A stretch of DNA of 33,616 bases from IMG/VR virus record IMGVR_UViG_3300036832_000401, positions 1 through 33,616 of that record, one strand, 5' to 3'. Both the position numbers and the translations under genes were made by a program. The notes below the pieces were generated by a model. The model had not been told where the DNA came from, did not search any database, and was given only the letters and a program-made list of their open reading frames with translations. This DNA is from a virus. Positions 1 to 33,616 of this stretch are shown here, in pieces (positions within the stretch are counted from its first letter, which is position 1; each line of letters opens with the position of its first letter).

Positions 1-233
1 GCTTCCACAATCTGATCTGCGCCAACGCGGTGGACAATATCAGGCCGTACTCGGGCGACTATGCGATCTGCTCGGCCTGCGGCGAGTTCGCGGTGTTTGA
101 GTTTTCCCGGCGCGCCCAAGTGCTGCGGGTGCCGACACCGCGTGAGTTGGTCGAGATCGCCAAAAGTGCCAGTGCGAACGCCTGCCGGGCGCGCTGGTCG
201 CAAAGGGAACGCCATGGAGCTAGTGCCCACTGA
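1..233 (+). CDS. Partial small zinc-ribbon-like protein (5' end outside window)
   Basis: The reading frame is open from base 3 and ends at 233, so the gene almost certainly begins upstream of the window. A GTG at 30 could serve as a start, but the frame continues through it. The visible part has a Cys-x2-Cys pair (CSAC) and another Cys nearer the left edge, which suggests a small metal-binding ribbon. The C-terminal half is basic. The next gene starts inside it at 214, as in a tightly packed phage early operon. I do not recognise a specific family. Confidence 0.6.
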   Translation, partial: FHNLICANAVDNIRPYSGDYAICSACGEFAVFEFSRRAQVLRVPTPRELVEIAKSASANACRARWSQRERHGASAH

Positions 234-393
234 CCCCGATCCCGCGCGCTGGCGCATGATGGTGGTGGCGGGAAGCCTGATCCGCCTGTTGGCCAAGATC
301 GCCGTCAAGTACGGGACGCCCAAATACCTGCTGTTCGAGATGCTGTCGGAGGCCTACGACACCGCGCGCAACAACGCGAGGTCGCCGCAATGA
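214..393 (+). CDS. Small hypothetical phage protein, 59 aa
   Basis: The start is the ATG at 214, preceded by an AAAGGGA ribosome site about 6 bases upstream. Longer in-frame starts lack such a site and lie inside the preceding gene. The product is 59 residues with a hydrophobic and amphipathic middle part and no recognisable domain. It overlaps the preceding gene by 20 bases, and its stop overlaps the next ATG (ATGA), so translation is probably coupled. Function unknown. Confidence 0.65.
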   Translation: MELVPTDPDPARWRMMVVAGSLIRLLAKIAVKYGTPKYLLFEMLSEAYDTARNNARSPQ

Positions 394-623
394 AAGACCC
401 CGACCGCCTTCTGCTCGAAGCCTTCTCGATACTTTCGCGAGAGATCGTGGAAAATTCGCCGCTGCCGCCAAAGCGGATCGTCAGGGAAATCGCCCGCGCC
501 GCGCTGGCGCTGGCCGCCGTCATCGATCTGCATTCGATGGACGAGGATGAATTTGTCGAGATGGCCCGCGAAGCCTTCCGGTTTTCCTGTTCGGAAACGC
601 ACCGGGTAAAGGGTCCGCGATGA
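390..623 (+). CDS. Small hypothetical phage protein, 77 aa
   Basis: It begins with an ATGA overlap on the previous stop and ends with the same arrangement on the next gene. The 77-residue product is predicted mostly helical, with an acidic stretch around residues 50-58 and Arg/Ala-rich helices before it. No catalytic motif or membrane segment is visible. Its place in a chain of ATGA-coupled small genes indicates an early or accessory phage function. I do not recognise the family. Confidence 0.65.
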   Translation: MKDPDRLLLEAFSILSREIVENSPLPPKRIVREIARAALALAAVIDLHSMDEDEFVEMAREAFRFSCSETHRVKGPR

Positions 624-793
624 ACGCCCTGATGATCATCTTCTCGATCCTGATGGCGCTGAACGCGCTGATGCTGGTGCGGTTCTGGTGGATGATGCGG
701 ATGATGAACTACGTCTTGCTGGCCTTCATCGACGCCAACCGCCAGTTCCTTGACGTGCTGGATCAGGAAAAAAAGAAAAAAGGCGCGCAATGA
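620..793 (+). CDS. Small membrane protein, 57 aa
   Basis: ATG at 620 overlaps the preceding stop (ATGA), and its own stop overlaps the ATG of the DUF2493 gene at 790. The product has one long N-terminal hydrophobic helix (about residues 3-22, rich in Met, Leu and Ile), an aromatic and Met-rich stretch, and a charged C-terminus with four consecutive lysines. This predicts an inner-membrane protein with one or two passes and a cytoplasmic basic tail. The length and shape fit small holin-like, superinfection-exclusion or other phage membrane proteins, but nothing in the sequence selects one of these. Confidence 0.65.
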   Translation: MNALMIIFSILMALNALMLVRFWWMMRMMNYVLLAFIDANRQFLDVLDQEKKKKGAQ

Positions 794-1137
794 GGGTGCT
801 GGTTTGCGGCGGAAGAACCTTTGACGATCAGGAAATGCTCGACGCAGCACTTCATCAGATCAATATCGAGACCCCGATCAGCCTGATCATTCAGGGCATG
901 GCACGCGGGGCCGACCTGCTGGCAAAGCAATGGGCCGAACGCAACGGCGTGGCGTGCATCGGCTACCGGGCCGACTGGAAACGCTACGGCAACCGCACCG
1001 CAGGCCCGATCCGCAATCAAGAGATGCTCGACGACGGCAAGCCCGAACTGGTGGTGGCCTTCCCCGGCGGCAAGGGCACCCTCGACATGGTGCGGCGCGC
1101 CGACAAGGCTGGCGTCCCGGTGAGGACTTATCCATGA
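790..1137 (+). CDS. DUF2493 / YspA-type SLOG-family protein
   Basis: The 115-residue product starts with a Rossmann-like beta strand and the signature GGRTFDD (residues 7-13). It continues with a QGMARGAD loop around residues 36-43 and a GPIRNQEML motif around 75-83, then an AFPGGKGT segment. This is the standard order in the DUF2493 (cpYpsA-related SLOG) family, common in phages and mobile elements and thought to bind a nucleotide-type ligand. The biochemical role is not established. It is ATGA-coupled to genes on both sides and sandwiched between two small membrane proteins. Confidence 0.88.
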   Translation: MRVLVCGGRTFDDQEMLDAALHQINIETPISLIIQGMARGADLLAKQWAERNGVACIGYRADWKRYGNRTAGPIRNQEMLDDGKPELVVAFPGGKGTLDMVRRADKAGVPVRTYP

Positions 1138-1223
1138 AGCCGGTCGAGTGGTTCTTTATGGGCTTCAACACGGCCATGCTCATCGTGGCGCTCGCAATGG
1201 CGTTTGGACATCTCTTAATCTGA
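1134..1223 (+). CDS. Very small single-pass membrane protein, 29 aa
   Basis: ATG at 1134 overlaps the stop of the DUF2493 gene. The 29 codons encode a short N-terminal segment (MKPVEW) followed by one hydrophobic helix reaching almost to the C-terminus. The strict overlap and clean membrane helix argue that it is translated. Role unknown; it may act with the neighbouring SLOG protein. Without homologues a chance ORF cannot be excluded. Confidence 0.5.
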   Translation: MKPVEWFFMGFNTAMLIVALAMAFGHLLI

Positions 1224-1266
1224 ATAACTGCGACCTGGCCCTTGGCTGGCAAAGAAAAGAAGATCG

Positions 1267-1563
1267 ATGAGAGACGACATCTCCAACGAACTGATCGCCA
1301 CCGGCACCACCCGCGCCCTCGATGCGATAGACCGCATGCTGCAGTTGATCGATGAGGGCCACGTCGCCTACGCGCTGATGGCTTCGGTCGCCACCAACAC
1401 CGTGGATCGTTCGGCCCAGCTACTGATGCGAAATTTCGAGGCGCGCGGCGGGCGCGTTCCCACCCATGAGGAAGCGGTGGCGATGGTGTTCATGCAGATC
1501 GCCGACAAGCTCGGCGTCGACTGGCGGCTGGAAAAAGAAAAACGCCGCACGCCCAAGGGCTGA
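1267..1563 (+). CDS. Hypothetical phage protein, 98 aa
   Basis: The ATG at 1267 is preceded by the purine-rich stretch AAGAAAAGAAGA, a usable ribosome site. The 98-residue product is predicted all-helical, has an acidic first half and ends in a basic tail (KEKRRTPKG). No known motif is visible. It is separated from the upstream chain by 43 bases that include a TGCGACC sequence resembling one half of the phage operator described below. Function unknown. Confidence 0.65.
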   Translation: MRDDISNELIATGTTRALDAIDRMLQLIDEGHVAYALMASVATNTVDRSAQLLMRNFEARGGRVPTHEEAVAMVFMQIADKLGVDWRLEKEKRRTPKG

Positions 1564-1598
1564 CTTTTCCGACATTGCAAAACCTGATGGAGGCCGCG

Positions 1599-1844
1599 AT
1601 GTGCTTTTCGCTCGCATGGCTTGAGCAGTTGATTGTCTGGCTGATCGTGGTCAGCGCCGTGGTCGCGATCATCAAGCTGGTGATCCCGTTCCTCGACAGC
1701 CTCACCGGCATGCCGATCATCGGGCGCATCCTGATGATCGTGCTGTGGGCGGTGGTGGCGATTGCCGTCGTCATCATCGTATTCGGGCTGTTGTCCTGCC
1801 TGTTGGGAGGCAGCGGCACGCTGGGGTTTCCGAGACTCCGTTGA
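1599..1844 (+). CDS. Small two-pass membrane protein, 81 aa
   Basis: I choose the ATG at 1599 because a GGAGG site lies at 1589-1593, five bases upstream. Earlier in-frame starts (TTG at 1575, ATG at 1587) have no such site. The product has two long hydrophobic segments (about residues 9-30 and 45-68) joined by a short polar loop, and a small basic tail. It lies directly before the terminase. Size and topology are compatible with a class II holin, and no other holin candidate lies beside the endolysin, but this is only positional reasoning. Confidence 0.65.
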   Translation: MCFSLAWLEQLIVWLIVVSAVVAIIKLVIPFLDSLTGMPIIGRILMIVLWAVVAIAVVIIVFGLLSCLLGGSGTLGFPRLR

Positions 1845-1896
1845 CGATCTGCCGCCGTTTCCGCCGCCACCGCCGTCGATCTGCAGGGGTTGCTAG

Positions 1897-3339
1897 ATGC
1901 TGACGGCGGAAAGTGCGGCAACCGAAATCATCCGGCGCAAGCAAATCCGCGCGTCACTGGCGGCATGGTGCGAGCACAATAATTATCATCCGGCGCGTCA
2001 CCATCGTCTGCTGATCGAAAAGCTGGAGGCGCTTGCAAGGGGCGACATCGAACGTCTTGCGGTGTTCATGCCGCCGGGCAGCGCCAAATCCACCTACGCC
2101 TCGATCCTGTTTGCGGCGTGGCTGCTCGGGCAAATCCCGACCGCGCAAATTCTTGCCGCCTCCCACACCACCGAACTGGCGGAACGCTGGGGCAGGCGGG
2201 TGCGCAATTTGATCGCGGACAACGGGCAAATTCTCGGCGTCAATCTTTCCGACGACAATCAGGCGGCGGGACGCTGGGCGCTGCAGCAGGGCGGCGAATA
2301 CTACGCTGCCGGTGCCTTGACCGGCATCGCAGGGTTTCGGGCACTGTTCGGTTTGATCGACGATCCGATCCGCTCCCGGCAGGACGCCGAGAGCCTGCTG
2401 GTCAGAGATCGGCTGTGGGACTGGTACCTCAATGATTTTCGACCGCGCCTGATCCCGAACGCGCGGCAGCTACTGATCCAGACCCGCTGGCATGAGGACG
2501 ACCTCGCCGGTCGCGCGCTCAATCACCAGCCGTGGGAGGTGCTGTCGCTGCCTGCGCTGGCCAAGACCGACGACCAGCTTGGCCGCGCCATCGACGAGCC
2601 GCTGTGGACCGACGACGACTACGGTTACGGCGCGCAGCTATTGTCCTTGCGCGACACTACGCCGCCGCGCATCTGGTCGGCGCTGTACCAGCAAAGCCCG
2701 GCTCCCGATGAAGGCGATTTCTTCAAGGAGGAGTGGCTGAAGCCCCGCGACATCATCCCGTCATACACCACGTTGCGGGTTTACGGCGGCTCGGACTATG
2801 CGGTGACTGCCGATGGCGGTGACTACACCGTCCACGTCGTGGTCGGCATCGATCACCTCAACAACATGTACCTGCTCGATCTGTGGCGGCAGCAAACCAC
2901 CACCGATGTCTGGGTCGAGGCGTTCTGCGATCTCGTTCAAAAATATCGCCCGCTGGAGTGGGCCGAAGAGCAGGGCCAGATCAAATCAGGCGTTGGTCCG
3001 TTTCTCGAGAAGCGGATGCGACAGCGTCGCCTGCACGTCAATCGAACCGCGTTCCCCACGCGCGGCGATAAAGCCGTGCGGGCGAGGTCTATTCAGGGCC
3101 GCATGGCGCTCGACGGCCTCTACTACCAGAAGAACGCCCACTATGTGCCCGACTGGCTGGTCGAGATACTGAATTTTCCTGCCTCAAAGCACGACGACCA
3201 AGTCGATGCGATGGGACTGGTCGGTCAACTGCTCGACATCATGGTGGTCGGCATGGCCGGGAAAACCCCCTCAATGAAATTGCCCAACGACGGCTACAAA
3301 CGTCGTGAGCGCAAAACCGTGGATCACATGACGCTATGA
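1897..3339 (+). CDS. terL: Terminase large subunit (packaging ATPase/nuclease)
   Basis: This 480-residue protein is the motor and nuclease that packages DNA into the prohead. The N-terminal ATPase has a Walker A-type loop MPPGSAKST at residues 58-66, a Walker B segment LFGLIDD at 150-156, and a coupling motif QTRWHEDD at 195-202. The C-terminal RNase H-like nuclease shows an Asp at about 300 (GGSDYAV) and the hallmark KHDDQVDA at 431-438. The arrangement fits the Terminase_6/psiM2-ORF9-like group. Length is normal. Its stop overlaps the portal ATG. No small subunit precedes it; candidates lie near the right end of the window. Confidence 0.96.
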   Translation: MLTAESAATEIIRRKQIRASLAAWCEHNNYHPARHHRLLIEKLEALARGDIERLAVFMPPGSAKSTYASILFAAWLLGQIPTAQILAASHTTELAERWGRRVRNLIADNGQILGVNLSDDNQAAGRWALQQGGEYYAAGALTGIAGFRALFGLIDDPIRSRQDAESLLVRDRLWDWYLNDFRPRLIPNARQLLIQTRWHEDDLAGRALNHQPWEVLSLPALAKTDDQLGRAIDEPLWTDDDYGYGAQLLSLRDTTPPRIWSALYQQSPAPDEGDFFKEEWLKPRDIIPSYTTLRVYGGSDYAVTADGGDYTVHVVVGIDHLNNMYLLDLWRQQTTTDVWVEAFCDLVQKYRPLEWAEEQGQIKSGVGPFLEKRMRQRRLHVNRTAFPTRGDKAVRARSIQGRMALDGLYYQKNAHYVPDWLVEILNFPASKHDDQVDAMGLVGQLLDIMVVGMAGKTPSMKLPNDGYKRRERKTVDHMTL

Positions 3340-5429
3340 TCAACGCCGAGATTTCCACCAGCTATAACGACGACCGGGTCGGCGAGTCGGACATGATGAA
3401 GCGGCGGCGCGAGTTCGAGGACTACGCTTCCGCCAAGGCCCGCGAGATCGACGAGCAGCGATCTTCATGGCGCTATTATCACATCGATCAGTGGACCACC
3501 GATCAGATCAAGACCCTGAAGAAACGGCACCAGCCGCTGATCACGTTTGATCGCACGGCGAGAAAAATCGACAGCCTCGGCGGTACCATCCGCAGGTTGC
3601 GGACAGATCCAAAATGCTACCCCAACGCGCCGAACGGCGAGCAGGGCGCAGAGGTCGCGACCCAAGTGATCAGGACGATCTGCGATGCGTCGTTTGCGGA
3701 GGACATCGAGGTCGAGTGCTGCAAGGACGCGCTGATCCACGGCCTCGCGGTTGATGAACTGTTGATGCGCGCGGGCGATCACGGCGATCCCGATCTGGCC
3801 TTTGGCTATGTCGATCCGCGAACCTTCTTCTATGATCCGCGATCCCTGCGAACCAATTTTCAGGACTGGCGCTTCCACGGCATCTACAAATGGGCCGACA
3901 TCGACGAACTGGATTTGCTGGAGCAGGGCGCGAGCGACCGGGTGCGCGACAATCTCGGCGGCGACATGGACTACATGACCGCCTTCGACAGCGACCGCGA
4001 CCAATTGTGGGTCGACACCCGCGACCGCGTTCGGCTGATCGACCACTGGTACAAGGTCGGCTCGATGTGGAAATACTGCATCCACGCAGGCGGCGTCGAC
4101 ATCCTGTCAGCCGACAGCCCGTTCTATAACCAGCGCGGCGAGTCGATCTCCAAGTTCAACGCCTTTGCCGCGATGATCGACATCGACGGCGACCACTATG
4201 GTTTTATCCGGCGTCTCAAGGGACCGCAGGACGCCATGAACCAGCATCGCTCCAAGGCGATGCACATCATGAACACCCGCCAGATCAAGATCAAGGACGG
4301 CACCGTCGATGACATCGAGGTGACGCGGCGCGAGGCTTCGCGCCCTGACGGCACCTTGGTCTATCGCGGCAACAAGGACGACCTTGAGATATTGAAGGCC
4401 GACAGCGAATTTTTGCAGCAGACCAATTACTACACCGACGCCAAGGCCGAGATCGACACCTTCGGCCCCAACCAGCAGTTGATCCAAGAGTTCGGCCAGA
4501 ACGTCTCCGGTCGCGCCGCCAACATGCTGCAGCAGGCCGGTCTCGCCGAACTGGGACCGTTCCTGAAAAATTTCCGCATGTGGAAGCTCGCCCGCTATCA
4601 GGCGGCTTGGTGCGCGGCGCAGCGCTACTGGACCAGCGAGCGGATGCTGCGCGTCACCGGCAACGAGCAGGTCTATCAGTTCATGCAGATCAACGGCGTC
4701 GAGTTGAACCAGTACGGCCTGCCGCAACTGGTCAACATGCTCGGCAACATCGATGTCGAGATCAAGGTCGATGAAGGCCCCGACACCGAGACCATCATGG
4801 GCGACATCTTCGATCTGTTGATGGCACTGAGCCAGAACAACGTGCCGATCCCGCCTGCGGCGATCATCGAGGCCTCCTACCTGCCGCTGTCGGAGAAGCA
4901 AAAACTGCAACAGATGATCGGTCAGGTCGATCCGGTGCAGCAGGCCGCCCAGCAACTGCAACTGCAGAAGGGTCAGGCCGACGTCAACAAGACCAACGCA
5001 GAGGCGGGCAAGCTCACCGCCGAAACCGGCAAGGCGCAAAGTGCCTCGATGCTCAACGTCGCCAAGGCACGCACCGAAGGCCAGCCCGATGGCCCGCCCA
5101 CACCGCCGACCCCGCTCGACGTCGCCGAGAGGATCGCCAACATCAACGAGACCAACGCCACCGCGCAGCACAAGCGCGCCAGTGCCAGCAGCCTCGAACA
5201 CAAGGCGCTGATCACGCCGCTGCAGATGATGGGAGAACACGCGCAGCGCAATGCGGATCGCGACACCAACAGCATGAACGGCGCGATAGACCGCGCCGTC
5301 GACAGCCTGCACAGGGTTGCGGATCGCGGCCTCGATCATTTCCACCGCAGTGCTGATCGCGAGCAGAAGAAGCAGGACGGCAAGGACCGCTTGACGGCGC
5401 TGATCCAGCGCAACGCCACGCCGGAATAA
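3336..5429 (+). CDS. Portal protein, P22 type
   Basis: At 697 residues this matches the long P22-type portal rather than the shorter SPP1/HK97 type. The N-terminal region, from about residue 42 (SSWRYYHIDQW), continues into the segment around 65-90 (QPLITFDR, KIDSLGGTIR) that is characteristic of P22 gp1 relatives. Residues about 540-697 are Gln/Ala-rich and predicted helical or coiled, corresponding to the long C-terminal barrel of this family. It would form the dodecameric DNA channel at one capsid vertex. It overlaps the terminase stop by four bases and is followed at once by the ADP-ribosyltransferase-like gene. Confidence 0.92.
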   Translation: MINAEISTSYNDDRVGESDMMKRRREFEDYASAKAREIDEQRSSWRYYHIDQWTTDQIKTLKKRHQPLITFDRTARKIDSLGGTIRRLRTDPKCYPNAPNGEQGAEVATQVIRTICDASFAEDIEVECCKDALIHGLAVDELLMRAGDHGDPDLAFGYVDPRTFFYDPRSLRTNFQDWRFHGIYKWADIDELDLLEQGASDRVRDNLGGDMDYMTAFDSDRDQLWVDTRDRVRLIDHWYKVGSMWKYCIHAGGVDILSADSPFYNQRGESISKFNAFAAMIDIDGDHYGFIRRLKGPQDAMNQHRSKAMHIMNTRQIKIKDGTVDDIEVTRREASRPDGTLVYRGNKDDLEILKADSEFLQQTNYYTDAKAEIDTFGPNQQLIQEFGQNVSGRAANMLQQAGLAELGPFLKNFRMWKLARYQAAWCAAQRYWTSERMLRVTGNEQVYQFMQINGVELNQYGLPQLVNMLGNIDVEIKVDEGPDTETIMGDIFDLLMALSQNNVPIPPAAIIEASYLPLSEKQKLQQMIGQVDPVQQAAQQLQLQKGQADVNKTNAEAGKLTAETGKAQSASMLNVAKARTEGQPDGPPTPPTPLDVAERIANINETNATAQHKRASASSLEHKALITPLQMMGEHAQRNADRDTNSMNGAIDRAVDSLHRVADRGLDHFHRSADREQKKQDGKDRLTALIQRNATPE

Positions 5430-5430
5430 A

Positions 5431-7329
5431 ATGGCAGAGTATCTGCCGCCGCCTCCCGGCTACGACCCGCTCGCCAATCTGGACAAGAGCAAACGCGCGC
5501 AGGCGATCATCGCCTTGGGTGGCGGGCGCTCGACCCCGGCCCAACAGATGCTCGGCCTCGAAGAGGGCGACAACAAACCGCTGCTGCGCTCGCTCGGCGA
5601 GAGCGCGGCCCACATCCTCGGCATCCCGAAGGCCGCGCTGGAGGCGGCCAGTGGCTACGCCGACACCGGACACTACAACGCAGGCCCGATCCTCGACGCC
5701 GCGCTATTGTCGATGTCGGGCGGCGTCGGCGGCACGGCGGAAGGCGGTGTCGCGCTGGGATCAGGCCCGGTGAAGGCCGGTCTCGACATGAGCCAAGAGG
5801 CACGCATGGCGCGCGCCGCCGATCAGGGTTTCGACACCTCGACGCCGCTTTATCACGGCACCTCGAAAGACGTCGATTTCCAGAAGTTCAAGGACAGCCG
5901 TCACGGCACATGGTCGACCACCGATCCTGCCGACGCCTCGGGCTACGCCAAGTTCAACGACAGCCAAGGCTATAGGCTCGTGCCGGGCGGCGGCTGGCAA
6001 ATGGAGCCGGTCAACTCGGCCTCGCGCGTGCTGCCGCTCTACGGCAAACCGCTGGAGAACCCCTACAACGTGATGGAGAAGGGTTATCCCGAAGGGCTTG
6101 ATCGTGTCGGCAACTACAAGAAGGCGCAGAGCGACTGGTTCGATCAGTTGAAGAGCCAAGGCTATGACGGCGTCCAGATGCCGGGCGGCGTGCGGGTCGA
6201 TTTCGACAATGCCAACCTGCGCTCGACGGTGGCCAAGTTCGATCCGAAAAATTCCGGCAAGTCGATGCTGCTGGGCGCGGGGCCGACCGACGAGAGCGCG
6301 GCGGCGGCGGTTGGTGCCGGGCGTTTGGTCAAGCGCGGCAACCCGGACTACGACCACCCGATCTCGGACGCCATGCTGCGCACACCGCTTTCGGAAATGC
6401 AGCGGGATCGTCTGCTGCTCGACCCGAAGGCCTCGCCGGAAAAACTGATTTCGCCGGAGGATGTGGTCGGCAAGGTTTTGATCCCGACCATCGGCGACAC
6501 CTCGGCGAGCGGCGGTCTGTTGACGCGCGTCGGCGATTTTAACTTGAAAGACCCGGTCGGCCTGCACGGTGGCCACGGCTTCATGTCGCAGGGCGACAAC
6601 ATCTGGGCCTCGACGCCGGGCGCTGCGACCACGCTGGCGAACCGGGTGAGGGCTGCGAGCGAGGCGACCGGCAAGGAGCCGGTGCTGACCTATTCGGCGA
6701 TGAACCCGCAGGGCGTGGATTTTTCCCGACACGTTGCCGATCCGCTTTCGCAGATCATGGGCGATCAGAAACTGAGCGCGGCGAGGGCCGCCGAGTTCGA
6801 CGCGATGATGCGCGGCGCGCGCGAGGGCACACGCTTTCCAGCGACGCCGGATTTTCCGGGTGTGCGCTCGGATAATTTGCGCGAGTGGCTGTTGTCGCAG
6901 GACACCCCGGGCAGCACCCGGGCAAAGTTCGCCAAGATCGCGGACCTTGCAAAATTCCAGCAGGAGGGCCTGCCCGGGACGGCAGAGGTGCGTCACGCCG
7001 TCAGCGATCCGCGCCTGCTCAATGTCGGCCTCGGCGACGCCGGGCTATCGATGGCGCGGGCCGATCCTCGCGGCCTCACCGCGCCCTCGGCGCATCCAGA
7101 CTATTCGTCGGGGATCGTCGGCGGCGGTGGGGGCTACATGGGCGGGTTCGGCATGTCGCTGCCGCCAGAGGCAGTGTTCCCGCAGATCACCAAAACCTAT
7201 CGCGAGCGCGCCCCGACATCACGGTTCGACTATCTCGCCCAGCGCGGCATGGCACCCACCTACGAGGTGGCCGACCAGCAGTGGCTCGATCACATCATGC
7301 CCTACTGGCTGAAGGGTTCGATCAAATGA
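5431..7329 (+). CDS. Large phage protein with ADP-ribosyltransferase-like (ART-PolyVal-type) domain
   Basis: The 632-residue product has three parts. Residues 1-135 are low-complexity Gly/Ala-rich. Residues about 139-270 look like an ADP-ribosyltransferase of polyvalent phage proteins: YHGT at 141-144, a TTDPADASGYA block at 163-173, GYDGV at 244-248, and a beta-strand block VDFDNANLRST at 256-266. Residues about 285-632 form a second conserved-looking domain that I cannot name. ADP-ribosyltransferases move ADP-ribose from NAD+ to target proteins. Lying between portal and scaffold, it may be packaged and injected, as T4 Alt is. Its 3' end is overlapped by the antisense gene at 7302. Confidence 0.72.
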   Translation: MAEYLPPPPGYDPLANLDKSKRAQAIIALGGGRSTPAQQMLGLEEGDNKPLLRSLGESAAHILGIPKAALEAASGYADTGHYNAGPILDAALLSMSGGVGGTAEGGVALGSGPVKAGLDMSQEARMARAADQGFDTSTPLYHGTSKDVDFQKFKDSRHGTWSTTDPADASGYAKFNDSQGYRLVPGGGWQMEPVNSASRVLPLYGKPLENPYNVMEKGYPEGLDRVGNYKKAQSDWFDQLKSQGYDGVQMPGGVRVDFDNANLRSTVAKFDPKNSGKSMLLGAGPTDESAAAAVGAGRLVKRGNPDYDHPISDAMLRTPLSEMQRDRLLLDPKASPEKLISPEDVVGKVLIPTIGDTSASGGLLTRVGDFNLKDPVGLHGGHGFMSQGDNIWASTPGAATTLANRVRAASEATGKEPVLTYSAMNPQGVDFSRHVADPLSQIMGDQKLSAARAAEFDAMMRGAREGTRFPATPDFPGVRSDNLREWLLSQDTPGSTRAKFAKIADLAKFQQEGLPGTAEVRHAVSDPRLLNVGLGDAGLSMARADPRGLTAPSAHPDYSSGIVGGGGGYMGGFGMSLPPEAVFPQITKTYRERAPTSRFDYLAQRGMAPTYEVADQQWLDHIMPYWLKGSIK

Positions 7330-7526
7330 GAACCATCGCCCTGCGAAAGTTGCAGCGGCAATTCGAGGGCGCTCGCCAGTCGCGACGCGCACAGCTTGGC
7401 GCGCTCGTAATCGGCAAAGGTCTCGACCACGGCGACGATGTCGCCATCGGCAGCGACAAGGTTGACATAGGTGTCGAGGGAGCCGGTGTCGGTGGTGTCG
7501 ATTTCGACATGATGAACCTTGGGCAT
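7302..7526 (-). CDS. Lone leftward small gene (moron candidate), 74 aa
   Basis: This is the only minus-strand gene in the structural module. The ATG at 7526 is preceded by AAAGGACAGGA, a good ribosome site; an upstream TTG at 7574 is less likely. The product begins MPKVHHVEIDTTDTG and looks like a compact alpha/beta protein with no membrane segment or known motif. A promoter at 7553-7581 and a copy of the phage 17-bp operator lie directly upstream. The gene ends 28 bases inside the ADP-ribosyltransferase-like gene, with no visible terminator. Such independently transcribed inserts are called morons. Function unknown. Confidence 0.6.
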   Translation of the reverse strand: MPKVHHVEIDTTDTGSLDTYVNLVAADGDIVAVVETFADYERAKLCASRLASALELPLQLSQGDGSHLIEPFSQ

Positions 7527-7552
7527 GGCGTCCTGTCCTTTGTGGGACGCCT

Positions 7553-7581
7553 GTTCTAGCACAGCGGCGCTCAAGTCGCAA
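7553..7581 (-). promoter_or_regulatory. Predicted promoter of the leftward 7302-7526 gene
   Basis: Read on the minus strand, a -35 box TTGCGA (7581-7576) is followed after exactly 17 bases by a -10 box TAGAAC (7558-7553), preceded by TG in the extended -10 position. The predicted start lies about 20 bases before the gene's ribosome site. The -35 box lies inside the 17-bp operator at 7575-7591. Confidence 0.5.
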
Positions 7582-7591
7582 TCATTACGAC
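7575..7591 (-). promoter_or_regulatory. Remote copy of the phage 17-bp operator
   Basis: On the minus strand the sequence is GTCGTAATGATTGCGAC. It differs at only two positions from the site at 31364-31380 beside the repressor gene (GTCGTAATTAGTGCGAC). It is an imperfect palindrome with GTCGYA-type half-sites. It overlaps the -35 box of the leftward gene, so a bound repressor would block that promoter. Confidence 0.65.
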
Positions 7592-7739
7592 CTATACGTC
7601 CGCAGCGAACGAAATCGCTGCACCACGCCTCACATCACGACACGATGTGCCCCTGCTGACCGGGGATCGATCAGTCACGCCTGCCACGCGCGAGAGCGGG
7701 GCCACGTCGCCGGGCACGATAGCCCCGGGGAGCAAGACG
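7592..7739. other. Intergenic leader with two inverted repeats
   Basis: Between the leftward gene's operator and the scaffold gene there is no convincing coding frame. Two inverted repeats are visible. One has 7-bp arms (GCAGCGA/TCGCTGC, 7602-7621). The other is CACATC...GATGTG at 7631-7649; its arms and flanks (CACATCAC and GATGTGCC) recur at 24315-24336. No clear rightward promoter was recognised. Confidence 0.5.
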
Positions 7740-8585
7740 ATGAGTGACACGACCCAAGGCGCAGACGCGCCTTCCGACAGCACGTTGTTTCAGGAGGCCG
7801 TAGAAAAAACTACGACGCTTGAAAAATTCGAGAACCCCGAACCACCGAAAGAACCCGACAAGCCAGCCGCCCCGGTCGAACCCAAGCCTGCCGACAAACC
7901 GGCAGACAAGGTCGAACCTGAGGCGCATGTGCCTGCCGGTCGCCTGCGCGAAGAGAGCGAAGCGCGGCGACGCGCGGAACGGGAGCGAGATGAATTGCTG
8001 GCGCGGTTTCGACCGCAACAGCAACCGCCAGAGAAGAAAGACCTGTTCACCGATCCCAGTGCCTTCGTCCGCGAGGAGGTCGCACCCTATCTTGAACAGA
8101 TCGTCGCCCAACAGCAGCGTGACCGGGAGGCGTTTTCCGCCGACTGGGCCATCCGCAATTTTGGCGAACCAGTGGTCACCGCAGCCCGGCAGTCTCTTGA
8201 GCAGGGCATGTCGCGCGGCGACCAGAATGCTTGGGCGGTCTACCAGCGCGCGATGCGCTCGCACGATCCTTACGGTGTCATCACCCGATGGCATCAGGAG
8301 CGCGAGACGCTCAACTCGATTGGTGGCGATCTCGATGGTTATCGAAAGCGTGTTCTCGAAGAAGCGTTGAGCGACCCGGAATATCGCAAGCGGGTCATCG
8401 AGGCGGCCAAGGGTCACGCACAGGCGAACGGCGCAAGCGTCGCGCGTCCTGCGCAAGTCACATCACCGAAGGCTCCGAACGTGCCATCGCTGTCGAACAT
8501 CGGCGCGGGCGGCGGGGACGAGCAGCAGCAAGAACCCGACGACATGACGTTGTTTCGAGCAGCCACTTCAGCAAAGCGGCGCTAA
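7740..8585 (+). CDS. Probable scaffolding protein
   Basis: The start ATG at 7740 has a GGGGAG site seven bases upstream; the frame extends further left, but without a good start. The 281-residue product is highly charged and mostly helical. It has a Pro/Glu/Lys-rich N-terminal third (about 25-70), a coiled-coil-like Arg/Glu segment (about 75-95), and a Gly-rich linker before a basic C-terminus (SAKRR). A charged helical protein with a basic tail, placed directly before the capsid gene, is the usual profile of an internal scaffold. The assignment rests on position and composition, not on a recognised motif. Confidence 0.68.
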   Translation: MSDTTQGADAPSDSTLFQEAVEKTTTLEKFENPEPPKEPDKPAAPVEPKPADKPADKVEPEAHVPAGRLREESEARRRAERERDELLARFRPQQQPPEKKDLFTDPSAFVREEVAPYLEQIVAQQQRDREAFSADWAIRNFGEPVVTAARQSLEQGMSRGDQNAWAVYQRAMRSHDPYGVITRWHQERETLNSIGGDLDGYRKRVLEEALSDPEYRKRVIEAAKGHAQANGASVARPAQVTSPKAPNVPSLSNIGAGGGDEQQQEPDDMTLFRAATSAKRR

Positions 8586-8602
8586 AAAAATTCTGCGCCG
8601 CT
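8575..8602 (+). repeat. Hairpin at the scaffold/capsid junction
   Basis: AGCGGCGC (8575-8582) and GCGCCGCT (8595-8602) form a perfect 8-bp inverted repeat with a 12-base A/T-rich loop that contains the scaffold stop codon. It has no trailing T-tract, so it is not a standard terminator. It may affect mRNA processing or translation of the capsid gene, whose own ribosome site is weak. Confidence 0.5.
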
Positions 8603-8622
8603 GACCCCATGGGGTTCACGGC

Positions 8623-9816
8623 ATGCTTACGAGCAATCACGTCAACAATGAACTGATCAAATTCCGCCGACAGGTGATCTCTGATTTCCTGCGGCGTTCG
8701 CGCTTCGACCCTTTCATGGGAGAGAGTTCGACAAGTGTTATCGTTCGCCTCGCAGACCTTGAGGCGGACGGCAAGGAGATCAATGTCCCGCTGGTCAACC
8801 AGCTATCCGGCGACGGTGTCGGTGCCGGTACCCTGCGTGGCAATGAAGAAATGATGGACTCCTACGGCTTCCCGATCTGGGCCGACTGGGGACGCAACGC
8901 GGTTGCCAACAACCGCGCCGTCAACAAGGAGAGTTCATTCAACGTCCGCTCCACCGCGCGCGAACTGTTGCGCGGCTGGGCACGACGCATCGTTCGTGAC
9001 GACATCACCGACACGCTGTTGTCGATCCCGACCTCGGCAGTGCAGGCCAATCGCCTGTCCGCGCCGGGCAATCGCGTCAACGGTGTGCGCTGGAGCGTTG
9101 CCACCACCGCCCAGAAAAATTCTTGGACGGCGGCAAACTTCGACCGCATCCTGTTCGGTGTTGCGCTCGGCAACTACTCGCCTGTGTTCGCTACCGCTAT
9201 CGCCAACGTCGACAGCCCCACCGACAAGATGTCGGCGGCGGTTGGATCATTGGCCAAGTCGCTGGCGAAGCAGTCGGGTGTCTCGCCGTCGAACCCGGGC
9301 GTCTACAACGGTCGGCCCAAGATCACGCCTTGGGAAATCCCTGAGTTGGACGAGGAAATGTTTGTCTGCTTCCTCGGTGATCGCGCGTTCGCATCGCTGC
9401 AGGGCGATCCGACGATGTATCAGGCCAACCGCGACGCGCGCGAGCGCGAGAGCAACCCGACCAACAACAACCCGATCTTCACGGGTGGCGCGCTGAAGTA
9501 CGACGGGATTTTGTATAAAAATATCCCTGAGATCACGCAGCGGCTGTTGTTGACGGCTGCCGGTGCGGGTGGTGTCGACGTCGAGCCGTTCTTCCTGTGC
9601 GGTCAGGCGGCCATGGCCTATGCGATGGGCCAGATGCCGCGCCCGACCACGCTGGAGGACGGCGACTATGATTTCGTCACCGGTCTCGGCATCGAGACGC
9701 AGTACGGCATGGCCAAGGTCGCGAAGGCTCCGCTCTCGGTGCTCGGCGCGACCGCTGGCGATCTCGTCGATTGGGGCATGGTCACCGGCTTCGTCGCCGC
9801 TCCGACCCCGGCCTGA
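8623..9816 (+). CDS. Major capsid protein (DUF4043 / N4-gp56-like)
   Basis: This 397-residue protein would form the icosahedral shell. Its N-terminal half shows the order typical of the DUF4043/N4-gp56 capsid group: a helical start ending in SRFDPFMG, a strand motif INVPLVNQLSGDGV around residues 45-58, then TLRGNEE around 63-69. The C-terminal half has the GGALKYDGILYKNI segment around 287-300. It follows the scaffold-like gene and is followed by a hairpin terminator. The ribosome site is weak (only GGGG about eight bases before ATG), which is odd for the most abundant virion protein; the upstream hairpin may compensate. Confidence 0.88.
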   Translation: MLTSNHVNNELIKFRRQVISDFLRRSRFDPFMGESSTSVIVRLADLEADGKEINVPLVNQLSGDGVGAGTLRGNEEMMDSYGFPIWADWGRNAVANNRAVNKESSFNVRSTARELLRGWARRIVRDDITDTLLSIPTSAVQANRLSAPGNRVNGVRWSVATTAQKNSWTAANFDRILFGVALGNYSPVFATAIANVDSPTDKMSAAVGSLAKSLAKQSGVSPSNPGVYNGRPKITPWEIPELDEEMFVCFLGDRAFASLQGDPTMYQANRDARERESNPTNNNPIFTGGALKYDGILYKNIPEITQRLLLTAAGAGGVDVEPFFLCGQAAMAYAMGQMPRPTTLEDGDYDFVTGLGIETQYGMAKVAKAPLSVLGATAGDLVDWGMVTGFVAAPTPA

Positions 9817-9847
9817 TCAAAACTGATCGAAACCAACCAAAACCTAA

Positions 9848-9877
9848 GGGCGCACCGGACCCGGTGCGTCCGTTTTT
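9848..9877 (+). terminator. Hairpin terminator after the capsid gene
   Basis: CGCACCGG (9851-9858), a two-base loop and CCGGTGCG (9861-9868), followed by TCCG and five T residues. This fits an intrinsic rightward terminator, probably leaky because tail genes follow. Confidence 0.75.
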
Positions 9878-9895
9878 CTCAAAACCAAAGGGACC

Positions 9896-10318
9896 ATGAT
9901 CATGGCACCTCGTACTGGATACCGTCAGCCTCAGTCTGGCGGCCAAGGCTTTGCGCGCACCAAGAAGGTGTTCGGCAACGTCATGTCACTGATTGCTGCC
10001 GACGTCGTGCTGAACGCACAGGTGGCGATCCTGCGCGTTCCCAGAGGCTTCGTACTGACCAACCTGTGGGGCAGTTTTGGCGACGCGGACACGGGCGCGA
10101 CACTGGCGATTGCCATCGGCGATGCCGCCGTCAACAACCGCTTCGTGGCCTCGTCAACCGTGATGCAGGCGGGCGGCGCGATGCCTGCGCTGGCGGCGAC
10201 GGGACTGCTCTATCAGTTCCCCGACGACACCGACATCCTGCTCACCGCGCTGGTCGCGGCAGTGGGCCTCGGGCCGACGCCGACCGTCGATGTCAGGATG
10301 GAAGGCTACATGCTGTGA
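9896..10318 (+). CDS. Probable virion structural protein next to capsid, 140 aa
   Basis: The ATG at 9896 has AAAGGGA directly upstream; the second ATG at 9902 is an alternative. The product is Gly/Ala-rich and predicted beta-rich, with no charge clusters. It resembles the conserved small proteins often found just after DUF4043-type capsid genes. These share a pattern of an internal VGDG/IGDA-type turn followed by RF (here AIGDAAVNNRF). I infer a head-decoration or head-completion role. Terminators precede and follow it, so it forms its own expression step. Confidence 0.6.
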   Translation: MIMAPRTGYRQPQSGGQGFARTKKVFGNVMSLIAADVVLNAQVAILRVPRGFVLTNLWGSFGDADTGATLAIAIGDAAVNNRFVASSTVMQAGGAMPALAATGLLYQFPDDTDILLTALVAAVGLGPTPTVDVRMEGYML

Positions 10319-10324
10319 TGACGG

Positions 10325-10353
10325 AACCGGCGGCGATGCCGCCGGTTTTGTTT
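10325..10353 (+). terminator. Hairpin terminator
   Basis: AACCGGCGGC (10325-10334), loop GAT, GCCGCCGGTT (10338-10347), then TTGTTT. Perfect 10-bp stem with a T-rich tail on the rightward strand. Confidence 0.75.
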
Positions 10354-10375
10354 CATGTGAAATAGGGAGGAAACC

Positions 10376-10633
10376 ATGCATTCGATCACAGTCACCTATA
10401 AAGCACCGCCCGGCGAGGCCAAGGTCACCGAAGCCTTCGGCCACACCTTCTTCGACGGCAAGCCAGAGACCATCGATGTCGATGATCGCGTGCTGGGCAA
10501 GCTGCAGCACAACAAGATGTTTGAGTGCGGCGAGCCGGGCGAACCGAAGGGGGCGGGTGGACAAGACCCGAAGCAATTTCAGGCCGAAGAGCACGAAAAC
10601 CATCACGCCAGCGGCAAGAAAAAAGACCGCTAA
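10376..10633 (+). CDS. Small phage protein with charged tail, 85 aa
   Basis: The ATG at 10376 is preceded by GGGAGGAAACC, a strong ribosome site. Residues 1-50 look like a small beta domain with an F-x-DG turn and an N-x-x-F-E-C segment, a pattern seen in short phage proteins located between capsid and connector genes. Residues 52-85 are a low-complexity Gly/His/Lys tail. It has its own terminators on both sides. It is probably virion-associated, but I cannot give a function. Confidence 0.6.
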   Translation: MHSITVTYKAPPGEAKVTEAFGHTFFDGKPETIDVDDRVLGKLQHNKMFECGEPGEPKGAGGQDPKQFQAEEHENHHASGKKKDR

Positions 10634-10643
10634 GAAAAAGAAG

Positions 10644-10675
10644 AAGGGCCGCCGTTAGGGCGGCCTTTTTCTTTT
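10644..10675 (+). terminator. Hairpin terminator
   Basis: GGCCGCC (10647-10653), a five-base loop and GGCGGCC (10659-10665), flanked by an A-rich left arm and a T-rich tail TTTTTCTTTT. The flanking A/T tracts mean it may also work leftward. Confidence 0.75.
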
Positions 10676-10687
10676 GGAGGGACCGAC

Positions 10688-11029
10688 ATGCCGATGACCG
10701 ATTTCCCCACGACGATTGCGGCAGGCGCGAGCCTGTCGGCCCCGGTTTTTGTAACCGACGCGGGCAAGCTGGTGCGGATTTCAATGCCGCCCGACTGGAC
10801 GGTTGCCGATCTCACCTTTCAGGTCTCGACCGACGACGTAACCTTTTATGACCTGTTCGATCAGACAGGTCTTGAGGTCAAGGCGGGCGTGACGCCCGGC
10901 TCCTCCGTCGTTCTGGAAACCAAATTCCAGAACCTCGGTGCCACCATGATCAAATTCCGCTCGGGCACAAGGCAGAAGCCGGTGCCGCAGGCGGCGGTGC
11001 GTACACTCAAGATTTCGGTGCTGACGTGA
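10688..11029 (+). CDS. Hypothetical virion-associated protein, 113 aa
   Basis: GGAGGGACCGAC precedes the ATG at 10688, giving a strong ribosome site. The product is predicted beta-rich, with a repeated pattern of short hydrophobic strands (for example LTFQVSTDD) and no charge clusters or membrane segment. This suits a small jelly-roll or Ig-like structural protein of the head or neck. Its stop overlaps the GTG start of the gp4-like gene, so expression is coupled to tail-stub assembly. I do not recognise a family. Confidence 0.6.
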   Translation: MPMTDFPTTIAAGASLSAPVFVTDAGKLVRISMPPDWTVADLTFQVSTDDVTFYDLFDQTGLEVKAGVTPGSSVVLETKFQNLGATMIKFRSGTRQKPVPQAAVRTLKISVLT

Positions 11030-11367
11030 GCCTCACCCACACCGCTGAAGAACTGATCAACAAGGCGGCGGCGATACTGGGCAAGTACGTCCCGGGCGAG
11101 GCGCTCGGCACCGTCGAGCATGACACCATCGACGGCTGCATCGATGACGTGTTGAGCGAGATTTCAAAGATCGTGGTGATCCCCGACCGCGACGAAATAC
11201 CGAACCAGTTGTTCGAGACGGTGGCGCGACTGGTCGCGATCTACTCGGCGGCGGAATTTTCCAACCAGCAACCCGATCTCGGGGTGATCGAGCAGCATGA
11301 GCAGCGATTGCGCTACCTGATCGCACAAACTCCGACCTACGAAGTGTTGCAGGTGAATTTCTTCTAA
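11026..11367 (+). CDS. Head-to-tail adaptor, P22 gp4-like (tail accessory factor)
   Basis: The GTG at 11026 is the only sensible start and overlaps the previous stop. The 113-residue product is all-helical: an initial AAAILGKY helix, an acidic middle (DDVLSEISK), an IPNQLFETVARLVAIYSAAEF helix pair, and a short C-terminal strand. This pattern, together with its place between the capsid genes and the gp10-like gene, matches the P22 gp4 class of portal-bound adaptors that seal packaged DNA. The evidence is mainly pattern and context. Confidence 0.6.
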   Translation: MSLTHTAEELINKAAAILGKYVPGEALGTVEHDTIDGCIDDVLSEISKIVVIPDRDEIPNQLFETVARLVAIYSAAEFSNQQPDLGVIEQHEQRLRYLIAQTPTYEVLQVNFF

Positions 11368-13106
11368 TGACCGATGTGCCGTTTCCCCTGCTCTCGGCCC
11401 CGGGACGTGCCCCGCAGGCCGCAGGGGGCCGTCTGATCAATTCTTTTCCCGAGACCCTTCCTGCGACCGCTGGCAAGCAGTACGTGTTCTGGCGCGTCCC
11501 CGGGCTTCGTCCATGGGGTGTCTCCGGGGGAGCCAACTATCGCGGCTCGCTGGTGGTCGGCGGTCTGCTCTATGCACTGATCGACCACACCGTCTACACC
11601 TTCCCCGCCATCGGCGGCGTCGGCACCGCACTGTCAGGCTCGGTGCCGGGCACTGCGCCTGTGTTCTGGGCGCGCAACAACGCGGCGACGCCGGATGTTG
11701 TGGTGGTCTCCCCCGGTGACGGTGCCTTTATCGTGCCGACCACGGGTGTCGCGGCCTACCCCGGATCAATCGGCCAGCCCAACAGCGTGGTCTATCATCG
11801 CGGGTTTTTTATCTTCACCTATGGCAACGCCAAGACGCAGGCCTCGGGTGTGGACTCGACCTCGATCAACACGCTGGACAATGCCACCGCGCAGAGCAAG
11901 CCCGACACGCTGTACCGCCCGATCCCGCTCGGCAACGGCCAACTGCTGTTGTGCGGCGATGCCTCGATAGAGGTGTGGGGCGGCGATCCCAACGTCGGTG
12001 TCGCCGGTTACCCGTTCGTCTATATCTCGACGATTGCGCGCGGCATCATCGGCCCCAACGCGATTGCGGGCAATGACGACGGTTTCGGCAAGGGCATCTT
12101 CCTCGTCGGCGATGATTTCAGGGTCTCGCGGCTCGACGGCTATCAGCCGGTGCCGATCTCGACGCCGGAAATCGATCTGCTGATCGAGAACGATCCGAAC
12201 CAGACCGCCATTCAGGTTTCGGTCCACGTTGCGATGGGCCATGGCTTCGTCACGGTGAAGGGCACCGGCTGGTGCTTTGAGTTCGACACCACACTGAGCA
12301 CATGGCATGAGCGCAATTCCTATTTGAAAAACTACTGGCGCGGCTCGTTCCCGGTCAAATTTCTCAACCAGTGGGTTTGCGGCGACACCGACAGCGGCAA
12401 TCTTTCGGTGATCGACGGCACCGTGATGACCGAGTTCGGCACCAACGCGGTGCAGACGCTGTCCTCCAGCGGTACGCCGACCGGCGGCTCCTTCACTTTG
12501 AATTTTGGCGGTCAGGTCACGACCGCGATCCCGTTCAACGCCAGCGCATTTCAGGTGCAGGCAGCCCTGCAGGCGTTGCCGCTGATCGGCGCTGGCAATG
12601 TGATCTGCACTGGAGGCTCGTTGCCGACCGCGATCACGATGACCTTTGTCGAGGCGCTCTCGGCCAAGCCCATCAGCAACATGATCGTGGCCAATTCGTT
12701 GACGGGCGGCTCCAGCCCGGCGATCTCGATTGCATCGAGCGTGACCGGCGTGATCGGCAATCCCTTGCGGATGCGGATCGAGACCGGGCCTTTCGGCGCG
12801 TTCCCGGCTCCAGTCCGCATCAACGGCATCGAACTGTACATCACCAAAGGCGCGGGCATCGCGCTCGGCCTCGACCCGCTGCAGACCGATCCGGCTGTCG
12901 AGATTTCGATCTCGCGCGATGGCGGTGAGGTCTGGTCAAGCCCGCGCATCGTCAAGGTCGGCCAGCAGGCGCTGACCAACAAGCGTGTGCGCGCGGCGAT
13001 CTGGGGTCAGGCAGAGGTGCAGGGCGTGCGCTGGCGCTTCGACATGAGCGCGCCCGTGCAGTTTGGCTTCATGGGAGCCGACATGCAGTCGGACACGCTG
13101 CGGTGA
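11367..13106 (+). CDS. P22 gp10-like packaged DNA stabilisation / tail-stub protein with inserted domain
   Basis: The 579-residue product resembles the P22 gp10 hub. There are repeated beta-propeller-like blades in residues 1-350 (LYALIDHTVYTFPAIGG; STWHERNSYLKNYWRG around 312-327). The C-terminal segment ISRDGGEVWSSPR...KRVRAAIWG is typical of the family. Residues about 360-460 are an extra module of the VQAALQALPLIGAGNV type (beta-sandwich with repeating ITMTF strands). It starts on the A of the previous stop (TAATG), so the two are translationally coupled. Its job is to plug the portal channel and hold the tail needle or fibres. Confidence 0.78.
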   Translation: MTDVPFPLLSAPGRAPQAAGGRLINSFPETLPATAGKQYVFWRVPGLRPWGVSGGANYRGSLVVGGLLYALIDHTVYTFPAIGGVGTALSGSVPGTAPVFWARNNAATPDVVVVSPGDGAFIVPTTGVAAYPGSIGQPNSVVYHRGFFIFTYGNAKTQASGVDSTSINTLDNATAQSKPDTLYRPIPLGNGQLLLCGDASIEVWGGDPNVGVAGYPFVYISTIARGIIGPNAIAGNDDGFGKGIFLVGDDFRVSRLDGYQPVPISTPEIDLLIENDPNQTAIQVSVHVAMGHGFVTVKGTGWCFEFDTTLSTWHERNSYLKNYWRGSFPVKFLNQWVCGDTDSGNLSVIDGTVMTEFGTNAVQTLSSSGTPTGGSFTLNFGGQVTTAIPFNASAFQVQAALQALPLIGAGNVICTGGSLPTAITMTFVEALSAKPISNMIVANSLTGGSSPAISIASSVTGVIGNPLRMRIETGPFGAFPAPVRINGIELYITKGAGIALGLDPLQTDPAVEISISRDGGEVWSSPRIVKVGQQALTNKRVRAAIWGQAEVQGVRWRFDMSAPVQFGFMGADMQSDTLR

Positions 13107-13570
13107 ACAAGATCGTTCTGCCGGGGCAGGGCGTACCGATCCAGATCGAAACCGGCGTCAACCCGACATGGTACGAAAAACTCGCGGCGCTGGTCTCGAG
13201 TTTCAACACGCTGGCGGCGGTGCCGCCGCCCGGTCCTGATCCGACAAAATCCAACGTCACGCGCACCATCAACGCGCAAAGCGGCACCACCTACACCCTC
13301 GCACTGACCGATGCGGGCAACGCCTGCGAGTTCACCAACGCTTCGGCAGTGACGGTGACGGTGCCGCCCAATTCAAGCGTGGCGTTTCCGGTCGGCACCC
13401 AGATCGATGTGATGGCAGGCGGCGCGGGCAAGGTGACGTTCGCGCAAGGCTCGGGCGTCACCATCAAATCGGTGTCCAGCTTCAAATCGCTGTCGGCGCA
13501 GGAAGCGGGCGGCACACTGATCCAGATGTCGGCCAACGTCTGGCGGCTGATGGGCAGTCTCGTTTCATGA
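13103..13570 (+). CDS. Tail-associated beta-rich protein, 155 aa
   Basis: The GTG at 13103 overlaps the preceding TGA. Residues 1-40 form a helical lead (NPTWYEKLAALVSSFN). Residues 50-155 contain a module seen widely in phage fibres and tail proteins, in which short strands of the TYTLALTDAGNACEFTN and VTVPPNSSVAFPVGTQIDV type end in GTLIQMSANVWRLMG. It probably forms a trimeric beta structure at the virion surface. It lies between the gp10-like hub and a LamG-like lectin, consistent with a fibre or adaptor role. Confidence 0.65.
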   Translation: MNKIVLPGQGVPIQIETGVNPTWYEKLAALVSSFNTLAAVPPPGPDPTKSNVTRTINAQSGTTYTLALTDAGNACEFTNASAVTVTVPPNSSVAFPVGTQIDVMAGGAGKVTFAQGSGVTIKSVSSFKSLSAQEAGGTLIQMSANVWRLMGSLVS

Positions 13571-14232
13571 CGCGATTTGGTCCGGGGTATCTCGCGGGCG
13601 CGGTCGCGGGCAACGATGCCTTCACCAAAATCCTGATGCACCTCGACGGCAACGTCAACGACACCAACGCGGGCGGTGCGTCTCACGTCTGGACCAATCA
13701 CGGCGCGAGTTTTGTAGCGGGCGAGTTCGGCAGCGCCGCCAGCTTCAGCGGCTCGACGTGGATCGATACGCCCGACAGCGCCGACTACACGCTCGGCACT
13801 GGCGATTTCACGATTGATTTCTGGTTCAACGTGCAGGGCGGCGCGGGCACCTTCCGCCGCGCCTTCGGCCAGCTTGACAGCACAGGTGCCAATCAGGCGA
13901 TCACCGCCAACCTCTCGACCGCCAACAAGTGGAACATCGTTTTCAACGGCGGCGGCACGCTTCTCGGCGTCACCGCGTTTCCATCGGCGGGCTGGCATCA
14001 CTTCGCGTTTGTCCGGGTGTCGGGATCGTATGGCCTGTTCCTCGACGGCATCTTGGACGTCACCGGCTCGCTCGGTGCCATCAACGACAGCCCTGACACT
14101 TTCTCGATAGGTCGCGGCGGCGCGGCAGCGGCGAGCGGCTTCATCGGCTTCATCGATGAATTTCGCCTCTCGGTCGGCATCGCGCGCTGGACGGCAAATT
14201 TCACACCGCCCGCCTTCCCTTACACGCCATAA
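13567..14232 (+). CDS. LamG / concanavalin A-like lectin tail protein
   Basis: The 221-residue product is nearly all one LamG-like jelly-roll. It shows the LHLDGNVNDT-type start (LMHLDGNVND), ASFSGSTWIDTPDSADYTLGTGDFTIDFWF core strands around 60-90, a WHHFAFVR strand around 143-150, GLFLDGILD, and a terminal FIDEFRLSVGIARW segment. This fold commonly binds sugars in phage tail proteins. It is ATGA-coupled to the previous gene, suggesting the two form one tail component that recognises surface polysaccharide. Confidence 0.85.
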   Translation: MTRFGPGYLAGAVAGNDAFTKILMHLDGNVNDTNAGGASHVWTNHGASFVAGEFGSAASFSGSTWIDTPDSADYTLGTGDFTIDFWFNVQGGAGTFRRAFGQLDSTGANQAITANLSTANKWNIVFNGGGTLLGVTAFPSAGWHHFAFVRVSGSYGLFLDGILDVTGSLGAINDSPDTFSIGRGGAAAASGFIGFIDEFRLSVGIARWTANFTPPAFPYTP

Positions 14233-14248
14233 ATAACGGAGCAGGCCA

Positions 14249-15031
14249 ATGGCCTCATTGTTCAGCACGATGTTCGGCGGCGGTGCCGAGAAGGAAGCGG
14301 CTGCCAAGGACACGGCTGCGATCAATCAGTACGGCACGACGGCGAACAATGCCCTGACCACCGGCTACACCACTGGCACCGGCAACATCAACAGCGCCAT
14401 CGGCGCTTACGATCCGCTCAGTGCGCTCGGCGCGAAATATAACACGGCTGGCAACACCTATCTGGACAGCCTCGGCATCAACGGGCCGGAAGCGGCGGCG
14501 CGGGCGCAGAGCCAGTTCACGACTGATCCCGGCTACGGCGCGGGCGTCGACGCTGGTCTGACCGGCATCAATCGCGCGCAGGCGCTGCGCGGCATGTCCA
14601 ACAGCGGCAACACCGACGTCGATGCGCTGACGTTTGCGCAAAATCTGCAGAACCAGCAATACAACAACTGGCGCACCAATCTGCAGCAGGCCGGTCAGAC
14701 CGGCGTCGGTCTCGTCGGTCAGGTCGCGCAGGGTCAGGCGGGTCAGTACGACGCGCTGGCAAATCTCGGCCAGCAATATGCGTCGAACCAAGCCGGTGTC
14801 GCGGGCAACGTCGCCAGCGGCGTCATCGGGGCGAATAATCTGCAGGCAGCGGGCGAGGCCTCGGGCGCAAAAAATCTGCTCGGTGCAGGCCTGTCGCTGG
14901 CGTCGCTTGCGACAGGCGCTGTGGGAGGTCTGGGCGCGGGCCTCGGATCGATCCCCGGCGCGGTCGGCGGGACATCGGTCGGCGGCGCGCCGCTACAGAA
15001 ACCATCCTTCATCAACAGCCTGTTCGCGTGA
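14249..15031 (+). CDS. Probable DNA-ejection / internal virion protein (P22 gp7-like position), 260 aa
   Basis: ATAACGGAGCAGGCCA before the ATG at 14249 supplies a GGAG ribosome site. The product is Ala/Gly/Asn/Gln-rich. It has a helical middle (ALRGMSNSGNTDVDALTFAQ) and a long Gly/Ala/Leu hydrophobic segment around 205-240 that could insert in a membrane. These features, with the following two large genes, match the trio of ejection proteins in P22-like phages that leave the capsid with the DNA and form a conduit across the periplasm. The role is inferred from composition and context. Confidence 0.62.
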   Translation: MASLFSTMFGGGAEKEAAAKDTAAINQYGTTANNALTTGYTTGTGNINSAIGAYDPLSALGAKYNTAGNTYLDSLGINGPEAAARAQSQFTTDPGYGAGVDAGLTGINRAQALRGMSNSGNTDVDALTFAQNLQNQQYNNWRTNLQQAGQTGVGLVGQVAQGQAGQYDALANLGQQYASNQAGVAGNVASGVIGANNLQAAGEASGAKNLLGAGLSLASLATGAVGGLGAGLGSIPGAVGGTSVGGAPLQKPSFINSLFA

Positions 15032-15037
15032 CCTGAC

Positions 15038-16327
15038 ATGGCAATCAATCAGATTAGCTGGCCGCAGGCCAACATCAACTCGCAGATGGATTTTTCGCCG
15101 CTGGCGAAGCTCGGCGATGTCTATCGCGCCTCGGCGGATCGCGCCTCGCAAGAGCAGACACTGGCTTCACTGGGCAGCGATCCCAACGCCAACGCTGCGA
15201 TCCTGATGAGGTCAGGCCAGTGGCCGCTGGTGCAGGCCGGGATAAGCCAGCAGAACGAGGCCACGCGGCTCGGCTTTTTGAGCAACGCCGACAAGCGGGC
15301 AGCCGCCGCTCAAGAAAAAGCCCTGATGACGCCGAAGGAGATCGCCGACGAAAAGCTGGCGGCGTTGCCGCCCGGCACCGATCCCAACTCACCGTTTGCA
15401 CAGCGCTGGGTCTATGGCACCGACGAGGCCAGCACTCGACGCGCGGACGAGGAACTGCAGTTGCGCAGGAATGCGGATGTGCGCGAAGCTGAACGAGCGC
15501 GTCGCGCCAACATGACGCCCGCCGAACAGGCGGCAGAAAAGATCGCCGCGCTGCCCAAGGGTGTTGATCCCTCGGAGCCTTGGGTCCAGCAATATCTGTA
15601 CGGCATCCCGCCCGGCGCGGGCTACTCGATCCACGTTCAGGAAGATGCTGCTGGCAACAAGTCGCTGGTGCGGGTGAAAAACGCCGGTCCCGAAGGCCCC
15701 ATCGGTGGTCCTCCGGGTCCGCAGAACAATCCGCTGGTGTCGGGCAAGATGAACGCCGATCAGTCCAAGGCGGCGGGCTTCACCGACCGCATGTCGGACG
15801 CCCACAAGGTCATCACCGCCAACGAGGACATCAACGAGCCGGGCTTCGACATCACCCAGCCGACCAAGGGTTCCTACGTCGGCGGCATGCTGTCGAGCGT
15901 CGGGGCGGTGCGCGACAGTCCGATCTTTAATTCGGTGATCGGTGCGCCACGGCAGCAGACCATTCAGGCGCAGCGCAATTTCGTCAACGCGATCCTGCGC
16001 AAGGAGTCCGGTGCGGCGATCAGCCAGTCGGAATTTAACAACGCCGAGAAGCAGTATTTCCCGCAGCCCGGCGACGGCCCGGAGGTGATCGCGCAGAAGC
16101 GTCAGAACCGGATGGCAGCGATGCAGTCGATGGCGCGCGAGGCGGGAGCCGGTTATCGACCGCCGCCCGAAATCCTGCAGTCGAAGGATCAGCCCGCGCC
16201 CAGCGGCTCGGGCAGCGGCGCTGACACGGCGCTGCGCGATGCGCGCAACGCGATTGCCGCAGGCCGCGACCCCGCAATGGTGAAGCAGCGTCTGATCGAC
16301 GCTGGCATCGATCCGAAAGATTTGTGA
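15038..16327 (+). CDS. Probable ejection protein with internal duplication, 429 aa
   Basis: The second of three consecutive large genes between tail hub and fibres. It carries two copies, at residues 97-127 and 159-189, of a 31-residue unit of the pattern MTPxExAxEKxAALPxGxDP...YG, spaced 62 residues apart. The C-terminal part has the NAILRKESGAAISQSEF and EKQYFPQPGD segments around 320-350, which recur in large internal proteins of many podo- and siphophages. A short collagen-like patch (GPEGPIGGPPGP) precedes it. I infer an internal virion protein ejected with DNA. The stop overlaps the next start (TGATG). Confidence 0.65.
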   Translation: MAINQISWPQANINSQMDFSPLAKLGDVYRASADRASQEQTLASLGSDPNANAAILMRSGQWPLVQAGISQQNEATRLGFLSNADKRAAAAQEKALMTPKEIADEKLAALPPGTDPNSPFAQRWVYGTDEASTRRADEELQLRRNADVREAERARRANMTPAEQAAEKIAALPKGVDPSEPWVQQYLYGIPPGAGYSIHVQEDAAGNKSLVRVKNAGPEGPIGGPPGPQNNPLVSGKMNADQSKAAGFTDRMSDAHKVITANEDINEPGFDITQPTKGSYVGGMLSSVGAVRDSPIFNSVIGAPRQQTIQAQRNFVNAILRKESGAAISQSEFNNAEKQYFPQPGDGPEVIAQKRQNRMAAMQSMAREAGAGYRPPPEILQSKDQPAPSGSGSGADTALRDARNAIAAGRDPAMVKQRLIDAGIDPKDL

Positions 16328-18159
16328 TGCCGATCTCCTTTGACGACATCCCCATCGTCAATCCGCCGTCGAAGAAGAAAACGCTTTCGTTCGACGACAT
16401 TCCCCGGACCCCGAGTATTGCGCCGGAGGCTGCCGATCATGGCCTGTCGGAGCGACAGAAGCTGTCTCCGCTGGAGAAGGCGATCAGCCCGATCACCTCC
16501 TATCCCGCGACCTATGACCGGATGAACCGCGAGGCGCAGGATGAGTTTTCGCAGGGCGTCGATCAGGTGCTGAATGCGACGGGCGCGGGTGACGTCGCCA
16601 AGGGTGTCGGCAAGGCCGCGCTCGGCGGCGTCGGCTATCTCACCTCGCCAATCAATGCGGCCTATCGCTCTATTGCCGGGCAACCCATCGAGGATGTCAC
16701 CGGCATCCCGCGCGAGCAGACCGAATTTGCGCTGCAGTTGGCGACCCCGGGCATCGGGCTTACTGGCGGCAAACCTCCCGCGCCAAGGATCGCACCGCCT
16801 GTCGCGCCCGCAGCAAATGCGCTGACGCCGGGCCAAGAGGTGGTCGAGGCTGCGAACCGATTGTCGCAGACCGGCGCTCCGGTCGAGGTGTCGCGCGCGG
16901 TGGCCAGCGACAGCGTGCCGGTGCAGCAGGCGGGCAAGGTGGTGGCGAATATCCCCTATGCCGGTGCGCCGCTGGTCAACGCCGTCGAGCGCAACATCGG
17001 TCAACTCGGCAGCAAGGCCGACGAGGTGGCGGCTGGATTTGGCGGTGCCTCGACGCCCGCCGAGAGCGGCAACGTCGCCTCGACATCGCTGGAGAACTGG
17101 ATCACCGGCAAGAGCAAGGCTGTCGCTGACCGGCTGTACAATCGCGTCGACCAGCACATCGATCCCGATCTGGCCGCGCCGCTCGACCACACGCTCGATG
17201 CGGTTTCCCAGATCATCGCCAAGCGTACCGGTGCCGGTCTCGGATCGACAAAGGCCATCGATACCGTGCTGCCCGCGCTGCAGAAGGCCGCCGGTCTCAC
17301 CTATCAGGACGTCAAGACCCTGCGCACCGAGATACGCGACATGCTCGATGCGAGCGTGCTGCCGGGCGGCCCGAAGGACGCTGCCGCTGAAGGCATCTAT
17401 GGCGCGCTGACCAAAGACCTCGGCAACATTGTCTCCCAATCGGGACCACAGGCGCAGGCCGCGTTCGACCGCGCCAACAGCGTCTATCAATCGATCAGCC
17501 AGCGCAGGAGCGATCTCGCCAAGATCATCGGCACCGATGCCGGTGCCCCGGCGGAAAGGGTGTTCGACCGCCTCAGTGCGATGGCAGGATCGTCATCGCG
17601 CGCCGACATCGTCAAGCTGGCGCAGGCGCGCAAGGCCATGGGAGCCGACGACTGGGGCGAGGTCGCCTCCACCGTGGTCAGCAATCTTGGCCGCGACGCC
17701 GAAGGCAATTTCAGCCCTGATCGTTTTGTCACCGGCTGGAACAAGATGTCCGACGCCGGGAGGAACGTGATGTTCCGCTCGACCGGCAACGAGCAACTCG
17801 CTTCGCACCTCGACGACATCGCCACGATCTCCAGCCGCTACCGCGATCTGCAGCGGTTCGGCAATCCCAGCGGCACCGCGCGCGGTGTTGCAGGTTCGGC
17901 GCTGTTCTTCGAGCCGCTGACGACATTGAAGGCGATGGTCGGCGGCAACATCGTGGCCCGCGCGCTCGCGGTCCCGGCGAAGGCGGCATCGATTGCAAAA
18001 TACTCGCAGGCGCAACTGGGGCTGGCGGCATCGCCGTCACCCGCGACCGCAGCGCGCTTCGGCATCGCCTCGCGCAACCTGATCGCAACGCTCGGCGCGA
18101 CGCATGTGAAGCCTTCCGATCTCTATCAGGCGGCGACCCAGCCGCAGCAGGGGCAGTGA
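16327..18159 (+). CDS. Probable large ejection protein (P22 gp16-like position), 610 aa
   Basis: I choose the ATG at 16327, within the TGATG overlap; a GTG one codon earlier is possible. The N-terminus holds two short repeats of SFDDIP (residues about 4-9 and 21-26) separated by a Lys-rich linker. The rest is Ala-rich and helical, with several amphipathic or hydrophobic segments (for example around 95-110 and 525-560) suited to membrane association. Position, length and composition fit the largest of the three ejection proteins. No transglycosylase motif is visible. Confidence 0.62.
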   Translation: MPISFDDIPIVNPPSKKKTLSFDDIPRTPSIAPEAADHGLSERQKLSPLEKAISPITSYPATYDRMNREAQDEFSQGVDQVLNATGAGDVAKGVGKAALGGVGYLTSPINAAYRSIAGQPIEDVTGIPREQTEFALQLATPGIGLTGGKPPAPRIAPPVAPAANALTPGQEVVEAANRLSQTGAPVEVSRAVASDSVPVQQAGKVVANIPYAGAPLVNAVERNIGQLGSKADEVAAGFGGASTPAESGNVASTSLENWITGKSKAVADRLYNRVDQHIDPDLAAPLDHTLDAVSQIIAKRTGAGLGSTKAIDTVLPALQKAAGLTYQDVKTLRTEIRDMLDASVLPGGPKDAAAEGIYGALTKDLGNIVSQSGPQAQAAFDRANSVYQSISQRRSDLAKIIGTDAGAPAERVFDRLSAMAGSSSRADIVKLAQARKAMGADDWGEVASTVVSNLGRDAEGNFSPDRFVTGWNKMSDAGRNVMFRSTGNEQLASHLDDIATISSRYRDLQRFGNPSGTARGVAGSALFFEPLTTLKAMVGGNIVARALAVPAKAASIAKYSQAQLGLAASPSPATAARFGIASRNLIATLGATHVKPSDLYQAATQPQQGQ

Positions 18160-19163
18160 TGTCTGGCACCATCCCGCTATCACTCACACAGCAACTCAAT
18201 GAGTTTGGCGTGCCGTTGAACGGCGGCAAGCTGTACATCATTCAGGCTGGCACCGTGAACACGCCGCAGGACAGTTTTCAGGATGCCGGGCTGACGCCCG
18301 CACTGAAATTGCCCAACCCGATCACGATGGACGCCGCCGGTCGGCTGCCGCAATTTTTCCTCGCTGACGGGTTCATCAAAATCCGCATGACCGATGCGGC
18401 AGGCGTCGTGCAGCGCGAGGCTGACGGCATTCAGGTGATCGGGCCATCGAGCGGCGGTGGCGGCGGCGGTGGTGCAGCGGTCGATCCTAACGCGCTGATC
18501 CAGACCGGCAACATGATCGCGCGCTACGGCATCGGCGCGCTACCGGGCTATGTCCGCTGCAACGGGCTGACGATGGGCAATGCGACCAGCGGCGCGACGG
18601 AGCGCGCCAATCCTGACACGCAGCCGCTGTGGCTCTATCTCTATGGTGTCGACAGCACGCTGACGGTCTCTGGCGGTCGCACCGGCAATGCGCTCAACGA
18701 CTACAACGCGGCCAAGACCATCATCATTCCCGACTGGCGTGACTACGCGCTGGCGGCGCTCGGCGACATGGGCAACGCCGATGCAGGTCGGCTCACGGCG
18801 GGTTTCTGGGGCGGCAACCCGCTGCAACTGGGCGCGGTCGGCGGCAAGGAAAGCGGCGCGCTAACAGCCGTCAATCAATTGCCGTCGCATCAGCACGGCG
18901 TGTTCCTGAAAGATCAGCACACCCATCCGTTCACAGCGGTGCTGACGGTTAGCGCCCAGAACGCCGCTGGAAGTCCCGCTTTCAATATCCCCAACACGCC
19001 GACGTCGGGAACGACCGGCCAGAACGCCGCTGGCAGCATCACCGTTGGCTCGGTCAATGGCGTCGCCAACGACAATCTGACCGCAGCCCAAGGGCAGGCG
19101 ACCCCCGCAGCGTTTGCCGCCATCGGCCCGCGCAAGCTCTGCACCTTCTACATGAAGCTCTGA
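18159..19163 (+). CDS. Tail fibre / tail-collar-like protein, 334 aa
   Basis: ATG at 18159 overlaps the previous stop (TGATG). The N-terminal 85 residues have the PLNGGKLYIIQAGT...LPNPITMDAAGR...GFIKIRMTDAAG pattern of virion-attachment domains in tailspikes and fibres. A poly-Gly linker near residue 100 follows. The C-terminal half carries a collar-like domain: ALPGYVRCNGLT, IPDWRDYALAALGDMGN, and a His-rich PSHQHGVF...QHTHPF stretch, probably metal-coordinating. This would be a receptor-binding fibre or a collar anchoring other fibres. Confidence 0.78.
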   Translation: MSGTIPLSLTQQLNEFGVPLNGGKLYIIQAGTVNTPQDSFQDAGLTPALKLPNPITMDAAGRLPQFFLADGFIKIRMTDAAGVVQREADGIQVIGPSSGGGGGGGAAVDPNALIQTGNMIARYGIGALPGYVRCNGLTMGNATSGATERANPDTQPLWLYLYGVDSTLTVSGGRTGNALNDYNAAKTIIIPDWRDYALAALGDMGNADAGRLTAGFWGGNPLQLGAVGGKESGALTAVNQLPSHQHGVFLKDQHTHPFTAVLTVSAQNAAGSPAFNIPNTPTSGTTGQNAAGSITVGSVNGVANDNLTAAQGQATPAAFAAIGPRKLCTFYMKL

Positions 19164-19166
19164 GCC

Positions 19167-19505
19167 ATGTACCTGATCCAGTTTCCGCAGCAATCAAATC
19201 GCGCGTCGTGGCCGTTCGTCGTATTGATGACCGACCTCCAAGACGTGCCCATCGACATCACCGGCTACAGCCTCGTGTTTTCGATCTGCAAAAACGGTTG
19301 CCCGTTGCTGACTGCATCAACCGACGAGGGCAATTTGACGATCCTTGATGTCGGCACCTTCCGCTGGAATTTTACCGTGCAGCAAATGTCCTCGCTGTGT
19401 CGCGGCACCTATGACACGGGTCTCACGCTGACGACGCCTGACGGGAGCCAGACCGTGCAGCTAAGTGTCGGGCCTCTGCCAATCATCGATGGCAACGTGC
19501 CGTGA
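19167..19505 (+). CDS. Small tail-fibre-associated protein, 112 aa
   Basis: It starts three bases after the collar-like gene and ends overlapping the next gene's GTG. The product is predicted all-beta, with a pattern (PIDITGYSLVFSICKNG, then FRWNFTVQQMSSLCRGTYDTGLTLTTPDG) that resembles the N-terminal attachment domain of BppU-type baseplate and fibre proteins. Those bind the fibre to the virion. The resemblance is by eye only. Its place among fibre genes supports a structural role. Confidence 0.62.
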   Translation: MYLIQFPQQSNRASWPFVVLMTDLQDVPIDITGYSLVFSICKNGCPLLTASTDEGNLTILDVGTFRWNFTVQQMSSLCRGTYDTGLTLTTPDGSQTVQLSVGPLPIIDGNVP

Positions 19506-19798
19506 CCGATGATTTCCCCGATGTCAAATTGAAGGCGGTGCTGCCCGCCAACGCGATCAAGCTCTCGGTGCTGACGCCCAAGACAAAATTGCAGGCCTTG
19601 ACGCTGACGCCCGGCCCAGCCGGGTTGTTCGGCGCGATCAAGCCATCGCTCAATCCTTGGGCGCTGGTGATGGCCGTCAAGCTCAAGGAGTTGACGTCAG
19701 GCATCGAGATGAAATTGACGGCGCTGATCCCTGAGACCGATCTGCCGGACAGCGACGTTCACATCCACGCGCTGTCGCCGACCGTGATGAGGCAATGA
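19502..19798 (+). CDS. Small hypothetical tail protein, 98 aa
   Basis: GTG at 19502 overlaps the preceding stop, and the stop overlaps the ATG of the collagen-like fibre. The sequence consists of repeated short strands of the LKAVLP / IKLSVLTP / LQALTLTP / MKLTALIP kind, about 10-20 residues apart. This suggests a beta-prism or beta-helix arrangement. The N-terminus of the following fibre (VKLKVLPS) has the same motif, so the two may pair. No family recognised. Confidence 0.55.
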
Positions 19799-21120
19799 TG
19801 GCGATCACGCCGAAGGTCAAACTCAAGGTGCTGCCGTCGTTCGGCACACCGGGACCGGCGGGGCCGGTAGGGCCGCCCGGCATCATTGGGCCGCCCGGCA
19901 CGCCCGGTGCGACAGGACCGGCAGGGCCGACTGGCCCGACCGGTGCGACCGGCGCAGCCGGTGCGGCGGGTGCCACGGGCGCAACGGGACCAGCGGGTCC
20001 GACTGGTCCTGCAGGCCCGACAGGTCCGCAAGGCCCGGCAGGATCGGGTTCTGGCGACGTCATCGGCCCGACCGGTGCGACCAACAACGACATCGCGGTT
20101 TTCGATCTCGCCACCGGCAAGCTGATCAAGGACAGCGGCGTTCTGATTTCCTCGGTTGCACCACTGGCGTCTCCAGCCTTCTCGGGATCGCCGACCGCGC
20201 CGACGCAGGCCGCCAACGACAACTCGACCAAGCTGGCGACCACGGCGTTTGTCGTCGGCCAAGCCGGTACAGCAACCCCTGTCGTCGATGGCACCGCGAC
20301 AGTCGGCGTCTCTCTGCGCTATGCGCGCGATGATCATATTCACCCGACCGACACCTCTCGGGCACCGCTGAATAATGCTGGCCTGACGGGAACGCCGACC
20401 GTCCCCACCGCTGCGGTTGACACCAACACCACGCAAGCGGCCTCGACCGCCTATGTGATCGGGCAGGCGAGCGCGGCAGGCGACGGCACGCCTGCGATGG
20501 ACGGCACCGCCGCGCGCGGCGTTGCGACACATTGGGCGCGTGCGGATCACGTCCATCCGACCGACACCTCGCGCGCGGCAACGGCATCGCCGACGCTGAC
20601 CGGCGTCCCGCTGTCGACGACTGCCGCTGTCGATACCAACACCACGCAAATCGCGACCACCGCTTTCGTCATCGGTCAGGCCGCGAGCGCCACGCCGCTG
20701 ATCGACGGCACCGCTGCGGTAGGAACGTCGACGCGCTTTGCGCGAGCCGATCACGTTCATCCGACCGACACCACGCGGATGGCGGTTGCGGGCGGTCAGA
20801 CCATCACGGGCGGCTTTGCCCTGACGCCGAATAATATCGGCACCGTGTCGTCGGGCACCACCACGCCCAATCCGCTGCTCGGCAACTATCAGTATCTCAC
20901 GAACAATGGCGCATTCACGCTGGCGAACCCGACCTCCGACTGCGCCATGGATATCCTTGTGACCAACGGTGCGAGCGCGGGCGCGATCACCTTCACCACC
21001 TTCACAGTGGCGGCAGGCAACACAGGCGATCCACTGACCACCACCAGCGGCAGCAAATTCCTGATCTCGATTGTTCGCATCAACGCGGTCTCGACCTACC
21101 TGATCAAGGCGCTGCAATGA
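19795..21120 (+). CDS. Collagen-like, repeat-containing tail fibre, 441 aa
   Basis: Residues 17-82 are 22 uninterrupted Gly-X-Y triplets, many with Pro or Thr, forming a collagen-like trimeric stalk. Residues about 115-345 contain three roughly 70-residue units. Each has a [15 protein letters not shown] segment and an [13 protein letters not shown] segment, the latter being a frequent His-containing fibre repeat. The C-terminal about 90 residues are beta-rich, with an [19 protein letters not shown] stretch. It is probably a long trimeric side fibre. ATGA overlaps connect it to genes on both sides. Confidence 0.88.
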
Positions 21121-21338
21121 TCACGGCTTGCGCAGTCGTCAACCTCGAAACCAACATCGTCGATAATTGCATCATGGTGGACCCGGACCTTTACCCGGCC
21201 CCAGACGGCTATCTCTTCGTCGCCAATCCGCCCGGCTTCGTGCAGCCCGGCATCGAATGGGATGGCGAGAATTTTATCGACCCCGGTGCGCCGCTGCCGC
21301 AAGCGAAGCCACAGATCGATGGGCTGGACACCGTGTAG
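21117..21338 (+). CDS. Small fibre-associated protein, 73 aa
   Basis: ATG at 21117 overlaps the fibre stop, and its TAG is followed at once by the cupin start. The layout ([17 protein letters not shown]...[28 protein letters not shown]) is the pattern of short proteins that follow tail-fibre genes in many phages. There a beta-strand pair ends in a W-D-G-x-x-F segment. These are thought to be fibre-assembly or tip proteins, but the exact role is unknown. Confidence 0.62.
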
Positions 21339-21632
21339 ATGGCACTGCCGAAATCGCGTGACCTCATCATTGATAAAACGATGTGGGGCACCGCCTATTT
21401 TTTTGAGAAGGCGGGCGACGAATTTCCGGTTCACGTTCACGACGAAAACACCAACCACATCACGATCATTGTCTGCGGCGCGATCCGCTTCACCGGCCAT
21501 CCAAACCATGACGGCAAGATCGCGGAGGCCACGCCGGGCCTCACGGTCTTGAACTGGAAGGCGGGCGAGCCGCACGGGTTCATCGCCATGCGCGACGGCA
21601 GCACCATCGTCAATCTCAGGAAGCATCGATGA
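21339..21632 (+). CDS. Small cupin-like protein in the fibre cassette, 97 aa
   Basis: The 97-residue product fits a single cupin barrel. Motif 1 is PVHVHDENTNHITIIVCG (residues 30-47) with His32, His34 and possibly His40. Motif 2 is KAGEPHGF (74-81) with His79. These His residues could hold a metal ion. Cupins serve as enzymes, sugar-binding domains or structural folds. Here the context, between fibre genes and ATGA-coupled to the Gly-rich gene, suggests a virion or sugar-modifying role. The substrate cannot be predicted. Confidence 0.7.
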   Translation: MALPKSRDLIIDKTMWGTAYFFEKAGDEFPVHVHDENTNHITIIVCGAIRFTGHPNHDGKIAEATPGLTVLNWKAGEPHGFIAMRDGSTIVNLRKHR

Positions 21633-22624
21633 TCCGGTTCGAGCGCGGGCGCAAAAAGCTCAGGGCACACGACCCGCTATTTCTGCGCGGCCTCAGGCAG
21701 CGCAAGCATGTTCTGGCGCGGCTGATGATCGGAACCTCACTGCTCGCCTTCGCGTGGCACGATGTCAGCGTTGAGTTGGGCAGGCAGGACCGCTCCTACA
21801 TCGCGGAAAGCTGGTTCAAAAGCGAGCGCGGCTGGCGCAAGGAAAAAATTGTTCTCGCGGTGGTGTCGATCCTCACCGCCAGTGCTTCCGGCGTCACGGT
21901 CGCAACCGCTTTTCCAAACTGGAATAATGCCAACAACACCGTCGAATTGATTGGCGGCGGCGGCAATGGCGGCATGACCACCGGGGCCGGGTGCTGTCTT
22001 TCCATCACCCAGCCGGGCGGTGGTGGTGGCGGCTACCGCAAGATCACCAATGTGTCACTCAGCACGACGGTGAACTACATCGTCGGCGCGGCGTCGGGCG
22101 CGACCTCGTTCGCGGGCGGCCTGACGGCGACCGGCGGCGCGTCCGTCACGTCGGCTCAGACCGCTGCAAGCGCGGCTGGAACCGGAACCTTTTCGGGCGG
22201 CACAGGGGCGGCGAGGAACGCCACCTCAAACGCTGGCTCTGGCGGCGGCGGGGCGGGCGGCCTTAACGGAGCCGGGGCCAACGGCGCTCAACCGGCCACC
22301 GGCAATCCCGCCGTAGGAGGCGCGGGCGGCACTGGGGACGCCACCCATGGCGGCGCGGGCGGCACCACAGCCGGGGCGAACGGCGGCAACGGCACTGAAT
22401 GGACGACCGCAGGATCAGGCGGCGGGGGCGTCGGAGGACAGGCGACCTCTTTTGGTGATGCGGGCAAGGGGGGTCTTTATGGCGGTGGCGCGGGTGGTCA
22501 GGGCTTCGGTTTTAACACATCGCCATATACGCCAGCCGGGGCGCAAGGCGTCATCGTCCTGACGTGGGTGCCGGTCGCTGGCGCGACCACGAAAAGCATC
22601 AACCTCGCCATGCTGGGGTTCTGA
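21629..22624 (+). CDS. Gly-rich tail adhesin-like protein with basic N-terminal extension, 331 aa
   Basis: From about residue 88 the protein has the usual start of Gly-rich phage fibre domains (NWNNANNTVELIGGGG). A region of many GG, GGG and GGAGG motifs follows to residue about 300, closing with a GAQGVIVLTWVP strand. Such domains can form stacked polyglycine helices, as in S16-type adhesins. The first about 80 residues are unusual: very basic, with a hydrophobic stretch, unlike the rest. The frame may therefore be two genes joined. No good internal ATG with a ribosome site was found, so I keep one CDS. Confidence 0.68.
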   Translation: MIRFERGRKKLRAHDPLFLRGLRQRKHVLARLMIGTSLLAFAWHDVSVELGRQDRSYIAESWFKSERGWRKEKIVLAVVSILTASASGVTVATAFPNWNNANNTVELIGGGGNGGMTTGAGCCLSITQPGGGGGGYRKITNVSLSTTVNYIVGAASGATSFAGGLTATGGASVTSAQTAASAAGTGTFSGGTGAARNATSNAGSGGGGAGGLNGAGANGAQPATGNPAVGGAGGTGDATHGGAGGTTAGANGGNGTEWTTAGSGGGGVGGQATSFGDAGKGGLYGGGAGGQGFGFNTSPYTPAGAQGVIVLTWVPVAGATTKSINLAMLGF

Positions 22625-22851
22625 TGCAGACGCTCGTTCTCATGGGACTGATCGTCCTGCACACGCTCGATGGCAACGAGGTGGCGATCAACCCTCAACA
22701 GGTGACCAGCCTGCATTCGGGCAAGCCGGGCCAGTCGAGCAAACTTTTCGTGCAGGGCGTCAACTGCGTCGTCGGACTGACCGATGGAAAGTTCGTTTCG
22801 ACCATCGAAAATTGCGATCAGGTTTTGAAAATGTTGGAGGGGGCAAAATGA
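22624..22851 (+). CDS. Small hypothetical protein before endolysin, 75 aa
   Basis: ATG at 22624 overlaps the Gly-rich gene's stop (TGATG); a longer frame to the left lacks a start with a ribosome site. The N-terminal about 12 residues are hydrophobic (MQTLVLMGLIVLHTL). The rest is a small beta domain (NEVAINPQQVTSL...VNCVVGLTDGKFVSTIENCDQVLKML) resembling FlbD-like small proteins in layout. Two Cys residues could form a disulfide if exported. It precedes the endolysin, where a holin might be expected, but it has only one weak hydrophobic segment. Confidence 0.55.
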   Translation: MQTLVLMGLIVLHTLDGNEVAINPQQVTSLHSGKPGQSSKLFVQGVNCVVGLTDGKFVSTIENCDQVLKMLEGAK

Positions 22852-23576
22852 GCGATCATCCCAAGTGTATCGACATCTCGCATTGGCAGGGCTTTCCCAA
22901 TTTTGCGGAAGTGGAGGCGGCTGGCGTCATCGCCATGATCCACAAGGCGACCGAAGGCGTCAGCTACGTCGATCCGAACCGCAGCAAGAATTGCAGCGCC
23001 GCGATAGCGCAGGGCATCGCGGTGGCGACCTATCACTGGCTGTCGCCCGGTGTCGATCCCGTCGCGCAAATGAAATTCTACCTCAAGACCGTGGACCCGG
23101 TGATCGGCGAGCGCGTCGTCATCGATTACGAGGAAGATGGTTGCACGCTCGACGAATTGAAAGCGGCGGTGCAGGCGTTGCTTGACGATCCGCGCGATCT
23201 GCAGATCACCGTCTACTCGGGTCATCTGCTCAAGGAGCAGTTGGGATCGAAGCACGACGCCTTCCTTGCCGACAACACCGACCTGTGGCTGGCGCAGTAC
23301 ACCACCGGCACGCCGACATGGCCGAACGGCACCTATCCGACATGGATGCTCTGGCAGTATTCGGAAAGCGGCATTGTCGATGGCATCGACGGCAGCAAGG
23401 TCGATCTCAATCGCTTCGTTGGCTCCGATGCCGATCTGCTCGCATGGATCAGCCCGGCAGGCGGCGCGCCGCCGTTCCCGCAGCCCGGCGAAAAGGAAGT
23501 GGCAATCGACATCACGGTGCCGGATGGCGTGACGGTTTCGATCACCATCAACGGCGTCGATGTCACCGCGACATAA
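22848..23576 (+). CDS. GH25-family endolysin (lysozyme)
   Basis: GGAGGGGG lies five bases before the ATG at 22848. The 242-residue product shows the GH25 order: IDISHWQG with catalytic-site Asp9, IHKATEG around 31-37, VIDYEED with Asp93 and Glu95 or Glu96, and a closing VDLNRF with Asp186. It would cleave the beta-1,4 bond between N-acetylmuramic acid and N-acetylglucosamine to lyse the host. Residues about 215-242 form a short beta-rich tail. There is no signal peptide, so export needs a holin, which is not obvious nearby. Confidence 0.92.
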   Translation: MSDHPKCIDISHWQGFPNFAEVEAAGVIAMIHKATEGVSYVDPNRSKNCSAAIAQGIAVATYHWLSPGVDPVAQMKFYLKTVDPVIGERVVIDYEEDGCTLDELKAAVQALLDDPRDLQITVYSGHLLKEQLGSKHDAFLADNTDLWLAQYTTGTPTWPNGTYPTWMLWQYSESGIVDGIDGSKVDLNRFVGSDADLLAWISPAGGAPPFPQPGEKEVAIDITVPDGVTVSITINGVDVTAT

Positions 23577-23603
23577 AAAAGGGGGGCCGGTTGCCCGGCC
23601 CCC
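23575..23603 (-). terminator. Leftward terminator at the endolysin stop
   Basis: On the minus strand, a 9-bp GC stem (23603-23595 with 23590-23582) and a four-base loop are followed by six T residues (23580-23575). It ends the leftward 23653-24057 transcript. On the plus strand no T-tract follows, so it does not terminate lysis transcription. Confidence 0.78.
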
Positions 23604-23652
23604 AGAGGCGTCCGTAGTAGGGTACTCAAAGTAGCAGCAGAACCGCCCCGTG

Positions 23653-24057
23653 TCAGCCCCGGATCGCCGCCAGCGCGGCTTTCCCGGTCAGCGGCATCTT
23701 GCTCAGATCGCCAGCCCGCTTGGCCTTCATGGTCGCGATCCGACCGGCAGACTTGCGGCGTTTGATTTCTTTTTGCTCTTGGGCGATCTGCTCGGCGACC
23801 GGGTCCAGTTTCTTGCGTTGCAGGAAGCCCGGGATGCCGGTGTCTGGCATGGCCGTCAGCGGGGCTGGCGTGGCCACGGGTGGCGCGATCTCCACCGGGG
23901 CCTTGAGTGTGACCCGGGGGGTTACACTCACCGGCTTGGCCCTGAGAAGGCGGGTGCGCTGCTTTTCCAGCTTGCCCAGCATCGTCACGGCTCGCTTCAG
24001 TCTTGACTGCCACCGCTTGATCGCGGCGGCGTTTTGTTCAATGTTGTTTCGCTTCAT
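23653..24057 (-). CDS. Leftward basic helical protein in its own transcription unit, 134 aa
   Basis: The ATG at 24057 is preceded on the minus strand by AAGGAGAGAGACT, a strong ribosome site; the longer frame to 24180 runs through the leader hairpin and lacks support. The product is very basic and helical (IKRWQSRLKRAVTMLGKLEKQR), has a Pro-rich linker in the middle, and ends in MKAKRAGDLSKMPLTGKAALAAIRG-type sequence. I associate that ending with Bradyrhizobium-type hypothetical proteins. Its own extended -10 promoter and terminator make it a moron or lysogeny-gene candidate. DNA or RNA binding is possible but unproven. Confidence 0.65.
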   Translation of the reverse strand: MKRNNIEQNAAAIKRWQSRLKRAVTMLGKLEKQRTRLLRAKPVSVTPRVTLKAPVEIAPPVATPAPLTAMPDTGIPGFLQRKKLDPVAEQIAQEQKEIKRRKSAGRIATMKAKRAGDLSKMPLTGKAALAAIRG

Positions 24058-24085
24058 AGTCTCTCTCCTTGTAAGGGTGGGTGAC

Positions 24086-24127
24086 GCCCGCGCTCCCGAT
24101 GCACCCGGGGGCGCGGGCATTTTTTTG
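24086..24127 (+). terminator. Rightward terminator downstream of the lysis genes
   Basis: GCCCGCGC (24086-24093) pairs with GCGCGGGC (24111-24118), followed by A and seven T residues. This is an intrinsic rightward terminator about 510 bases past the endolysin stop. It also lies in the leader of the leftward gene at 23653-24057, where it would form a leader hairpin. Confidence 0.75.
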
Positions 24128-24178
24128 TGTCCACCTGTCAAACAGCCCACGCGGACGGGATTGCCCGCGCGTGAGGCC

Positions 24179-24184
24179 ATTATA
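24179..24184 (-). promoter_or_regulatory. Extended -10 promoter for the leftward 23653-24057 gene
   Basis: The minus strand has TGCTATAAT, a consensus extended -10, with the TATAAT at 24184-24179. The -35 region is weak (GAAATT at 17-base spacing), which extended -10 promoters tolerate. The predicted transcript would have a leader of about 110 bases containing the GC-rich hairpin at 24086-24118. Confidence 0.6.
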
Positions 24185-24369
24185 GCAAATCGATTTTCCC
24201 GAATTTCAGTTTAGGCCCGGTTTTGCTGTGTGATCTGCACGTCGGGCAAGGAGAAGTGACGATAAAAAAATAGCTTGACCCAGAATAATTGCGATCAAGT
24301 TGAACGCAATCTCACACATCACATGCGAGATGTGCCTGCGGCACAGGCCTTAAATTTGTAATGTTGGAC
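24185..24369. other. AT-rich intergenic region with clustered inverted repeats
   Basis: No credible gene is present here. The region contains a near-perfect 23-bp palindrome (24288-24310) and a CACATC...GATGTG repeat (24315-24334) whose flanked arms recur at 7631-7651. It also holds a small TGTGCC/GGCACA hairpin at about 24331-24345. It separates the leftward moron-like unit from the end of the leftward regulatory operon. Possible roles are operators, a replication-related site or a recombination site. Confidence 0.5.
24288..24310. repeat. Near-perfect 23-bp palindrome
   Basis: Arms ATTGCG (24288-24293) and CGCAAT (24305-24310) enclose TCAA-G-TTGA (24295-24303). Only the pair 24294/24304 is mismatched around the central G at 24299. 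The outer half ATTGCGA resembles the half-site of the 17-bp phage operator, but the spacing differs. It is probably a binding site for a dimeric protein. Confidence 0.6.
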
Positions 24370-24404
24370 AAAAAAACGGAGAGAGACATTTGCGTCCTCT
24401 CTCC
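24370..24404 (-). terminator. Terminator of the leftward 27296-24439 operon
   Basis: On the minus strand, GGAGAGAG (24404-24397) and CTCTCTCC (24385-24378) form an 8-bp stem, followed by G and seven T residues (24376-24370). It lies 35 bases beyond the last gene of the operon. Confidence 0.75.
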
Positions 24405-24438
24405 AGTTTGTGACCGGGTTTTAAGCCCCGGGGAGATT

Positions 24439-24678
24439 TCAGGCGTGCCCGACCAGATCGTGGACCGCATAGAGTTCCTCGCCGTCGATCATTGCGGCAG
24501 AGGTCTTGAGCATCCGGCACGGCGTGGCCAGATCGTCGGCGTTGGTGGTCGACAGCATCGGGGCCTCGTCGCCCTCGCACCACAGCACCAGCGCGAAGCG
24601 CGCGCCGGGCATGATCCGGCGCAGCGCCACGCAGAAACGGTTGATGGCGTCGGTGAATTTTTTGGTGTTGTCCTTCAT
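24439..24678 (-). CDS. Hypothetical protein, 79 aa (last gene of leftward operon)
   Basis: The ATG at 24678 overlaps the preceding stop and has GAAGGAG eight bases upstream. The product has an amphipathic N-terminal helix, then a beta pair FALVLWCEGDEAPMLSTTN and a C-terminal helix ending in a LYAVHDL segment. This alpha/beta layout is typical of small accessory proteins in phages of alphaproteobacteria, but I recognise no function. It is the promoter-distal gene of an eight-gene leftward operon. Confidence 0.65.
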   Translation of the reverse strand: MKDNTKKFTDAINRFCVALRRIMPGARFALVLWCEGDEAPMLSTTNADDLATPCRMLKTSAAMIDGEELYAVHDLVGHA

Positions 24679-24938
24679 GTCGACTCCTTCGGTTCCGCTT
24701 CAAATCGGGCGATCTGTTCCTTCATCATATTGACCACGTCCTCGCGGTTGGCGTTCGACATGTAGTTAGCACGCCCGGTGTCGCCGAAATTGAAAACCAT
24801 CAGCACAAAGCCGGTCTTGCGCGCTTCTCCCCGCAAATCACCGTTGAACAGCCGATCTATGTAGCGCGCGAGGAACCGCATGTTGCCCTCGTAGGTCTTT
24901 TCCACAGGGCCGTCGCCGAGTTGGTGTTTTTTCTTCAT
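24675..24938 (-). CDS. Hypothetical protein, 87 aa
   Basis: I use the ATG at 24938, with GGAG eight bases upstream; a GTG two codons earlier sits too close to that site. The segment TGFVLMVFNFGDTGRANYMSNANREDVVNMMKEQIARFE is split over one beta hairpin and a long helix. It is a pattern I know from conserved small phage and prophage proteins of unassigned function. ATGA overlaps join it to both neighbours. The N-terminus is Lys-rich. Confidence 0.68.
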   Translation of the reverse strand: MKKKHQLGDGPVEKTYEGNMRFLARYIDRLFNGDLRGEARKTGFVLMVFNFGDTGRANYMSNANREDVVNMMKEQIARFEAEPKEST

Positions 24939-25141
24939 AGCCACGTCTCCACGATCTGCGGCTCGTCTACGTCATTGCGCTTCAGGCAGTGCAGGCCAGC
25001 CATGGTGAAGCTGGCCCGCAGCGCCTGCAACTCGCCGGAAATGATGTCGGTAGTCGGCACGGCGGTGCCTGCACCGATCTCAAAACGGCGAGCCACAAAG
25101 GAATGAGGAAAGTCTGTCGGGTGATCATAGATCGTCCACAT
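24935..25141 (-). CDS. Hypothetical protein of the MWTIYDHP type, 68 aa
   Basis: The ATG at 25141 is chosen because AAGGAGGG precedes it and the product begins MWTIYDHPTDFPHSFVARRFE. That is the characteristic start of a small conserved protein in Bradyrhizobium-type genomes and phages. The longer frame to 25264 runs over the neighbouring gene. The C-terminus (DEPQIVETWL) is also typical. Role unknown. It is ATGA-coupled to the gene at 24675-24938. Confidence 0.68.
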   Translation of the reverse strand: MWTIYDHPTDFPHSFVARRFEIGAGTAVPTTDIISGELQALRASFTMAGLHCLKRNDVDEPQIVETWL

Positions 25142-25158
25142 CGACAGCTTGCCCTCCT

Positions 25159-25386
25159 TCAATGCAATGGCTTGCGCTCCGATGATGGCCCCAACTGTTG
25201 CATCATCCACGGGAAGGCTCCTTCGGAGACCAGTTTCAGGAGCAGGGCGTATTCGTTGAGGCACTGCTCATGGGCTTCGGCCAGCGCGAGATATTTTTTT
25301 CGCAGTCGCCAGATCGCGGCGAACTGAACAGCCTGAAGCACGAAGATGGCGAGGCTGAAGGACAGCGAAAGGATTGCGGTTGTCAT
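25159..25386 (-). CDS. Small single-pass membrane protein, 75 aa
   Basis: The ATG at 25386 overlaps the stop of the preceding gene. Residues 1-25 form one hydrophobic helix (MTTAILSLSFSLAIFVLQAV) followed by a basic stop-transfer (WRLRKKY). The remainder is a cytoplasmic helical domain. The topology resembles small phage membrane proteins such as spanin-like or exclusion factors, but the operon context (regulators upstream) does not point to lysis. No family recognised. Confidence 0.6.
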   Translation of the reverse strand: MTTAILSLSFSLAIFVLQAVQFAAIWRLRKKYLALAEAHEQCLNEYALLLKLVSEGAFPWMMQQLGPSSERKPLH

Positions 25387-26021
25387 GCGGGCACCAGTTT
25401 CATGGCCTCGGCCAGTAGTCGTTCCAGTTCCTCGGTGCCGCCCGGCTCGCTGGCGGCCACCGGGCGCAGCAGCGTCAGTCCCTTGTCGATGGCGGCCATG
25501 ATCTCGGCGCGCGTCGCGATGCGGCCCTCGCAGAACCACAGCGTCTCGACAGGCGGCCCCAAATTGATCAGGCGGTCGCGACCGACGTGGAAAGTCCGTG
25601 TCACCCAGATTAGGGCCGCCCCCGGATTGTGTTCGATCATCATGCCGGGCAGATTTTCCTTGCCGCTGCCGACCTCGGCGGCGACGGCCTCGTTGCGGCG
25701 CATGCGCGGGCGCGACAGGAAGGGACAGGCCTTGACCGCATACTCGGCGCATTCGCGGTGCTGCGGTGGCTCCGATGATATGCGGTTGATCGAACACATC
25801 GGCCCGATCACGAAGCACTTGAAGCGGCCCAGCGGCTCGCCGCAAATCCAGCACCAGTCGTTGCGGATCGCCTGCCCGATCTTGCGCGGATCGACCGCGA
25901 CCAAATTCCATGCCCCGTCGATGAAGGAGGCAAACCACGGCACCGGAAAGCCCTTGTCGGTGAGCGGGCGGTGCGCGAGACGCTTGGGCAGGGGGATGTC
26001 GCGAATAGCTGCATTGAGCAT
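25383..26021 (-). CDS. Cys-rich (possible zinc-binding) hypothetical protein, 212 aa
   Basis: I take the ATG at 26021 because GAGG lies five bases upstream; the GTG at 26027 has no site. The protein has a WCWICGEPLG motif near residue 57, followed about 20 residues later by MCSINR and then HRECAEYAVKACPFL. This suggests a Cys/His zinc site. The rest is mixed alpha/beta with a WVTRTFHVGRDRLINLG segment. I recognise it as a conserved alphaproteobacterial phage type without an assigned function. Confidence 0.68.
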   Translation of the reverse strand: MLNAAIRDIPLPKRLAHRPLTDKGFPVPWFASFIDGAWNLVAVDPRKIGQAIRNDWCWICGEPLGRFKCFVIGPMCSINRISSEPPQHRECAEYAVKACPFLSRPRMRRNEAVAAEVGSGKENLPGMMIEHNPGAALIWVTRTFHVGRDRLINLGPPVETLWFCEGRIATRAEIMAAIDKGLTLLRPVAASEPGGTEELERLLAEAMKLVPA

Positions 26022-26051
26022 GTGCACCTCGCTGGCCCCCGCCCGCGTTTA

Positions 26052-26447
26052 TCATTTTTTCCTTTTGGACGCCGCGATGATTGAGAGGATCAGGTTTTTC
26101 ATCGGCGACTTGATGTCCTGATCGAGGGTTTTAAATTCCTCGACGAGGCCGACCGTGACGGCATCGATGGTGGTCTGCACCTTGAAGGCGGATTTCCAGC
26201 CGATCAGTTCATGCGGCGTGGTGCTGAATAGCTCGGCCAATTGGATCAACCGCGCCACCGACAGGCGGTTGACGCCTTTCTCGTATTTCTGGATTTGCTG
26301 GAACGAGACCTTCAAGGCGGTGGCGACCTGATCCTGCGACATCTCCATGCCAAGGCGGGCGAGCCGCAGTCGCCTGCCGACATCGGTGTCGACGTCGGTG
26401 GCAGCGCGCTGGTTAGTTTGCAGCGCCGGTTTCTTGCGCGGTGCCAT
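26052..26447 (-). CDS. XRE-family HTH transcriptional regulator, 131 aa
   Basis: Residues about 23-82 form an HTH_3 domain: RRLRLARLGMEMSQDQVATA, then the recognition region SFQQIQKYEKGVNRLSVARL. This is the type common in alphaproteobacterial regulators. Residues 83-131 are a helical extension ending in Lys, with no LexA-type peptidase. It lies in a leftward operon directly after another HTH gene, with a two-base gap. It could regulate the operon itself, act as an antirepressor partner or modulate host genes. Confidence 0.85.
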   Translation of the reverse strand: MAPRKKPALQTNQRAATDVDTDVGRRLRLARLGMEMSQDQVATALKVSFQQIQKYEKGVNRLSVARLIQLAELFSTTPHELIGWKSAFKVQTTIDAVTVGLVEEFKTLDQDIKSPMKNLILSIIAASKRKK

Positions 26448-26449
26448 GA

Positions 26450-26797
26450 TTATTTCCCTTTCGCCTTGGCGGCCTGTTCAATCTCCTTCTGGGCCTTTGC
26501 GACCTCCTTGACGAAATCGATTTTTTTCTCCTTCACAAATTCCTGCTTGTAACCCATCGCTGAAACAGAGGCGGCAACCGTGGCGTATTGCGGCTTCATA
26601 GTTTCGCCCTTGAACCAGTTATGAAAAGTGGTGGTCGAGACGCCGCTGACGATATGGAGGTCTCTTTCGGAGATGCCCTCGTCGCGCATGATCGTCCTGA
26701 TGCGGTCGATCACCGGGTCTTTGTCCTTGAACATGTAGGTGCGGTAGAGATGCAGCGCGCCTTTTTTGCCATGGCCGTTGGCTTTGACCTTAGCCAT
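26450..26797 (-). CDS. HTH DNA-binding protein, 115 aa
   Basis: After a basic N-terminus (KANGHGKKG), residues about 28-83 match a lambda-repressor-like HTH. ISERDLHIVSGVSTTTFHNW holds helices 2 and 3, and the end of the domain (ATVAASVSAMGY) follows. A Lys/Glu-rich coiled tail follows. The start at 26797 lies eight bases inside the preceding gene. Consecutive HTH genes suggest a layered regulatory circuit distinct from the repressor at 30926-31330. Confidence 0.75.
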   Translation of the reverse strand: MAKVKANGHGKKGALHLYRTYMFKDKDPVIDRIRTIMRDEGISERDLHIVSGVSTTTFHNWFKGETMKPQYATVAASVSAMGYKQEFVKEKKIDFVKEVAKAQKEIEQAAKAKGK

Positions 26798-27296
26798 GGG
26801 CGTCTACTCCATTGGCTCCCTTGGGCGCGAGCAGGCCGCGCTTCTTGGCTTCAACGATGCCTTCGCGCAGCACCGTATAGAGGCCCATGCTCGGCATCTC
26901 GATCATGCCGCGCTTCTTCAGCAGCGAGACCTGTGGCGAGACCGAATTTTTCTTCAGCCCGATCCCTTCCAGCAGCGGATAAAGCTCCTTCGGCGTCACC
27001 GTCCGTTTCGGGTTGGAAGCAAAATGCTTGAGCAGGGTGTTGTAGGCCGTCGCGGCGTTGCCGTTGGCGTCCTTGCCCCGGACGCCTGTCGTCGGGGGTC
27101 GGCCCATGCCTTTCTTCTTCGGCCCCTCGATCAGCAGCGGATCGGCGCTCTTGCCAATGCGGGGCGTCTTGGCTGGACGGTTGTCGGCGAACACGTCGAC
27201 CCGCATGTCGGCATTGCCGGATGCGATCAGTCCCAACAGCGTGGTCAGTGGGATGTCGAACGAGAACGAAACTTTCTTGATTGCCATGTGCGCCAT
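26790..27296 (-). CDS. Putative winged-helix regulator, first gene of leftward operon, 168 aa
   Basis: The ATG at 27296 (GGAAA upstream) or the one at 27287 (AGGGA nine bases upstream) are both possible. Residues about 90-150 look like a winged helix: AYNTLLKHFASNPKRTVTPKELYPLLEG, then KKNSVSPQVSLLKKRGMIE and GLYTVL. The preceding basic region (GKDANGNAATA) links to a beta-rich N-terminus. As first gene after the promoter at 27366-27394 it is placed to autoregulate the operon. The DNA-binding assignment is by pattern. Confidence 0.62.
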   Translation of the reverse strand: MAHMAIKKVSFSFDIPLTTLLGLIASGNADMRVDVFADNRPAKTPRIGKSADPLLIEGPKKKGMGRPPTTGVRGKDANGNAATAYNTLLKHFASNPKRTVTPKELYPLLEGIGLKKNSVSPQVSLLKKRGMIEMPSMGLYTVLREGIVEAKKRGLLAPKGANGVDAHG

Positions 27297-27365
27297 TCCC
27301 TTTCCAATGGGTTGTCCTACCCGCGCGAGAAGCTACTTCCTTGCCACCGGGCCGCGCAAGTCGGA

Positions 27366-27394
27366 ATTAATTGTCACGATGGCGTTTTGGTCAA
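27366..27394 (-). promoter_or_regulatory. Predicted promoter of the leftward regulatory operon
   Basis: On the minus strand, TTGACC (27394-27389), a 17-base spacer and ATTAAT (27371-27366). A perfect 8-bp palindrome GTGTACAC sits just upstream at 27407-27414. Bases 27360-27377 resemble a degenerate copy of the 17-bp operator, with one extra spacer base. Expected leader about 60 bases. Confidence 0.5.
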
Positions 27395-27458
27395 ATTCGC
27401 GCCAAAGTGTACACAAGGCCCTCCAGCCGCCCAGCGCGACTCAGCCATGCGCCAAACG

Positions 27459-27485
27459 AAAAACCCGCCCCTGATGGGGCGGGTT
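27459..27485 (-). terminator. Terminator after the integrase gene
   Basis: On the minus strand, AACCCGCCCC, an ATCA loop and GGGGCGGGTT are followed by TTT. The stem is 8-10 bp (27464-27471 with 27476-27483). It isolates the int operon from the regulatory operon downstream. Confidence 0.8.
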
Positions 27486-27510
27486 GTCGCAGGGCCTCTG
27501 GGCGGGCCTC

Positions 27511-28815
27511 TCAGGCCGCTTCGGCGAGCAGGGCGTTGGGGGGCTTGCCGATGATCCGGCGTAACTCGGCATCGAGAGCGTCAAGGACGAGGCGCTTCTC
27601 GTCCAATCGCTTGGACTGAACATAGACCCGGCCCGTGACGGTCGGGGCCTCGACCTGATCCTCGCCCCTGTCCTTGCTGTGATCAAGGCACTTGGCGATC
27701 TGCGCATCGGTGAACCCGAGATCGCCCGCCAGCGTCGCTGCCGTGCGCCGCAGATCGTGCGGCGTGAATTTCGGCAGGCCGAGATATTCGAGAACGCCGA
27801 CGTAGCCCTTCTTGCCGCAGAGCGCCCGGGTGAGCGCGGAGCGCCCCAGTGGCTCGCCCTCCCTGACAAAGACCATTTCGTGGTTATGCATCGCGGTCGC
27901 GGCCTTGATGATCTCGACGGCGAGGCTGTTAAGCGGCTGCAGGATCACGCGGCGCTTTTTGACAAATTTCATCGGCACCCGAAGCACCGGGGTGTCGGTG
28001 CCGATGCCTTTCAATTCGCTGCGCGAGGCGGTGCGAACCTCCTGCGAGCGAAGCATCGACACCAGTTCAAATTTCAATGCCAGAGCGATGGAGGGGTGGC
28101 AGGGCAGGCCGGGATCGTTCAGCCCCCACCACAAGGTGCGGATCGTGTCCTCGGTGAGGACCACCGTGCGCTCGTACTCCTTGTCCAGCGACGGAAGGTT
28201 AAAGCAGGGGCTTGCCGTGACGTAGGACCGTCCCGCTTCAGCCGCCCACTTGAACAGGCGGTTGAGCGCGCTGCGCGTCTGGCGGGCGCTGGCATTTGAG
28301 CGCGCGGCAACGGTGCGCTGGATATGGGCGATGTCGTTGTTGGTGACCTCGGTGGCGATCCGGTTGCCAATGGCGGGGCGCACATTGTTGCTCAGAAAGC
28401 CTTCGACGTTCTTCCAGCTTTCGGTGCGGGGACGCTTTTCCCCATCGGCCTTTTTAACCGGCTCGCTGATGTAGGCGATAAACTCATCGATGATGCGATT
28501 GACGGTGACACCCGCCGTCGCGGCCTGCACCTTGGCGACGGCGATCTGATGCTTGATGTCGTCGCCGCGCTCGACGCGACCTTTGTAGTCGAGGGCCTGA
28601 GAGCGGGCGTTCTCGACGGTGAGGTGTTCCGGGTGATGGACACCGATGGTGACGGTATCCTGCTTTTTCGTTTTGCCGTTCCAAAACTTGAAGGCGAATG
28701 TCGCGCCGCTCTTGGGGGACAGGCTCACATAGAACCCGGGGCATTTGGTGTCGAAAACCTTGTCCCGCTCGGTGACGGTGCGGGTGACGAGGGCGGTGGT
28801 GATCAACTGTCGCAT
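27511..28815 (-). CDS. int: Tyrosine recombinase / phage integrase
   Basis: This 434-residue protein has a DUF4102-type N-terminal domain (FYVSLSPKSGATFAFKFW, TVTIGVHHP), a SAM-like core-binding domain around residues 105-205, and a catalytic domain. Visible catalytic residues are Arg in MLRSQEV, the HDLRRTAAT box (His and Arg), LDHSKD (His), and Tyr in GRVYVQSK as nucleophile. It is of the P4/CP4-57-like class and would integrate the phage at attB. An AAAGGGAAAAG site precedes the ATG at 28815. Several inverted repeats lie in the 326 bases upstream. Confidence 0.95.
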   Translation of the reverse strand: MRQLITTALVTRTVTERDKVFDTKCPGFYVSLSPKSGATFAFKFWNGKTKKQDTVTIGVHHPEHLTVENARSQALDYKGRVERGDDIKHQIAVAKVQAATAGVTVNRIIDEFIAYISEPVKKADGEKRPRTESWKNVEGFLSNNVRPAIGNRIATEVTNNDIAHIQRTVAARSNASARQTRSALNRLFKWAAEAGRSYVTASPCFNLPSLDKEYERTVVLTEDTIRTLWWGLNDPGLPCHPSIALALKFELVSMLRSQEVRTASRSELKGIGTDTPVLRVPMKFVKKRRVILQPLNSLAVEIIKAATAMHNHEMVFVREGEPLGRSALTRALCGKKGYVGVLEYLGLPKFTPHDLRRTAATLAGDLGFTDAQIAKCLDHSKDRGEDQVEAPTVTGRVYVQSKRLDEKRLVLDALDAELRRIIGKPPNALLAEAA

Positions 28816-28839
28816 GGTCTTTTCCCTTTGCTTTGGTCC

Positions 28840-28858
28840 GCATCACAGCATGTGATGC
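28840..28858. repeat. Perfect 8+3+8 palindrome before int
   Basis: GCATCACAGCATGTGATGC: arms GCATCACA (28840-28847) and TGTGATGC (28851-28858) around GCA. It lies 25 bases upstream of the int start codon, so it may bind a regulator or recombination accessory protein. Confidence 0.65.
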
Positions 28859-28873
28859 AATCCCGATTTTGAG

Positions 28874-28888
28874 TAGTGCCGGGCACTA
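28874..28888. repeat. 7-bp-arm palindrome sharing GGGCACTA with the xis-proximal repeats
   Basis: TAGTGCC-G-GGCACTA. The half-unit GGGCACTA (28881-28888) recurs twice at 29111-29118 and 29122-29129, near the xis end of the same gap. Confidence 0.65.
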
Positions 28889-28901
28889 GAGATCGAGAAA
28901 C

Positions 28902-28970
28902 CGCCTGAAACCGGGTCAAACGAGGCTATCAAGAAATGCCCGATTTGAAAGGACTGTTGGATTTCAGGCG
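28902..28970. repeat. Long-range inverted repeat in the int/xis gap
   Basis: CGCCTGAAA (28902-28910) and TTTCAGGCG (28962-28970) are perfect 9-bp inverted copies 51 bases apart. This is a plausible pair of arm-type or core-flanking sites of attP; no tRNA-like sequence was recognised here. Confidence 0.5.
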
Positions 28971-29099
28971 CTTTCACTTGACTTCAAAATAGAGTCGTTC
29001 TGTGATGCGGTCAAGCGGAATTTTTCCGACGCAAAAAGCGCGAAAAAGCCAATAACGACAGGCGCTTCTGGGATTGTTGGAAAAAGAACAAAAGAGGGG

Positions 29100-29135
29100 C
29101 TGGAGTAGCTGGGCACTAGATGGGCACTACTCCAG
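29100..29135. repeat. Composite repeat with 9-bp inverted arms and two direct GGGCACTA units
   Basis: CTGGAGTAG (29100-29108) and CTACTCCAG (29127-29135) form inverted arms. Within them GGGCACTA occurs at 29111 and 29122, an 11-base period typical of sites on one face of DNA. It lies just downstream of the xis-like gene on the int side. Confidence 0.6.
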
Positions 29136-29141
29136 TCGGTT

Positions 29142-29363
29142 TCACCCTCTTCGGCGGATGCGCCTGCCGATCCTGTCGTTGGCTGGCAGCGAGCGTTGCC
29201 ACGCCACGACCTCGTCCTCATACCAAGCCCGGTTCTTCTCGCTGATCATCCGGCTCAAGGGAAACGTGCCGTCGCGCTGCATGCGCCACAGGGTCGAGCG
29301 GCTGACGGGGACGAGGTCGAGCACCTGATCGACCGTCAGCATGCGGCGGGTTTCCTCGGTCAT
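29142..29363 (-). CDS. AlpA/excisionase-like HTH protein, 73 aa
   Basis: The 73-residue product starts MTEETRRMLTVDQVLDLVPV and continues SRSTLWRMQRDGTFPLSRMI...WYEDEVVAWQRSL. This is the MerR-like winged HTH of AlpA/Xis-type proteins, which bend DNA and steer integrase towards excision. It lies directly upstream of the integrase in the same leftward operon, separated by the repeat-rich gap. The basic C-terminus (IGRRIRRRG) adds DNA affinity. Its start overlaps the next gene's stop (ATGA). Confidence 0.82.
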   Translation of the reverse strand: MTEETRRMLTVDQVLDLVPVSRSTLWRMQRDGTFPLSRMISEKNRAWYEDEVVAWQRSLPANDRIGRRIRRRG

Positions 29364-29851
29364 AGGCCGCCCCCAGCGCCGCGCTGGTGCGTTTCCTCGG
29401 CGGCCTCACTCGATAGCAGCGCCATGCCTTCGACGCGCTCGGCGACCGTCTGGCCGTTCTCCAAGAGCATGTACGGCATGAAGGCGGTGTCGAATGAAAA
29501 CACCCCGCACTCGATGGCGGTGATCTGGCCCTTGATCCAGTCGCGCAGGATACTGGGCAGCGCCACATAGCCCTGCTTGAGGGCGTCGGCCTCGTAAAGG
29601 TCGCGGGTCCGCTTGCAGCGCGCCGGGTAGGGCCACTGCTTGAGGTGCATCGCCGCCCAACCCTTGGCCGACACCCGCATCATGATGCGGCGACCGCGAT
29701 GCTCGAACTGCAGGATCAGTTCATGGGTCGCGAAATTGTCCATGAACCCGATGGAGGAACAGCCCGCGTCACGCAGCAGCGTCACGATCACGTCACGGGC
29801 GTGACGCCCGCCGGTCGCGCGCGAGTAGGGGGTGGTGGAGCGCACCCTCAT
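29360..29851 (-). CDS. Conserved hypothetical phage protein, 163 aa
   Basis: The ATG at 29851 overlaps the upstream gene's stop; the longer frame to 29953 has no support. The layout is FATHELILQFEHRGRRIMMRVSAK, then RDWIKGQITAIECGVFSFDTAFMPYMLLENGQTVAERV at the C-terminus. It matches a conserved protein I know from many alphaproteobacterial phages, in which a helix is followed by an F-x-x-x-F-x-x-x-x-L-x-x-G-x-T-V segment. Function unassigned. It lies between xis and the gene at 29848. Confidence 0.75.
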   Translation of the reverse strand: MRVRSTTPYSRATGGRHARDVIVTLLRDAGCSSIGFMDNFATHELILQFEHRGRRIMMRVSAKGWAAMHLKQWPYPARCKRTRDLYEADALKQGYVALPSILRDWIKGQITAIECGVFSFDTAFMPYMLLENGQTVAERVEGMALLSSEAAEETHQRGAGGGL

Positions 29852-30219
29852 GGCACCCACCCCTCGTCCTTGCCGATCTGCTCGGAGTTGTGGATGAACA
29901 GCCGCCCATGCTCGTCCTCGACGATGTAGCGCAGCGCGCCTGAGGCCTTCCACGCGATCCCGGCGAGCCGCCCGGTGTAGCTGTAGTCGCGTGACGTCAC
30001 CGTGACGGGCAGGCCGTCACGAAAGACGTCACTGGCCGCCAGCAGCCGTGACGCGCGTGACGGGTCGGCCAGAACGCTGGCATCTGCCGGGCAGGCCTCG
30101 CGCGCCTTCAGCGCCACCAGCAGGGTGTCGAATTGGGTTCCCTTGCGCACCACGGTGAAGGGTGGCAGCAGCACGTCGCAGGGCAGCGTGACCGGGGTGA
30201 CTTTTTCGTTGTCGGTCAT
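29848..30219 (-). CDS. Conserved hypothetical phage protein, 123 aa
   Basis: Residues 10-40 show the pattern VTLPCDVLLPPFTVVRKG followed by a TLLVAL helix, which recurs in small phage and prophage proteins of this host range. The C-terminal third has a GRLAGIAWKASGALRYIVED beta stretch. It is a two-part protein with unknown role. It is coupled by ATGA to 29360-29851 and lies in the int/xis operon, so it may be expressed on induction. Confidence 0.72.
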   Translation of the reverse strand: MTDNEKVTPVTLPCDVLLPPFTVVRKGTQFDTLLVALKAREACPADASVLADPSRASRLLAASDVFRDGLPVTVTSRDYSYTGRLAGIAWKASGALRYIVEDEHGRLFIHNSEQIGKDEGWVP

Positions 30220-30228
30220 GGCCCCACC

Positions 30229-30546
30229 TCACTTGTTTTCGACCGATTGCTTCAACTCGGCGATCACCTCGCGCATGTGGGTGATCTCGTCGTTGACCCG
30301 CACGCAGAGGGTGACGTGATCCTTCAGCTTGGATTTGGCGAACGAGGCCCCCTCCAGCACATGCTGCTCGATCTCGTCGAGTGTCTTGCGCAGGATGCTG
30401 ATCTTGTCGCAGAGGTCGGCGACAACGCCCTCGACCATGCTGTCGATGGCCTTGCGCTGCGGCGAGCCGTAGCCCGGTGGGATAAGATCGTTCTGTGGTA
30501 CGAGGTCGGAGCGGGGCAATTCGGTGCGCTTAGTGCGAACGTCCAT
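30229..30546 (-). CDS. Coiled-coil hypothetical protein, 105 aa (first gene of int operon)
   Basis: AAAGGGAGAAAGCC precedes the ATG at 30546. The N-terminal 30 residues are polar and Pro-containing; residues about 35-105 are one long charged helix with heptad-like spacing (LCDKISILRKTLDEIEQHVLE and HMREVIAELKQSV). A dimeric coiled coil is likely. As first gene after the operator-containing promoter at 30577-30605 it is the most promoter-proximal gene of the int/xis operon. No family recognised. Confidence 0.65.
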   Translation of the reverse strand: MDVRTKRTELPRSDLVPQNDLIPPGYGSPQRKAIDSMVEGVVADLCDKISILRKTLDEIEQHVLEGASFAKSKLKDHVTLCVRVNDEITHMREVIAELKQSVENK

Positions 30547-30576
30547 GGCTTTCTCCCTTTCCTGATGAGACCCGGG

Positions 30577-30605
30577 AGGCTAGTCATATTCAATGCGACC
30601 TGCAA
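30577..30605 (-). promoter_or_regulatory. Predicted int/xis operon promoter with operator as spacer
   Basis: On the minus strand, TTGCAG (30605-30600) and TAGCCT (30582-30577) flank exactly 17 bases, and those 17 bases are the operator. Both boxes are weak matches, but the layout parallels the Cro promoter at 31485-31514. Confidence 0.5.
30583..30599. promoter_or_regulatory. 17-bp operator copy at the int operon
   Basis: GTCATATTCAATGCGAC on the plus strand, an imperfect palindrome. It shares GTCATATT and TGCGAC with the copy at 31491-31507 and the same half-sites with the copies at 31364 and 7575. It lies between the leftward int operon and the rightward gene at 30739. Confidence 0.7.
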
Positions 30606-30738
30606 GCGGTCGTCGCGTTCCATCAAAAAAATTCCGACACGCGAGACTCTTGCCTCAAAATGGCATAGGATCACGCTCCCGAGAATTGGAACCAGTCACC
30701 TCACGGGGAGGAACGAGAAGCGTAAAAAGGGTAATCCC
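30606..30738. other. Intergenic leader before the 30739 gene
   Basis: No gene is visible. A CATAGGAT sequence (30664-30671) is identical to the -10 region of the Cro promoter, but no matching -35 box was found, so a rightward promoter here would be weak or activator-dependent. Confidence 0.35.
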
Positions 30739-30951
30739 ATGGATCAACAGCGGGAATACGACCATTTGAACCATGTCAATTTCATCGTCGGCATGATGCT
30801 CTGCGAGATACCGCGCGACGAAAATTTCGAGCGCGAGGCGCATCGCCTCTACGCCTCCATCGGCGACGCCATGGAGACCTACCTCAAAATCGGCAAGGCC
30901 AACTACGTCAGCGAGGTCGACTGCATCAGTGCGTCGGGACCGCTTTCCTGA
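30739..30951 (+). CDS. Small rightward hypothetical protein, 70 aa
   Basis: The ATG at 30739 has AAAAAGGG about six bases upstream; the long frame to the left is an antisense shadow. The product is helical with acidic and aromatic residues (FIVGMMLCEIPRDENFEREAHRLYASIGDAMETYLKIGK split over two helices). Its 3' end overlaps the convergent repressor gene by 26 bases, so the two transcripts are antisense at their ends. It lies between the int operon and the immunity switch. Function unknown. Confidence 0.6.
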   Translation: MDQQREYDHLNHVNFIVGMMLCEIPRDENFEREAHRLYASIGDAMETYLKIGKANYVSEVDCISASGPLS

Positions 30952-31330
30952 TCTTGGCCCGCACCTCGTCCAGCTTCGCCAGCTTCGCCCGGGCGCTCTC
31001 GACCGTCAGCGAAATGGTGCGCTGTTCTTGGTGCAGGTTCCTGATCTGATCGATGCGGCGCAACAGGTCTTGTGACATGTTGCCCTCCATCCCGAACCAC
31101 AGCCACTCCACCGAGACGCCTTCCAGCTTCTCGATCAGCCGGAAGGCCGTCTCGCGGGCGATGGGGTAGCCGCGCTCGTACATGTTCCAGCGCTTGAACG
31201 GGATGTCGATCAGCTTGGCAAACTCAGGCTGGCTGTCGCCGGTATAAACTTCGCGCAGCAGCCGCAGGCGGTATTTGTAGTCCTCGACCACGAAGCGTCG
31301 TTTCGGAATTTTGGTGGCCTTCTTGACCAT
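30926..31330 (-). CDS. CI-like phage repressor candidate, HTH without peptidase domain, 134 aa
   Basis: The ATG at 31330 has AAGGGG seven bases upstream; longer frames would start inside the promoter. Residues about 18-82 form an XRE-type HTH: RLRLLREVY, SQPEFAKLIDIPFKRWNMYERG, then ETAFRLIEKLEGVSVEWLWFG. Residues 85-134 are a charged coiled-coil tail, probably for dimerisation. The S24/LexA-like self-cleavage domain of lambda CI is absent. It is divergent from a Cro-like gene, with two 17-bp operators between. It most likely keeps the lytic genes off and limits its own expression. Confidence 0.75.
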   Translation of the reverse strand: MVKKATKIPKRRFVVEDYKYRLRLLREVYTGDSQPEFAKLIDIPFKRWNMYERGYPIARETAFRLIEKLEGVSVEWLWFGMEGNMSQDLLRRIDQIRNLHQEQRTISLTVESARAKLAKLDEVRAKIRKAVPTH

Positions 31331-31363
31331 CGTGCATCCCCTTGCCTGTGCAATACTTGCATG

Positions 31364-31380
31364 GTCGTAATTAGTGCGAC
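31364..31380. promoter_or_regulatory. 17-bp operator copy downstream of the repressor promoter
   Basis: GTCGTAATTAGTGCGAC. It falls at about +2 to +18 of the predicted repressor transcript, so binding would act as a roadblock and give negative autoregulation. It is the closest match to the remote copy at 7575-7591. Confidence 0.7.
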
Positions 31381-31388
31381 CTATGACA

Positions 31389-31417
31389 CCTATAGAAGAA
31401 GGCGCGGCAAATTTCAA
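31389..31417 (-). promoter_or_regulatory. Predicted repressor promoter
   Basis: On the minus strand, TTGAAA (31417-31412), a 17-base spacer and TATAGG (31394-31389). Good -35 match and moderate -10. The leader is about 50 bases and contains the operator at 31364-31380. Confidence 0.6.
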
Positions 31418-31484
31418 TCTAGACGTTGAGATATTAAGTTCCAATTTTTCCTGTGGTGTCCCGGTATTTCCGCCCCGCTCCCCC

Positions 31485-31514
31485 TCGACAGTCATATTGT
31501 TTGCGACATAGGAT
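31485..31514 (+). promoter_or_regulatory. Predicted rightward early promoter (Cro operon)
   Basis: TCGACA (31485-31490) and TAGGAT (31509-31514) are 18 bases apart, and the first 17 of those bases are the operator. Expected start about 31521. This rules out the ATG at 31513 as a start codon and favours 31543. Confidence 0.6.
31491..31507. promoter_or_regulatory. 17-bp operator copy in the Cro promoter spacer
   Basis: GTCATATTGTTTGCGAC, lying entirely between the -35 and -10 boxes of the rightward early promoter. Repressor bound here would block RNA polymerase. Confidence 0.7.
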
Positions 31515-31542
31515 GGATTTCTCAACTCAGTTTGAGGTGTCC

Positions 31543-31764
31543 ATGCGTAAACTCAATTCACAGGAAGAGGTGATCGCGGCGCTCGGCGGCATTAATCGCT
31601 TCCGCGAAATCCTCGACGCCAACCGCAAGCAGGCATGGCACTGGACCGGGCGCACCGGCCTGTTTCCCGCCTACACCTATCCGCTGCTGCAGAAGGCCCT
31701 GCGCCGTCGCGGCTGCACCGCATCCGACGAACTGTTCTCGAAAAGACGTTCCCGCGCAGCCTGA
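31543..31764 (+). CDS. Cro-like HTH regulator, 73 aa
   Basis: I take the ATG at 31543, which has GAGG six bases upstream; the earlier ATG at 31513 falls in the -10 box. The 73-residue product is a single small HTH: EEVIAALGGINRFREIL, then QAWHWTGRTGLFPAYTYPLLQKAL, the Cro/YdaS-type pattern with a recognition helix ahead of W-x-W. It is divergent from the repressor gene and heads the rightward early operon. It probably competes for the same operators to commit the phage to lysis. Confidence 0.75.
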   Translation: MRKLNSQEEVIAALGGINRFREILDANRKQAWHWTGRTGLFPAYTYPLLQKALRRRGCTASDELFSKRRSRAA

Positions 31765-31777
31765 AAGGCGGTGTGCA

Positions 31778-32023
31778 ATGAATGATCTGAACGGGGCCAA
31801 GATGCCGCTGACCGAGTGGGACATCACCATCGGTCGCCATCTGCACTACATCGTGGCCGGGGCCGATGTCTGTCGGCGTCACGTCGGCCACATGATGGCG
31901 CGGCCAACATTCCAGACGCTGGCCGAAGATGAAATGCTGCTGCTGGAGAGCGCGCTCGACAAGGCGCTTACCATCGTGCGCGAGGCTCGCGCCGCCTACG
32001 GGAGCAAGCCTCATGTCGACTAA
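31778..32023 (+). CDS. Hypothetical early protein, 81 aa
   Basis: GAAAGGCGG lies about eight bases before the ATG at 31778. The product has a polar N-terminus, a His-containing segment (GRHLHYIVAGADVCRRHVGH) and a long C-terminal acidic-to-basic helix. No domain recognised. It is the second gene of the rightward early operon, and its 3' end overlaps the next gene's start by 11 bases. Confidence 0.65.
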   Translation: MNDLNGAKMPLTEWDITIGRHLHYIVAGADVCRRHVGHMMARPTFQTLAEDEMLLLESALDKALTIVREARAAYGSKPHVD

Positions 32024-32237
32024 CCCCTGTCCCGACATCCACTGCATTAGCTGCGGCGACACCCCCGACATGATCGACGAGTACGTCATGGCGGCGCGCA
32101 GCCTGCACTGCTCGCCATGGGAATATGTCCAGCGCGAGGAGGGCACCTACAACATCCACAACGGCCATTTCCTCTGCACCGAGTGCTACCTCGCGGCGGG
32201 CTGTCCGTCCTCTCCCACCGGATGGGTGGCCCCATGA
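32013..32237 (+). CDS. Small Cys-rich (zinc-finger-like) protein, 74 aa
   Basis: The ATG at 32013 has GGAG about nine bases upstream; the longer frame is out of context. The protein has Cys residues at CPDIHCISCGD near the start and CTECYLAAGC near the end. These can form a treble-clef or ribbon-type zinc site with the intervening His residues (NIHNGHFLC). It resembles small zinc-binding early phage proteins. It is coupled to the Gp157-like gene by an ATGA overlap. Confidence 0.68.
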   Translation: MSTNPCPDIHCISCGDTPDMIDEYVMAARSLHCSPWEYVQREEGTYNIHNGHFLCTECYLAAGCPSSPTGWVAP

Positions 32238-32740
32238 TGAAGATCGAAGCGGACGCGCTGCGCATCGAGATCGAATATCTGCTGGCGCAATACCCGGACC
32301 TCAAGGACGACGACGACCTGCGCGCCGACATGCTGGAGGGTGAGACCGACATCACCCGCGTCCTGACCGCGCTGAACCGCTACCGCGAGGACACCAAGGC
32401 GCTGGCCGATGGTTCGCAGGCCCGGCTCGATGAACTGGCGGCGCGCAAGAAACGCCTCGCTGTCCGGGTCGAGTTTATCACCTCGCTGATGCAGTCGATC
32501 CTGTTCACCGCCCAGATCAGGAAGATCGAACTGCCAGAGGTGACGCTGTCGATCCGAAATAATCCGCAGCAACTGGTCGGCGATCCCGACGTCGACATCA
32601 AGACGCTGCCCGACGACTGCATCCGCACCAAGCAGGACGTCGACCGCAAGGCGGTGCGCGAGGCCATCGTCGCAGGACGCAATGTGCCCGGCTTCGTGCT
32701 GGTCGACGCGCCACCCTCATTGATGGTGAGGATCAAGTGA
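32234..32740 (+). CDS. Siphovirus Gp157-like protein, 168 aa
   Basis: ATG at 32234 overlaps the previous stop; the longer frame from 32117 is shadow. The pattern fits the Sipho_Gp157 family: long charged helices (TALNRYREDTKALADG; RLDELAARKKRLAVRVEFI), then TAQIRKIELPEVTLSIRNNPQQLV, and a closing DCIRTKQDVDRKAVREAI...GFVLVDAPPSLMVRIK. The family is widespread beside phage recombination genes; reports link it to phage resistance in streptococci, but its mechanism is unknown. Here a Rad52-like gene follows two genes later, the usual context. Confidence 0.82.
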   Translation: MMKIEADALRIEIEYLLAQYPDLKDDDDLRADMLEGETDITRVLTALNRYREDTKALADGSQARLDELAARKKRLAVRVEFITSLMQSILFTAQIRKIELPEVTLSIRNNPQQLVGDPDVDIKTLPDDCIRTKQDVDRKAVREAIVAGRNVPGFVLVDAPPSLMVRIK

Positions 32741-32753
32741 AAGGAGACGTCTT

Positions 32754-33098
32754 ATGAAAAAACTAAATCATCCCTACGGACGACTGGCTCCGACACAGCT
32801 ACGCCACGGCCAATTTACCAAGGGCATCAGCGGCAATCCCAACGGGAGGCCGAAGGGTGCAAAAAATCGCAGCACCGCTGAACTGATCGAAAAACTTTCC
32901 GCCTCTGGGCTGACGCCGGTCGAGTTTATGACGGCGGTCTACCGCGATGATGCCCAACCGATGGATTTGCGGCTTGAGGCGGCACATCGCGCTGCGCCGT
33001 ATTTCCACGCCAAGATGTCGATTGCACTGATGCTGCCGGTGCCGCTGCGCGCGACGGAGCAATTATTGGCAATCGGGAGCGGAGGCCAAGATGGGTAG
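32754..33098 (+). CDS. DUF5681-domain protein, 114 aa
   Basis: AAAGGAGACGTCTT precedes the ATG at 32754. The N-terminal FTKGISGNPNGRPKGAKNRS (residues about 21-40) is the DUF5681 signature, often present in phage-encoded proteins near packaging or recombination genes. The rest is helical (MDLRLEAAHRAAPYFHAKMS). Proteins of this kind have been proposed as small-terminase or DNA-binding partners, but this is not shown by the sequence. It overlaps the next gene, which has a related GRPIGSRNK motif. Confidence 0.75.
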   Translation: MKKLNHPYGRLAPTQLRHGQFTKGISGNPNGRPKGAKNRSTAELIEKLSASGLTPVEFMTAVYRDDAQPMDLRLEAAHRAAPYFHAKMSIALMLPVPLRATEQLLAIGSGGQDG

Positions 33099-33297
33099 GC
33101 CGATTGGTTCACGGAACAAGGCAAAACCGTTCCTCACCGCACTCAATGTGGCGCTGCGCGGTCGCCCTCAGGCGCTGCGCAGGATGACGGAGCGGCTGAT
33201 CGATGGAGCGGAGCAAGGCAACCTCGCGGCTATCCGCGAAATTGCGGATCGCATCGATGGCAAGCCCGCGAGGATCGAACCCGGAAAACCTGAATGA
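33091..33297 (+). CDS. Small GRPxGSxNK protein, possible DUF5681/small-terminase-like, 68 aa
   Basis: The ATG at 33091 lies within the end of the DUF5681 gene. The product begins MGRPIGSRNKAKPF, a shortened version of the neighbour's signature, and continues with helices ending IREIADRIDGKPARIE. That ending is frequent in small-terminase-like and homing-associated phage proteins. The two adjacent genes may be diverged copies. Its stop overlaps the next ATG (ATGA). Function unproven. Confidence 0.65.
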   Translation: MGRPIGSRNKAKPFLTALNVALRGRPQALRRMTERLIDGAEQGNLAAIREIADRIDGKPARIEPGKPE

Positions 33298-33616
33298 GCG
33301 ACTTGCATGAAATTTTCGACGCGCTGTCGGCACCATTCCCGATTGAGGACATCTCTTGGCGGGTCGGCCCGACTAACGAGAAATGGCGCAAGGATGGCGA
33401 GCCGCTGAAGGGCCAGCCGTTGTGCTACATCGACGCGCGGGTCGTGATGGACCGGCTCGATGCGGTCTGCGGTGTCGATGGCTGGCAATGCACCTACACG
33501 CCCGGTGTCGGCACCTCGATTGTCTGCAACATCGGCGTCAGGATCGCGGGTGACTGGATTTGGAAAGCGGATGGTGCCGGTGCCACCGACATGGAAGCGG
33601 AGAAGGGCACGCTGTC
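33294..33616 (+). CDS. Rad52/Rad22-family single-strand annealing protein (3' truncated by window)
   Basis: The frame starts at ATG 33294 (ATGA overlap) and runs off the window after 107 codons. FPIEDISWRVG near residue 15, GQPLCYIDARVVMDRLDAVCG around 40-60, and the GATDMEAEKGTL stretch at the window edge match the Rad52_Rad22 annealing family. It anneals complementary single strands in phage recombination or replication. Gp157-like and DUF5681 genes upstream are usual partners. The nuclease or SSB partner is probably beyond the edge. Confidence 0.85.
   Translation, partial: MSDLHEIFDALSAPFPIEDISWRVGPTNEKWRKDGEPLKGQPLCYIDARVVMDRLDAVCGVDGWQCTYTPGVGTSIVCNIGVRIAGDWIWKADGAGATDMEAEKGTL

Follow-up and report, generated by a model that had tools for sequence, protein, structure and literature searches.

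The window analysed here is the whole of IMG/VR record IMGVR_UViG_3300036832_000401 (33,616 bases), in which terminase, portal, major head, connector and integrase genes could be assigned by PHROG. Relatives of its major head protein, 72–87% identical, sit in 80 viral contigs and also in Bradyrhizobium and Rhizobium chromosomes, which makes a Rhizobiales bacterium the most likely host, and we regard the phage as a temperate phage of soil bacteria of this group. The scaffold-position gene (7740–8585, plus strand), which has syntenic homologues in relatives, lies 5′ of the gene for the major head protein, itself assigned by PHROG. Between portal and scaffold the window carries a rightward ART-PolyVal-like gene (5431–7329; Pfam PF18760, E = 4.9e-5, below the curated cut-off) and, convergent with it, a leftward gene of 74 codons (7302–7526, minus strand). 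Partial homologues of the ART-PolyVal-like gene occur in relatives at a different place, 5′ of terL (L048:2796–3725, L010:2172–2411 and L037:2560–2781).

The leftward open reading frame runs from an ATG at 7526 to a stop codon at 7304–7302 and overlaps the end of the ART-PolyVal-like gene tail-to-tail by 28 bp. An earlier note on this DNA had described a single minus-strand gene between the ART-PolyVal-like gene and the scaffold, and the frame found there is indeed coding-like. Its codon-usage log-odds of 0.41 per codon is at the level of the phage's true genes, falling at the 32nd percentile of true-gene windows of 74 codons, a score that just 0.3% of open shadow-frame windows attain. A ribosome-binding site (AAAGGACAGGA, 7531–7541, minus strand) ends 4 nt 5′ of the ATG. 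The predicted product is MPKVHHVEIDTTDTGSLDTYVNLVAADGDIVAVVETFADYERAKLCASRLASALELPLQLSQGDGSHLIEPFSQ. No homologue of this protein was found in PHROGs, Pfam, NCBIfam or PADLOC, among phages, plasmids, viral contigs or genome contigs, in 48 relative records, or in 397 genomes of one order; the best genome match (L086, E 2e-4), which falls within a dehydrogenase-like frame, was judged to be due to chance. Because the protein is an orphan, the conservation test that the earlier note had named fails for the frame itself, which is absent from every relative and unique to this record. A single-sequence structure model of low confidence (mean pLDDT 64) has a beta-alpha-beta-alpha-beta-beta order and suggests that the product is probably a small alpha/beta protein, and nothing beyond that. 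The best PDB and BFVD matches of the model, IF3-C and SepF-like, had E values of 0.008 or worse and were not used.

Upstream of the ribosome site is the promoter that had been proposed for this gene, TTGCGA-17-TAGAAC, with its −10 box at 7553–7558 and its −35 box at 7576–7581 (both minus strand). Of all promoter matches on the two strands of 7500–7660 it has the highest score, 6.8 vs 7.9 for the phage's cro promoter, and about 0.05 such matches are expected per 100 positions. It agrees with the consensus at only 4+4 of 12 positions and was not listed by a stricter consensus scan. The gene thus appears to have the promoter of its own expected of a moron, in the form of a moderate-scoring best nearby match. 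A rightward promoter at the same place, CTCAAG-17-TATACG, was rejected (2.1 vs 6.8).

The −35 box falls within a sequence that belongs to the phage's control region by type. That region contains a gene for a CI-like HTH repressor (30926–31330, minus strand), the presumed operator binder, which is a transcriptional regulator/repressor by PHROG, matches NCBIfam RstR-like below the cut-off and Pfam HTH_3 weakly, and has homologues in relatives. It also holds a Cro-like gene (31543–31764, plus strand), kept beside the repressor in relatives, and a conserved gene at 30229–30546 (minus strand). The region has three operators, each 5′ of one of these genes: GTCGTAATTAGTGCGAC at 31364–31380 on the repressor side, GTCATATTGTTTGCGAC at 31491–31507 within the cro promoter (TCGACA-operator-TAGGAT), and GTCATATTCAATGCGAC at 30583–30599 in front of the 30229–30546 gene. 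An inverted repeat, TGCAA-tac-TTGCA (31349–31361), adjoins the repressor-side operator and is possibly another regulator's site. Apart from the CI/Cro pair, a second HTH repressor-like gene (26052–26447, minus strand; Pfam HTH_3, 4e-11) is kept in most relatives. A peptide-pattern search for phages sharing the repressor or the ART gene found none; the repressor family came to light later, through tblastn in relatives: homologues occur in 11 long-record relatives, most of which also have the Cro and 30229 genes in the identical divergent layout. The cro promoters inspected in relatives typically read −35, operator, −10, with an operator that is phage-specific (CTCCAAAATTCTTGGG in G018, CTCCAATTTCATTGGAG in G004, GTCGTAACTATTACTC in G011 and G014).

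The remote operator in the structural module, GTCGCAATCATTACGAC, is a 17-bp palindrome at 7575–7591, more than 22 kb from the control-region sites. With a matrix built from the sites at 31364, 31491 and 30583 only, it scores 22.5 and ranks second in the record; the best non-member after it reaches 11.7, and none of 200 shuffles attains its score. The operator is therefore of the immunity-region type by a matrix to which it did not contribute, and it belongs to a family of four 17-bp sites that are the only four in the record. It shares the flank CTAT with the site at 31364. As the earlier note had it, the operator covers the −35 box (TTGCGA, 7581–7576) of the leftward gene's promoter.

Directly to the right of the operator and 5′ of the scaffold gene is a conserved structured RNA leader of about 150 nt (window 7588–7750, plus strand), which is also found just 5′ of the scaffold gene in relatives (L002–L063). 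Across 21 sequences, its 32 named pairs are 94% formed and 20 pairs are changed on both sides; covariation is 0.415 against 0.152 for shuffles and at most 0.093 for slid controls, a score that is favoured by the derivation of the structure from the same alignment. The leader consists of a hairpin array with GCGACA-type loops, the last hairpin lying beside the GGAG ribosome site, and includes a candidate H-type pseudoknot, CCCC[GUGAnC]GGGG...[GnUCAC]. Searches with a covariance model recovered one copy from the window and one each from most of the relatives scanned, and the match nearly always stopped at the scaffold start; Rfam holds no matching family. Translational control of scaffold and capsid synthesis is a possible role.

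In relatives, the slot between portal and scaffold is either empty or occupied by other genes, the pattern of presence and absence by which a moron is recognised. Three loci carry leftward genes there: L029 a 66-aa coiled coil and a 110-aa Cro-like protein, L021 a coiled-coil gene, and L004 a 105-aa Cro-like protein that is 38% identical to the window's Cro. The second Cro-like genes in the structural modules of L004 (622–936, minus strand) and L029 (6381–6710, minus strand) are 38% identical to each other and are related to the phages' cro genes, so that each resembles a remote cro paralogue with a repressor-type site. We scored the slot of each phage with a matrix of its own operators, except that L004 and L021, which are fragments in which the phage's own repressor is not seen, were scored with the matrix of G018, the genome of L029. 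In the own-operator scans the window (rank 2) and G018 each have a slot operator; the G018 site is weaker, its score of 15.1 with the control-region matrix comparing with the 15.8 that corresponds to 0.1 per genome in shuffles. On the two fragments, the best site at each locus (rank 1) lies in the slot, beside the leftward gene. The site, of L029's own operator type, covers the −10 box in L029 (TTGACA-17-TAATTT) and L004 (TTGACT-18-TAATTT), and in L021 likewise, a placement that is most simply read as repression. Own-operator scans of 8 relatives without a leftward slot gene found no slot operator. A slot match in G012, GCCGGAATAATTACGTC, is the portal stop-codon region and was rejected (8.4, rank 38 with that phage's own operators). 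As L029 and L021 are sisters, the relatives add two independent cases to that of the window. What recurs among relatives is the slot with its control, while its cargo is exchangeable.

Such wiring is not confined to the slot. G004 (L005; 16145–20663) and G018 (38389–39365) also have other leftward genes that stand singly, each with a promoter of its own that contains an operator; they encode ArdC, a resolvase, a DnaJ-like zinc-finger protein and small proteins; two of them are ArdC-type antirestriction genes (ArdcN plus zincin domains). Because the operators of these phages control other single leftward genes too, the gene under study fits a habit of this phage group: scattered units of one leftward gene each, under repressor control and of early-lytic type. 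A palindromic motif, TCGNAANNNTTNCGA, is scattered in great excess in G012 (L020), G014 (L023), G023 (L038), G011 (L019), G021 (L035) and G002 (L003). In G012 it occurs 23 times vs 0.8 expected, first of 4096 palindromic patterns. Its half-site resembles the CI operators of those phages (TCGTAA), and it may be a stoperator-like or other whole-genome signal. One perfect GTCGGAATAATTCCGAC in G012 lies inside a terminator-like hairpin and was left out of the operator count.

We propose, with a probability of about two in three, that 7302–7591 is an operator-controlled leftward accessory gene, or moron, in an exchangeable portal–scaffold slot, and that it is CI-repressed and early-lytic. Because its promoter holds the phage's own operator, the gene is probably off while the phage is dormant and comes on when it wakes. 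In the lysogen, the CI-like repressor bound at 7575–7591 would hide the −35 box, and from the position of the operator no expression is predicted in that state. When the repressor is absent, upon induction or fresh infection, the leftward promoter is expected to fire early together with those of cro and the 30229–30546 gene. Rightward structural transcription would later cross the leftward gene and would probably quench its expression. The 74-aa product is expected to act at an early lytic stage, its most likely target being the host or host defences, since operator-controlled leftward genes of relatives encode ArdC and Cro-like regulators. The prediction of the earlier note, off in the lysogen and on when repression is lifted, has good, if indirect, support from a site of the phage's own set over the −35 box here, from sites of another operator type over −10 boxes in L029, L021 and L004, and from the lack of a site where there is no leftward slot gene.

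It is also conceivable, though unlikely, that the effect of the repressor on the leftward promoter is activation, on the model of lambda CI at PRM, which would make the gene a lysogenic moron, expressed while the phage is dormant. The operator sits at the upstream edge of the promoter, its centre near −37 from the predicted start, which alone would be compatible with activation, and opposite-strand morons of late regions can be lysogenically expressed, as is STMMW_20121 of ST64B (PMC7067206). Against activation, the operator is not placed just 5′ of the −35 box but overlaps it, the corresponding sites cover the −10 box in L029, L021 and L004, and other dispersed sites of L029 and L005 fall within promoters of leftward genes of lytic type, ArdC among them. 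Considerably less probable is a stoperator-like roadblock, in which the repressor would, in the lysogen, halt stray rightward transcription into scaffold and capsid genes, the leftward gene being incidental. Cluster A mycobacteriophages are known to have repressor roadblocks dispersed through the genome (PMC6550527), and the six relatives rich in TCGNAANNNTTNCGA would suit such a system; slot operators, however, accompany leftward slot genes only, being missing in the 8 phages without one, and the site at 7575–7591 lies within a promoter.

Marginally less probable still is that the frame is untranslated and that the promoter yields a regulatory antisense RNA against the ART-PolyVal-like mRNA. 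The 74-aa frame is not conserved, and a functional antisense RNA in a structural region is exemplified by STnc6030 of BTP1 (PMC7067206). We find no terminator-like hairpin in 6800–7800, as had been claimed, and the next leftward site of this kind (5447–5433) is weak and at chance level, so antisense transcription into the ART-PolyVal-like gene is possible. The gene-type codon usage and the well-placed ribosome site nevertheless argue for translation, and the leftward slots of relatives hold protein-coding cargo with no ART gene adjoining any of them. We found no support for the suggestion that such transcription limits the ADP-ribosyltransferase-like product, a suggestion whose basis was the missing hairpin. 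A terminator of its own belongs to the classical description of a moron, but it is not indispensable. The hairpin scan sees none near this gene; a Rho-dependent terminator, which is invisible to such a scan, may lie downstream. The least probable reading is that operator and leftward promoter are left over from an earlier insertion and that the gene has no function; an orphan without relatives might suggest this, yet the frame is intact, its codon usage is gene-like and its operator is near-perfect.

The operator-controlled accessory gene that we favour has precedents. Phage P1 provides one for dispersed operators, its C1 regulon consisting of one repressor with scattered sites. In cluster A mycobacteriophages, too, one repressor serves operators and stoperators across the genome, and the site sequence tracks each phage's repressor (PMC6550527), just as the several genome-scattered sites described here are phage-specific and track the repressor. 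Whereas mycobacteriophage stoperators are asymmetric, mostly promoter-free and elongation-blocking (PMC6550527), the window has, in place of many such sites oriented with transcription, only four palindromic ones, all beside promoters. STMMW_20121 in the Salmonella prophage ST64B is likewise a single opposite-strand moron, antisense to late genes and with its own promoter; it is expressed in lysogens (PMC7067206), whereas the window promoter is predicted to be repressed there. P22 pid is an 86-aa orphan moron on the opposite strand of the late region that is silent in strict lysogeny and expressed in the phage carrier state (PMC3573128). Both it and the present gene are small opposite-strand orphans in the late region of a temperate phage, at a place that is empty or holds another insert in relatives. 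The passages on pid describe no repressor operator there (PMC3573128), unlike the own-phage operator over the promoter here, and no sequence relation of the 74-aa protein to Pid was found, with no match among 50,697 phage records. The earlier note had called the predicted regulation the reverse of that of usual lysogenic morons; this is a fair contrast, but not an unprecedented arrangement, since pid is similar (PMC3573128). P22 pid and the dispersed-operator phages are thus the nearest precedents.

Morons are usually regarded as escaping repressor control. The leftward moron described here is instead tied into that control, far from the immunity region, and while the wiring recurs in relatives, operators and cargo differ. 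The present analysis adds an opposite-strand gene in a slot of the capsid operon that is wired directly to an operator, an arrangement that recurs with varied operators and cargo. As a speculation that is more probably wrong than right, phages of this Rhizobiales group might keep a leftward "early" slot in the late capsid operon under their own repressor. Unrelated early genes would be swapped into it; they would stay off in the lysogen, be the first to fire after induction and then be closed down by late transcription from the opposite direction, a collision that would also delay the neighbouring structural genes. The finding also suggests a search for early-lytic accessory genes in prophages that needs only sequence: one would take the operator from the cro promoter and look for remote copies 5′ of small opposite-strand genes. 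The genes so found would be candidates for counter-defence or host takeover, and in relatives of this phage the search already yields antirestriction ArdC genes.
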